NCBI GenBank assembly: GCA_032622095.1
Contig: CP136068.1
Coordinates: forward strand, 137,399,989-137,463,988
Source of the DNA: Siphonodentalium dalli
Taxonomy: Eukaryota > Mollusca > Scaphopoda > Gadilida > Siphonodentaliidae
Reading direction: 5' to 3'
DNA: 64,000 nt
This document shows positions 1-64,000 of this stretch, one piece after another; position 1 is the first letter of the stretch, and each line of letters opens with the position of its first letter. The position numbers and the translations under genes were made by a program. A model generated the notes under the pieces. The model was not told the origin of the DNA. It worked only from the letters and a program-made list of their open reading frames with translations, and ran no database searches.

Positions 1-1
1 A

Positions 2-640
2 ACAATGTTCGTTATGGTCGGCATACCGACTGCATTGTGGGTTGGGAACCCAGAAACAATTAAATTGAAATGTGCTACATATACGGCATTCAAACCCGTC
101 GATGGTATGTTAATGCTTATTGCAATCGTTCTACTGTCTACATACATTGCCACACTCATGTGTTACATACAACTGATTCGAACATTGCGAAGGCGAATAT
201 CACACGCGGTGCCATCGACTGTTGCCAAACCATCATTAATGAGTGAAAGCCATCGATGCGTAAGTACGATAGCTAATTCGGGTATAATCCAATTTGACCG
301 AAGAGCAGCGGAAAGCCGAATAGAAACGAGTACGACGAACCAACGTTCGGGACAATGTGACAGAGCAAACCAAGCGCGAACTGGATCAAGACACGTTGGA
401 GACAGTGCGAAGACTCTTGGAGTAATCATTGGAGTGATGGGTCTTCTTGTTGTGCCGTCCTCTCTGTTTTATCTAATAGAGGGGGTTGTGTCTTCTGTGA
501 CTCTATCATTGTCCCTGCGCGCCTCTTTGGCTGCTGTAACATGTATCAATTCGCTCATAAATCCTTTTGTTTACCCGTTTACGATGAAGAAGTTCCAAGC
601 TGCTCTCAGGCGACGATTCGGATATGGAGCAGTCCACTAG
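2..640 (+). CDS. Class A GPCR, C-terminal part, cut by window edge
   Basis: The reading frame is open to the left edge, so the 5' part of the gene lies outside the window; the ATG at 5 is internal. About 212 residues are visible and run from TM4 to the C-terminus. They align residue by residue with the complete paralogue at 14730-15797: the ALWxGNP motif after TM4, the KCATYTAFKPVDG loop holding the extracellular-loop-2 cysteine, TM5, a long Ser/Arg-rich third intracellular loop, TM6, and TM7 with NPFVYP, ending in a basic tail with FQAALRRRF. It is a seven-helix plasma-membrane receptor with no intron in the visible part. TM6 lacks the usual CWxP tryptophan (LLVVPSS instead). The ligand is unknown. 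The two copies about 15 kb apart suggest a local receptor expansion. Confidence 0.85.
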   Translation, partial: TMFVMVGIPTALWVGNPETIKLKCATYTAFKPVDGMLMLIAIVLLSTYIATLMCYIQLIRTLRRRISHAVPSTVAKPSLMSESHRCVSTIANSGIIQFDRRAAESRIETSTTNQRSGQCDRANQARTGSRHVGDSAKTLGVIIGVMGLLVVPSSLFYLIEGVVSSVTLSLSLRASLAAVTCINSLINPFVYPFTMKKFQAALRRRFGYGAVH

Positions 641-1164
641 GCATTTTTTTGCATTCCTTATTCATGTTTGAAATAACCTTTTTTCCCACCATTTTATACG
701 TACTCTACTATATCAGTAAAGGTCATTCTGAAACCAAGTTGTTAATCGAAATTGTAGGTATAAAGGCACGTTGTGTGTATAACGTTTCCCATATGATTTT
801 AATGGAAAAGTGATATACCTACAGTAGGAACAACAATTTGACTGTGGTACCTATAAATTGTAGATACATGTATAGTTCCAAATTCACACGTTAAAAATAG
901 ATATACTTTAATAACACTGTGATATTGTGTGAATCTGTGATATTATGTGACCAAACATATGCTATCATAAATTTCAAAAGCTTTTTATACACTTGATCAA
1001 TTCCTCAGGTTTCACACCCCTTCGCTAGGTAACAGTACTAATGTACTGAGTTGCCGCTGGGTCCACGGAGAGTTGAAGTGTTGACAAAATTCTTCGATGT
1101 TTTAAGTTCTAACTTCCCAATATTATTTTTATCGGTAGAATCATGGTATAAACAAAAATGCACA
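641..1164. other. Intergenic, nothing recognised
   Basis: AT-rich sequence after the receptor stop codon. I see no coding frame with recognisable features and no repeat shared with the rest of the window. Confidence 0.5.
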
Positions 1165-1284
1165 CGTGTTTCTGAATACCAAATTTACACCACTGGTGGG
1201 ATTGATGATTTACCACACTCGCTGAAGCATGCGCGGTAAATAAACAATCCCACTCGTGAAGTAAATTTGGTATTCAGAAACACC
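1165..1284. repeat. 120-bp foldback (MITE-like hairpin)
   Basis: The outer arms are a 23-24 bp inverted repeat (1165-1188 against 1261-1284). Further pairing continues inward: GTGGGATTG near 1197 pairs with CAATCCCAC near 1245, and TTTACC pairs with GGTAAA near the centre. The whole segment can fold into one interrupted hairpin, as expected of a non-autonomous DNA transposon. No target duplication was identified. Confidence 0.6.
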
Positions 1285-1451
1285 AAGAGTTTATTCTACA
1301 TTTAATCAGACTGTAAAGTTTTGCACCATCATTCATTTACACACAGTTATGGTGGCAAATATCATCACGCTTTGACAAAGTGCGATTTCCGCCAGAAATA
1401 CAGCCAACGCCTGTTATATCGGAAAAGACCGTTTTATCACGTAGATGTATC

Positions 1452-2848
1452 AGTAGTACGGGGGGCTCGTTCGCTTCACATCTAAAAATAGATTTTTTGG
1501 CGGTAAAATTGTTTGTACTAAAATATTCAAAAAAAAAAATTCAAAACCTAATATTTTTTTTCCAAAATTTTCAAAAAAAAGTTTTTAAAAATCTCAAAAA
1601 TTTATGAAACTTTGAGTTTTCGGTCTCTTACTGAAAATAATCTCGGTATTAAATGTCGAATGTTTTTAAATTATTTGCGTGTAATATCTTTTGTTATTGG
1701 CCAACTCTTTTTGTTCAGACAAATTTTAAATATTTTTCATGAAACTCTGTTAATTTTATTAATCGATGTTTAGAAATAGCTTTATACCAATTATATGTGT
1801 ATGGACTGGTCCGAGTCGCTGTAATTTTGGACATTGACACTATAGGTATGAATGCATACATTCCAGTGTTTATCATCAGACGCGATGTTTAGAAATAGCT
1901 TTATACAAATTATATGTGTATGGACTGGTCCGAGTCGCTGTAATTTTGGACATTGACACAATAGGTATGAATGCGTACATTCCAGTGTTTATCATCAGAC
2001 GCAGTCTCGTCTATTACATCATATAATTGTCTCCACAATACCTGAAATAATTTGACGCCATTACTCTTACATAAATAATAAAGAGCGTTTATTCTTTACT
2101 TCTCTATCCCGATGAAGTTATTGAGTATATGACACACGTGCATTATCGCGAATTATTGGAAGAATTATTGAGATGTTGTACTATTTTGAAAGCAGTCACG
2201 CTCAGACGAAGAGCGTGATGCGAAATTACTACCCCGAATGAACTGACATATTCTATGGAACAAATTTTCAATTATGTACACACACATAATCACACGCGTC
2301 AATAGGGTAACACTGTATAGGTCGAAAAAGAGTGACACCTTGGATAAATTGACCAAATGACTGCTATTATATCTGTTGACAGCTATGTGTGGTCCGACTC
2401 GTTCAATTAAGTTATCGATAGCTTGTCTGAACATCATTACTTGTTTAACGGGTTATGATCACGTAAGGTTGATAAGCTGTGTCATTGTTAGCATTAACGC
2501 GATAATTAGTTATCAAAAATATGCATACATAATACGTACATGTGATAAGACACTCAATAATAGAAGTTACCTTTTTTTGTTGTTATAACAACCTTACGTA
2601 ATAACCACTTATCGACCTATTCATACTTACGCTCATATATAATCTTATATAATGTTGCCTCATCTGTGCTAACTATTTTCGGGAGTTATGGTATACAAAT
2701 ATCTATGACGAAGCTTCCTTTTATGCATGTACAGACACGCTTTCAATTAAGCTATCGAAAAATAAAAATTGAATATTTTAGTACAAACAATTTTACCGCC
2801 AAAAAATATATTTTTAGATGTGAAGCGAACGAGCCCCCCGTACTACTT
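1452..2848. mobile_element. 1.4-kb element with 78-bp terminal inverted repeats
   Basis: The segment 1452-1529 (AGTAGTACGGGGGGCTCG onward) reappears inverted at 2771-2848 with only a few differences. The arms flank about 1.24 kb of AT-rich, apparently non-coding DNA containing a 119-bp tandem duplication. This is the layout of a non-autonomous TIR DNA transposon. The superfamily is unknown because no target-site duplication is evident next to the arms and no transposase frame is visible. Confidence 0.55.
1764..2001. repeat. 119-bp direct tandem duplication
   Basis: Two adjacent 119-bp copies (1764-1882 and 1883-2001) are almost identical, both starting CGATGTTTAGAAATAGC. They lie inside the 1452-2848 TIR element. 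Confidence 0.85.
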
Positions 2849-5343
2849 GTATCGTGAACAAACACAAGACCACAAGTGAACAGTCGCATAATACAATTTT
2901 CTACTGCAAATACGCTCCATAAACATGTATAGTATACCATACGTCTAATATGACCATACACTAGCGCAATTAACGGACCAAAGCTAAACCATTCACATGA
3001 GGGCAGCTGAGGCTTTTAATTAAAAAATTTAAATCTGTTTATAGATTCTCTGGTATTCCCACCAAATGGATTCACATAAGCCTATGTTCCTGTGGTGAAT
3101 GCCAGTAATTACGCTCCGCACGCAACGATTCGTCGAAAAAATCGACCTCCAATCGTAATTTCGAGTATAAATTAGGCCATTCGTACTTCCGGTAGTCTTG
3201 ATTGACAGCTATACTATACATGGTATACACTACCAACATCAAACTGAAAATAGTTATTCCTTGTCGAGAGGGGAACGGGAACATATTTACTGAATTCAAC
3301 CAATATATTTCTTAACGCTGGGTGAGTGCTGTGACTGAGATACTATATTGAGAAGCCTGTCCATTTACTAGCTGTTCATTTCATTCATAAGATATCACCG
3401 TGACGATTTCAATGAAAATCGACGAACACCATCGTGTAACGTTCCTCATTGACCGAGTTCGCCTGAACCGGCATGAATGTATCTACTGCTTTGTTCATAT
3501 TTATGTGTTTCCCTTCGATTCCAGAAAATAGTATATTTATGGATTATCACATGCATGTATGTACTAAATAAAATCTGTTATGATATAACAGTTAATTCCA
3601 TATTAAATATAAGTTATTTCGTTTCGCACAGTACCATACAGTACCAAGTGTTGTACAATAAAGGCCCACCTTAGCACAGTGATCGGTAACTTTGTGATGT
3701 CAATCTTATTATATTTCACATCACATATTTCGATCGCTTTTCACTCGCCCGCAGGGTGTAGAATGTAGTTACTATAGTGTCGTTATTTGTTGTATCTTAT
3801 TTTCTCAATAAACTGTAATCTAGAACGTTACTACCGCTACGAATGAACTTACATTCCAATTCAGGCAGTATTCATAATTCTCTTTTGCAATACCAGTAAT
3901 CTATAACCACAGTTACAAGATTCTCCGATTACGACATTAATGATTTAAGCCCTCCGATCTGCTGCGCGACAAAAGCGGTCGCACAAATTCAAAACAGCAG
4001 CGTCGTATTATATAATAATTGGTGACATACACACAATCAGATATAGTCTGTACGCGACCCAAAGCGTCCGGCTTTAGTTATAAACGGAAATCCGACTGAA
4101 CCATCCCAGTCAACAATGGGTCTGATAGGAGGTATTTATGTGAAATTCAGACTATCGTAAATCATGCCTAGATCATATCCGCTTGTTTCATGTATGTATA
4201 CACATGATAACATACGCCACACCCATAGAATGACCAGTGCGAGTTATTTCGGTTCATTCCTACTACATGTATAATACAAGCAGCAATACCCTGGTCATAT
4301 ATCGAGATTGACTTTGGTCGTTGATTGCGTCATAGTTTAAGACATACTTAAACAATATGAAGTTTACATGTGAACAATTTAGATCTCGTAGCGTCGTCGT
4401 TTCTTTCGCTGTATTGTATAAGTCCATTCCCGGACTATTCTCTGGCATAGTGTATCTGACTGACGACTGTCCGAATGACTTATCGACTGGTTGACCGAAC
4501 TGCTGATCGTTAATTTGCAAACGCTTATATACGTCACATGTTCACATAGCAATGTCAGCCATCAGCCGTGAAGGTTCGTGACTGTGGGACTGTGGATATT
4601 ATGTACATATGCCGTTCATAACTATATAACAATAGATGTAGTCTTCGTGTGACGGACAGTGGACATCAAGTCTGGTCACTCCCGCAATCGCACACGCAGC
4701 ACATCTGTCCCAATCCGTTATCCGTGTTGATACATGTAACTGCCACCCCAATATTGTCACAACAAGCAGCAATACTGAACAGACGAAAAGTAACGAACTA
4801 AAACTTTTCAACCACCACCACAAATCCAGATGTTGTTTGCGCATGCTCAATGAACAGGCAAACTAGCAATTGGATACCCAACTTACTGAAAGATAACTAT
4901 TTTCGCATGTCGGCAGCTTTAAGACATTTCTCTAATTTATCACCGAACAAGTATGAATATAGCAAAGTTAGTGCCAAACAAAAAATACACCGACGACGCA
5001 AGCAATATTAGAGGATAATGCATGCCAACATAGCGATTCGAGAGGAGGAATATCCACGAGCCGCATAATTTCCAACTGAACCTCCGTCCCTTGAACTGGA
5101 CCAACGGTCCCAATGTTTGGAGATTCCATTTGTACCCCATCGGTTGGACTATTCATCTTCGAGGTCCGCTGTTTTGGCATAGCCAATGACAAGAGTGCAT
5201 TGTTTATTATATTATACCAAATAATGGTGTCAGTTCTCACACAGTATCTGTGTCTGATTGTGTCTCATTTTATTTTCCACATTCTTGTTGCTGCATGATC
5301 GAGCGCAGTTCTCTCGTGTGCGTGTGCTGTTTGTGAGGTAATG

Positions 5344-5345
<2 letters not shown>
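2849..5345. other. Intergenic, no recognised gene
   Basis: No feature I can name. Two short minus-strand frames look slightly protein-like, because each starts with basic residues followed by one hydrophobic stretch (signal-anchor style). They are 3072-3299 (75 aa) and 4599-4850 (83 aa, with WWWLKSFSSLLFVCSVLLLV near the start). Neither matches a family I know, and neither has an obvious splice partner. They may be chance ORFs. Confidence 0.4.

Positions 5346-5399
<54 letters not shown>
5346..5399. repeat. (AT)n microsatellite
   Basis: About 27 uninterrupted AT dinucleotides. The YIYIYI frame over it is an artefact of the repeat. Confidence 0.95.
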
Positions 5400-5401
<2 letters not shown>

Positions 5402-6433
5402 TACAAGTCTTTGTTACGTCGTGAATAAGATACAAGCAGTGTATACAAATGTGGTAATCAAGTTGCCGCGAAGTGAGGTCCCCGAATGGGTGATGCCTGG
5501 TGTGGGCGATGCCTGGAGAGGTATACGAACCTCGATATGAGATGAGTCTAATGAAAGTATGAAGTGATGGGATGTGGTTGTTTCTTATATACTATTTGGG
5601 ATGCATATTAGATGAGGCGTTTGGCAATACACATCGGGATTGGTTCCTCCGTTATGGTCATTTTCCTTGACCATATTTGGGAGCCATCTTCATTGTGTGT
5701 ATGTCTTCGCTGGGAGTAAGACGTCGTGTGAGGTTTCGTTAAGAACCGAACACGAATATCTGAGTTTGGGGTTCTATATATTGGGACGTTCGTATAGTTT
5801 GAATCAAGTTGTGAGATTATAATGGGTCGTTATGTCACATATTTCCCCCCCCCCACCCGTGTAAGAGTTTTAGCGCAGCGGAAAATCTTATGTAACATCA
5901 AAATTATGGACATAACTGTGGTATTTGTGACCGTGTAATGTGGATGATGCTGAATGAAGTATAATGACGATGGTGACAATATAGTGAGTCGATCGATACA
6001 TTGTGACATTGATTGGGGTGAAGTTATGACTAATACATGTGGAACAAAGTTGTTTTAAAATGATAATACGCAATATTATGAGATTATGAAATAAATGGTG
6101 GGAAAAGCATATATGGGTTGGTATTTAAAATGATCGTACATGCAGTCATAATGCGCTGCTATATTGATATGTAGGATAAGGTGTGATGATAGAATATAGA
6201 GATACAAGTATGAGAAGTAATGAATATAACAATACAGTAATAGTGCATGGTATGTTTTGTAAATGAACTTATGGTACATATACATACATTGGTGATGTAT
6301 TATATAAATGCATGTTGTATTGTTAATAAAATCATGATGATATGTATACATTTGTGATTGTGGTAATGAGAGACCAAATGTTTCACATCTGCCGTCAATT
6401 GCACAGGGAAATTGTTGAGAGCATGGTATCAGG
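5400..6433. other. Intergenic, G/T-biased plus strand
   Basis: The plus strand is unusually rich in G and T and poor in C from about 5480 to 6430, with many GTGATG and ATGATG words. No gene, RNA or terminal repeat is recognised. Confidence 0.4.
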
Positions 6434-6780
6434 GGTGAAATATTACTTGGAGTGTTGTATATGATGTTTAGCGTTGTGAATTGGACGGGGAAGCATTGAT
6501 TAATGTGTTTGTTGATAGGTGGCGAGATCCGTGACCAATCCTATTGATGAGTATCGACGGTCAGTTGTCTTAAAGCTTGGGATTGGCACGTGTCATAATG
6601 GGTGAAATATTGCTTGGAATGTGACATATGATGTCCGTGCTGTGAATTGGACGGGGAGATAGAGATTAATGTGTCTGTTTGGTAGGTGGCGAGATCCTTG
6701 ACCAATCTTATTGATGATGATCGATGGTGAGTTGTGTTAATGCTTGGGGTTGGCACGTGTCACAATGGCGTTAGTATATA
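6434..6780. repeat. Diverged 166-bp tandem duplication
   Basis: Two copies with a period of 166 bp share GTGAATTGGACGGGGA, GGTGGCGAGATCC and TTGGCACGTGTC blocks in the same order. Scattered substitutions show that the duplication is not recent. Confidence 0.7.
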
Positions 6781-8369
6781 CAGCTGTCGGGGTGTGTGTG
6801 CAGTAACGAAATTATAATTATAGATTGAGGGGTGGGTTATGGATGGAAGCGTGAGTTTTTATTATTTTCATAGGTCGTAATGTGGATGATTCATCATCAA
6901 CATCTCGCGGGTGTTTTTTGGGAAATGTCAAATATTCTTGTGTGCTTTCTACTCGAGGTTGCTTAGCTGGAGATAAATGAATATCTTTCGTAGCTTCATT
7001 GGGTAATGGTGGGGCTTGTCTCTCCGTGGCTGGTGTGTAAGGCTGTATCCCCGTGGTTGAGTTGAGTTGAGTTGTTTATACTGTCTGCCACACGCTTGTC
7101 ATGATTGTTAACATACCACCATAAACGCCCATGCGAATCGCATGCGGCCGTCTCTAGCGTTGTCCAATGGTATGATATCGCAGGTTAAAGGAGATTTCAA
7201 GCGAAAATGCATTTTTATTGTAAATTTGAGATTTGTCAATTAATATTATCAATGATAGGTGAATACACTGGAGTTATAATATCAAATGTCAGTAGTTGAC
7301 TCCAATTGATGCCATTTAGTGCACATATTGTGGGATAATTTCCTATAAAACGAACATTGTAAACAGGTACTTGTAGTAGACAACGACTGGACAATGTTTA
7401 GACTTTACCGTTGTTCTAATGTTCATGTAATATCAATTTGAACGGAAGTACTCCAGATTCACAATCATTTCTCCTCAACGGAAAGTTTTCCGCCATCTGT
7501 ACATTTATCCAGTGTATAACCCTAAACCGACAACACTGACCATGTAGCTGCTCTTAGTTAGCCGGAAGCGCTTCAATATATCAGATTCAGACGCTGACTT
7601 GCTGAGAGTCTGTATGTTGGTGTGACACATTGATCCGTATTTACAATTAAATGAAACACAACCAGAAGGAAACTTGGCGCGTTCTGGAAAAATGCAGTAT
7701 ATAGGATACGCCATAGGTCCACACGGACATGTTGTTGAATTTCGCCATCAGTAACAATTCGAGGAGGGTGGGTGGTTCGTCCTCGAAATTCACTACAATT
7801 CATCCGATGTTCACATTGGCCCGACGTCAGGTATTGGTGCGTCGTAAACTATCGTCTATTCGTTGTATGGGTTGTGGTGGATGATATCGATGACCATCGA
7901 TTGCTTGTTGACTCTAACTATGTATATTTGTGGACGCCGGTGCACTGGCGAAGATTCTACTCGATGTTCATTGCGAACTCCAGGCTTCTGGGACTGCAGA
8001 AGCTTGACTTGATGTGAATTACAATCAAATGACTATTGTTGCTTTCTGACATGCAAACAACCATCCTTCAAGATTCAAATTCTCAAATTAAAGGAATTTA
8101 TAATAGAGTTTGAAAAGTAACTTTCTTGTTCATTCTTTCTATGAGGGACATTGGAGTAGATATACCTGTAATTGGCCGATACGAGGCTAACACTGAATTT
8201 ATATTTTGTAAAAGAGGGTCGGTTTTACCCATACGCGGAAATCGTTTTCTTGCACGCTAGAGAACATACAGATTACCATTATTTTTTACCAAACCATGTT
8301 ATACGTTGCCCATATGAATATTCACATAACTGTAATTACAATTAAGCATAGTGGTCCGAATCGGCATCC
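6781..8369. other. Intergenic, no recognised gene
   Basis: Several 60-80 residue frames overlap on both strands around 7505-8017. None has domain features or splice signals that I trust. No repeat boundary is seen. Confidence 0.4.
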
Positions 8370-8780
8370 CTGGTTTAGACTATGATTTATTCTGGCATCG
8401 TTTTACTCTAGTTTGAACTAGGTTTTAGTAGGAGTAAAATTTGGTTTAACTGAAGTAAAACTAGGTTTTACGGGACTAAAACTATGTTTTAGTGTAGTTA
8501 AACCCAGTTTTGTGTTCAACTCAGTTTTAGTTTATGGAATTCGGTCTCAATTAAAACTAGGTTTTATTGGCGTGATAAAGTTATGGTAATATCGCTAATT
8601 GTTTGTGGTGAATTGGGGATATATCGATCAAGAGACGATTATTTATATCTGATTTATCCGTACCATACGTCTCATCTAAAAAAATATACTTTTAAATATA
8701 CTTTGGACACACATCAAAATAAAACAACCCTACCCCAGGTTTTACTAAAACCTAGTTTGGTGGGTTATATTATTCGGCCA
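8370..8780. repeat. Cluster of ACTAGGTTTTA / TAAAACCTAGT palindromic words
   Basis: Between 8395 and 8570 the sequence repeatedly alternates forms of ACTAGGTTTTA and its complement (AACTAGGTTTTA, GTAAAACTAGGTTTTA, CTAAAACTATGTTTTAG). Another such palindrome lies near 8745 (GGTTTTACTAAAACC). The spacing is irregular, so this is not a simple satellite. The result is a dense cluster of short cruciform-capable sites. Confidence 0.55.
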
Positions 8781-9106
8781 ATGTTTTCGCCCAGTTTGAT
8801 GTTGTTTCTTCGCGTATATGGTAGTGTTTCTTTTGAATTGGGAGAGGCGTTTATGGTCAGGCGTTTATCACTGAAATATATATGTGCAGTTTATGTACAC
8901 ATATGACAGATTCAGTGGAATTCGGGGAGGCGGTGTTGGTACTTATGAGATAACTTCTAACAAATATGCCAGTGTGATGGATATTTCTTGCTTTATAGGT
9001 TTTTTGCGATTCGCTCGTTCGGAGGTCGCTTTGGTGAGAGCATGGAGGGATCGGACTGTGGTCCATACGAACATGACTTTTAGAACTGATTCCTTAATTA
9101 TAAAAC

Positions 9107-10600
9107 TGTCACTTTCGGTCAATTTGAAGGCATGGGTTGATGGCCCGCCCAAATACGCACTAAAAAGGTTTTCGGCCAATTTGTTGGCATGGGTGGGTGG
9201 CTCGCCCGCAAATAACACTAGAAACAGCCCACCCTAACATTCGTGGGGGTATAACCGCGAGGGGTGAACATGGGATATGGTGGACCATTTTCGAGACCGG
9301 TAATAGCTGTTTTCGATGATGCCATTGGCATAGCCGCGAACAAAGCAGTTGATCGAAAATCTAGTGACATTGAACTGAGACTAACAAAATTAGAGAAACT
9401 AGTTGCCACTCAACAGCAATAAATTGTTAGCCTTCAAAACACAGTGGATGACTTGAGATCGTATAGCATGAGAACATCTCTGAGGATTTCTGGGATAAAA
9501 GAAAACGAGGATGAGGACACCGATAAAATTGTATTGGGCCTGGCTCGTGATATGGGTGTAACACTGGGTGTTGAAGTCCAACGATCGCACCGATCTGGTG
9601 ACCCTAATGGAAAACCAAATAGCATGGCACAAAATCAGGACTCCGGTAGAAATTCACAGAGGAAAGAGCGGACAACCTAGTACAATTCTCATCTCATAGA
9701 GTTAGACGCCGCTTCTACAAAGCTAGAACGGCTCTGAAATCTTCAGGCCGCCAGGGGGTTTTTGTCAACGAAAACCTTACAAGTACCCGTTCATTCATAG
9801 CAGGAAGGTGTCGTGGTCTTGTAAAGGATAAGGTGGTCGAGAGCAGCTGGAACTATGACTCTGTGATTTTTGTTAAGTGTTTTGGAGAGAGTAGAGCACA
9901 GCGCATCACAACGATACAACAGCTGAATGGCTTAGAGGCCAAACTTGGAGTTCAAAATGTGGCCTACACATTCCAACTAAATAAGTAGTTGCAGTCCACA
10001 AATACAACCAACTCAGATAGTGGTTGTTTGGTGTATGGGTTGATGGCATGGGTTGATGGCCCGCCCAAAACCAAAAGGTTTTCGGCCAATTTGTTGGTAT
10101 GGGTGGGTGGCTCGCCCGCAAATAACACTAGAAACAGCCCACCCTAACATTCGTGGGGGGGGGTATAACCCCCAGCGGTGAACATGGGATATCGAGACCG
10201 GTGAGGATTTTGGCCAAGTTGACGGCATACGTGGGTGGCCCATCCCAAATACCCCATAGAAACACCCCCTCCACCCGAGGAGGGGGACCACCCGAGGGGC
10301 TGAAAATGGAGTATGGACCATTTTCAAGAACGGTAAGGATTTCGGCCAATTTGACAGGAGTGAGTGGCCCGCTCCAAATACCCCATAGAAACACCACCCT
10401 CGACACTGGGGGGGGGGGCACCCTGATGGGGCGAACATCAGAAAAATGGGCATGGACCATTTTATTCCCTATTTGCATGTTTCTTTCGGTCAATTTTACG
10501 GCATGGGTGGCCGGGCCAAATACCCCATAGAAACACCCTCACCCCAGGGGTACCACCGGGGGGGGTGAAATGGGGTATGGACCATTTTTGAGAACGGTTG
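9107..10600. repeat. GC-rich minisatellite, about 140-bp degenerate units
   Basis: Units carry the order TTTCGGCCAATTTG, GGCATGGGTGGGTGG, CCCCATAGAAACACC, a C- or G-rich run, GTGAACATGGGATATGG and ACCATTTTCGAGA. Copies run from about 9107 to 9300 and again from 10041 to 10600, and are much more GC-rich than the surroundings. The two blocks are separated by a LINE-derived ORF1 fragment. A stretch of about 115 bp (9130-9246 and 10045-10157) is almost identical on the two sides. Frames of 120-146 aa that cross the array are repeat translations. Confidence 0.75.
9300..9988 (+). pseudogene. Broken LINE ORF1-like (transposase 22-type) fragment
   Basis: Reading from about 9300, the frame gives a predicted coiled coil (IELRLTKLEKLVATQQQ), an in-frame TAA at 9420-9422, and then DDLRSYSMRTSLRISGIKE, the start of an RRM-like domain. 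After about 9680 the match continues in another frame as VRRRFYKARTALKSSGRQG, VFVNENLTSTRSF and SVIFVKCFGE, ending at TAG near 9988. This order (coiled coil, RRM-like, C-terminal VFxNExLT domain) is that of L1-type ORF1 RNA-binding proteins. One stop and at least one frameshift make it non-functional. No ORF2 follows. It sits between two nearly identical minisatellite blocks. Confidence 0.65.
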
Positions 10601-11473
10601 GTCTTCGAATGCTCCTTGTGCGTTCCGAACGCTGCTGTGATATCACCTGAACTTTCTGTTCTAAAAATAGTCCGTACAGCTGTTCAGAAAGATTTATATC
10701 ATAAACCAGAATAAAACAAAATTAAATCAATACTAATTGACAGCAGCGTTTCCGGACAAGTGTCCGCGGTTCATATTTTCGGCCAATTTGGTCGGTTACT
10801 TCATGTGAGTTTTTCATCTGACGTGTGTGTCGTCGGAATAATGATGTGGAGGATTTATGTAAATGTTAGCCCAAACTACATTTCCAAGTAACGATGGTTT
10901 TGTTGTTTATTTTGAGGAATAATACCGCGTCAGATGAATTCAGCCCAAATATGTTAACAGTTGTCGTGTAAAACATTCGGCAGTAAGTTAGCGTTATTTA
11001 GTATTTGTGGATGTCCTTTAACATGGGGAAAATAGACTACTGCGCTTGAACGAGCATGTGAATTGTCGTTTTTAATGTATAGCAACTTTATAATCAATAA
11101 CAGAGGCATTCTCTGTCAAATAAGGTCGCTCTATTTACGATACCAATTGGGGAACTTTGTAAATTAAATTACGCGTAAACTTAACCTGCTGCAAATAGAA
11201 AAGGTGTCGGAATCGGCGTACTCGCCCCAGGGCTAACTCGCCCAATCGGCGCGTGCCAACTCGGAATAAAAGATGCATACGGGGTGTTATATGGCGTTTG
11301 GTCCGTTGTTGTTTCTCAATGAATATTATTGAAATTTGGTGTATATGTCCGGGCTGGGACATGGAATACAACAACGTTTGAATTGTTTTTAAATTTACAA
11401 ATTTGTTGATTTTATTCATTTTGTTTTCGTTCTGAAACACACTATAAAGTGTATATAATATAATAACGACCAC
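10601..11473. other. Intergenic, no recognised gene
   Basis: Unique-looking sequence after the minisatellite. The 112-aa minus frame at 11135-11473 has no recognisable motif. Confidence 0.4.
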
Positions 11474-11762
11474 GAGACATACATAATTTATGAACTGTTA
11501 ACAAAAGATATCAAATTCAATACATGACAAAGATGACTCAGTGGAGTTTATAAAGTGAACATAAAAACATTGAGGTAAGAATCTTTTTAAGGAATTCAAC
11601 TTTATTTAATGATAATAAACACATAAATTAAAATAACAAACATGAGACATACATGATTTATAAACTGTTAACAAAAGATATCAAACTCAATACATGACAA
11701 AGATGACTCAGTGAAGTTTATAAAGTGAACATAAAAATATTAAGGTAAAAATCTTTTTAAGC
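11474..11762. repeat. 170-bp tandem duplication
   Basis: GAGACATACATRATTTATRAACTG starts at 11474 and again at 11644. The second copy carries only scattered substitutions and ends around 11762 at the TCTTTTTAAG block. Confidence 0.85.
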
Positions 11763-13150
11763 ATTACTAAACCGTTTAGCACAGTCCACTTCACTCACCC
11801 GATCATCACTAAACTTCATATTTATCTTGATATTGATCTATCAGATGAGAGCTATCAAATATTTTTTTAATTTTATAGGAAAAAATGGTCGCCAGCGGCC
11901 ATATTGCATTTACGTTATATGTTATCGCGTCATGTCGATATCTAGTATTACTTAGAAATTTCACCTTTCCAGATTCATAATTGCTCCATTGACTGTAACA
12001 GATGGAATTATTCCCCTCTTCGGATAGAGTGTCACTGAAACTTTATTTTGTCAGACTGTCTGTATAGTCACTGATTATATATGGGAATAATCTGTAATAA
12101 GATGTAGCACTATTTTATTTTATATTTACATGCAGTGCTGTTTTTATACAACAATTCTAATCCCCCCTAGATCATCATGTGATCGACCATACATCGCGCG
12201 AGGACCTGGTTGAATTAAGGGGGGTTTTTATGGATAACTTCTGTCCTCAAGCTAGATTATACTTATGACATTTAATGGCATGTTTCTAACATGGAGGGTT
12301 AGATATGCGTGAGACACCACCACTCTTCAATTCACACCAAGTTATCACCTGTCATATTCGGATATTAGAACCCATAGCCATGATATATGGTTTATTTTGT
12401 GTATACTAGTAATATTGTTATTTTCAGTACCTTTATATACCAGTACTGTGTATAACAATGCATATACATTAATCCATGTATACATGTATATTGATTCAAC
12501 GGATTCAGTGGTTTTGTCCATCAGTCTATCAAATTTGCGGGGAAAACATGGCCACAAGCAGTACACCCTGTTAAATTTCGAATTTGAATCAATTGGCGCA
12601 CCCTGCAGCCAGCTTTTATTGGAGAACTTTTTCTCATGTGGATAGTTTGGGTCACCGCTAGATGTGAGCCATGTTTTGTTCTCAAGCTGTCCTTGTGAAG
12701 ACATCACTGCCAGCGGTGATCTTGAATTTTACTATTTTTATGGCTAAATAATTTGGTTGATCCTACAGACGACACCCCTTGTCCGATCGTCACCAGATTC
12801 CACAATGATCTTCTGGATAACCAGGGGGAGAGTAATCTAATTTTCCCGAATTTCGTTAAAAAACATTACCACAGGCAGCATTTTGGTATCTTACTGTTTG
12901 ATCCTCTTTTGCGTGACTGAATTGTTTAGCAACTGTACAGTCATATCCCTCATCTGATAGTCACCACACTTTATATTGATCTTCGGGCTGACAACTAGAT
13001 GGGAGCTATCGAATGCTTTGATTTTTTTTGGAAAACATTGTCGCCAGCAGTCATCTTCTATTTTGGTTTTTATATACATGTATATCTCTTCATTCGGATA
13101 GCCAGTATTACGTAGGTACTTCAACTTTCCGCATTCCTGTCATCATTTGA
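11763..13150. repeat. Diverged copies of a dispersed non-coding repeat
   Basis: Segments near 11790-12060, 12500-12720, 12770-12890 and 12920-13150 share an ordered set of words: a CATCTGATAGTCACC-like word, CACTTTATATTGATCTT, AGATGGGAGCTATC, then a T-rich tract, then AAAACATGGTCGCCAGCAG. The second segment has the AATTTGAATCAATTGGCGCA block, which also occurs at 30940. The copies are old and fragmentary. They look like remnants of one interspersed repeat, but I see no clear ends or coding capacity. Confidence 0.5.
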
Positions 13151-13310
13151 AATATAAAAATTTACCTGATACCATGCACCCTTCAAAATTTGTTTCGTCG
13201 TATCTATTTTAATGACCCGTATGGTAATATTGATACAGATATATTTGTCAAACATTTCTTTGTACAATATACAGGTATTTAGTTTGTAACTAAATCTAGA
13301 AATATATAAT

Positions 13311-13973
13311 AGTAGCTGGTGGACCCTACTTCGTCCGGGATGTTCCCCTCTGATTTTCGGAGAATTGCGCGATTTAACCTTGAATTGACCATTTTAAAGG
13401 TGAACGTCATGTCGGGTCACGATTTGACCCGCCCAAAACACTCCCCGGACAAAAGTCACGACAAAAGTACCCGTCGAAATCCGCCCGGCTTTACCCGATT
13501 TGACCTTGAATTGACAATTTTGAATGTCAAGATCAGGTCAGGGTCATAATTTGACCCACCCGAAACACTCCTGGGACAAAAGTAACAGTAGGTATTATAT
13601 TTCGTTGAAATACTTCGTTTTACCAGATTTGACCTTGAATTGATCTTTTTGAATGTCAAAGTCAGGTCGGGATCAAGATTTGACCCGTCCAAATAGTCCA
13701 GAAACATGCCTACATCAGCACGTTCGAGAACATGGTCCCACGTGAAATTGGACCCGTCAATATTGCTCCCGGGATCGAAGTAGTCCTACACACAAATTTT
13801 TAGTCGGATCGGTCAAGGTCCAGAAACATGCCTATGAGCGAGGTCAAGTTGACACGTTAAATACCAAATCCGAGTCGGATCAGTCGAGCAGTGTTAGAGT
13901 CTATAACACATACACACATGCATTCATGCATACACACATACATACAGACAGGTGTTCCAAAATGTATAATCGA
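13311..13973 (-). mobile_element. Degenerate Helitron-like element
   Basis: On the minus strand the element begins TCGATTATACATTTTGG at 13973, close to the TCTATTATATATTTTGG start of the 19-kb copies, followed by a short GTCT/GTGT microsatellite. The body carries CCCGATTTGACCTTGAATTG and GGTCAAGGTCA blocks shared with the 21.4-kb copy. The 3' end near 13311 has lost a clear CTAG and its hairpin is eroded. No helicase is encoded, so it is non-autonomous. Confidence 0.5.
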
Positions 13974-14729
13974 TAGCTACAACAATTCTATGGTAGATAG
14001 TTCACGGCCGACCTGATGCATGCATCTTAGTTTTCTTGTTATTAATAATACCCCAGAAAATATATAAAACTTGTTATAGGAAGAGATATACTATCTCTAA
14101 TAATCTATTCCCTGTCATTGCGCATCACAGACAATGCTACTGAGCTGCATATAAAATCATTGTATGTTATCTAGCGCTTTGCGATATCTAGTTGTGTACA
14201 TAATTCAAAATACATTGTTGTGAAATGCGGTTCTGTTCACCAACCGGCATTTATTGTATATAGATCTCCATTATACTCGGCGGGTGTGACTGCAATTGAG
14301 ACCGTACAATATAAGAAATTAATTGATTGAAGTGTGAACCATGGCTGGTATCACGTACCCGTGCTGCTCGTTCCATGTTGATTGCTATCACAATCAATGC
14401 TCACGCCCGTCGGTGCGTAGTTCATTGTATACGGACGCGGATCGCCAGTGTCTTTGATATAGTCATACGTGGCGCCTCGTATGTCGAGGAAACTGATTGT
14501 AAGATTATCGCGTCCAGTGTCACGTATACATGTACATATGAGTAATTCATTGACTTTCAAACCTGAAGTGACAATCGCAATGATCAACAGTGAATTTAAT
14601 TTATTCTTCACGAACGTGACTTCCGGTTACTGGATTATGTTTCGGTTACATTCGCATAATTGCATTTGAAGACTGAGTCCAATTTAAACCAATATTTGGA
14701 GCATAAAACAGCCTCTTGACCTCATTAAG
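13974..14729. other. Upstream region of the GPCR gene
   Basis: No coding exon is recognised. The 5' UTR and promoter of the receptor should lie here, but no convincing TATA box or initiator can be chosen by eye. Short frames (14327-14669) lack domain features. Confidence 0.35.
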
Positions 14730-15797
14730 ATGGTGACCAATGATTCATACAACTTCGAACCTGAATCGCCTGTTGTGATTATCGCAATGCCAACGTTTGG
14801 AACTATCATATCATTAATGAATGGTGGAGTTCTCGCAATTCTACTCACGGATCGAGAGCTCAGGCGAGACATGTACAGTGCTATTCTACTCAGCCTCAGT
14901 ACATGTGATCTTCTTGTCGGATTGTCGTTATTGTTCTATTCGTTGGCGTCGCACGTCAGCATGCTGAGAAATTTTATATCATGTGTGAGTTCGCTATTTT
15001 TTCTACTTTCGTCAATCTGCCTATCAAACGTACAGATACTTTACATTTGCATCGTACGCGTGGTAGCAGTAACCCATCCGCACTCATTTCGTGTAATCTT
15101 CTCTTTAAAGAGACACTGTATTTATACCTCGGTCATCACCTTAACAGTTTTCGTTATATTCGGCATATCAACTGCATTGTGGGCTGGGAACCCAGCCGAA
15201 ATTGAAGTGAAATGTGCTACTTATACGGCATTCAAACCCGTCGATGGCATTTTAATACTTGTTGCAATTGTTGGACTATCTGCATACACTGCTACCCTTG
15301 TAAGTTACGTGCATCTGATTCGAATATTGCGAAGACGGATAACACCAGCAGCAACTTCAACCTGCGTTGCCGAATCACCGTCCGGACTTGAAATTGAAAG
15401 GCATCGGGGCGTAAGTGCGATATCTAAGTCGGGACTAAACCAATCTAGCCAAAGCGCAGCGGAGAGCAGAACTAATACGATTACGGCGATCTATAGTTCG
15501 AGATTAGGTGATCGAGCAGACCATTTACGTACGGGATCTAGACGTGGACAAGTTGAAGAAACTGTCAAGACGCTTGGAGTAATCATTGGGGTGATGAGTC
15601 TTCTAGTTGTGCCCACTTCATTTTGTTTTTTAATCGAGGGTATGGTATCTTCTGTTACCTTATCCCTGTCTCTCCGCGCCTCCCTGGCGGCTGTAACAAG
15701 TATCAATTCGTTCATCAATCCGTTTGTTTACCCGCTAACGATGAAAACATTCCAAGCTGCTCTTAGGCGACGCTTCAAATGCGAACCAAGACATTAA
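14730..15797 (+). CDS. Intronless class A (rhodopsin-like) GPCR
   Basis: A complete 355-residue seven-helix receptor. It has an N-terminal glycosylation site (N4), TM1 about 15-40, TM2 with LSLSTCD ending at D60, TM3 from C85, TM4 about 131-152, extracellular-loop-2 cysteine C162 (disulfide partner of C85), TM5 about 170-195, an 80-residue third intracellular loop rich in Ser and Arg, TM6 about 279-303, and TM7 with NPFVY at 330-334 followed by a basic tail. Oddities: the DRY motif is VRV (109-111), leaving only the arginine, and TM6 has LLVVPTS in place of CWxP. The start is supported by the position just ahead of TM1 and by the paralogue. The ligand is unknown. The degenerate switch motifs suggest a lineage-specific orphan receptor rather than a conserved amine or peptide receptor. 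Confidence 0.9.
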   Translation: MVTNDSYNFEPESPVVIIAMPTFGTIISLMNGGVLAILLTDRELRRDMYSAILLSLSTCDLLVGLSLLFYSLASHVSMLRNFISCVSSLFFLLSSICLSNVQILYICIVRVVAVTHPHSFRVIFSLKRHCIYTSVITLTVFVIFGISTALWAGNPAEIEVKCATYTAFKPVDGILILVAIVGLSAYTATLVSYVHLIRILRRRITPAATSTCVAESPSGLEIERHRGVSAISKSGLNQSSQSAAESRTNTITAIYSSRLGDRADHLRTGSRRGQVEETVKTLGVIIGVMSLLVVPTSFCFLIEGMVSSVTLSLSLRASLAAVTSINSFINPFVYPLTMKTFQAALRRRFKCEPRH

Positions 15798-16307
15798 TAA
15801 ATCAATTAAATGGTGTTCTGAATTTCGTATCCATGTTTGTTCGCACCTTGTACTTAACCTGAAATGTTTTGCCCCAGGATTCTGTACACACCGCTCTTGT
15901 GGGAACTAACATCACGCCGTGACAAAGGCGATCTGCCATATATAAAACACCGCACCTTAACACTTCCATGACTGGAGCTTCTTGATTTTTTTTCGAAAAC
16001 CCTGTGTCAAGGTATTCTCTTATACAATATTTACCTTGACCTTGTAAGTATTCTCGAATATATGCGAGACTCCATACGCGAGACTCGCATATGTAAGATA
16101 ATGCACTTGCACATGATATTCAATGCTGCACCAGCGCGCATCCCATCATGAAATAGTTAAGAGCGAGGAAACGATTAATCACTTATGGTAAAAACAAAAC
16201 ACAAAACAAAAAGTAAACAGACGTATGTATCCATCAAGACGATGTCGATAATACTGACGACTCATTTATTAATTAATTGGGGTTTAACGTCCTTTCAGCC
16301 GACTAAA
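15798..16307. other. Downstream region with one small hairpin
   Basis: No gene. At about 16046-16112 there is a degenerate hairpin (ATATATGCGAGA pairing with CTCGCATATGTAAG, then ATAATGCAC). It belongs to the same hairpin family as those at 25.36, 25.5, 42.36 and 42.45 kb. Confidence 0.45.
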
Positions 16308-16495
16308 TAACGATGACGACGACTATTATGGTTAGAATAACGACCGCGATGACGATGATAAGAATGGATATGATGGTGATGATTATGATGATGATTATGA
16401 TGATGACCGCGGTGATGATGTTGATGATAATAATGATGATGATGAATGCGATGATGATTATATTGATTATGCTTATGGATATGATGATTCGGCCA
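16308..16495. repeat. Imperfect (GAT)n trinucleotide tract
   Basis: A long run of GAT/ATG/ATT trinucleotides with interruptions. The opposed Met/Asp- and Ile-rich frames over it are repeat artefacts. Confidence 0.9.
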
Positions 16496-16566
16496 TTATA
16501 ATTGGACTCCTTATCCAAGGCCGGGATCCTACGTCATAATTTGCTCCAAAACGGCGGCAGAATATC

Positions 16567-17043
16567 CAACATATCCTCGTGAAAATAGGTTCATAATGGA
16601 CCTATATTCACATTGGTTCATGTAACAGTCTGTTCTCCTGGAAATAAACTCATATTGAACTGCTTTGTTTTCGCTGTGGCCCGCGCCAGCATGTTCTCTT
16701 GAAAATGTTCAAGTTATGGAGTTATAATAAAGTTTGTTTTAGGTTCATAATTGGCTTAAAATTCCCTCATTTTGAGTCCATAACGAATGGAGATGAGAGT
16801 AAGTTTAGTGCCATTATGGACTCATATTGACCTATTATAAGTTCATTGTGGGTTGATAATAAACTAACTCACGGCTTACCAGATGTACGTTATTTATAAT
16901 GTGTTCCACTGTGGCCCGCGCAACTCAACGAACTAACGGGTATAGGTTCACTACATGTTTATTTCAGAAACATATATAAGTCCAACACGAACCTATGTGA
17001 ATATTTAGGTCCAATACGAACCTATGTGTACGAGGATATGTTG
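16567..17043. mobile_element. Foldback element, about 480 bp
   Basis: The left end CAACATATCCTCGTG (16567) reappears inverted at 17043. The arms continue inward as ATAGGTTC, TAATGGACCTA and ATATTCACAT on the left, mirrored by ATGTGAATATTTAGGTCC on the right. The interior has a duplicated CTGTGGCCCGCGC word. The arms share words with the 23925-24137 element (GTTCATAATGG-type, GAACAGnCTG). Non-coding. Confidence 0.55.
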
Positions 17044-19231
17044 ACTTTTGAGCTATCTCAAAAACTCATATCGGAATCTGCAAAACAATAGCCGGATATC
17101 AATCAGATTGTATAATGAGATATTGGCGTTAACATTAACATCATCAAATAATAGTGGTAGTCACCTGATCACTTGTATCTTCTCGATCGGCCGTCATACT
17201 TACAATGGGAGGAATTCATAGTGAACTAGTGAAATTGATACTTAGCTCACTTACTATATTTGTGTTGTTGAATCATGTATATAGATGGAGAAAAGAATGA
17301 ATACTCAATTCGAGAAATTATTGACGTAAGTTTTGGCCATGTTATCGGATATTCGACTATACGCGAAATCACCCATTGATGAGTGGGTAATTCTTACCAC
17401 AAGAAAATGGAAACGAGTACAAGTCTTCGAAAAAGTGGCACAATATACACAGCCTTTGGCAAAAGTAAGAAAGCGTACACATGATTTGATTTCGCTCTCA
17501 AGATTGGCGCCAGCTTTGGGATCAGTTTGGACTATGGAAGAGGAATACCCCAAGTGATGGCAGTCAACATCGTAACTGTATCGTAACTTTATAGCACCAA
17601 CCTGGATAAACAGTATCACTATATGAATCCAGTTTATTTAAATTCACATGGCAATTTGCGCTCCAAAATACACCTAATAATATTCGCTTTTAAAATTTCC
17701 CCGTATCAAAATAGGTCGACAATACTTGAACCACCTTTCTACGGGCATTATATGTCTCTGAAAGACGAATTGAAATCACAAAAACATACAACATTGAGCA
17801 CGGTGTTTGGGTCCCAAAACAAATAACAGCCATGTGCACGGCACTGACCACAAAAGAGCGTTTATTTCACTTTTCTGCAAAACAGCTGGATCATGGCTGT
17901 GGCCATGGCAAGTATTTTTTCAGAGCATATCAGGCGGTACATCAATAGTTTTTAAACTCCTATTGTACCTCCTTCCAAATTACGTAGACACAATTTGAAG
18001 CTCGAATGGGCCATGTCCCTTTAATGAGTAACTTCATGTTCGCCGCAAGTCAATGTCATGACCTAGCCTGAGTCATTAAGAGTCGAAGCAACTGTGCATA
18101 ACAGAACAAACAGTGAACAACATAACGCCGAACAAACTAGTGGTGGGCATATCCCGGCGGGACCCAGCGGTGATATTTCCCTGCACTAACGGTAGCGATA
18201 TTAATATATTTGTTGTTATGTATTCAAAAGAAAACAAATCATGAAGGTAATTTTCTATGTCAAGTTTTATAACAATTAACCACTAAGTGAATGAATAAAT
18301 ATTAGGAACACCGTAGGAGATAATTATGTATGTCACAATACATTTCTAAGTAAAGTTAATGCTACTAAAATATGTTTAATCGGACATGCTCAGGTTTAAA
18401 AAAAACAAGTTTCAAAACAACTGACCAGTAAATGAAAGAGTACGCCTTCAAATAAAATTATGTATGTTGCAAAAAACAAGTCGAAGTAAGTTAAGGTAAA
18501 ATATGTATGCCAAATTTCAAAAGAATTGACCTAGATAATCTAGGAACACAAGTTTGGACGATTCTGTGACGGACAAGCAAGCCGATTATGTATACCCTTT
18601 GTCTGGGTATTCATGTATACACAAATATATTCACAATAAAATACACATCAATCAGCGCGAGCGTGTTCGATTGGGACCAACGCCAATGCGATTGACCATC
18701 GTGCAATCACATATGCATTGCATGCGTCTCACATAGCTAGAACTCTCGAACTTGCCGATATAACAAAACAGCAAACGAACATGAAATTAAATACAAAAAT
18801 CAAAACTTTAGTTACTCAGGAGAATGGCACAAATGAAAACAGGAATGTGAAAAGACACTTCCAAACAATCATCACCCACTTGAATTATCTTGCTCAGACT
18901 TAGTATCAAAAGGACCTGTTCTCATGCCGAGTTATTATTAAATTGTGTTTCTGTGACCACACAAATCCAATATTATTGGAGTGGCGGATGTCTCGCTTCG
19001 CAATATGAAGTGGGGCATCTTGGCGGTTCAGCCTCTACTCAGTCATGTGTATAATGTATGTATTGTTAAGAAAATAATACACGATCGGTAGAGGATAATT
19101 TTAATTTAGTTTTCCAACCCACCACTTTCCCGTGGGTCATACATTATATTATCCTCGTTGCGTTGATTAATATGTAATTACGGTTATCTTCCTGTGATAA
19201 CAAACCTGGTCGAGTGTAAATATATAATATA
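17044..19231. other. Intergenic, no recognised gene
   Basis: Several 60-104 residue frames on both strands (such as 17305-17619) have no domain features. AT-rich, without clear repeats or terminal structures. Confidence 0.4.
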
Positions 19232-19696
19232 CTAGCTGATATGCCATATTTCGTCCGGGCTATTTAGGGATTTCTTTGCGATCGTCTCCGCCTGGGAAGA
19301 ATATACAGTGTCTGGACAAACTGTTGTTTGATCGATACAGAAACATGCCAAAATGAGCGTATATGAGCGAGGTCAAGGTCAAGGTCAAGGACACGATCGC
19401 ACGTGAAAATGGACCCGCCCATATTGTCCCGGGATCAAACAAGGCCTAAATATTAAATTTGAGTCGGATCAATCGAGGTCCAGAAACATGCCTATATGAG
19501 CGTATATGGACGAGGTCAAGGCCAAGGTCAAGGACACGGTCGCACGTGAAATTGGACCCACCAATTGTATTCCCGGCATCAAAGTAGGCATACAAGCCAA
19601 ATTTGAGTCGGATCGGTCGAGCAGTTTTCGAGTCTATAGCACACATACACACATACAGACAGACAGACAATCATAAGTTCCAAAATATATAATAGA
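19232..19696 (-). mobile_element. Helitron-like element, array copy 1
   Basis: On the minus strand it starts TCTATTATATATTTTGG at 19696, carries a GTCT-type microsatellite (around 19640-19665) and body blocks with TTGACCTTGACC, and ends in CTAG at 19235-19232. The flanking base matches insertion next to A/T. The 3' hairpin is partly eroded. Non-autonomous. Confidence 0.6.
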
Positions 19697-20194
19697 ATAG
19701 CCGATGAGCCCGACGATGTCCGGGCTATTCAAAAACCAAATTTCAAGTCGATAGCTCCACCCGTTTCCGAGATCTGGTCTGCGCATGTGCGAAGCTGGCG
19801 TCGCACGGGCTCGGCGACCCGATAAAATTCGTATCCGGGGCAAGATACATTCACATACCAAATTTCAAGTCGATAGCTCCACCCGTTTCCGAGATCTCGT
19901 CTGCGCATGCGCGAAGCTGGCGTCGCACGGTGTCGGCGACCCGATAAAATTAGTATTCGGGGCAAGATACATTCACATACAAAATTTCAAGTCGATAGCT
20001 CCACCCGTTTCCGAGATCTCGTATGCGCATGCGTTGCACGGGCGTCGCACGGGCTCGCCAATACGACAACGACCACCGCCTGGTCAAACGACACACACGT
20101 ACCAAGTTTCGTCCCGATCGGTCGAGAATCGTAGATTTGTATTAATGACAAACAGACAGACAGACAGACAGAGGTCTTCAAAATATATATGAGA
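19697..20194 (-). mobile_element. Helitron-like element, array copy 2
   Basis: It starts TCTCATATATATTTTGAAG at 20194 (minus strand), followed by a (GTCT)n microsatellite. It then has three tandem copies, about 120 bp each, of a GC-rich core containing GCGCATGCGCAGACGAGATC and GGTGGAGCTATCGACTTG. It ends with a hairpin (AGCCCGG...TCGGGCT) about six bases before a degenerate CTAT terminus at 19697. These are the hallmarks of Helitron-derived non-autonomous elements of the DINE/pearl type: 5' TC, core tandem repeats, a tetranucleotide microsatellite, and a 3' hairpin near CTRR. Confidence 0.7.
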
Positions 20195-20699
20195 CTAGCC
20201 GATGAGCCCGACGTTGTTCGGGCTATTCAAAAACAAAATTTCAAGTCGATAGCTCCAACCGTTTCCGAGATCTGGTCTGCGATGCGCGAAGCTGGCGTCG
20301 CACGGTCTCGGCGACCCGATAAAATTCGTAACCGGGGCAAGATACATTCACATACCAAATTTCAAGTCGATAGCTCCACCCGTTTCCGAGATCTCGTCTG
20401 CGCATGCGCGAAGCTGGGGTCGCACGGGCTCGGCGACCCGATAAAATTCGTATTCGGGGCAAGATACATTCACATACCAAATTTCAAGTCGATAGCTCCA
20501 CCCGTTTCCGATATCTCGTCTGCGCATGCGCTGCACGGGCGTCGCACGGGCTCGCCAATGCGACAACGACCACCGCCTAGTCAAACTACACACACGTACC
20601 AAGTTTCGTTCCGATCGGTCGAGAATCGTAGATTTGTATTAATGACAAACAAACATACAAACAAACATACAGACAGAGGTCTTCAAAATATATATGAGA
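20195..20699 (-). mobile_element. Helitron-like element, array copy 3
   Basis: Very similar to copy 2 in full: TCTCATATATATTTTGAAG at 20699, microsatellite, core repeats, then a perfect 7-bp hairpin (AGCCCGA pairing with TCGGGCT) and a CTAG terminus at 20198-20195. It abuts copy 2 with no spacer. The 135- and 195-aa plus-strand frames over copies 2 and 3 are translations of the core repeats. Confidence 0.75.
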
Positions 20700-21317
20700 C
20701 TAGCAGATTAGCCCGCCACTGGCGGGATTGGTCCGATGGCTTTGGTCGATCCATTAATTTTTGTTTGTCAAGGTAACCCCGTACAGGCACGCCCGCAGCA
20801 TGCTATCATTTGCGGGTACCCGTTTCAAGGTCATGTTGGATGGACAAAATAACCCGACAAAAATATTCCCCGTCCCGAGTTGACCATACATAACAAATTT
20901 CACGTCGATGTCACCGCTGACGACCGAGATATCACCCAAGGTCATTTGTGGGTACCCGTTTCAAGGTCAAGGTCACCTCAAGCGGACAAACTGACCCGAC
21001 GAAAATCTTCCCCGTCACTTTGAAGCCCTGAGTACGAAATATCGTCTCGATATCCCCAGTTTCCGAGACGGTCGATTGAGCCGTATTAATATTCGTGTAT
21101 ATAAACGCTCTTTAACAACGACACCGCAGATACGAACACTCCTTAATAATTAACCCATCAATTCCAACGACGGTGGCAGGGCGAAGGATGAAGGGGTGCT
21201 CGGACGTTCTCATAAGCAGTGCGATGGCACTTCTCGTGTCTTTTTACCCTTAGATCGCAAGTTTGGGCTCAATCGGTCGATATACACATAAACGGAAGTC
21301 TCAAAATATATAGTAGA
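20700..21317 (-). mobile_element. Helitron-like element, array copy 4
   Basis: It starts TCTACTATATATTTTGAG at 21317 on the minus strand. The 3' end is textbook: hairpin CCCGCC-AGT-GGCGGG, then CTAATCTG, then CTAG at 20703-20700. The body differs from copies 2-3 (it has GGTCAAGGTCA, AAACGCTCTTT and TTGGGCTCAATCGG blocks), so it is a second subfamily sharing only the termini. Confidence 0.75.
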
Positions 21318-22034
21318 CTAACAGATTAGCCCGCCACTGGCGTGGTTCGTCCCATAGCTTTGTTCGAAAAAGCAATTGCAACAGCTTCCGAGACACGTGT
21401 GTTGCACCTACATGTAGGTATCAAATTTCGTCAAAATCCGCCAGTTTTACCCGATTTGACCTTGAATTGACCATTTTGAAGGTCAAGGTCATGTCGTGGT
21501 AAAGATTTGACCCGTCCAAAACACCCCCCGGACAAAAGTACCCATAGGTATAAAATTTCGTCGAAATCCGCTTGTTTTACCCGATTTGACAAACACATAT
21601 ATATCATTTGTGGGTAGCCGTTTCAAGGTCAAGGTCACCTCGCGCGGAAAAACTGACCCGATGAAAATCTCCCCCGTTCCTTGGAACCCCTAAGTACGAA
21701 ATTAAGTACGAACTTTCGTCTCGAGACGGTCAATTGAGCCGTATTTATACTCGTCGTGTATATAAACGCTCTTTATCAACGACACCGCGGATACGAACGC
21801 TCTTTTGCTATCACGAGACTAACCCCACAATTCCAAGGACGGCGGCAGTGGGAAGGGAGAAGGAGTGATCGGACATTCTCAGAAGCGGTCCGACGACACT
21901 GTTCGTGGATTTTTACCCATTGATAGGAAGTTTGGGCTCAATCGGTCCAGCCGTTTTCGAGTCTATAAAGACTATTTTCGAGTCTATAAATACTATACAC
22001 ATATATATTCGGAGTTCTCAAAATATATAGTAGA
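21318..22034 (-). mobile_element. Helitron-like element, array copy 5
   Basis: Same subfamily as copy 4. It starts TCTACTATATATTTTGAG at 22034 and ends in TTAG (CTRR type) at 21318. The 3' hairpin carries one mismatch. It includes the TTTGACCTTGAATTGACC block also present in the 13.3-kb copy. Confidence 0.7.
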
Positions 22035-23003
22035 CTAGCAGGTTAGCCCGCCACTGGCGTGGTTGGTCAGAAACATGACATTTAATATTTAATTTTTGTT
22101 TGTTTTGAAATTATTTTTTTCAATGAGGTAATTGTGCCTTTTTCTGGCGGAAAAATTTACCCGATGAACCCCCCCCCCCCCCCTTCCTAGGAACGACAGA
22201 CAACGCATTCTTTGTTTTTCAATGATTTAATTCATGGTACCCGTCCTAAACTTCCCCGTTCCTAGGAACGACAGACTTTTCAATCAAGAGAAATTATGAT
22301 ACCCGTCCCTAAAAGAGGTATGATTTTTTTTAACCTGCCCGTGGCCATTGAGCAGCCCCTGACAGAGGTTGTCCACCCTTACGAGATGGTCAATAGTCCC
22401 CGCAAAGAGCGGACAGTCAATTAACCCCGCCGTGAACCCCATCACCAACGCGACGTAATTTTGTTTGGTATCATGTGTTGCGTTCTAAAAATAGGTCGAT
22501 TACAGTGGATTCGTTAATGACGAAATATGAGTGCGACAGAGAATATTGTTTGATCTAAAACAACTCGAACGAATGGCAGTCTAGCTATTCACAAAGAATT
22601 GTAAATCAACTGCGTCTTTTCCCGTATATCTCTGTTGCGTTGAATTGTAGATCTAAAACAACTCGAACGAATGGCAGTCTATCTATTCACAAAGAATTGT
22701 AAATCAACTGCGTCTGTTCCTGTTGCGTTGAATTGTAAACAAACGCTCTTTTATAGCGATGCGGCAAAAACAAACGCTCATTAAATTATCACTTGATTAA
22801 CCACCGCAGTGCCGTTTTTTTGTAACTGAGAGTGGAGAACGGGTGGTCTGAGCTTCTCCAAAACTCCGCGACGACGATTCCCGTGGATTTTTACCCTTAG
22901 ATGGGAAGTTTGAACTCAATCGAGCCAGCCGTTTTAGAGTCTATAGAGGACACATATATTTATATATTTATATATATACGGAGTTCTCAAAATATTTAGT
23001 AGA
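22035..23003 (-). mobile_element. Helitron-like element, array copy 6
   Basis: It starts TCTACTAAATATTTTGAG at 23003 and ends in CTAG at 22038-22035, with the GCCACTGGC hairpin core. It is longer than its neighbours because it contains a C15 tract (22169-22183), a 98-bp tandem duplication (from 22552) and unrelated filler. It closes the array. Confidence 0.65.
22552..22715. repeat. Direct repeat, 66 bp with 98-bp period
   Basis: The GATCTAAAACAACTCGAACG block of about 66 bp occurs at 22552 and again at 22650 with one or two differences. It lies inside Helitron copy 6. Confidence 0.8.
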
Positions 23004-23924
23004 GAGATTAAGAAACAGTTAGGGGCAAGATATCGGTCATCAATTTGTTTAGTTTCCTCCTCCATAAAAGCGTTAAACTTCTCTTTTTCAACTTCCACCC
23101 GGACTTCCCTATAATGGTAATTGCGTTGGTAATTACGTTTTGGTATTGGCTTTTTTTTAGGTAAATCCATCTCACAATTACCTGATGTTTGTGACTTTTC
23201 TGAACCATTCCGACAAAGCATCCAGTTTTGAGTTTAAACCTGGTTTAACCCCACATATATGGTCCAGCCAAACCGGGTTTAATTGGACGTTTGTGGTCGT
23301 TCAGTGGCTGGAGAGCCATGAGATGAGCATGCAATCAAACTACCCAATTACCAGGCTGACCACACGCAGCCCAGTATAATGACTGTTGTCACGCCCTCAA
23401 ATATCGCGAACAAGACATGCACGCTCGTGTGAGAATGAATCAATTGTGACGTGATAATGCAACATAACTGCAAGCCTCCACTCTCACATTATGGATATGC
23501 CACCAATCGACATTATATACATAAATGCCCACGTAAACCGCGGTTAATAAAAGACGGATTCGTCATCTCAGGTCTGGCCTCCCTAAACCGGGTTTTGCTG
23601 GGCCGTCGAATTATATGGTTTAGTTGCCGGTTTAAGGTTATAAAACGCAAAAAAATATCGCAATTGACAAAAAACTTATGCCCAAACACTTTACAGGTAA
23701 GATTTTTTAGCTGTCCGGCGCTCGACATTGGTCTGGCTGGACCAGAGAGAACGAGTGTGTCACTTAGACCTGCGGTCGTGGGTTTAAAGCACGGATATAG
23801 ATGTCAAACTGCGGTTTGCGTAGTTTTAAACCTGAGATGTCATAGCTTGCACGTACATATACCTTTCGAGACTAGAACTGTTTCGGCAGTTCAGTGTGTA
23901 TACCAATGACATCGTATCTCAAAA
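23004..23924. other. No recognised gene; GTTTAAAC-type palindromes
   Basis: Scattered short palindromic words (GTTTAAACCTGGTTTAACC near 23232, TAAACCGGGTTTT near 23584, AGTTTTAAACCTG near 23822) recall those at 8.4 kb. The 152-aa plus-strand frame 23451-23909 has no domain I recognise and overlaps these words. Confidence 0.4.
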
Positions 23925-24137
23925 CAGACTGTTCCCCCGAAAACCCACGCAGTATCTGCTTATAACATAATTTGTTTAGATCGATAATCTGCTTAGAATC
24001 GCTCCATTTAGAGTCGATAATGAACTGAACATGAGGGCATTTTAGTCATATTATCGACTCATAATGACTTCATTATAGGTTCATGTGCACATTCTATTAT
24101 AAGCAAATAATGTGCGGGTTTTCGAGAGAACAGGCTG
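23925..24137. mobile_element. Foldback element, about 215 bp
   Basis: The left arm (CTGTTCCCCCGAAAACCCAC) is matched by the inverted right arm (GTGCGGGTTTTCGAGAGAACAG). Inner words ATTATCGACTCATAATGA and GAGTCGATAATGA are also opposed. Non-coding. Related in word content to the 16.6-kb foldback. Confidence 0.55.
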
Positions 24138-24305
24138 GAAAATAACCACATCTAAACTAAAAGTAGTCATGAGCATAACCTGAAAAGCAGATAAACCAAA
24201 AAGAGCACAATAATTAGTACAGTGTAATAACTTTCTATAAGTATTAACAATTTAGACGGTGTGGCCACTATATTCCGATAAAGTAAAAAGTGAAAATATA
24301 TGATA

Positions 24306-24678
24306 CTAGCCGATGAGCCCGACGTTGTCCGGGCTATTCAAAAACCAAATTTCAAGTCGATAGCTCTACCCGTTTCCGAGATCTGGTCTGTGCATGCGCG
24401 ATAAAAATCGTATCCGGGGCAAGATACATTCACATAGCAAATTTCAAGTCGATAGCTCCACCCGTTTCCGAGATCTCGTCTGCGCATGCGCTGCACGGGC
24501 GTCGCACGGGTTCGCCAATACGACAAGGACGACCGCCTGGTCAAATTACACACACGTACCAAGTTTCGTCCAGATCGGTCGAGAATCGTATATTTGTATA
24601 AATGACAGACAAACATACAAACATACAAACATACAGAGGTCTTCAAAATATATATGAGACTTCAAAATATATATGAGA
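24306..24678 (-). mobile_element. Helitron-like element, isolated copy
   Basis: Same subfamily as array copies 2 and 3, but about 350 bp because it has fewer core repeats. It ends in CTAG at 24309-24306 after the AGCCCGG/TCGGGCT hairpin and starts TCTCATATATATTTTGAAG at 24659. The terminal 18 bp are repeated at 24661-24678, as if the 5' end was duplicated or a second insertion was lost. The bases flanking 24306-24678 fit insertion between A and T. Confidence 0.7.
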
Positions 24679-24857
24679 TAATAATATCACATAATGTGTG
24701 AGAGTGCTTCACATCTTTGTTTCTTATGTTATGTCATGGCTTTTGGAGTTAAATCACTGTGTCGAGTTGAGGCACAAAGCCGTGCATTAACATGCATCCT
24801 GATCTAGAACTTCGGTTTTCGATTCACTAGCATTGCCCACTGATATGGTACAATAGC

Positions 24858-25969
24858 TTCGTCCGAGGTTTCGATTGCCCGATGGTTCGATAGACTGAGG
24901 GTTCAATAGTCCGAGTGTTCAATAGTCCGAAGGTGCAATAGACTAAGTTTCAATATTCATAGGGTTCAACATCCCGAGGGTTCGATAGTTCGGTAGTCGG
25001 CCATACACATGTATACAGATAATACAGATGTGCAATTCTGTGTGGTTGCCAGTTATGACTCGCCACGTATTTTCCATGTATGCGTGACGAGGGATGCCAA
25101 ATTACGTCGACTATAATACTATGTGACCTGCCTCTTTTCTGTCTGATACGTTAGTTTCATTTAGCGGGAAATTGGACAAGAATCAGACACATGAAACACG
25201 AGTTTAACCCTTTACCCAACAAACCGGCCAAAACCGGCCAAATAAAGCTTCAACAGCCTAAAATATCTTCGGTCTGTCTCAATATAACCATACAAATATG
25301 GATATCATTGGAACCGGCTCCTTGACCACATTGCGATAGTTACAGTTATGCCCTGTGCCAATGCATTCTCTTATATATGCGAGTCGACCATAGGTCGCCT
25401 CGCATATATAAGGGAATGCATTGGCCTAAAAAAAATCTGTTTTTAACACTTTTTACCATTTTTTCTTACATTCTTTAACAATTTTATAATTTTTAATGTG
25501 TTAAGCCAATGCATTCTCTTATATATGCGAGGCGACCTATGGTCGACTCGCATATATAAGAGAATGCATTGACACAGGGCCCTTCTGTTGGGTAAAGGGT
25601 TAACAACGGCAAAACAACGCTGGTGGTATCGGAACACAGCCACTCATTGCATCGCCCATTACATTTATACAGCGACATGTTTAAAAGCTTGAAATGTCAT
25701 ACATGTAATCGTATATACATATGCACTAAGTTGCAATTATCACTGCCTTCTGTATTTGCCTTTCATATGTGAATACGTGCAAGTTGTATTTGAGTTCCAG
25801 CTGTTTAAAATGTTGACCAAAGTCGGGAGTGTGCCGCAAAAATACCGCTGCCCCTTCTATAGGACTACCGAACCCTCGAACTATCGAACCCTCGGACTAT
25901 TGCAATCCCGGACTATTGAACACTCGGACTAGCGAATCATCGGATCATTGAACCCTGGGACTAACGAAG
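24858..25969. mobile_element. Foldback element with arms made of short tandem repeats
   Basis: The left arm (24858-25001) is an array of 15-20 bp units of the form GGGTTCGATAGTCCGA. The right arm (25861-25969) is the same array inverted (TCGGACTATTGAACCCTCGG). Arms of this kind resemble Foldback-type elements. The 860-bp interior contains a separate piggyBac-like MITE and unremarkable sequence. Confidence 0.6.
25208..25599. mobile_element. piggyBac-like MITE with TTAA target duplication
   Basis: The termini are CCCTTTACCCAACA at 25208 and TGTTGGGTAAAGGG ending at 25599. Each is directly flanked by TTAA (25204-25207 and 25600-25603), the target duplication of the piggyBac superfamily. Inside are two inverted copies of a segment of about 70 bp (25357-25425 and 25505-25571). 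Each is itself a near-perfect hairpin (GCCAATGCATTC, CTTATATATGCGAG, then the complement). At 392 bp it has no coding capacity. Confidence 0.75.
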
Positions 25970-27119
25970 ATCTTATTCATATCAAAATATACTTGGTCTC
26001 GTTCTTCTATGGCAACAATATATCAAGTCGGCGAATCAGAACTCTGACGATCTTATGTTTGCATTATGGTATGTCACCAACTGTTTGTATTTGTTACCTT
26101 CAGAACGTCAAATTATTGTCCTGCGTGATGATGATCAAAATAGTACACATGTAAACAGATATGATATAAGAATAGAAGTGAGATATAATGCGGCATGCTG
26201 TTATATAGGGCTATAATTATGTGACTGCCAATTAAAGCAGTGGCATCAAATTATGATCAATATTAGATGAAATGCTACGGGATGGCTTTTGACCAATATT
26301 GTTCCCATCGATTGCCAACGTTGTCAGAACCCTACGTGTGTTGTCTACGCTCACACACCTCTCAATAAAACATGTTGTACGTACCCTTAAAACTAATTTA
26401 CCGTCCTTGATCAATTCCCTATTCTTCTAAAATTCTAATATAATTTGGGATCGATTAACACTTACAACACTACACACATCACAATTTGAGCAGGACCAAG
26501 ATCAAAGTTTTGTACCAGGTTCCATATACAATGTCGGGTCATATATATAGTGAAATACATGTACAAAACAACTTCAACAATACCAACATTTGAACGTGTG
26601 GCTCTTCAGCTACGTTACCTTGGTTGCGGTTGCCATAAAACTAAATCGCTCACATCAATTTTCTAAACAATACTATAGGACACAACGCAAACTATTTGGC
26701 ACCATAAGCTTTAACCCAAGAAAATAGAACCGAAACCGTACAATTCCATACGTGCCTGTGTGACTTTCTTCCACTCAATTATTTCCCATCATATTAATTG
26801 ACAAAATTGCCCGACTGTCCAACAACACAGAGTCTTATGACCTCATGTTTGTCTTCCCTGCGGAAGGCACACATAACGTTTGTCTACACGTTGAAATACA
26901 TCTATAGAAAGGGATAACAATGCATATGCGCACAATACCCATTTTACTTGCGCTCGCCACACTGTCACGCTTCATCGCAACTACGCAGTAACGATGAAAT
27001 TTTCTCTGGAATTTGTCACATGACACCAGTAGCTTTTTCTTTGACTTTCTCACTTTGCAGAGTGTTGCAACGCGTGACCTGGTTAGCGACTGGCTTAGTC
27101 ACTTGATGAGAGAGATAAT
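25970..27119. other. Intergenic, no recognised gene
   Basis: Small frames on both strands without domain features. No clear repeats. Confidence 0.4.
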
Positions 27120-29130
27120 TTGGTGTGATTATTTCCCGGGAGAGCACGGGACCGCCCGGGAGAGTCCGGAAGAGGCCGATAGAACCCGGGCGCCGCAATG
27201 GGCCCGTAGAAGCTATATATCGACATTAAAAGGTTTATTGCCCAGGAGAGCCCGCGATAGCCCGATAGAGCCCGGGTGCCCAGTGGGCCCGTGGACGCTA
27301 TATCTCGACATTAGAAGGTAGCGGCATACTACCTGAGGTCGTCGTAGAACATTTGACTCGCTGGATCATCTACGGCCGGTGTTATTTTCCCCGCAAATGC
27401 CGATATTGGCTAAGAGAGCCCGGGAGAGCCCGGGTGTCTTCGTGTGGTTTCGGACAGTATATGCTGAGGCTGCGTGGATGTGCGATACCACCTGAGTGTG
27501 ACATCAAAATATTGGCTAGCGAACGCGTCCATGGCCGATGCTATTACCCCCTCTAAAATCCGGTATTGCCCGAAAGAGTCCAGGATAGATCGTGTGTTTC
27601 CGTGAACAATTTGACAGTATAGTTTGATGTTTACCGGTAGTGGAATTATACTACGTGAGTGTGACATTCAACTATTGTCATACTCGCGTATCCACTACCG
27701 GTGTTATCAGTGTTCGCGCTGTCGGTAGCCAAATTAGCCAATGGCTAATATTTTTCGAATTTGGCTAATAAAAATTTCATTTGGCTAAACTTTTGGCTAA
27801 ACTTTTTTTGACCCCAAATGGAGACTGAAAGCATGAATTTTTGGCAAGTGGGTTTTCAATTCTGTGATGTGAACGATCTAGTCCGAAAACATCGTAAGTG
27901 GGAATATATCGCCGACTGTACAAAGGGAAACCCGATCGCGGACAGTACAAAGGGAAACCCGTCACTCTGCACGAAACAGCAAAAAATCATTATTTTACAT
28001 TTAATCCGCTAATCCCCCATTGTCTGTCTGGTCACTCACGGGACTCCTGCACAATGCATGTTTATGATGACATTGTATTAATGACGGTCAAGGTTTATGA
28101 GCACCAAGTGTAAGACAATAGCTTAATCAGCCAAATGTGAATCACGACAGATATTTTGTGGCTATATGTCGTCAATACCGATATATTAAAAAAATATGCA
28201 TGCTTTTATGACAGATTGCAATTTGATAATGGCGTAACAATATTAAGTTATTAGTATCCAGATGTCACTTAAATATTTTCGCAATGATAATTAATATTTA
28301 ATGATTTAAAACAAAATATTGATATAAAACAAAAAAAATTAATGACATTAAGATGGACAATCCCGGGTTACCCCCCCCCCCCCCCCCCCCAAATCACTCT
28401 TTCACATAAAGAATAATAAATTTTTAATAAATGATACATATAAAAATATTTCTAGTTCATCAAAATTAGTTAAATTATTGTGTGTTTTACCTGTGTTTGT
28501 TAGATTTGACGTTTTAGTCATTAATTGTGAACCGACCAGAAAACGATGATTTAATTTGGCCATAGTTTTTTTTAATTTGGCTAAATTTTTGTTTCATTTG
28601 GCTAATAAATTTTGTATTTGGCTAAACTTTTGGCTAAAAAATTTTTCGGTCCAGCGCGAACACTGGGTGTTATTGATCCCGCAAATGCCGATGTTGGCCA
28701 AGAGAGCCGGGAGGTCTTCGTGTTTTGGACAGTATATTTTGTTGCTGCGTGATAGTACAATACCACCTGAGTGTGTGCATTGACTCGCTGGCGAGAACAT
28801 TTTGGCAGTATAGTTGATTTGTTTTGGTGAGAGCCCGGGGACGTTTCTGTTGACTTCTTGACAGTTTATCTTGATATTGTTTGGTGGCGGAATACTATCT
28901 AAGTGTGATATTAAGTTACAGACTCGTTTGCTCGTTTACGTCCGGTATTATTGACACCGCAAATCCCGATATGGGATAAGAGGGCTCGGGTGTCTCCAAC
29001 ACTGTCTCCACGACCATTTGGATTGTATTCATTGGCGTTGTTTTGTAGCGGAATACCGTCTGGTTGTACCTGTTAAATTGACCCACTGACCTTTGAATAG
29101 TTTCAGAGTTACAAAATACCAACAGGAAAC
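27120..29130. repeat. GC-rich degenerate tandem repeat, about 160-185 bp units
   Basis: Recurring words in constant order: CCGGTGTTAT, CCCGCAAATGCCGATATTGG, AGAGAGCCCGGGAG, GTGTCTTCGTG, TTGACAGTATA and ACCTGAGTGTGACAT. Successive units start near 27375, 27533, 27699 and 28939. One unit is split by the hAT-like element at 27708-28665. Coding frames over it (for example 27353-27667) are not credible. Confidence 0.65.
27708..28665. mobile_element. Non-autonomous hAT-like element with 8-bp TSD
   Basis: Terminal inverted repeats CAGTGTTCGCGCTG (27708-27721) and CAGCGCGAACACTG (28652-28665) are perfect over 14 bp. The element is flanked by perfect 8-bp duplications GGTGTTAT (27700-27707 and 28666-28673). 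A CAG-type TIR with an 8-bp TSD is diagnostic of the hAT superfamily. Both subterminal regions carry four to five copies of TTTGGCTAA, oddly in the same orientation at both ends. The interior is AT-rich, has a C20 tract (28371-28390) and encodes no transposase. Confidence 0.85.
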
Positions 29131-30511
29131 CCCTGACCAAAAACCGGTAAATTGACTTTGTCGATAAGCCGCGATAGTATGTTACTAACAGCGCGGATTT
29201 AAATGTAGGCTGATAACATATTCAAGGAGTCATTAACTTCTGAAGTACCACCACAGAACGCCAGGGCCAAAATGGGGGCCCCGTGGTCGGACCGTCGTAC
29301 TTGCTCTACTATCACCTAACTATAAAGTGCCCGACGAAAATAGTTAGCTAACTGAGTACCCGTTGTAAATATACTGTCGAGTACGTCCCAGGTACCCATA
29401 AATTGACAATTAAGCAAGTTTTTATCCTGGTGGTGCCTTCGTTTCGAGAATTACGGTTACAATAATATTAGACGGAAATGTTTTAAGATGAAAGGCGAAA
29501 TTTCAGAAGTCAATAACCCTTCACGTACTGAATGGATTCTCCCACGTAGTCATAAAATTATACATTGGATGGTTTATTATTCATCTAGATGTGTGTCCAT
29601 GAGAAATAAGCTGGCGAGTGACGACAGATACTAAAACGGCAGATTGAGCCATATTTATTGAGGGAAAGCTTCATATACTAAGTTCAACCAAGTCGTTTGT
29701 TGAACTTAGTATATGAACATGTCCTCTGGAATAACTGCTCGTCAATGATGCTCCAGTATATAGATGGATCAAACGGGCGCAGATATACAGCATCCAGTAG
29801 GAAATGTTGTTAGTAACGTACTTAATGGTCTATATTATCGTTCTGGTCCAAGTTGTACAATTTAGCAATTACAATTTGAAACGCACAGTTCACGGCAGCC
29901 ATCTTGGGTGCCATCATGAATATGAATAGCCCATATCGGATTTTGGCGAAATTTGGATAAATATTTCCCCCCAGAGCCAGCCGCACATAATGACCCCACA
30001 GTTGCATTGTTACCAATTTCGTCTAGATCCTACGCTCTATAGACAACAATGCGACCCTAGAAAATTTATCAGCCTTTGTGCTAAGTTTGAGAAGTTCTAA
30101 AATATTTTCCGCAAAGCGGTTATAGAAAATGTTTAATGTGTTTCTTTGCAAACATTTTTACGTCGAAAAGCGTAAATATTAGTTTGGTCCCAATGTCTTC
30201 TCTGTTCACCCCACAATCGAATCTCAACGACCAGACTAACAGGCACCATCTCAAGTGAATTGTTTATTAACCACCACAATAGGAGTGAATATGTGCATGA
30301 TTTCAAGTATTATACAGGCAATATATATGATAATAAACACAAAATATGTATAAATGCATGAATGTTATAAATATACCACGATAATTGCAGCGAGCATAGC
30401 ATTGATATGCTTTATTCTTTGATCCAATGTACACAATTATATATTAGTGTAGTGTTTTGATGAAATGTCTCACGCATCCGGATAGCATAGACTTCTGTAG
30501 TGCGTGCGTGC
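29131..30511. other. Intergenic, no recognised gene
   Basis: No credible coding frame. One short hairpin at 29670-29717 is listed separately. Confidence 0.4.
29670..29717. repeat. Perfect 19-bp-stem hairpin
   Basis: TTCATATACTAAGTTCAAC (29670-29688) pairs fully with its complement at 29699-29717 across a 10-base loop. It may be a miniature foldback element. It is neither G-C rich nor followed by a T run, so I do not call it an RNA signal. Confidence 0.6.
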
Positions 30512-30586
30512 GTCAGTTAAGGATGACATAGATAATAAAATGAAGAAGTCTTCTTCGTTTTATTATCTATGTCATCCATAACTGAC
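30512..30586. repeat. 75-bp hairpin
   Basis: GTCAGTTAAGGATGACATAG and the AT-rich continuation pair with the complement ending at 30586, with one mismatch over about 29 bp. The loop contains its own small palindrome GAAGAAGTCTTCTTC. A MITE-like foldback. Confidence 0.6.
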
Positions 30587-30839
30587 TTCAAGAAGATAAT
30601 GTAAATTAGCTATTCTCTTGTAACACATCAATCATGGTAAGTGATTGTGTGTGTATGGAACCCGCTATGTAACACTCAAATGGTCCAGGTGAAAGAAATT
30701 ATGTTTCGATGGTGAAAGTAGTTGTGTTGCCGGTTGCCATGTAATTAAGGTCATCCCATATATCAAAGTCATCCCATGTATTTAAAGTCATCCCACCCTA
30801 CATGCCACATCCCTCATCCACACTTCATATGGTTCTTTG

Positions 30840-31140
30840 GTATGACCTCTGGATGGAAGCTGTCCAATTCTTACGAAATTTATTAAAAAACATGGGCGCG
30901 TGCAGCCATCTTGGATTTCACATTTGAATCAATCGGCACAGCCTGCTGCCTACATTTAGGAGAGACATGCTTGAAATGAAATTAATTTCATATGAAAAAT
31001 ACAATCCATTCACTGAACTTTTTGACTTTCCTTCTTTATCATTCTATTGACTGCTCAGTGTAAAATTATTAAAGCCACTCCAAGCTGAGCTACAGTATCA
31101 CTGACACTTTTATTGATTTTGTGGCGTTCACAGTTGTATG
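30840..31140. repeat. Copy of the 12-kb dispersed repeat
   Basis: It shares AAAAAACATGGGCGCGTGCAGCCATCTTGG, TTTGAATCAATCGGCACA and the ATCACTGACACTTTTATT blocks with the 11.8-13.1 kb copies, in the same order. Non-coding and diverged. Confidence 0.45.
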
Positions 31141-32141
31141 CATACTTCCATACAACATAAGATAAAATTTATTTACAACGACGCTGGTAGAGCTTCGTAG
31201 ACTCATTGTGCGAGAAAATCGACGGACGACATACCTAACTATGGCATAATAATTACGACGACCATTTGTTACTAAATTGCACCATGGTGAGACAACTTAC
31301 CTACTATGCCATCGCTACTATGGTACGTGTTAGGCTGGCGGATACTTCCCAGGTCTTTCCATTTCTTTGTATCCGCATGTAGACGTTAGTATACATGTTA
31401 ACTATAATTGAAACGAACCATAAATGTGCATGTATACAACAATCTATTATCGCTGTCAACCCCCTATATTTGGCAGTCCTATAACGGCGATGTTTATTTG
31501 ATCGACGACCACAAATAGTTCCGCATTGATCCTTGTCCGGACACAGTTCGGTATAGCCCTTCCTATATATAATATCAGTTGGGTAAATACTGTCCCTGAT
31601 GTTTTGTTTCAGAATTCATCAATACGGCGACAATTCTTTGATAGACAGCCTGCATTCTTATCGATGTAGCATTAAATAGATATTTCAGGAAACCGCAGTT
31701 CCTGTACGATTTAATCCTATTCAACCCAACTACGTAGAGAGTAGTGGTTGATGAATGCATGTTCGTCAGACTCAGATACTAACTAATAATATTTACACTG
31801 AACTATCTCTGCAACAAAGGTCCACATTCTCCGCTATTGATCAATAATGGCATATGTACTAATTACAATTGTTGTACGTCGTCGATGACGTGCCCATAAT
31901 TGAAATGGAACAGACGCAGCACTTTCGCATCAAAGACCCCCAGCCCAGGCTGAATAGGTTTCCGTTTTTCCGTGTTCCGCGCCGGTTCTTTCTTGATGAG
32001 CGCATGCGCACACCTTTCTAATCGTGGTACAATCGCGCCGCAGTCTGCGAATCTGTACGTTAGAAAGCAGCCACATCAATCCAACACCGCATTGTAATCC
32101 AAATTAATACCATTTAATCCTACACACAGTTTAAAATAAGC
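31141..32141. other. Upstream region of the PAN/galectin-like gene
   Basis: No coding exon recognised. GC content rises at 31900-32060, just before the first exon, which fits a promoter or 5' UTR, but no specific element can be assigned by eye. Confidence 0.3.
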
Positions 32142-32441
32142 ATGTTGTTGGCGATATTTCTTGGCATCGGAACGTCAGTTTTCGGATTTGGGAATATACG
32201 TGGTGTCCGAAATATCATCTGTGGTGGTCGCAAAGCGATACCGTTTTACACCACTTCGATAATAAGCAACGACACCATGTTGTCACTTCGAGTATGCCTC
32301 TTTAGCTGTCTGGAACAAAAATGGTGCACGTCGGCAAATTTTAATGAAGGAAGCGGCGTGTGTTCCTTACTCAAAGATTCCTACATCGGTCAAGCATGTG
32401 ACTCGTTCCCGAGTGAAGCGAACAACATCGTATTTTACCTG
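32142..32441 (+). CDS. Exon 1: signal peptide and PAN/apple-like domain
   Basis: An ATG-started frame encodes a hydrophobic N-terminus (about residues 1-16, signal-peptide-like). A cysteine-rich domain follows with VCLFSCLEQKWCTSANFNE, then GVCSLL and a further Cys, the spacing expected of PAN/apple modules (protein or carbohydrate binding, extracellular). The frame runs without a stop into CTG|GTAAGTATC at 32442, a near-consensus splice donor, leaving phase 0 after 100 codons. The next phase-0 exon candidate is at 37104. I infer a secreted or surface protein whose C-terminal half is the galectin-like module further right. The stop codon just after the donor (32457) is intronic in this model. 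Confidence 0.6.
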
Positions 32442-34397
32442 GTAAGTATCCGCTCATAGTACGAAGGCCTTGACGAGAAACCGCATTGTATACATTTATA
32501 TTCTATTTTAGTTTAAACAGATGTATTCGCTATATATACATGGGAGACGGAACCATGCAAGTTCCGGAAACGTAGGCGAGGTGGGTGGGTTATCATCAAC
32601 CCAAAAATAAGTTTTCGCTATGTCTTTAAAAAAAATATATCATAAATTTTGACCCATCGTGGCAATACACATTGTATACTGAGTATATTGTACATACAGC
32701 AGTAAATTGTGTTACATGGGAGTGGGTAATTACTTCAGAACCAATACTGAACCCCTCTGCGCATATGCATACAGTTCATCCCTGTATCAGATTGTGAACC
32801 GAAAAACAAATTTGGCACATGTACCATGTGCTACGAATAATAAAACCAGCTTTAAAAAAAACAATAAAACAAGCGAACAATTAAAGTAAGTATCACATTA
32901 CGGAAAACGAAATGAAAACTGGAAACTAAAACATATTGCCTGCTACTGTCTGGTATATTGATAACAAACTCACGTATTCAATTCTATCAACTTGTGTGAT
33001 GTTCTACCAAATCTTCATTTATGACGTTCCTCGCCATGCACAGAACTAGGCCACACAGGGGTGTTTAAATTCATATCAACGGCTATGGTAATGTATATTA
33101 GTCAACAGTTACACTTCATCATATTATACTCAAAGGACTAAATTTGACACGATCCAATTCAATAAAAGCTTTTTGTGCTGAATTAAAATTCAAATGAGAA
33201 TGCGACAAGTTGCAACATGCGATATTAAGAGTTTTAAAAGCAGTGGCTACCCTTGGAATATATCATTAACGAGAAAACTGATTGAATGGCTGATCTTGTT
33301 CACACATACATGCAATACAATTAACTATATACATGCGTTTTAAATAAAGCCCGGAACCCAAGCGAAATATCCGTGCTACGCGTTTCTCAACTCGATCATC
33401 AATTAGCAGGTCATGATTTTATCTAAACTATATATATAATTATATAACCATGACATGCTTCTTTAAAACATGAGCGTTGTGTTAAACAAAGCCCTGCGGA
33501 ATAACTATATACTTATATCTTCAAAATAACTATACCATATTTAATATTTTTTACATGTATGCTTTCCTTCATGTCGCATGTGAGATAGTAGCTCAAGTGA
33601 AATCCTTCATCACTTGGATGTGTGCAAAGGTGTAAGACTATTTAATTATAACAGTATCTTGACTATCCTGTGCGCGCCTTAAGTCTGTATGTTTGTCTGT
33701 CTAACCTTCCTGTTATATTTATTTATGCAATTAAAAAAACGATTAAGTAATCTGATTTATCAGAATAATAATCTAATATATCGGAATACTAATATGATAT
33801 ATCATATTAACTAATCTGATATAACAGAACACTATTAGAGTATTAACTGAAGTGGATGTGGCGGTTTATTCTTGGATTAGTGTGTAATTGACATTGGAAT
33901 CTATAATTAATTTTTCTTCGTTATCACCACATCTACATGCTTTGGACACCGCAATATAATTTAAGTATATAAGTATTTATCTGATTGGATCTCACTGCAT
34001 TCACACATGAGTCGAGGGTATAAACTATGTAGTGGTAGTTTCCCTGCAGAAAAATACATAGGGGGTTTAACCGGATTGGGAATTACTGATTGACAAACAA
34101 TTCATATGTAAGGTATCTTATTTTTGCATTGCGTTTATTCCATTCGTTATGCAGATAAAAGTCGATACATTGCATAGGGACATAATTTGATGCATTTCTG
34201 TTATCACGGTTAATTTGGTCGCTGAATTTAGGTGATTAAGTTCTGTCAAATATTAGGATTTTTAAAACATGTTTAAAATATATTCGAGTTTTTAACGCCT
34301 CCCTGATTAGTGTGGTCATACGTCTATTACGTGTATAAGGAACCGATCTGGTGCAGTCAGCCCCTGACTGGTCTAGCAGCTGCTTACTGAACTTATT
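32442..34397 (+). other. Intron 1, first part
   Basis: AT-rich intronic sequence in the proposed gene model. No element with clear ends. A short AATCTGATATATCAG-type palindromic run is seen near 33755-33825. Confidence 0.4.
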
Positions 34398-36190
34398 TCA
34401 GACTATATATTTTATTAAAAAATCGGGTGCACATGACCAAATGTTACTAGCGTATTCCACAAGGGGTCGAACATGAGATAAATCAAATGTTTGAAGTGTT
34501 TCGTGATTGAGCTTTGTTCTAAGCGACACGCGTGCATATGCTTTTGTGAATATATTACTCATGCGTGTGTTCCAAGATATGTTGGCGTCTATGTCCAATC
34601 TAAGAGTTTTATGGGTGTTAGAATATTCAGGAGTTACCCCATCAAATATTAGTGGAGGTTTAGCAGCACTGGCCATGGGCTTGGAAAATAACGTTAATTT
34701 TGTTTAAGTGCTATTCAATTTGACACATATGCCAGTTATCAGCCAAGTCTCAGATTCCGTTGATGTCACTCGTGACTATTAGAAGTATCAACATCACTAT
34801 CACTGTTGACTAAACATGCGTTCTCCGCATAACTTATTGTGCTAGATTTAATTCCATCTACAATGTCATTAATGTAAATTAAAAACACCAGAGGCCCGAC
34901 TAATAGCCCCGCAGACACACACAATATGATATTGAGGAATACTGTGGAAAGATTGTGTAAACTCTGACCTTTTGTTGTCTACTTTGGAGATAGTTTATCA
35001 ACGTATTATCCATTTCAGAATGTTTCCTTTCAAACCATGTTTTGTTTTCTAATTTTAAAACAGGACCTCGTTGCAAACTTTGTCAATTGCTTTCGATATT
35101 TAAAAAAACTGCACAACTAGTTTGACCCCCATCGATTGCACTGTAGATATTATAATAATATGATTTATATTAGTCGATATTCGGTACTATGAACATGTAT
35201 AACTCCAGATTGATGCTTGTATAAGAGGCTTATTAAAACAAATCTCTCTAGTAACTTATCGGCACAACCGATAAGATATGTCGGACGGTAATTAAAAGAA
35301 TAATGCTTGACACAAAGAGGGCCAGAAAAAACATTTGATATATCCTGAGTAGTATTTTTCGATTGTTTTTCCGCAAAGTTAGGTAATTACGATTGTTCAA
35401 TTGCTAATTAACTATTTCGTGTGAAAATTTAATTTTGGCCTTCTGATAATCGTCCTCAAATATTCTGTTGTTGAAGTTTAATAGGGAAATTTTCTCGTCA
35501 TTGGAAAAATTATTGAGCAGTTTTTTAATGACATAATAGTTTGGGGTCAATTCCTTTCAAGTTGTCATCGAGGCTTGCTTATATTTTTTCGGAATATGTT
35601 TACTTACCATACTGCCAAACCACGGTTGTCACTTTCACGTGGAGTGACTATGCCATGGGGTATATTTACTAGCAATTTTACGTTGACACATTCCGTTGGT
35701 AGGACTTTATTATAGGATTTGGAAATTGCTTCAGATATTGCTCTGTGGTCTGACACATTTATATCAAAAGTGAACGGGTTTAGATATCATACTGTATCAC
35801 TAATATAACCGGGTCTAAGAGTTTTGCTGAATTCTTTGCATTTGGAATTAGTCCTTTAATTACGTTATCAATGGCCCATTTTCTCGTGAATTACAATACA
35901 AATATCCAACTATGACTAACGACATGCCGTCGTCAAAACCAAATTCTGGTGGTTACTTATACACAGGGCTGGCAGAACAATACGCAGCCTTGTCGCCTCC
36001 ATTTTCGTTTCCACCAGGTCAGGACGAGTTTTGAAGGTTGGAAAACAAGAGGCAGTCAATATGCAAGTTTTGATATAGATGCGTCTCGGTAAAGCATACG
36101 ATATCGTAATCTTTTATATGTTCGACAACCTTGTAGATTCTGTTTCTTAGACAACGAATATTATAGTGAAATAATAGTGAGATAATTTCT
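34398..36190 (-). pseudogene. Degenerate LINE (endonuclease-RT remnant)
   Basis: Read on the minus strand across many frameshifts and stops, blocks appear in the right order for a CR1/Jockey-type ORF2. Near 36130-36030 there is an endonuclease N-terminus (YNIR, then KDYDIVCFTETH). Near 35110-35050 there is RT motif A-like (TSCAVFLNI). Near 34910-34830 there is GPLVFLIYINDIVDGIKSS with a broken YADD region. Finally, 34676-34398 holds the open C-terminal piece with DANISWNTRMSNI and HVRPLVEYASNIW. It is clearly inactive and much older than the 56-60 kb LINE. It lies within intron 1 of the proposed gene. Confidence 0.7.
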
Positions 36191-36818
36191 TGTTCAATCG
36201 ACCCTGGTTGAACTACACATGTACCACGTCATTGGCAAGAATACAATCAGTAAACACAACGATGAAAATTCTTCTACGCGGTTGAAGATTCGTTAGCTGA
36301 GGTGATGACGTTTTTACTGAATATAAGTATCTTATAACGACCCTATATTGTAAAATATTAATATGCATTGCTAAATCATCGGATATAACCTATACAAATA
36401 TAAAAGAAAACAAAATCAGATTCAGCAAATGAGTATACATATGAATGAAGTAAGGCATCGAATAGCAACACATCCATTCAAATAAAAGAAGACCATCATA
36501 TATAGAGGATCTACAATGAGTCCCCAGTTCATAGCGGAATTTACAAAACGAGCCCATTAAAATTAGGTCTGGACCCAGCCTTTGGTGAGGTCCAGAGTGA
36601 CTCCAGACATAATTTACTGGACGAGTTTTGATATTCCGCTATGCAGTGAGGACGAGTTGTAGATTCTATTTATTACATGATCAAAAACATTGATCAAACA
36701 TACTTAAATCAACAAATATGACGTGAAGGTCACCTCGCACTTTTTCCTGTTATGCAACGAACTTTCATGTCAAAAATTATAGAATGGGTTTATTGAACGG
36801 AATACAGGTAGGACAATT

Positions 36819-36863
<45 letters not shown>

Positions 36864-37103
36864 TTATTTCTTCTTGGAGTGAACAAAGTCGCAAACTCAG
36901 TAGAGGTTCGTTTTTTTGTGCGAGAACTTTCTCATAACTTCACATGACCTAAGACAATTTTATATCGATGCCACCACGACTGAATATCTGATGCAATGTG
37001 TGGAATAAATCAATAATAGAATTACGTTGAATATGCACACGGATGTGTGGATGTTTACTTTCGAAATCTTTAATACTTCCTCCAATTCATGCTATTTTTG
37101 CAG
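36191..37103. other. Intron 1, last part, with an (AT)n tract
   Basis: Contains an (AT)n microsatellite at 36820-36860. It ends in a pyrimidine-rich stretch and TTTTTGCAG just before the 37104 exon. No other feature. Confidence 0.5.
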
Positions 37104-37157
37104 GCAAATGGTCGACCATACAGTGCAAACCCTGTGTATACGTATACAGGCAACCCC
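37104..37157 (+). CDS. Exon 2 (54 bp), linker
   Basis: A short open segment bounded by a strong acceptor (pyrimidine-rich tract ending TTTTTGCAG at 37103) and a donor GTGAGTAC at 37158. It is 54 bp long, phase 0 at both ends, and encodes ANGRPYSANPVYTYTGNP. The phase fits the donor of exon 1. The Pro/Tyr/Asn-rich content suits a linker between the PAN-like and galectin-like modules. The call rests on splice-site quality and phase only. Confidence 0.4.
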
Positions 37158-37629
37158 GTGAGTACAGCATAATTACAAGGTTGTATTACACACCTGTGAT
37201 CGACTTATAGTGGTATACCAGTAATTATACAAGAAACATTATAAAATTAGTATTAGAATATATAATAATTAGCAAATAAATAACACAAAATTACCAAGGC
37301 TGCACATCGAAATTTGTATAGTAGTTTTAGATCATATTTTGCATTGATAAGGTGTTTATCATATTTGATGAATCGCGCATGTACCTTTACCAATGCGCCA
37401 AGCTGACGGTCGGTAGGATAGACAGAAGAATGTTAACCAACAGCCTCAATCAACAAATACAGTTACACTGTCGGTGCATTTTTAGTGTTAATCGTTTCTC
37501 ACCAAACAGTTGGTCAAATTTTGATAGCTCAGATATGAACCTCTCTTTCTGAGAATCTAAACGAGACTTTGTTTCGAAGCAGCAGGCGATTTCTGTTATT
37601 GAGCAATAGCATCAACATGCAGTAATATG

Positions 37630-38332
37630 CTATATGCTGCAGTAACTCACTCGACGTGAATATATTGTTTGATAGCAACGGACACACCTAACATCTTTCG
37701 TGGACGTGTCCATGACATGTGATACTGGTTCTCGGACAGGAATTATAGAAGTTACGCCACCAGCACTTTTTATAGAAACGCCAGCAGAGTTTTTTATATG
37801 ACCGTTCAGTTGATGGTCGATCACCAACTGTTTTCTTTGCATCAAAATATGACAGATATTTATCAGCAGTGTGCCATTGAATTTTGAATGCATAGTCCCA
37901 TATGAGATACGAACGATCCATTGCAGCATGTTAACCTTGACATATTAAAAACTTGTTTTCGTTTAGTACAATCCTTATGATCAAGACCGGAAACAGAAGA
38001 GCGTGCTCATATGGTTACTTTACTTTCACAAGATGCCTGGCCATGACAATACCCCTGACATTTAAAACTTCATCGGGGATTTGGAACATTGTAGACAAAC
38101 TATCGTCATATATCGGACAATTGATACGTACCACGTGAGGTAACGAGCTGCGGGTACGACTTATCGGAGGATCCACTTTGCTCCTACATCTCTTCAAAAT
38201 GGGTGGGTTCAGTTGACCTGACTCAATCAATCGGCTATAGTCACGCCTATCGAGCGAATCCGATTCATTTTTGTATCTGTTGTAGTATTCGTCTGATTTT
38301 AGAAGTATTGTTTTTCTGTTTTTCACGTACAT
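37630..38332 (-). pseudogene. Two unrecognised minus-strand ORFs
   Basis: The first ORF (38332-38015, 105 aa) is strongly basic and polar (YYNRYKNESDSLDRRDYSRL, later VVRINCPIYDDS) and reads like real protein. The second region (37929-37630) has overlapping 99- and 77-aa frames. The frame with WDYAFKIQWHTADKYLSYFD and RSYKKLCWRFYKK looks the more protein-like. A diverged inverted copy of this second region lies at about 39040-39330 on the plus strand, where it is interrupted. I do not recognise the family. The pattern suggests a decayed multi-copy element or gene fragment. Confidence 0.3.
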
Positions 38333-38519
38333 GTATGATGTTTGTGTCCTCTCTGTCTCGATTGAGTTCGTCTTGGTGATTGTCGAGTACTGTATTGTTC
38401 ACGTCTGTTCACCGTGGAGAGGTACCGGAATGTTGCTACAACCAGTGACTGAACGGGTCACCGCTTCGGCTATGTACCAGTCTTTGGTCTGACGAATTCG
38501 ACGGGTAGCCCGCTGCGGC

Positions 38520-40324
38520 TGCTAGGCTAGTCGATTTTATGCTTTTTATATTGTATATTAAACCAAAACACCACGACCTTATCGTAAGACAACGACGCGC
38601 TTAACTCCATTGACGCTGGGGTATTCCCTCAGTACTCAATAATATACCTTCTGTATTTGTAACACACTTATTGATGGACAATTGAAATACGCCAAACCGA
38701 CCAGGACCGGGGCAGTCACTGGCTCTCTAGATTGAATGTTCGAAGAAATATGATGCTTTGCAGCAGGTATTGCACAAAAACTAGTCATGGTTGCTCCCAA
38801 TAAAACACTGAATAGTAGCAGAGCAGAATTGTGAACGCGGGATATCTCTGACTCTTCTGAGTCGGATATATTGCCTGAGTTGGCACAGGGAGTGATTGCC
38901 TAAGGCAGTTAATGAACTAAAAGTTCCGTTGCATTGTTATCTTTTGATTTTCAATCGTTGCTTATATCCACCGGCATTGAAAATGTTCCAAATGTTCCAA
39001 ATCCCTTAAACCAACAAACCGTTCAAACTGTCCAGGTTCACACGCTGAAATTGGCCATTCATGTTCCATATGGGACCATGAATTTAAAATTGGACCGTGT
39101 AACGCTGAATAACATCTATAATATTTAGATGCAAAGCAAAGCGTTGGTGCTCTACCATCAACTCAACCAGCCACATACTATGTTTACTGTCGTTTCTACA
39201 AAATGCGTGCTGATTCCAGCACTGACAGACAACAACCAGACCAACACTATGAGTGTATCACAAGCGACACAACATGACGTAACTGTTATAACTTCTGTCC
39301 CAAAACATATATCACAGGCTAGGTAAACGTTTACTGAAAGTATACCCGTTGCTCACAATAAAATAGTCTCAAGCCAATTACTGCAACAGTCTATTTGTAT
39401 GTTGCTTCAAAAACAAAAAGTCGTAAAGTCTCCAATATTTAGACTTTCAGAAAAAGATGTTCATATTTGATCTACCAAACTTTGACCAGACGCTTGATGA
39501 GAAACGATTAGCAATAAAAGGAACAACACAATATTTGTTGATTTAAGCTGTCGGTTGGGTGAATGATGACATTCGACTGTCCAATCCACCCGACCTTCAG
39601 CTTGACGTATTCGGATCACATATAAAAAGCATAAAATCGACTAGCCTATTAGAGCCCCACACTGAGCCTAGTCCTAACTCATCTGTGTCCATCAATTGTC
39701 CATCAATACTTTGAAGTGTCTTACAAATACAGAAGGTATATTATTGAGTACTGAGGGAATACCCCAATCCACCCGACCTTCAGTTCATGCGCAATTAATC
39801 AGATATGATAAATCAAATACTACATTACATATAACGATGTGCAGCCTTGGTAATTTCGTGTTATTTATTTGCTATGTATTATGCATTTTTGTACTACTTT
39901 CATACGTTTTATAGCATGCTTGTACACTGGTCAGTTCTTGAAATTCTATTCCTGGAATCATTCGTCTTAGGAGCTTTTATTTGTACATAGCCCTTGTTTT
40001 AATCTAATCCGCTATCTGATTTATCTACACAGTTTCTTACCTACGATTGTTATACCAGATTTTGTTATTAATCGTGGTGTGGCTTAGCGGCTAATTCGGT
40101 GTTAAACTCTCAACAAATCAATGTGATTAATCTGATGAAGTAAACAGAAAAGAATGTTTGTGTTAAAGCTGATGAACAGTTAATATCACCCCTATCACTG
40201 CTCTCGTTCGTAACAGCCAATATAGTTTACACATGAGTATTTCGTTAGTAATTTCAATTATTTCATAACATAGGAACGTGACACAGATGAGTTAGGACTA
40301 GGCTCAGTGTGGGGCTCTAATAAA
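38520..40324. repeat. Set of inverted repeats in non-mirror order
   Basis: Block a: GGCTAGTCGATTTTATGC at about 38522 is inverted at about 39623-39648. Block b: GGGGTATTCCCTCAGTACTC through GTATTTGTA (38618-38662), with TTGATGGACAATTG after it, is inverted across 39691-39768. Block c: TTAGAGCCCCACACTGAG through CATCTGTGTC at 39650-39690 is inverted at 40285-40323. Blocks a and b are each inverted but keep the same left-to-right order, so one simple inversion does not explain them. Confidence 0.55.
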
Positions 40325-42000
40325 CAATGCCGCATTACTTAATATATACAACCTTAACTTTATTTTCAATGTTGTATTTACATGCTGATTTTGACAGTTT
40401 CTCGTGTGTTCATCTTTAATATGTGCAATATTCTCTGTTCAAACTCTCTAAGGTTTACTTGTGTAGACTTAGCCGCCCAATACAACCCTTACCTAATAAT
40501 AAACATCGTTTCTGATAATGTCTCTGCGCGAGCATATTGCATTTTATTGTCTCTCACTTGCGTTTCTAACTGGTATTTTTCACGTACACATCTTTCTTTG
40601 AAGTGTAAGGATGCGCTCGTAAATATGTGATCCGAATACTTGAGTAGATTTGATTGTCCAGCCAATCATTGGATATGTGTGAACAGCAACTTATAAGTTC
40701 ACAATCAGGTCACAAATATATACAAGCACATTCATTTCTTTGCTACAAAGAAAGGTGTGAATATGGAAAATATACGTACGGTATAGAGCTGTGCTATAAG
40801 TATAGATGATATCATGGTGATAAGCTTATACGAGAAATATACACGAGTCTTTGACGAATAAACAAGTATCACCATGCTATAACCGACATTTAGCACACAA
40901 TAGAACAATTATATTTTACTAAATACCGATGAACAGCACATGTATACTCGCGCATTCGTGATACCTAATCAACACTGCCTGCCCAATGAGATCGAAAAAC
41001 TATTCTATCACTGTATTTAAGACACACATAAGGTGAATTGTGAAGGTAATTTGTTTTTCTAATACTCATTTGTGTATTGTGCTGTGGTTCGGGTGGTGTG
41101 AGCTCTTTACAACTTCCCTATCAGCAGCAGCTTATAAATTAAAAAAGAATAATGTTTTTAGTTTTTACAACATTTACAACTCCCTTTGGGCACACGTGTT
41201 GCTACTTAAAATTGTCCAATTCCATAGCACGTTATTTGGTGGCCGTCAAATAACTTGATGTGCAAGGGGATTCCATTGATATACCTAACAGTAAAGAACG
41301 TTTCTGGTTGTTTTCATGTGGAAAACTCAAGAGCGTTTACATGACAAATGAAGAACAGATAATATCCCCCATCAATAATCGATATATCTTTAGAGCGAAT
41401 ATATCTCAATATGGCATTTAGTTGAATTGTCATAAATGTTTCGACATATTTGACAACCGGAACGTAACACGGATGAGTTAAGTCTGGACCTAATTTGATG
41501 CGATATAATGCAACGTGACATATTACTACATATCTACAACGGTATCTACTTTTTCAATGTTGCAAATATATTATAATTTAATATGCTGTAGTATGTTCAT
41601 GCTTGATACGTACACTATTCCCAGTTCAAACTGTCTAAAGTTTATATGTGAAGTTTTAGCACCCCATTGGCATGACATGCACGCCCATGTTGGTAGGCTG
41701 CTGAACTGAGAATGTTGGAATATTATGATGCGCGTACATATTTGTGTTACTTATAGATATATTTGTCACATTCACCTCCATTGAGCGCATAGTGATTTGC
41801 TCGTATATATGTGATCTGATTAATTGAGCAGTTGTGATTATTCTGCAAATCTGTATTATGTGTGAGCAGACCGCATGCAATGATTGACCACTCAATTATA
41901 AGTTTTCAATCACGTCACACATATTTCTTCGCTCCAAAGAAAGATGTGATTATGAAAATATACGCACAGTTTTAACAATATATTTCTGCTATTGTCCCTA
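40150..42000. repeat. Diverged segmental tandem duplication, about 1.15-kb period
   Basis: About 40190-41000 and 41340-42000 share ordered words: GATGAGTTA, TTTTTCAATGTTG, TGTTCAAACTSTCTAA, TATAAGTTTTCAATCA and the AAAGAAAGRTGTGATTATG block. Many differences and indels show that the duplication is old. Neither copy has a convincing gene. Confidence 0.5.
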
Positions 42001-42356
42001 ATACGTATACGTTTGTCGTGCGTGAATTCGAATGTTCACTTATCCCTTATACCATATTTATTCGGCGTGTTTGCATTCTTATTATTGCAACATGTGTGTA
42101 TGTTGTGCGGAAATGTTCTTGAGAGTATTCATACATACGAATGCACATTTTTATGAAATCGACAACTTCCCAATAACATTAGGGAAGATCGTAATTCAAT
42201 TAATATTAGCAAATGATATAATACACAATCGTTGAGCTGGATAGGGAGTAGTTCCATATGAGGTGATACTAAAACGCATCGTCAACACACCATGTTAAAT
42301 ATCCAACTGCCCACAGACAATAACCATTTCATTCCGAGAAAGGCCATGTGCCTGTG

Positions 42357-42551
42357 AATTATCTTATATATATGCGTCTCCCAAAAGGAGCCTCGCATAT
42401 ATAAGGTAATGCACTGGCTTACAGGGTCAATGAAATATTGTTATGCCAATGCATCTTATATATGCGAGACGCCCTTCGACGATTCACATATGTAAGATAA
42501 TGCATTGTTGAGGGTTTTTGCACAATTTCAGTCAAGTCAGTCAAGGGTTAA
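42357..42551. repeat. Two TATATATGCGAG hairpins and a MITE end
   Basis: Hairpins at about 42357-42417 and 42444-42507 belong to the family seen inside the piggyBac-like MITE at 25.2 kb (CCAATGCATT, CTTATATATGCGAG and complement). The right end CAAGGG followed by TTAA (42548-42551) matches the MITE terminus. The left end is missing or decayed. Confidence 0.55.
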
Positions 42552-42714
42552 ATGACAGTTGTATACAATCAGTCGTAAATTACACATCATAAGATAATAA
42601 CTCAGTCAGAGCAAAGGTTAAACATGACAAACCCATTTACAGGTAACTCTTAATAATTACACTAAGACGTCCATTAAGCGACGTATACATTTTTTTGACG
42701 TTGAACGGTTGCAG

Positions 42715-42872
42715 TCAGGAGACATGATATCGCGCGCATGTCCAATTATTTCCTATATTCCATGGAACCAACTTCCATCGGACAACCAGAATGTCAGACC
42801 AACACGGATCTATATGACATGCAACGGAAATATTTCAGCATCCATACATCAAATAGTTTTGATGAAATATGT
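42715..42872 (+). CDS. Exon 3 candidate: N-terminal part of galectin-like domain
   Basis: An acceptor GGTTGCAG ends at 42714, and the open frame continues in phase 0, matching exon 2. The product includes SYIPWNQLPSDNQNVRPTRI followed by YMTCNGNISAS, which resembles the start of galectin domains (Pro-rich strand, LP, then I-x-x-x-G). The 3' end is uncertain. GT at 42873 would leave phase 2, the phase required by the 61202 exon, but GTGTGCAC-type donors are weak. The frame stays open to 42921. Confidence 0.35.
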
Positions 42873-42921
42873 GTGCACATTTAAATACGAACTACCATTT
42901 ATTTCAGAACGGGGGTCGTAG

Positions 42922-43341
42922 CCCACAACCAATTCTGGGCGGATGGGTCAACGGCCGGACAATTAGAGTGCGAGGCAGAATGACCGGAGAGTGGTAGGTT
43001 TAGTTCCCTTGGCCATTTAAAGACACATATTATAAGACCCCCAATCAATTATCGACCAATGAGAGGTATGCAATGAGGCAACACACACAATGAGGCAACA
43101 CACACCGCCTGCATTATACAACTGCAGTGGCACACACCGTGGTGGTGACATTACAAAATCGTATTAGGCCATATACGAAGCAATGTTTTTGTTCGTTATG
43201 AAATATAAATATCAAAGTATACAAAAGACGAAACTATCTATACTTTATCAAGGGATGTTCACAGTGTACAATCATGTCGATATAAACGAAACTCAACGAG
43301 TAACGCTATTATATTTCACTGAATCGTTCTGATCATAAGTA
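42922..43341. other. Intronic, short direct repeat only
   Basis: No gene. A 14-bp direct repeat AATGAGGCAACACA occurs near 43071 and 43088. Confidence 0.4.
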
Positions 43342-43691
43342 TATATTTACATACACCTGATATCTCTTCCGATTTCCCCATAGCGTTACGGTAGACACGC
43401 CCCCTTATTCAATGCGTTCATAAACCTATGAACGTAACGTGACGTCACTTCCAATGTCGTTCATAGGTTTATGAACACATTGGTCCCGGAAATCACCGGG
43501 GTTGTCGGACATTACCGACTGCTTGAGAATATAGTACGTCCGGATTTGGCAAGAAATTTGTTTCGGTCTATAATCAGTGTTGTTGCTCTGTGTTACTGAG
43601 CGTTGATGTTAAAAAAACCACGCTATTCAATAGGGTTTTATCATTTTCCTTGCCGCTACAAATATTCCAAAGACATACAATCCTAATTCAT

Positions 43692-43872
43692 ATAAGAAAT
43701 GAACGGCGGTTTCAATGTGGTCATGGGATTTTGACCGCGAGAAAAAATCAGCAAACTGCATGAACCCCGAAGGGGTTCATGCGGAGTTTGCTGATTTTTT
43801 AACGCGGTCAAAACCCATGACCACGTTGAATCTGCCGTTTATTATTTATATTTATATACTTAAATTCATTAT
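43692..43872. repeat. Long hairpin H, left copy
   Basis: A foldback with about 70-bp arms centred on CCCCGAAGGGG (near 43775). The arms include GGTCATGGGATTTTGACCGC and TCAGCAAACT with their complements. An AT-rich tail follows (to 43872). Confidence 0.8.
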
Positions 43873-44519
43873 GAATTAGGATTGTATGTCTTTCCCACTA
43901 TTTATTCATCTATTTAAACGAACGCATGGAGTTCAGTTCAGACAGTTCGAATCCTTGTTTTTTGGAAAACCAAACATTTTGAGAATCCATTCATGGAGAA
44001 CGGAAAAAACGCAATTTAACAGTAAAGTATACACATATGACAATATGTCTTGTTTAGATAGTACCGGTAACTAATGTAGACGTGTTGATTTCAAGAATGA
44101 TTAATATCTGAAACTAACAATTAAGTTTCGGCTGCGGATAAGAAATCGACAACACGCCGTTCTACCATAATGATATATTTGTGAGCTTCGGGGGAATATT
44201 TGTAGCGGCAAGGAAAATGATAAAACCCTATTGAATAGCGTGGTTTTTTTTAACATCAACGCTCAGTAACACAGAGCAACAACACTGATTATAGACCGAA
44301 ACAAATTTCTTGCCAAATCCGGACGTACTATATTCTCAAGCAGTCGGTAATGTCCGACAACCCCGGTGATTTCCGGGACCAATGTGTTCATAAACCTATG
44401 AACGACATTGGAAGTGACGTCACGTTACGTTCATAGGTTTATGAACGCATTGAATAAGGGGGCGTGTCTACCGTAACGCTATGGGGAAATCGGAAGAGAT
44501 ATCAGGTGTATGTAAATAT

Positions 44520-44699
44520 AATGAATTTAAGTATATAAATATAAATAATAAACGGCAGATTCAACGTGGTCATGGGTTTTGACCGCGTTAAAAAATCAGC
44601 AAACTCCGCATGAACCCCTTCGGGGTTCATGCAGTTTGCTGATTTTTTCTCGCGGTCAAAATCCCATGACCACATTGAAACCGCCGTTCATTTCTTATG
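44520..44699. repeat. Long hairpin H, right copy (inverted)
   Basis: Reverse complement of the left copy, including its AT-rich tail, which here joins directly to segment X. Centred near 44620 on CCCCTTCGGGG. Confidence 0.8.
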
Positions 44700-44910
44700 T
44701 GTTTCTTTCCGATTCAAGAACATATTAGATGCCATGTATTGCTGATATTTGAGACTGGAGGTTCTCCAATGAAGTTAAGTTGAACGACGAGAAAACGGAT
44801 GTAACACAGTATCAATTCAAGCTATTAAAATCTCCGCTGATACTCAAACGTGGTTTCAGTGCCATTACTACAAGAGAAAGACTTATAATTAGGAGTTGTT
44901 TTCGCAAATA

Positions 44911-45122
44911 TATAGCATAGCATTGTTACAAGAACATCTCTATATAGCATAGCATTGTTACAAGAACATCTCTATATAGCATAGCATTGTTACAAGAACA
45001 TCTCTATATAGCATAGCATTGTTACAAGAACATCTCTATATAGCATAGCATTGTTACAAGAACATCTCTATATAGCATAGCATTGTTACAAGAACATCTC
45101 TATATAGCATAGCATTGTTACA
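44911..45122. repeat. 32-bp satellite, about 6.6 copies
   Basis: Exact head-to-tail repeats of a 32-bp unit (TATAGCATAGCATTGTTACA then AGAACATCTCTA) with virtually no variation, so recently amplified. There are no unique spacers, so it is not a CRISPR-like array. It ends about 350 bp before the Ngaro-type element. Confidence 0.95.
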
Positions 45123-45473
45123 TTGTTGGCAAGCGCGTGACAATAGCGTGTGCCAGGCATGCAACATTCACCTGCGGAATATTAGCACACTAGAATTCGC
45201 AAATACCTGACCCTCGAAGTAACCAGCACATCACAAAAGCGTGACCAAGAACACCAATTGTCAAATAATTACATTGGTTACCTACTGAGTATCGAATCAC
45301 ATTTAAATTCTCAGTGCTTCCGTTTAAGGAGAGATATGGCATGGTATGGTACTTGTTTAATGACACTGGGTCTACACTGCAAGTCGTTGAAAACCGTGTC
45401 CGATATGATCGCGACATCTGCTGTCGTGACCGCAATGACATGCTGCAATCTTCCCCACCCCATGTAACAGTTA

Positions 45474-45636
45474 TTTATCCCACATGGTCATATGATAACA
45501 ACGAAAGGTTTGCCTGAATGACTACCTTTAATGATGAATGAAAGGAAATTAGAACAGGTAGCCGAAACATATTGGTCTAAACTTTAGGATTTCATCTAAT
45601 CCAAATTTACGCCCTTTTTTGGTCCCGCAAGCGCCA
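45474..45636 (-). repeat. Split direct repeat B2 (3' end of element)
   Basis: A 163-bp copy of B1 forming the 3' terminus. Its outer boundary is set by loss of identity with B1 at TTTATCCC (45474). Confidence 0.9.
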
Positions 45637-45790
45637 CGTCACAGAATAAAGAAGCTATCCGCAACAGAGTGGAGTCCTAAAGCATGGGAACAACCTGGAA
45701 ATAACTAGCTGAACATATGGGTTAAGTAACGTCTCTGAAAGGAAATTTAAATGTCAAAGGTCGAATTGCACCTCAAGGGTGGGAGGGCGG

Positions 45791-46183
45791 GAGCAAAGTA
45801 AACCGACTTATATATGAATTCGGAGCTAACAAAAAGGCCGTGACCTTGTACTTTCCATATTAAGCCGCTTCCGAAATATAGGTCCGTTATCACTGGCCCA
45901 AGGGCCTTCATTTAATGATTGAATAGTACATGGATAACCTAACAAGAATTGAGAAGAAAGTAAAACCCAGTACTGTTGAGAATTTGTATTCGTGATTAGG
46001 GAAATTAACATTCATGTATCACTGAGCGCACTTTAGTTTAGTGAAAGCGCTTGCCCGTGTTAATGACGTATGATCTTGCATCGGTTCTATTTATAGTTAT
46101 ATAAACACTGGGGTGCACATGTTCAATTACGGATCAGTGTGGCATGACTCTGAGGGATAAATGTGTCGCTGTGCAACTCTGTT
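45791..46183 (-). repeat. Split direct repeat A2
   Basis: Internal copy of A1 lying between B1 and B2. The 154 bp between A2 and B2 (45637-45790) have no counterpart elsewhere in the element. Confidence 0.9.
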
Positions 46184-46345
46184 TTATCCCACATGGTCAT
46201 ATGATAACAACGAAAGGTTTGCCTGAATGACTACCTTTAATGATGAATGAAAGGAAATTAGAACAGGTAGCCGAAACATATTGGTCTAAACTTTAGGATT
46301 TCATCTAATCCAAATTTACGCCCTTTTTTGGTCCCACAAGCGCCA
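46183..46345 (-). repeat. Split direct repeat B1
   Basis: A 163-bp copy of B2 with essentially one substitution near its inner end. It directly abuts A2; the junction reads CTCTGTTTTATCCC on the plus strand. Confidence 0.9.
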
Positions 46346-46957
46346 TAGTCGAAGTGCATGCGGTAACAAGCATTTCGACCCCGCCAAAAAAGCTAACCGG
46401 GGAACGCATCCACTCTGGCAAATGATCAGAACTTACACCCCCCCCCCCCAATTTATCCACCCAGAAATTTTCTAAAAATTATAATTCATGGGACAAAATC
46501 TCCCCGCTACCTGCTGAATGAAAGCAGAGGCATGAAACATATATACATGTACATCACACAACATCCGGATGATATAACTATATTCACCCGGCATAGTAAC
46601 AATGGCATAACATTGGAAAAATGTAACGGTATAACATTTGAATGATATATCTCTATTTATACACATCCTAGACTAGAGACACAGACCCACTTTAATCAGT
46701 GCCATAATTCGAGCAAACTACCTATATACACAGAAAGAGTATGCTATGAATAAATTGCACATCTCGCTCAAACGAAGATATGCCACCCCTGACCACCTCA
46801 TGAAATTAACATGAATACAATGACTTATTATCATATATCTATGTATATTATTATTAGTAAACCAAAGGCTGACCTTGCACAAGCAAAGGGCAGGTGCTAT
46901 TGAGACTACAATGTACTACACTCGCTCAAACGAAGTGCAGCAAAAAAATTTACTATA

Positions 46958-47905
46958 TCAGTCCCTAATGTAGGTGAGAAAAGCGTTTGATTTCCATCTG
47001 CCCATAAGTCTGATTTGGGCATCCGAATATCCCCTCTTAGCCGCCCAGCATGCTCCACCGATACGAAAACTATGAGGTGTAATCAGAATGTGATCTAATG
47101 CACAAAAATTAAGGCATGTTTTAAGAACAGACTCAAATTGGGCATATACTACTGGATACCCGCTTGGCAATCCGAACAGTGGACCAGGGTGGTCTCCCCT
47201 GCAGTGTAAGTATGTCCTCATCGCCCTGATGGCACAAATAGGGCTGTTTTGTCCATCAATGTGAATGTTATGTGGTCTTGCCCCGATGTTATGTTTGAAG
47301 TGGCTGAATATTAAAGTCATTCGGTGTTTACCCCTTGAAATACTAACATCCCCAAATTGGATAACTTTATTTTTACCGCTTAATGTTGTCAGACAGAACT
47401 CACCAATCCTCGCAAAGGCAAAAAATGCAGATGTGAATGCTGCCCGGTACAGGGCTCGAGCATATTGTGTGTTTACTACTACATCCAAAGAATCCAGAAG
47501 TTTCCTAAGGATATTTGGAGTAATTGGCTTGCGGCGATCTGGGCATGAACGCAACCTCTTGGTACCCACCAACATCTTCTGTATCTTAAAGTCTGATACC
47601 GGGTCTGGGAAGTTCTGCAATTTATGAAAATAGGTGATGGCTGATAACATAGACCGAATTGTGCTATAGGCCAGGCCTTTCCTGTATAGATAAGCTGTGA
47701 ATAGAGAAATTGTCTCGGTGGTAGCTGGGAAAGGCTGAGAGGCGATATCCGTATAAAATGATATGTAGTTACTGCGCACCCTGGCATACGTTGCATGAGT
47801 ACGGGGTGCTAGGCCATTGTAAAGCAGGAAATTCACAGTTTCAGTAAGTTCTCCAACTTTAGCTCTGCAGGTACCGGAACAGGATTTGGTTGTGCTCCCG
47901 GGCAT
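46958..47905 (-). CDS. Tyrosine recombinase (YR) of the Ngaro-type element
   Basis: An intact 315-residue frame. The N-terminal SAM-like half (about 17-110) has YARVRSNYISFYTDI and STIRSMLSAITYFH. The catalytic half contains the full active site: R166 (FARIGEFCL), H278 and R281 (TPHSFRIGG), W304 (MGRWKS) and the nucleophile Y312 (LTYIR), three residues before the end. It replaces the integrase of LTR elements and inserts the circular cDNA by site-specific strand exchange in the nucleus. Its start overlaps the end of the RT-RNase H frame by about 70 bp in another frame, so translation probably depends on reinitiation or frameshifting. It appears functional. Confidence 0.9.
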   Translation of the reverse strand: MPGSTTKSCSGTCRAKVGELTETVNFLLYNGLAPRTHATYARVRSNYISFYTDIASQPFPATTETISLFTAYLYRKGLAYSTIRSMLSAITYFHKLQNFPDPVSDFKIQKMLVGTKRLRSCPDRRKPITPNILRKLLDSLDVVVNTQYARALYRAAFTSAFFAFARIGEFCLTTLSGKNKVIQFGDVSISRGKHRMTLIFSHFKHNIGARPHNIHIDGQNSPICAIRAMRTYLHCRGDHPGPLFGLPSGYPVVYAQFESVLKTCLNFCALDHILITPHSFRIGGACWAAKRGYSDAQIRLMGRWKSNAFLTYIRD

Positions 47906-49429
47906 AGCCTCCGGAATGCCTGAAATTGAAACCTACTAACCAGATCAGCCTGAATATTTTCAACACCCGGTATATACATTGCCCTAAACTGTATATTATG
48001 GACTAAACAAGACAAAACCAAAATTCTCAGAAGCTCCAAGAGCTTAGTATCTCGTGTTGTTTGTTTGTTAACTATACTAACTACTGATTGGTTGTCTGAG
48101 TGAAAAAGTATTCGTCTATTACTAAGTTCATGCCCCCATATTTTGATTGCTAACATAATTGGATAAAATTCAAGAATTGCAATATTCAACTTCTTCTCCT
48201 CTGGCTGCCAAGGAACTACTAACCATTTTGAGCCCAAAATTGCCCCACAACCATTTGCACCTGAAGCATCAGTCCAGAGGTGTATTGCTTGGTTAGTTTC
48301 CCAAGGTTTGTTGAAGAAAAATGACTTCCCATTAAAGGACTGAAGAAATGATAACCATATCCTGAGATCAGCTTTAACGATGTGAGTTACTCGAATTTTG
48401 TGATGTGCTTTTTTGACACCAACTGTTAAATTAATCAGCCGCCGTAGAAATGCTCGCCCTGGTATTATCACAGAGCATGTAAAACTGAGAAGGCCAATCA
48501 ATGACTGGAACTCTCTGAGCGTAGCTTTCCTCCGTTGGAGAAACATTTCGATGAAATTTTTACACTTGGCTAACTTTTCCATCGGGAGACGTGCAGACAT
48601 TGTTGCTATGTCCAACTCAATGCCAAGAAATGTTATGGTCTGCGCTGGTAAAACCGTTTTTTCCTCTGCTAATGGGACCCCCAAATAATCACAAACATCT
48701 AACGCGGTCTTCAGACTATTCTCGCAAGCCCTATGACCCCTCTCCAGAACCAGGAAATCATCTAACACATGCACCATTCGCCCTACGCCAACGCTTAGGA
48801 AAATCCAGGACAAAGCTGTACTAAAACGCTCAAAAATGAAGCAGCTTGACCGACCCCCCATTGGGAGACATCTGTCAAAGTAATAATTTTTTTCAAAATG
48901 GATCCCGAGCTGGGGGTAGTTCAATGGGTGTACTGCGAGTTGTCTGAATGAATTTCTGATATCAAATTTTGCCAAAAAGCATGAAGGGCCGATATCTGTA
49001 ATAATTGAGATTGCATCTTGGATGGTTTCATAGGAAACTGATGAAATTTACTGAGAATCCATGTGGAAATGAAAGGTGATGAATTAGGCGATAAGTGCCC
49101 GGGGTTGATTTTTCAACAAGACCAATAGGTGAGATAATTAAATTGTCAAAAGGAGGCTGGTAAAATGGCCCAGCAATTCTGCCTGCTAATACCTCTTTAT
49201 TCAACTTCTCTGCTACTATGTCTGGATTTTCCAAAGCAGATTTAAGGTTTCCTGCATGGCCTGAAGTTGCAGTTTGGGAACCCATGTCAAAACCAATTTC
49301 AAAACCTTTTATCACAAATTCCCCCAAAGTTTTGTCATAGCCATCAAGCATTTCGCGCAGTCTATTTACTCTGATTGGCGTTGGGAGCTGACAGACTTCT
49401 GCGTTGTTTTGCACCTGCGGACGACACAA
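47833..49429 (-). pseudogene. Reverse transcriptase-RNase H with one frameshift
   Basis: The N-terminal part (49429-49028) contains the RT entry region (PFYQPPFDNLIISPIGLVEK, then RLIHHLSFP). The rest (48975-47833, open further upstream without a Met) has KFDIRNSFRQLAVHP (motif A), LPMGGRSSCFIFERF (motif B), VHVLDDFL (catalytic DD at 72-73 of that frame), and RNase H with WTDASGANGCGA (D236), E269 and HSDNQSVV (D294). These are DIRS/Ngaro-type signatures. The two parts are in different frames, with the break near 49045-49060, just after SVNF. Upstream it overlaps the Gag frame by about 70 bp, and downstream the recombinase frame by a similar amount. The frameshift should abolish activity unless it is a sequencing error. 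Confidence 0.85.
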
Positions 49430-50606
49430 ATCCAGCTCCCTTGCCTCGAAAGGTTGAATTTGGCTGAGAAGTCCCTTTAGAACAATTTATAGCTTTATGC
49501 AGAGATCCACATTTGAAACATTTGTGGTTATAACTGCATTGGCTAAAGGAACAAAACACCCCCCCCCCCCCCCCATGGTACCTCTTACAAAATCCAACAG
49601 GTACATGGTTATCAGAGCCAAACTGGTTATTTTGTTTCCTTTGATCATTATAGATCCTGTTACCGACAGGTGCCGAGAGAGCCCTTGGCTCTTTTGCCCG
49701 CATATACAGCTCCCAATGCCAGCAGTCCCACCCCATCCCCGGGTTATGTTGATGTAACTCTCGAAATGATCTATCATAAAATACCCAATCTGCTCTTATG
49801 GATGCCAAATGTCTAATGTTCGACTGATATTTTATCATTGGAATAGCAGACTGGGGGAACTTTTCCAAATAAACAGACATGTAGATCTCGTAGGCATCCA
49901 GCCACCTCTCAATGGTAGAAATAACTTTAGGTTCAGCTGGTGCTGATGACAAGACCTTCCCAACAGGGGTGTCAATCCACCGGGCCTGTACAGGGGATCG
50001 GGTGGGAGCTGCTGGCAGTAATGTTGAAAATTCAATATATTCATCACCCCATATTTTACCCTTAACTTTACTAGAAATTGAAGCACTCAATGGTATAGAA
50101 ATTGATTGAAATTGACTGGTTGACGGGGATACTCCTGCATCCCGCTCAAGCGAGGAAGCAGAAGCACCCAGAACAGGTTTGACTGGAGACATAAATGAAT
50201 ATATAGGGTCTTCAGAAACATCGGAATCTGTCATGGAGTGACTTGAAGAATGACTAGGTGAACTACCTGGCAAAGACTGCTGTCTGGAACGCTTACGACC
50301 CCGTTTAGGGGGTGATGCACATGGCCTCGATCCGCGTGCCCGAGAATGTGAACTTGACTGTTCACGTCTTTGATTAGTCTGAAAGACAGTACGCCCATGG
50401 GGAGTCTGCCTTGTTGTATCCGAACTAACACGAGTAGATGTTTGAGCATGTCCACGATTTGATTGACGGGTACGACCCCGTTGCTGCGGCCCCGAAGCCT
50501 GATTACAGGAGCTCATGGGCTCTGATCGCGACTGCCTTCTATTAGCAAGAGCAGTGGCACGGCGTGTAGCTACCACTCTCTCCCTTGGACGACCACGACC
50601 TGGCAT
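49362..50606 (-). CDS. Gag-like protein of the Ngaro-type element
   Basis: An intact 414-residue frame. The N-terminal 120 residues are highly basic and Ser/Arg/Gln-rich (low complexity, nucleic-acid binding or nuclear). The middle (about 205-320) has the conserved DIRS/Ngaro Gag pattern: RWLDAYEIYMSVYLEKFP, then MIKYQSNIRHLASI, WVFYDRSFRE and WDCWHWELY. Near the C-terminus is a Cys/His cluster (GFCKRYHGG, CSFSQCSYNHKCFKCG and HKAINC), a zinc-binding nucleocapsid-like module. An uninterrupted G run on the coding strand (C run at about 49558-49573) encodes the glycines inside this module, so the frame is exposed to slippage. The start at 50606 is the first Met, 1.2 kb downstream of the SGNH stop. 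Confidence 0.85.
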   Translation of the reverse strand: MPGRGRPRERVVATRRATALANRRQSRSEPMSSCNQASGPQQRGRTRQSNRGHAQTSTRVSSDTTRQTPHGRTVFQTNQRREQSSSHSRARGSRPCASPPKRGRKRSRQQSLPGSSPSHSSSHSMTDSDVSEDPIYSFMSPVKPVLGASASSLERDAGVSPSTSQFQSISIPLSASISSKVKGKIWGDEYIEFSTLLPAAPTRSPVQARWIDTPVGKVLSSAPAEPKVISTIERWLDAYEIYMSVYLEKFPQSAIPMIKYQSNIRHLASIRADWVFYDRSFRELHQHNPGMGWDCWHWELYMRAKEPRALSAPVGNRIYNDQRKQNNQFGSDNHVPVGFCKRYHGGGGGVFCSFSQCSYNHKCFKCGSLHKAINCSKGTSQPNSTFRGKGAGFVSSAGAKQRRSLSAPNANQSK

Positions 50607-51824
50607 CTCTAATTACACTGGTAAGTCACAACAGCAGAAGTGGATCTGGTAGAAATTATACCTGGTGTGAATATTAAAGAATATTCATTATTCAAGATGA
50701 AAAGTATACATGGATAGTGTGACAATTGATGAGTAACTTGACAGGAAAATGTCTTTGCTGGTTGTAAATCAACATGGTAAGATTAATTATCCCACAGCTT
50801 GAATAATGACTCATGCTTGCCCAAATCATAGACTAAACCCCAAAAATATGTACTGATACGCCTTACTTTGAATTTGTTACAAGACTTGACCTAGGCGTAT
50901 AAGAACAAGCATACCAGTATTACACGGCACTGCTGAAAGTTTACGCGTCCTGCTGTAGATGTGCAATTTGTTTGCGTAACTTGTCCGAAGCGTCGGAGGA
51001 GCAAGTCAAACCTACCAAAAGTTTACGCGCACTATAGGTGTACTGATTTTTTCATGACTTGTCCGAAGCGTCGGAGAAGCAAGTCAGGCTTGACCTATGC
51101 GTAGGAGAACAAGCCATACCAAAAGTTTACGCGTCCTGTACATGTGCCATTTGTTTGCATGACCTGTCCGAAGCGTCGGAGGAGCAAGTCAAACCTACTG
51201 AAAGTGGAGGGGGAAAGTCAAACCTACTGAAAGTTTACACACACAACATATGTATAAATTTATATATGACTTGTCCGAAGCGTCGGAGAAGCAAGTCAGG
51301 CTTGACCTAGTATAACAAGCCATGTTTAATGTGCGATTTGATATATGACTTGTCCGATGCGTCGGAGAAACAAGTCAATATTATAGTAGTGAATAGCTGT
51401 AAATTACTACATTTGCTGTACGATTTATCAGATGACATGTCCAAAGCGTTGGAGAAGCAAGCCATATATATAAAACCATGTTATGGTATACAAAGTTTAC
51501 GCACATCGTTGAAATGTACAAGTTGTTAAATTGACTTGCCAAAAGAGTTGGATAAGCAAGTAGAACACGCCATACATATATAAATTATATATTAGTCTTA
51601 TACAAGTAACCTCTAAAGCTACTGGCAATAGGCCGTAATCTAGACGTCACGACTAAGAGAGTTTGAGGCTTCAAGAAAATGAAAAGCAATATGGAACATA
51701 AATATCACAATATAATCATTTTAAAGTTGAAAAACTTTCAACATTCAAACCGAATAGTTGAATGTATGTATTATTACCACTCACATATGAAGTTATAAAC
51801 AAACTGGAACCAGGGATCAGCAGA
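50607..51824 (-). other. Non-coding interval between SGNH and Gag
   Basis: A 1.2-kb interval inside the element with no credible protein frame. Its centre (50883-51561) is the hairpin array described separately. The flanks are AT-rich. Confidence 0.6.
50883..51561 (-). ncRNA. Array of about nine conserved hairpins (candidate RNA structure)
   Basis: On the plus strand each unit has outer stem GACTTG/CAAGTC, inner stem TCCGA/TCGGA, loop AGCG and a 3-4 base bulge (GAAG or GGAG). Clear copies: 50979-51006, 51056-51085, 51087-51115, 51161-51190, 51268-51297, 51347-51376, 51434-51463, 51533-51561. Decayed copies: about 50883-50909 and 51299-51321. Stems differ by paired changes: inner TCCAA/TTGGA at 51434, CCTA/TAGG at 51087, CCAA/TTGG at 51533, and outer GGCTTG/CAAGCC at 51087. 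Loops stay NGCG or close to it. Several units are followed by AAAGTTTACGCG. The inverted sequence folds equally on the element's sense strand. Role unknown: packaging, internal ribosome entry or dimerisation are possible. Confidence 0.5.
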
Positions 51825-52478
51825 CTAATGGTGATTAAGATAATAGAGCAAGGCTCCCCGGATTCCCCAGTAATATTTCTGTGTTCCCTTTCGGTTAAAG
51901 TGGACACCATCACTGAGGAAATGTCTCACCGCCCGCTCTAACCTAGTCTGGTTCCATAACAGACACCCAGCCCGATCCTCCAAGTAGACCCCGAGCATAC
52001 GGTTTGTGAGATCTATTCTATCATTCAGAGCCTCCAAAGTCAGCCCAGGGGATTTAAATCTTGTAGAAAGCTCTGTTCTTTTGAATAATCGGTTAACAAA
52101 TACTGCGGACACCCCAAAATGCTCCTGCAGCTCTGACACATAAGACTCTATATCGCTTGAAACTACCTCTGGGCCTTTTGAGCATAAATCATTTGCCCCA
52201 ACTTGAAGCACCACCAAGTATGGTCGAAACCGCTGCAGAGTTTTTTGCACCGCGGAATCTGCCCGGAGTTTATTTACCGTGGCCCCAGAACGACCCACCA
52301 ATCGAACGCACACCTGCCTCGTTCTGATTTTCCCTGCCGCACGCTGTCTGTGGCTTTTAAGATTAAACTCTCTGGCAAAATTATGCCATAGAGGAAATTT
52401 CCGACACCCTGTACCCCCATATAGATGCGCCCCAAAACGTGTTACGAACGAATGCCCTAAAACGAGAAGGCGAACCAT
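51825..52478 (-). CDS. SGNH-family hydrolase of the Ngaro-type element
   Basis: The frame extends upstream to 52553, but the Met at 52478 is preferred because it lies just inside the A1 boundary and immediately precedes strand 1. Numbering from the 52553 frame, the family blocks are VLGHSF (nucleophile S35; GHS in place of GDS), VGRSGATV (block II Gly), LQVGANDLC (block III, N121) and DGVHFNRKG (block V, D215 and H218). All four catalytic positions are kept. SGNH domains occur as accessory enzymes (lipid or acyl-ester hydrolases) in some CR1 LINEs and some Ngaro elements. Here it is the 5'-most gene, ahead of Gag. Its role in the element's cycle is unknown. Confidence 0.8.
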   Translation of the reverse strand: MVRLLVLGHSFVTRFGAHLYGGTGCRKFPLWHNFAREFNLKSHRQRAAGKIRTRQVCVRLVGRSGATVNKLRADSAVQKTLQRFRPYLVVLQVGANDLCSKGPEVVSSDIESYVSELQEHFGVSAVFVNRLFKRTELSTRFKSPGLTLEALNDRIDLTNRMLGVYLEDRAGCLLWNQTRLERAVRHFLSDGVHFNRKGTQKYYWGIRGALLYYLNHH

Positions 52479-52511
52479 CGCGTGACTGGCAGCAAAAAAT
52501 ATAAAAACTAC

Positions 52512-52905
52512 GAGCAAAGTAAACCGACTTATATATGAATTCGGAGCTAACAAAAAGGCCGTGACCTTGTACTTTCCATATTAAGCCGCTTCCGAAATAT
52601 AGGTCCGTTATCACTGGCCCAAGGGCCTTCATTTAATGATTGAATAGTACATGGATAACCTAAACAAGAATTGAGAAGAAAGTAAAACCCAGTACTGTTG
52701 AGAATTTGTATTCGTGATTAGGGAAATTAACATTCATGTATCACTGAGCGCACTTTAGTTTAGTGAAAGCGCTTGCCCGTGTTAATGACGTATGATCTTG
52801 CATCGGTTCTATTTATAGTTATATAAACACTGGGGTGCACATGTTCAATTACGGATCAGTGTGGCATGACTCTGAGGGATAAATGTGTCGCCGTGCAACT
52901 CTGTT
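52512..52905 (-). repeat. Split direct repeat A1 (5' end of element)
   Basis: Matches A2 with one single-base indel and a few substitutions. It holds the presumed promoter and the 5' terminus at 52905 (AACAGAG on the minus strand). The upstream Met codons of the SGNH frame fall in this repeat. Confidence 0.9.
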
Positions 52906-53379
52906 GTATCAGTTATTATCTGTTCATCTCGGAAATATTTATTGGTGTTTCTACAACATTTATACAGAAATTCAGAGGTTCAAACTATGTGGAATTAAAA
53001 TTAGGGCATCCGACATCATAAATAGAGAAACTTGGAGAATAATGAATCAAGTGGTTATCAACACGTGGCTGTAGTACGAGGTTTTGGGAAGTCTCCGATG
53101 ATATCATCCGGATGTTCCCCAAACTCACACATCTACTAATCTTCATCACTTGGACAATGGTTTCGGGAGCCATGCGACTCTCTCTCTCTCTCTGGCCCCT
53201 GGAGGACTCGCTCTGTATTTTCCCTGAACAATTTAATTTTGTTGACTTCTTGCCTTTATATCGCCATAACCCTGATATCCATAACAGCGAACATTAGCCC
53301 ATCTGGCCCGTGGAAATGATGCATTGTTTGTGTTGTTATTTTGGTTATTATTCTGCTTAATGTATCTCTCTTGTATTCA
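52906..53379. other. Flank of the Ngaro-type element
   Basis: No gene of its own. From about 53170 the minus strand can be read as the tail of a degenerate Gag remnant, listed next. A short (TC)n run is at 53191-53204. Confidence 0.4.
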
Positions 53380-54181
53380 TTATTTGGGGATTTTCTGATT
53401 ATTATATCGATTTGGTGTGTCTTTATAATTAAAACATTGTGGTTTGTTTTGTTGAGGGCCTTTATTTGAGTTCTTGACCGGAGGAATGTCCTGGTGAGTG
53501 ACTTGGTGTATTGACACTTGGGGGTTTAATTGTGATATAAATTGTCCAATTCCCGTTGTCAATTGGGTAATATCAATACAAATCTTAGATTTCAATTGAT
53601 TGATATCCCCTTGGAGACTACCAATTACGTCGTCTTTCTCATGGGCGAGAGACGCTGTCGGCATTCCAATTTCCCATCCTCATTGATAACAAGTTCCGGT
53701 ACTATTCTGTGCATGCATAATGGCATGACGAAAGTCGTTGTTTCTCTATAACTCAAACCCTGTCATAATCTCGCGGCCAGATAGCCCTACACCCACACAA
53801 AACCTTTCCCCAAAACAGTAATTAATACTTGACCCCGGTATTGGTGTCTGGCCGGTGAACATACATGTACACTAGTGCTGCGTGTACGATGACGACGACT
53901 TTGGTTGTGTTCCCTCGTTACAGTGGAGATGGTGAAATGATATTACAAGCAGTCGGTGACCTGTATTTACGGTGTCGATGAGTGTTTCGGTGTTTACCCT
54001 GTCGTGATGACTGAGCAGGGTACATATTTCCCTCTTGACTTTGAAGACACTTTCTAACATAATCTGGTTGAACGCTGTTGGTGAGCCCCTGGTTAAAACT
54101 TCCTTCCTTCAACCAACTACTTTTTCTGCTTATCATTTCATTTTTCCTTCTGATCTGATGAAACTTGCTCTGTGTAAACAA
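53230..54181 (-). pseudogene. Degenerate retroelement Gag with mutated zinc knuckles
   Basis: The minus-strand frame 53664-53380 is hydrophilic, with a Gln/Asn/Pro-rich stretch followed by PQCFNYKDTPNRYNNQ. Beyond a stop, another frame continues with ARWANVRCYGYQGYGDIKARS. Both resemble CCHC knuckles (CxxCxxxGHxxxxC) in which most Cys/His positions are mutated, chiefly Cys to Tyr. The upstream frame 54181-53918 is basic and may be part of the same element. No RT or terminal repeat is seen. The call is tentative. Confidence 0.35.
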
Positions 54182-54234
54182 ACATCGGGTGCATCAACCA
54201 AAACGTTCCGCGAATGTTTATTACTTAAACATCA

Positions 54235-54766
54235 GGGGGGGGGGGTGAAAAAAAAAATTCCGGCACGTATGCCGGGGTGGGTGGGTGGTCAAAGCCACCA
54301 ACAAGCAATTTTTTCCGCGACTAAAAAAACTAATTCCTACTTGTTTTTTAGTGTTTTGGCAATGAGTTGGGCTTCAAAACCACTTTGAATGAGAGAAATA
54401 ATGTAATTCTAACTGGTAAACTGACTGCAGGCAGTTATCGTGTTGTATTTTGTTGCAAATATTGAAATCCAAGATGGCCGCTGGCAGCCATGTTTTTTTG
54501 GCCGAATGACCTCAAAATGACTCATTCCTATTTACATGTCCATGTTAACATCCATGATAAATAGTATGCACAGAAATTCATATACAGCTGTTTACAGTGA
54601 ATTTCCCCCCGAAAATCTCTGTTTTAGTGTTAAAAGGGGGGGTGGGTGTCAAAAAATGGTCGGAAAAAACTGCTGAAAACGGAAAAAAAATTGGCGGTGG
54701 GAGTGGGTGGGTACAAAAAATGATCGAAAGGGAAAAAATGCCATACGTGCCTGAAAAAAAATTCCG

Positions 54767-54804
<38 letters not shown>
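54235..54804. repeat. Segment bounded by G11 and C37 tracts
   Basis: Starts at a G11 run (54235-54245) followed by A-rich sequence and GGCACGTATGCC. Ends with CATACGTGCC, an A-rich run and a C37 tract (54768-54804). The two ends are thus roughly inverted. The interior contains the GATGGCCGCTGGCAGCCATG word common to the dispersed repeats at 12 and 30.9 kb. The Gly- and Pro-run frames here are artefacts. Confidence 0.5.
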
Positions 54805-56506
54805 TGTAAACATCGGAAATTAATAGCCATTCCAGTCGAAACAATTCAACCGAAACTAAGAACATATTCGACTTTTGTTATTAAACAACAAATTCCACAC
54901 TATATACTTGATGTAATTTAACTATTAAAACACCATTAGCTATCAGAACTAACGAAATTTTATTCTGGATACAGATACGGATACTGAGTCTATCGTATTG
55001 CCGCCAACTTACCATTTCTCGGTGGTCTTGCCCTGCCCCCCAATTACGTCACATCGCGCTACGTTAAAGGTTTCGATTTGATTCCTTTATCGTGGTGCTA
55101 CTAATAATGAGTTCTGGGAAATGAAAACCAGGGTATGTGTGTATGTATATATGTAGTTTACTCGAGACTGGAGATGAAATATTCAACAATAGGAATTTTC
55201 AATCAATATTGCAATGGGGGATGGACACCTTCAACTACCAAACACCGTTGCCACGCCCCTGATAAAGAACATGCTGGTTAACGTGAATTTGACACCTATA
55301 TGTAGTGAGCCATAACATGACTTGGTAAAAATGGCAGATTTTCAAGCAAAGTTGTCAGTGTATGAACGTATCCTTTTACACGTCTGTCGTCATAACCATA
55401 GCTAACACGAGATACGTTTAACATGTGTCAAACTTATAGTATAACGTTCTGTAATTCTTATTTCAATCTAGGTTGTCAGTATGGATTTCTAGACGTTGTT
55501 CGATGTGTGTGCTTAAAAACATGCTTATTATTCTTGACCACTTCCGAAATGTTCCTTCGTTTTGTATAAAACACGTTTGTTAAACAGTCGTTGTTTACAA
55601 ACCACAATTTGTATCCATATTATTGTAAACAGTAATATGTATGCGAATAAATTTGCAAATTCAAATTAATTTCCTGCATTCTAGATAAAATGGACTATTT
55701 GCATCATAATATATAAACAATATTGAGTTATATATAACTAAATTGACCATGTTTAATGACAAAATAGCGAGAGAAAAATTGGACTATCGAATTGAAATTG
55801 GGCAACTTAAATACATCATTTTACTACCCATGATCGGTGATATCCATTTGCACCCCCTGGAGTCGGAACTGAACAACTTGAATTGAACAAATATGACACC
55901 AAATACTTGTTTGAAAATAGAAATAAGAAAAAAACAAATAACATGATTTGTGCGTAATTTCTAAAATGTTGGGGGTGATTCATCCCAAAAACCACACCCT
56001 TAGTTCAGTTCAATTGACGGGGATGCAACTAGAAATTATATGTACACCCAAAAACATCATATATACAAAACGACGTTCCTTGTGCTATTCCATGTTCCAA
56101 ACTTATCGTGGACATTCGTGTGAACCTGAACGATTCTGTTAATTTAAACCTAATGAGTTTTCTTAGGCGAGTCTGATAATCACCGGAACCATGTCAATGG
56201 AGGATACTAGTAAGGAACATCGAGCTGCGTTTGAGACTACCATTGTATTCCTGTCAGGATTATGTATCAAACGTTCGCTAACCTAACAGAGCTCCGAGAA
56301 TACGAACCGCTGTCAAAAAGTGTTTAACAAGCGAATCCTTAATAAATTTTCATTGGATCAGATTGGATAGAAATTCTGATTATCGACTGGTTAATATTAC
56401 ACCGCTAAACGACGTTGGATACATGTAGTAACCGAGATATAATATAACAGTTTAAACATGACTTATTTGACAAACGCCATCATTCAGTCTTGAAAATAAT
56501 ATCATG
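54805..56506. other. Intronic, no recognised gene
   Basis: AT-rich sequence between the G/C-tract segment and the 3' end of the LINE. No coding or repeat feature that I can support. Confidence 0.4.
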
Positions 56507-56901
56507 AAGGATAGGATAGGATAGGATATTTTATTTCAATATACATATAATAATTAATACATAATACATTTGACAAATATTGTAATGTATATTCGAGGAG
56601 GTGGCATAGTCAGGCTAGACTGTCTTACTGTCACCCCCTTAGAGATGAATAAATGTTAACATATATAGGCGGTCAAGATTTATTGTACAATGCACGGCTA
56701 TGAAATTATGTATTACATAATGGTTGCATTTATAGGATTATATAATTATATAATTATATAATGGAGGGTATACGTATATATAAATCGTTTATTGGTTACT
56801 CGATGGTTTGTCTCTTTCTTGTCAGTGTCATGTTCTTTGGAAGTCGAGTAGGAGTGTGCTGAGTGAGGTTGTAGATTGCGATATATGTACGGGAGGTTAC
56901 A

Positions 56902-58221
56902 CTATTGACGAGCTACCACACAGTCGGGACATCTTTGATTGTTGCATTTAATTGTTGCAGCATATTTTTTAATGCAATCGGCATGTACACGGCGTTTGAA
57001 TGTGTGTCTGGATTGGTATGATGTAAATTCATTATCCAAGTTGTTCCATGTAGTTGGATAAGAATGGAATGGTAGTTGTTGGGACCAAGTTGTTCTTGGT
57101 TTTTTGTTAAATAGTGGGTGCTTTTGCCGGGTGTCTGGTCCGTTTTTGCGTTTGGTAAACATGTCGGTGAATGATTCTATTAAGCGCATATGATACCAAT
57201 CATGCATGAAAACAGCCGCTTGGACTTTGTGGATGTCGTATATTTTGAGTATATTTTCTTTTTTAAAAAGAGGTTCTGTGTGGCTTCTATATTTTTTATT
57301 ACATAAAACTCGTATCGCGCGTTTTTGAAGCATGAAAATTTTTTTGACCGCAGGGACGTGTCCCCATATTTGAACACCGTAGACAAGATGGCTTTGTATT
57401 AGAGCATAGTATAATGTTTTAAGTGCGCTACCAGGAAAGAAGTGTTTAACTTTATTGATGTGGTATATGGCGTTCACCATTTTAGAACAAACAGAGGACA
57501 CATGTTTTTTGAAAGTCAGGTTTTCATCAATATGGATTCCTAAGAATTTTGTGGAGGATTCGTGCTCAAGATTTCCTATCTTTTTAAGTTCTGTATTATT
57601 CAAGTAAACTTTTATAAAGTTCCATTTGTCATCATTGTTCTCTGGGTGTATTAGCATATAGTTGCTTTTTTTAGTATTGATCACTAACTTATTGCTACAG
57701 CACCAAGCAAATATGTTGCGTAACTCATTATTCACATAACTTTCTACAAGGATGCCATTTTTTCCACCAGTTACTAGAGTAGTATCGTCCGCGTATGATA
57801 AGATATCCATGGTTGTCGAATTTGACATATCGTTAACGTAAATTAAGAAAATTATCGGTCCGAGAATTGATCCCTGGGGCACTCCACACGTCACTTCCGT
57901 TAAATTAGATTTGTTACCATTGAGTTCAACATATTGCCTTCTATTTTGCAGATAACTCTGAAACCATGAATATGCTGTGCCTCGTATGCCATAGTGATCT
58001 AGTTTATGAAGTAAAATATCGTGGTTTATCGTGTCAAATGCTTTTGAGAGGTCGAGAAATAGAGCTAAAGTTGAGTCTCTTGTCATTTTGTCATTATTTG
58101 AGACAACTTGATCGAGGAGGTCTAATACAGGATGGAAAGTTGAATGATGAGGGCGGAAGCCGTATTGGTGTTTATAGAGTATGTTTTGTTCATTTAAAAA
58201 GTCTAGTAATCGTTTATGCAT
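56902..58221 (-). CDS. LINE ORF2 continuation, reverse transcriptase
   Basis: A 439-residue frame that continues the endonuclease frame after the frameshift; its first Met is not a natural start. Motifs in order: YGFRPHHST, ALFLDLSKAFDTINHD (catalytic D57), GVPQGSILGPIIFLIYVNDM, LSYADDTTLV (catalytic DD at 145-146), and the thumb region with FLGIHIDENLTFKKH and HLVYGVQIWG. The C-terminus has CNNQRCPDC, a small Cys cluster. Copies reverse transcripts onto nicked target DNA. Confidence 0.85.
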   Translation of the reverse strand: MHKRLLDFLNEQNILYKHQYGFRPHHSTFHPVLDLLDQVVSNNDKMTRDSTLALFLDLSKAFDTINHDILLHKLDHYGIRGTAYSWFQSYLQNRRQYVELNGNKSNLTEVTCGVPQGSILGPIIFLIYVNDMSNSTTMDILSYADDTTLVTGGKNGILVESYVNNELRNIFAWCCSNKLVINTKKSNYMLIHPENNDDKWNFIKVYLNNTELKKIGNLEHESSTKFLGIHIDENLTFKKHVSSVCSKMVNAIYHINKVKHFFPGSALKTLYYALIQSHLVYGVQIWGHVPAVKKIFMLQKRAIRVLCNKKYRSHTEPLFKKENILKIYDIHKVQAAVFMHDWYHMRLIESFTDMFTKRKNGPDTRQKHPLFNKKPRTTWSQQLPFHSYPTTWNNLDNEFTSYQSRHTFKRRVHADCIKKYAATIKCNNQRCPDCVVARQ

Positions 58222-60038
58222 TATTTTTTCGAGGATTTTAGAGATAGCTGGAAGAATGCTGATAGGTCTGTAGTTGGAAATTCATGAGTGGTAGTATTTT
58301 TAGGGATTGGGACTACTTTAGAAATTTTCATTTTGTTAGGGACTATTCCATGCTTTAAGGACAAGTTAAAAATATGCAACAATGCTGGCGCTATCTCCTC
58401 AATTGTTTCCTTGATAAGTTTAGTTGATATACCATTGAAATCCCTTGATACTTTCCCAGTCATAGAGAAACATGTGAGGATGATCTCCTGTATAGACGTC
58501 GGAATTATTTTGAAATTTATGTCGTCTGGTTTGCGGTTATGGAGAAATTCTGTAAAATGAGAGTCATTTTCATGTTCATTGAGTTGGCTAGTTTCCCGCC
58601 CAATTTTTGAGAAAAAGTCATTGAACTTTTCCGATATGAGTTTGGAATTTTCAAGTTCTATTCCGTTTTCGGTAAAGGTCTTGGGGTTATTATTTGTGTT
58701 TACATTTATTTTCAATGCACCCTTAAGTATTTCCCATGTTTTCTTTAAGTTATTTTTATTTACTTCTAAGATATTTGTGTAGTATATATTTTTACTCCTT
58801 CTGATTAGTTTATTATATAGGGTACGATAAATCAAATATTTATTTACGTTCGTTTCCGTGGGTTTATTCAATTTGCGTACATATAACTGATTTTTAACAA
58901 TACTTGACTTAATCAATCCAGATGTCATCCAAGGTTCGCGTTTTATGAATTTTTTGGGTATATGTCGACTTTTGATGGGGAAAGCTAGTTCATATGCATT
59001 CATATATATATCTAAGAAGATTTCATATGCTTGGTCGACACTTCTACAGGATGTAACGGAGTCAAAGGTACAAGAATTTAAAAAAAATTTGAATCTAATT
59101 ATATTATCAGGACTAAAACTTCTTTGGTTAGTGATAGTTTCATTATTATTGGGGCTGTTTTGTCTCTTTTGGTTAGATTCGGAATAAAATATGCCGAAGT
59201 GATCGGAAACGTCGCATGTGATTATGCCAGATTTACATTCGCCTTGTAGGTTATTGGTATATATATTATCGATGAGAGTTGCTGAATGATCAGTCATTCG
59301 AGTAGGTTTAGTTATCCTTGGCACGAATCCTCTTGTGAAAATGTTATTTATGAAGTCATTCGTTTTCGTATGCGAGTTGAAATTGAGTAGGTCAATATTA
59401 AAGTCTCCTGATATATATGAGTTGTGGTTATTAATTTTTTCTAGAATATCGTCGAATTTTTTTAAAAATTGATCAATGTTGGCCTTTGGTGCGGTATTTG
59501 GTCTGTAAACGCAGCCGATTATCCGAGAGTCATTTTTTCCTGGGTTAATTTCCACGAATATTGTTTCTATTACGTGTGGAATAAATTCACTAAGGTCGGG
59601 TCGATTTTTATAGTGAATGGAATCTTTTATGTAAAGGCACACACCACCTCTACCATCATCGTCATCAGCTCTACACTTGAATTCCATAGGGTGATATCCC
59701 GGTATTTGAAAGTGCGATGCTTGTCGTATTTTAAATGTTTCAGTTAAAGCAATAACGTCGAATGAATTATTATTAGACTTTAAGTCGCATAGGAGATTAC
59801 ACAAAGAATCGAAATTTGCATTGATGCTTCGACAGTTGAGGCTGAATACTGAAAATTTTGGTTTTTTATTTGATTGATCTATAGTGTGAGATGGTGAAAT
59901 GTATCCACATTCATTGCAAGTATTAATAGCAGAATTTAAATAGTCGTCATTTTCCTGTTCCGCTTCGTTCCATTTCATTGTAAAGTTATATTCATCAGAA
60001 TCCCGAACCTCACTCAGATTTATGTTATGTGTAGCCAT
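58221..60038 (-). CDS. LINE ORF2, endonuclease and start of RT
   Basis: A 605-residue frame. It begins with a short acidic segment, then the endonuclease: FSLNCRSINANFDSL, IALTETFK (catalytic Glu), DDGRGGVCLYI, GCVYRPN, YISGDFNIDLL (catalytic Asp and Asn) and VSDHFGIF (catalytic Asp-His). A linker of about 220 residues follows, then the entry into RT (GISTKLIKE, HGIVPNKMKISKVVPIPK). The last 20 residues are out of frame because of the break near 58270-58285. The endonuclease nicks target DNA to prime reverse transcription. Confidence 0.85.
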   Translation of the reverse strand: MATHNINLSEVRDSDEYNFTMKWNEAEQENDDYLNSAINTCNECGYISPSHTIDQSNKKPKFSVFSLNCRSINANFDSLCNLLCDLKSNNNSFDVIALTETFKIRQASHFQIPGYHPMEFKCRADDDDGRGGVCLYIKDSIHYKNRPDLSEFIPHVIETIFVEINPGKNDSRIIGCVYRPNTAPKANIDQFLKKFDDILEKINNHNSYISGDFNIDLLNFNSHTKTNDFINNIFTRGFVPRITKPTRMTDHSATLIDNIYTNNLQGECKSGIITCDVSDHFGIFYSESNQKRQNSPNNNETITNQRSFSPDNIIRFKFFLNSCTFDSVTSCRSVDQAYEIFLDIYMNAYELAFPIKSRHIPKKFIKREPWMTSGLIKSSIVKNQLYVRKLNKPTETNVNKYLIYRTLYNKLIRRSKNIYYTNILEVNKNNLKKTWEILKGALKINVNTNNNPKTFTENGIELENSKLISEKFNDFFSKIGRETSQLNEHENDSHFTEFLHNRKPDDINFKIIPTSIQEIILTCFSMTGKVSRDFNGISTKLIKETIEEIAPALLHIFNLSLKHGIVPNKMKISKVVPIPKNTTTHEFPTTDLSAFFQLSLKSSKK

Positions 60039-60045
60039 GAATACG

Positions 60046-60918
60046 ACCTATAATGGAATGGATGAAATGTATGCCCTCCATTTCAGAATGAATTAAAGAT
60101 GCAAGCATGAATATGCATAGTCCGTGCATTGTTACTAGATCTAACCGTGATATGATGTACATATTATTTTAATGATGTGTTGTATTCGGCGGGTATATGT
60201 TTCTGGTAAGTCCTCGAGTACGAATCAATGATTCAATAGACGGTCAATTAACATTTCAAGTTCCGCTTGTTATTTTCTCATGAAAGTGTTGCCAAAAAGT
60301 TCATATATGTGACTTGACGTGTATGCTATCTAATTGACCCGCAACGAGGACTTACGTCATAGTAGAAATAGATAACTCCATAATATACGAGGTATATATA
60401 TAGACCTATATGGTTAAATGTATGAGTGTGGGCCAATATGTTGAAAATACATGAACAAGAACCTATAATTAATAAAACATGAAGATTCATAAATGAATGT
60501 ATATGTATGGTACACCGACTTCTGATTATATTTGACAAAGCATAATTTGATTTCAAAAGAAATCTAAATTCATGAATAATTCGTCTTAATAGAGTTGACT
60601 TGATTGTGCTCGGAATGTTTTGGACCTGACTGTACTGTCACAACATGACCTAATTCAATAATAATAAATGTCAAGGTCAATTTGATGACCTCGGATTCGT
60701 AAAATATCGGCTTATTAATCTCGGCTTATACGAACAAAGTGTTCTAATAATAATTATTACTGTTCCAGAGTAGAACGACATGCGTCAAATTTAAGCCTTG
60801 TTGTCATCTAAGCATAACATGTCAGTTGTGCTGATATATAAATGAAAGAGGCATAACTTGACATGTATCAAACATATATTTTATGTTTAATCCACGTAGG
60901 CTTTGTTATATACGCTGT
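60046..60918. other. Intronic, no recognised gene
   Basis: AT-rich, no coding frame with recognisable motifs. A few bases of the LINE 5' region may extend here, but the boundary is not visible. Confidence 0.4.
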
Positions 60919-61039
60919 ATCATATTAGGCATGCTTGCCCGCATCAATAACAACAAGTAATTATTTGAAGACGATTAAAAAACGTCTTCAAATTATTACT
61001 TTTGTTTCGATTGATGAGGGCAAGCATGCCTAATATGAT
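60919..61039. repeat. 121-bp hairpin (MITE-like)
   Basis: ATCATATTAGGCATGCTTGC at 60919 pairs with its complement ending at 61039. Further pairing follows through AAGTAATTATTTGAAGACG and CGTCTTCAAATTATTACTT around a small loop. A long foldback just upstream of the 61202 exon. Confidence 0.7.
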
Positions 61040-61201
61040 CGTATATGTGCCCCAACAAGTTTTTACTTTGTCAGGCATTGGTGATGTCACAACATCAGAT
61101 ATAGGCTATGCACGGTCACATTATATGGCTCGTTTAAATGTGCCACAATATTGCACTGTATATATGTAGATGCAAATTTCTTCCTTGAATAATCGTTACA
61201 G

Positions 61202-61411
61202 GTTTAAGTTTATCATCGCTGGAACAAAAGCTGGGGAAGACTACGCGCTAAAAGTTAGTGTGAAGATCGATACTAACACAATGGAATTTCATAGTCTTCT
61301 GGGTAAAAAATGGAAAAGTATTCTAACCAGAAATTCATCGCTGCCATTCTCCGTTGGAAAGAATTTCACAGCCGAAGCTAGTGCAGACGCCAGCATGATG
61401 CAGGTAAGTTG
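61202..61411 (+). CDS. Exon 4: core of galectin-like domain
   Basis: The acceptor TTCCTTGAATAATCGTTACAG ends at 61201. The frame begins with one leftover base, then encodes FKFIIAGTKAGEDYALKVSV, KIDTNTMEFHSLLGKKWKSI and LPFSVGKNFTAEASADAS. This follows the galectin pattern of strands: F-x-I-x-L, the D-x-A-L-x strand, the LLGxxW block, then LPF-xx-G-x-x-F. The usual HxNPR sugar contacts are not conserved, so lactose binding is doubtful. Two donors are possible: the strong GTAAGT at 61404 (phase 0) or GTGACA at 61412 (phase 2). Only the second fits the frame of exon 5. Confidence 0.55.
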
Positions 61412-62232
61412 GTGACAAGCTTTTACCATGTCGCAATGCACACTAGAGTTACTCCCGCTACAGCAACATAAAACATGCAGATTAACACGCGCCAATTCGC
61501 CATCGAAGAGTTATCAATAACATAAACTAACATAGAAAACTATAGTCAGAAATGGTCATATTATCACAATGGTCATACGATCATATTATTAGGCATATAT
61601 GCAATATATTGGAGCTTCAATGTAGTGATTGTGAAAACTGTGTATTTTGGTCACGACTATGTAGTTGATTATATGTAATATTTTTGGTATGTGTGCATGC
61701 TGTTTACTTGGTGAGAAAGGATGTGAAAACATTCTTAAAATTGAACGTGCCAAACTAAAGTTTAATTTGAAATATTTACACACCATACTTCACGTATGAT
61801 ACATGTATGTCTTCACAAAGGGGGCATACGTTTCCATTGGTTGAAATGTTCATCGCCAAACATGCAACGACCATTGAATTGGTACACCAATAACCCCACA
61901 CCCATTGCCAAAACAAGTAATGAAGGCATTGACGATTGACACGGTATGATGTTGACGTGCTGCCAGCTGGAGTCCATTACTGTACACTAAACTGTTAGTT
62001 TCTCGGTTCTCTTTTAGGGAATTTGAATTTTTGTTAGCTGGTATGTCAATGTCATTGACATTTGTTCTAATTTCTATTAAAATAGAGGTATCAGAGAGTC
62101 GTTAGACATATTATTACACGCGTGTTCCTAGAAGTACAGCATTACTGCTGTTCCATATTTACAAATCCGTTGTATGAGCCAAAATACACCTTCTAATCCT
62201 GTATTTTTAATGCACGGATTCTAGGACGCGAA

Positions 62233-62403
62233 GCGTGTAATAAACACAGAACGACACGATGTGTAAATGGGTTTGTCGATATGGCACTCGTGCTGTCGCG
62301 GAAGGATAGAACTCGAGGCGCAAGGGGCCTCTCGTTCTATCCTTCCGCGACAGCACTCGTGCCGTATCGACAAACCCATTTAAACATCGTGTCGTTCTGT
62401 GTA
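62233..62403. repeat. 171-bp long hairpin (MITE-like)
   Basis: About 75-bp arms, nearly perfect: ACACAGAACGACACGATG, then GGGTTTGTCGATA and GCACTCGTGCTGTCGCGG on the left, all mirrored on the right. The loop is GC-rich, around 62313-62330. More GC-rich than its surroundings. It is flanked by TAATAA- and TTTATA-type sequences but no clear target duplication. Confidence 0.8.
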
Positions 62404-62572
62404 TTTATACCATGATCCATCAGTAGCTATTAACACGTATAGCAGATTAATTGGTAATGACGAATTACTTGATTATTTATAGGGATGTTCTACTTTTAAA
62501 ATTACCATAGCTTAGATACGGCTTAATTATTTAGCATGCAGGATAATTATCATGATAAAAGCTGTCGATATC

Positions 62573-62810
62573 GTTACATGGTTCAAGTACGCAACTGCCG
62601 AGAACGTTTCTAATGTCATTTAGTCCATCCAAGTACGCCAATGCATGTACTAATTTATATTGGAATAGAGTTCTGAATAATACATGAAATAGCATGTAGA
62701 ATAATAACCATGCCAATATTGCTGAATTCGTTACATGGTTCATTTACGCAAATACCGAGTACGTTTGTAATCTCATTTAGTTCACCCAAGTACGCAAATA
62801 TTACGTTTAT
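62573..62810. repeat. 157-bp tandem duplication
   Basis: GTTACATGGTTCAAGTACGC at 62573 and GTTACATGGTTCATTTACGC at 62730. The similarity continues through ATTTAGTYCAYCCAAGTACGC. The copies are moderately diverged. Confidence 0.75.
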
Positions 62811-63009
62811 ATCATATTCAGTCCACCACCTCCTACGACAGGGCCAGATATACTTGCCAATATAAAATGAATGGCCTCAGGTAATGCACTCCTGTATCCT
62901 GATATCAACTTTGAAAGCATGGTTTCTCGTAAGGGGTAATTAAAAGACATGTATGGTCCAATGAGGGTTAATTTAAGAACTTAATGTTGATTTGGTGTGT
63001 TCCTTACAG

Positions 63010-63178
63010 TATGGATGCTAGTTGGACTTGTATTGTGTGTGAAACACGAATGACTAACTGGCATCCATATTTCATAGAACACAACATAATCAACTTCTTA
63101 TATTTACACTCAACCGAGTCAACAAGCATGATAAAAGAGCATGACGTGCCCGTATCCAAAGCTAATGGAAGCAAGTAG
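63010..63178 (+). CDS. Exon 5: C-terminal part of galectin-like domain
   Basis: After acceptor TTCCTTACAG (63009) the frame, with one leftover base, encodes WTCIVCETRMTNWHPYFIEH, NIINFLYLHSTESTSMI and a polar tail ending at TAG (63178). It matches the last galectin strands: hydrophobic strand, W/F-x-x-x-(R/Y), then I-x-x-L-x-(I/L)-x-(G/S) and S-(I/M). It would end the secreted PAN/galectin-like protein. The frame requires exon 4 to end in phase 2 (donor at 61412) or an extra exon in between. Confidence 0.45.
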
Positions 63179-63279
63179 GGGCCAGCGTGCGATGTCAGGT
63201 GCCGTTATTTCGACCAACAAACGTCCTGCATTCATTTTCAACAGCGCGAATGCATGGGGAGTGTAACTATTGAAATATG

Positions 63280-63440
63280 GTAACACACAGAGGGTTCATT
63301 AAAACATGGTCCGATGACGGTTAATTGAAATATGGTCCCATGATGGGTAATACAAATATGGACCGATGAGGGTTAATTGAAACATGGCCCCATATAGTCA
63401 TTAATTAAAGTTGAAATAGTACCCCATTATGAGGGTTACA
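63280..63440. repeat. Degenerate minisatellite, about 30-bp units
   Basis: About five units of the type ATGGTCCGATGAGGGTTAAT followed by TGAAAC, with many substitutions. Stray related words occur at 62955 and 63520. Confidence 0.65.
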
Positions 63441-64000
63441 TAAAATTAATATACGGTGTCATTATTGTTTATTAAACGAAGGTCCCACGAGGTATAAATA
63501 CAATATAGTCATATGAGCGTCAACTAAAATATGTACCAATGAGACCCCCCCCCCCATGCGGGTTACTTTCTGACATTGTTCAACATATAGCTCTCGGATA
63601 TATGCTGCGTGCCCAGAAATAAAAATGATGTTTATAATAAGGCCACATTGTATATTAAACAACCAATGCGAAGGGTAAGTGTTGGACTTGGAAGTGGGAT
63701 TCTTAAATAAGATCTCTATTCATAGCTAAGATACAGCATAGAACTGAAAAATAAACGTTTAGAGACCAAGACTAAAATTCACTAAACGTTAATATGTATA
63801 AATATCACGACGGAGTAACATGGAATATGATACACAAATGCTGATTAACAGGAAGCACACAACAGTAGAGCATACCATGAATCTCTATTCTGGCTAACAC
63901 CCGTATACCTGATATTCCACCAGTTTTGACAGGGACCTCATAGTGGAAAAAAACGCAGGTAATATATTTATGTGTTGACCCGTGTTGCCCAATAATTGAT
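63441..64000. other. Downstream region, no recognised gene
   Basis: Possible 3' UTR or flanking sequence of the PAN/galectin-like gene, with AATAAA-type words (for example AATAAACG near 63751). A C-run is at 63546-63554. Nothing else is supported. Confidence 0.35.

Follow-up and report, generated by a model that had tools for sequence, protein, structure and literature searches.

In the window analyzed here, a stretch of 64,000 nucleotides from the scaphopod Siphonodentalium dalli, a retrotransposon carries a series of short hairpins in the gap between two of its genes. A sequence-only reading of the window had taken paired base changes in these hairpins as a sign of selection on RNA structure. 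The locus raises the question of what such an array is for and of whether it is a part of the element or a satellite of its own.

The Host Element

The hairpins are located in an Ngaro-type element of the DIRS order (Table 1). The element had the features that define Ngaro elements, namely split direct repeats in the arrangement A1-ORFs-B1A2B2, a reverse transcriptase (RT) with RNase H, and a tyrosine recombinase. In sense reading, the order was A1, SGNH, a gap of 1.2 kb, gag, RT/RNase H, tyrosine recombinase, B1, A2, and B2. No DDE integrase family was present among the Pfam matches of the element's four ORFs, and a Pfam search with the gag ORF returned no match. The original Ngaro papers are reportedly those of Goodwin and Poulter. 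SGNH was placed between A1 and gag, an order that a circular intermediate would make equivalent to one with SGNH after the tyrosine recombinase.

Searching the assembly (2.23 Gb, nine contigs) with the array interval gave 24 matches from 20 candidates, all of which were scored. Six of the matches, including the window's own, were 99-100% identical over the full query; the rest were 76-100% identical, and several were short. Outside the element, a perfect 32-bp tandem repeat of 6.7 copies was observed at 44909-45122, approximately 340 bp past the 3' end, and two long minus-strand ORFs at 56902-60047 resembled, by eye, the endonuclease and RT of a non-LTR retrotransposon.

Table 1. Features of the element and its hairpin units, in window coordinates.
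Feature	Positions	Strand	Basis or remark
Ngaro-type (DIRS order) tyrosine-recombinase retrotransposon	45463-52910	minus	split direct repeats, domains, near-identical copies of the array interval
Terminal repeat A1	52512-52910	minus	direct repeat of A2, 99-100% identical
Terminal repeat A2	45791-46188	minus	pairs with A1
Terminal repeat B1	46172-46345	minus	97% identical to B2
Terminal repeat B2	45463-45636	minus	pairs with B1
SGNH/GDSL hydrolase ORF, 251 aa	51825-52580	minus	Pfam PF13472, E 4.9e-9
gag ORF	49362-50612	minus	Arg-rich N-terminus and zinc-knuckle-like CX2CX3HX4C, by eye
Reverse transcriptase/RNase H	47833-49047	minus	PF00078, E 6.3e-9; PF17917, 21.4 bits, E 0.00028, below cut-off of 24.8
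Tyrosine recombinase	46958-47932	minus	PF13495, 26.8 bits, just below cut-off of 27; Cre, E 0.0018; HSFR and Tyr by eye
Hairpin U1	51531-51564	minus	weak, loop CTCT; covariance model 25 bits
Hairpin U2	51434-51463	minus	inner TCCAA/TTGGA, one T-T mismatch; covariance model match
Hairpin U3	51347-51376	minus	covariance model match
Relic hairpin U3b	51299-51325	minus	inner part shortened
Hairpin U4	51268-51297	minus	covariance model 39.1 bits
Hairpin U5	51161-51190	minus	covariance model match
Hairpin U6, type B	51087-51115	minus	adjoins U7 as a doublet; uncalled by covariance model
Hairpin U7, type A	51056-51085	minus	covariance model match
Hairpin U8	50978-51007	minus	covariance model match
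Hairpin U9, type B	50883-50911	minus	inner stem partly broken; covariance model match

The Hairpin Array

About nine 30-nt hairpins had been claimed for the interval between SGNH and gag, and nine of approximately this length were indeed located there, together with one relic. Each consists of an outer stem, a T-rich bulge of 2-4 nt, a CCNA/TNGG inner stem, and a CGCN loop; the genes are encoded on the minus strand, so the bulge lies on the 5' side in sense reading. The common form (type A) reads GACTTG-CTTC-TCCGA-CGCT-TCGGA-CAAGTC in sense, and type B reads GGCTTG-TTC-TCCTA-CGCA-TAGGT-CAAGCC. The paired changes described at 51434 (TCCAA/TTGGA) and at 51087 (CCTA/TAGG in the inner stem, GGCTTG/CAAGCC in the outer) were seen as described. 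The loop was nearly constant as claimed (CGCN in eight of nine, with CTCT at 51533 as the exception), but the bulge was less so, with five variants (CTTC, CTCC, TTTC, CTTA, and TTC).

The weaker units were found at the two array ends (51533 and 50883). The starts of the six best copies were 78-107 nt apart, which makes the series a degenerate tandem array. A covariance model was built from 34 units of family 1, to which the window element belongs, and family 2, described below. It called eight of the nine window hairpins, which are largely part of its training set. Every one of these calls was on the minus strand; the E value of the next best match in the window was 0.22.

Covariation and Divergence

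Pairing was evaluated by exchanging 3' arms among units; bulge length was unconstrained both in the true combinations and in the swapped ones. Among 100,000 permutations, three attained the true level of pairing in a set of 10 family-2 units, and none did so in the set of all 18 units. Of the 10 family-2 units, three (c, x, and g) paired better with the arm of another unit than with their own. For single arrays the true level was reached in 4 (L043), 32 (L041), 7 (L045), 2 (L046), 6 (L019), and 0 (L027) of 20,000 permutations; the arrays of L041, L043, L045, and L046, being related copies, do not count as independent. The diverged array L042 gave no support (5189 of 20,000).

A sequence alignment of 34 units, which sets short-bulge family-2 units out of register and is thereby biased against structure, contained 32 pair cells changed on both sides versus 13.7 ± 3.0 expected (0 of 500 shuffles). 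The proportion of paired cells (77.7% vs. 68.4%) and the covariation score (0.295 vs. 0.158) were likewise reached in none of 500 shuffles, and the number of further pair types (23 vs. 18.5) in three. Pairs showing at least one both-side change were not unusually numerous (7 vs. 5.6, 111 of 500 shuffles). Sliding the partner lowered both the changed cells and the covariation score. The outer stems vary between hairpins yet stay paired, a compensatory covariation that was significant on most measures. Given the arm swap without a single success in 100,000 and the excess of doubly changed cells, the lack of significant covariation that the sequence-only reading had named as evidence against itself was not observed.

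Hairpins diverged significantly more slowly than spacers in four of ten comparisons, with p values uncorrected for the ten tests: the window copy with L013 (7.0 vs. 18.0%, p = 0.0005) and with L010 (2.9 vs. 8.8%, p = 0.002), L043 with L042 (14.5 vs. 24.8%, p = 0.005), and L019 with L027 (5.2 vs. 11.1%, p = 0.012). The remaining six were not significant, and L043 with L045 ran in the opposite direction (hairpins 9.5%, spacers 7.0%). Tandem homogenization could contribute to the lower divergence of the hairpins.

Genomic Distribution

The presence of the hairpins elsewhere in the genome was investigated using three patterns, which are blind to hairpins having another core. Allowing at most three mismatches, a 26-mer hairpin pattern occurred at 67 places, all of them, by eye, in or beside copies of the window element; the reversed control occurred at none. 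A looser core pattern occurred at 30 places (control 0), comprising eight in family 1, 13 in family 2 (counting locus L044, with gag 52% identical), five in a family designated F4, three in a minisatellite, and one lone weak match (L049). The third pattern, with up to one mismatch, occurred at 70 places (control 0), and by eye all 70 were in DNA matched by the F4 array or in family-2 loci. A genome search with the F4 array itself gave at least 71 matches (40 of 42 candidates scored), with the element ends examined in a minority of places.

With every place of the 26-mer and third patterns in element or array DNA, an independent satellite was not found, and the possibility raised by the sequence-only reading, that the hairpins occur mainly outside the element, did not hold. 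Loci L047 and L048 were rejected as array members. L048 contains an unrelated 22-nt minisatellite at 2021-2478, which resembles the hairpin core by chance, and L047 matches L048.

Relatives Carrying Genes

Family 2 is related to the window element at 51-66% identity in SGNH, 50-66% in gag, and 70-74% in RT (RT in five of seven loci). A sequence-only HMM, built from the nine window hairpins and blind to pairing, matched between SGNH and gag in all seven family-2 loci, with the best E value per locus ranging from 0.0008 to 0.007. The core of the family-2 hairpins, CCTACGCNTAGG, is common with that of the window element, and the outer stems differ, CGTCTTG/CAAGACG, TGCCTG/CAGGCA, and GACGGG/CTCGTC being among them. 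The covariance model gave 44 matches in family 2, some of them its own training units, and all were in sense. The same hairpin is present between SGNH and gag in family 2.

Family 3 has an RT that is 62-63% identical (seven of nine loci) and was outside the training set of the covariance model. The model gave 16 weak matches over all nine loci (E 0.002-0.29), all in sense. The same hairpin is probably present between SGNH and gag in this family as well; we go no further than probably because the 16 matches reduce to two orthologous hairpins. The sequence-only HMM, at E ≤ 5, matched in none of the nine family-3 loci or of six loci of more distant families, and the covariance model, at E ≤ 1, in none of six loci of more distant Ngaro families or in the array-less copy L018. 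Of the home originally proposed for the array, the placement between SGNH and gag of an Ngaro-type element stood, but the array is not restricted to this element family.

Two further observations were made on these loci and on F4. The family-3 locus L021 carries imperfect tandem repeats of its own between SGNH and gag (217-687, starts 153-172 nt apart), in which other hairpins are possible. A pyrimidine-pyrimidine mismatch was kept at the same place in the outer stem (GGCTTGG/CCACGCC type) in L043 at 1421 and 2362 and in L027 at 1246.

Gene-Less Families

Family F4, found through the core-pattern search, and the related family F5 are gene-less in the sense that no match was detectable by tblastn, the limit being proteins too diverged for that method. 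Searches with RT, gag, tyrosine recombinase, and SGNH gave no credible match in the F4 copies L043 and L045 (best E 0.32 over 23 residues) and none up to E 1 in the F5 copy L059. A Pfam search with nine L041 and L043 ORFs (97-162 aa) was likewise without a match at E ≤ 0.1. These three copies, L043, L045, and L059, are nevertheless bounded by split direct repeats in the order A1-B1-A2-B2; L058 was without A2 and B2. The L043 copy is 7.4 kb long, with an A1 of 396 bp and a B1 of 123 bp followed by A2 and B2, and its array lies approximately 3.6 kb after A1. L059 spans 7.8 kb (A1 724-1116, B1 7694-7849, A2 7848-8241, B2 8358-8512).

The covariance model gave 56 hairpin matches over five F4 loci, 9-13 in each, with 55 in sense and one 12-nt antisense scrap; the orientation of L041, L042, and L046 was taken from alignment to L043. 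In F5 (L058-L060), all 29 matches were in sense. We compared whole F4 and F5 elements by blastn (E ≤ 1e-3) with all of family 1 and with family-2 pieces, which cover little of gag, RT, and the tyrosine recombinase, and found only the terminal B region and the hairpins in common. Between the F4 terminal B repeat and that of family 1, two blocks (38 and 31 bp) aligned at 87% identity. At the same threshold, nothing was common with the family-1 A1-SGNH, gag, and RT-tyrosine recombinase regions or with the family-3 pieces. We infer that the gene-less elements are moved in trans. A packaging signal is expected to be kept in elements mobilized in trans, and the array is present in these gene-less elements with split direct repeats.

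Recent changes in the arrays were also seen, with four tandem hairpin-bearing units of about 200 bp, approximately 95% alike, in L060 at 2505-3298 (a recent array expansion) and a 361-bp duplication of the array in L058 and L059. The F4 A repeat was 94-100% identical in the 40 scored of 368 genome candidates. F4 seems to have been very successful without genes, and it may include many solo repeats.

Folding of the Array

The 701-nt array stretch folded with a z-score of -3.16 on the minus (gene) strand, with none of 20 shuffles as good, and of -1.76 on the plus strand, with one of 20 as good. The doublet of adjoining hairpins at 51056-51115 had a z-score of -4.09. Four single units, two each from families 1 and 2, were folded on both strands and gave z-scores from -1.9 to -3.8. 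Three of the four were predicted to take the proposed form in sense, and family-2 unit f preferred a fold without the bulge and inner stem. Both strands were about equal in these units, and folding energy was rejected as a strand test.

Pairs of the G-U type outnumbered A-C pairs by 34 to 8 in the hairpins (p = 3e-5 against 50%). In a swapped-arm control for composition the G-U fraction was 0.71, against which the excess had a p value of 0.11 (0.3-0.7 by family), and it was withdrawn as evidence for RNA. Of the claim of selection on RNA structure, the covariation remains; the G-U excess, which did not exceed this control, lends no support to the assignment to RNA. The folded strand may be either RNA or single-stranded cDNA; G-U counts and folding energies favor neither, because the G-U excess is not above that from composition, the strands fold about equally well, and the common sense orientation of the hairpins is shared by descent.

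Proposed Function and Alternatives

We consider the odds slightly in favor of the array serving a lineage of Ngaro elements as a cis-acting recognition site built of several hairpin copies and read in trans; Gag, acting in packaging, would be the most likely reader. The constant position of the bulge, the constant loop, the covarying stems, and the retention of the array where genes are gone point to a cis-acting recognition element. Packaging would be its best-fitting use and the likeliest one by analogy and in view of the Arg-rich start and zinc-knuckle-like motif seen in Gag by eye. An element-encoded protein, most likely Gag, would bind the hairpins by bulge and CGCN loop on genomic RNA, several copies at once and some of them as adjoining doublets. 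Binding would pick array-bearing RNA for packaging and reverse transcription, and gene-less elements would retain the array since it makes them substrates in trans. Classical packaging signals lie at the 5' end, and the internal position of the array counts against this use. An Arg-rich Gag N-terminus was rejected as a correlate of the array, with strongly basic starts in all six hairpin-less Ngaro loci (Arg-rich in L033-L035, Lys/Arg-basic in L032, L039, and L040).

In a broader formulation, the array of bulged CGCN hairpins would be a modular "address", read as folded single strands, that decides which transcripts of the lineage are copied. Its reader could be Gag on genomic RNA or the tyrosine recombinase on cDNA, as happens at integron attC sites; taken jointly, we give this formulation a little less than an even chance.

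Several other explanations would also account for hairpins in this position. Retroviral constitutive transport elements recruit a host factor for RNA export, and the hairpins could similarly recruit a host factor with which unspliced element RNA leaves the nucleus, or is stabilized. Such an element would likewise act in cis, be present in several copies, and be required by elements lacking genes. A host-factor site might, however, be expected to show stronger sequence conservation than is seen in the variable outer stems, and no Rfam family matched in the stretches scanned; we regard this as unlikely. It is more doubtful still that the hairpins are folded single-stranded cDNA sites for the element's own tyrosine recombinase, comparable to integron attC hairpins with extrahelical bases. 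The element does encode such an enzyme, array length changes by tandem units, the four tested units fold about equally on both strands, and the pair counts show no preference for RNA once composition is controlled; the recombinase would, however, be expected to act at the element ends, which are the split direct repeats and not the array. Lowest of all we place control of gag translation by ribosome entry or through the leader, an option in the sequence-only reading that matches the position of the array ahead of gag, after SGNH, in families 1, 2, and probably 3. It is disfavored by elements without detectable gag that keep arrays of 9-13 model matches.

Two explanations dispense with a folded single strand as the functional form, and we hold both to be very improbable. 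Were the hairpins double-stranded DNA dyads for a transcription factor, as part of an internal promoter or enhancer, the near-palindromic inner core (CCTA-CGCN-TAGG) would fit; outer arms that change sequence and keep complementarity would be unexpected of a dyad, as would a persistent one-sided bulge of 2-4 nt. The array might also have no function, its arms being kept matched by tandem homogenization and by palindrome correction through template switching. The tandem, expanding arrays (such as the ~200-bp units of L060) and the six comparisons without significantly slower hairpins agree with this, but template correction should erase the bulge, which persists across families. Moreover, the hairpin is the sole internal DNA found in common between the gene-less families and family 1 or the family-2 pieces. 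Recognition by an element-encoded protein, most likely Gag, accordingly remains the reading that we prefer.

Comparison with Known Systems

Retroviral packaging signals, MS2-type hairpins, and the TAR and boxB hairpins are RNA elements bound by proteins. Like TAR, the window hairpin has a 5' pyrimidine bulge and a short upper stem. Unlike all of these, the array is internal, has a putative partner, and is without an Rfam match at gathering score in the stretches scanned (window 46000-54000, L019, L021, and L043), where the one sub-threshold match per scan scored 15.4 of 37 bits in the window and 18 of 50 bits in the three loci. Integron attC sites are imperfect hairpins with extrahelical bases, arranged in arrays. 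The hairpins described here share these properties, and a tyrosine recombinase is encoded in the same element, but the element ends are elsewhere than the hairpins.

In the literature on DIRS and Ngaro elements, as far as open-access coverage and the available parts of the texts extend (PMC9210276, PMC8547959, PMC6681497, PMC10294476, PMC3266345, PMC3783388, PMC4157794), no such hairpin array is reported. Within the same limits, the open-access literature searched holds no description of how tyrosine-recombinase retrotransposons recognize their own RNA. Within that partly available literature, the DIRS order is without a described internal cis-acting signal, and the modular address, if correct, would be the first. 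A covarying motif kept by gene-less elements offers a defined, mutable target for the question of RNA self-recognition, the set includes dozens of natural variants with stems already altered by evolution, and additional non-autonomous Ngaro elements can be sought with the motif as a marker.

Among the closest known systems are the Ngaro-like elements DIRS-53_XT and DIRS-54_XT of Xenopus, which have split direct repeats (A1...B1A2B2) and gag, RT/RH, tyrosine recombinase, and SGNH ORFs (PMC9210276). The window element has the same repeats and genes. In amphibian Ngaro elements, however, SGNH is described as following the tyrosine recombinase, and the ORFs of the Xenopus elements are said to overlap, whereas in the window element SGNH is placed between A1 and gag and is followed by the 1.2 kb gap that holds the hairpins. 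Neither "hairpin" nor "tandem repeat" is used in the main text of that paper (PMC9210276). The gene-less families have a parallel in SIRE, which PMC6681497 describes as a non-autonomous derivative of VIPER, short and composed of both ends and some 30 bp besides. F4 and F5 resemble SIRE as gene-less derivatives of a tyrosine-recombinase retrotransposon with shared ends, and differ from it, as described there, in being 7.4-7.8 kb long and in carrying the hairpin array inside.
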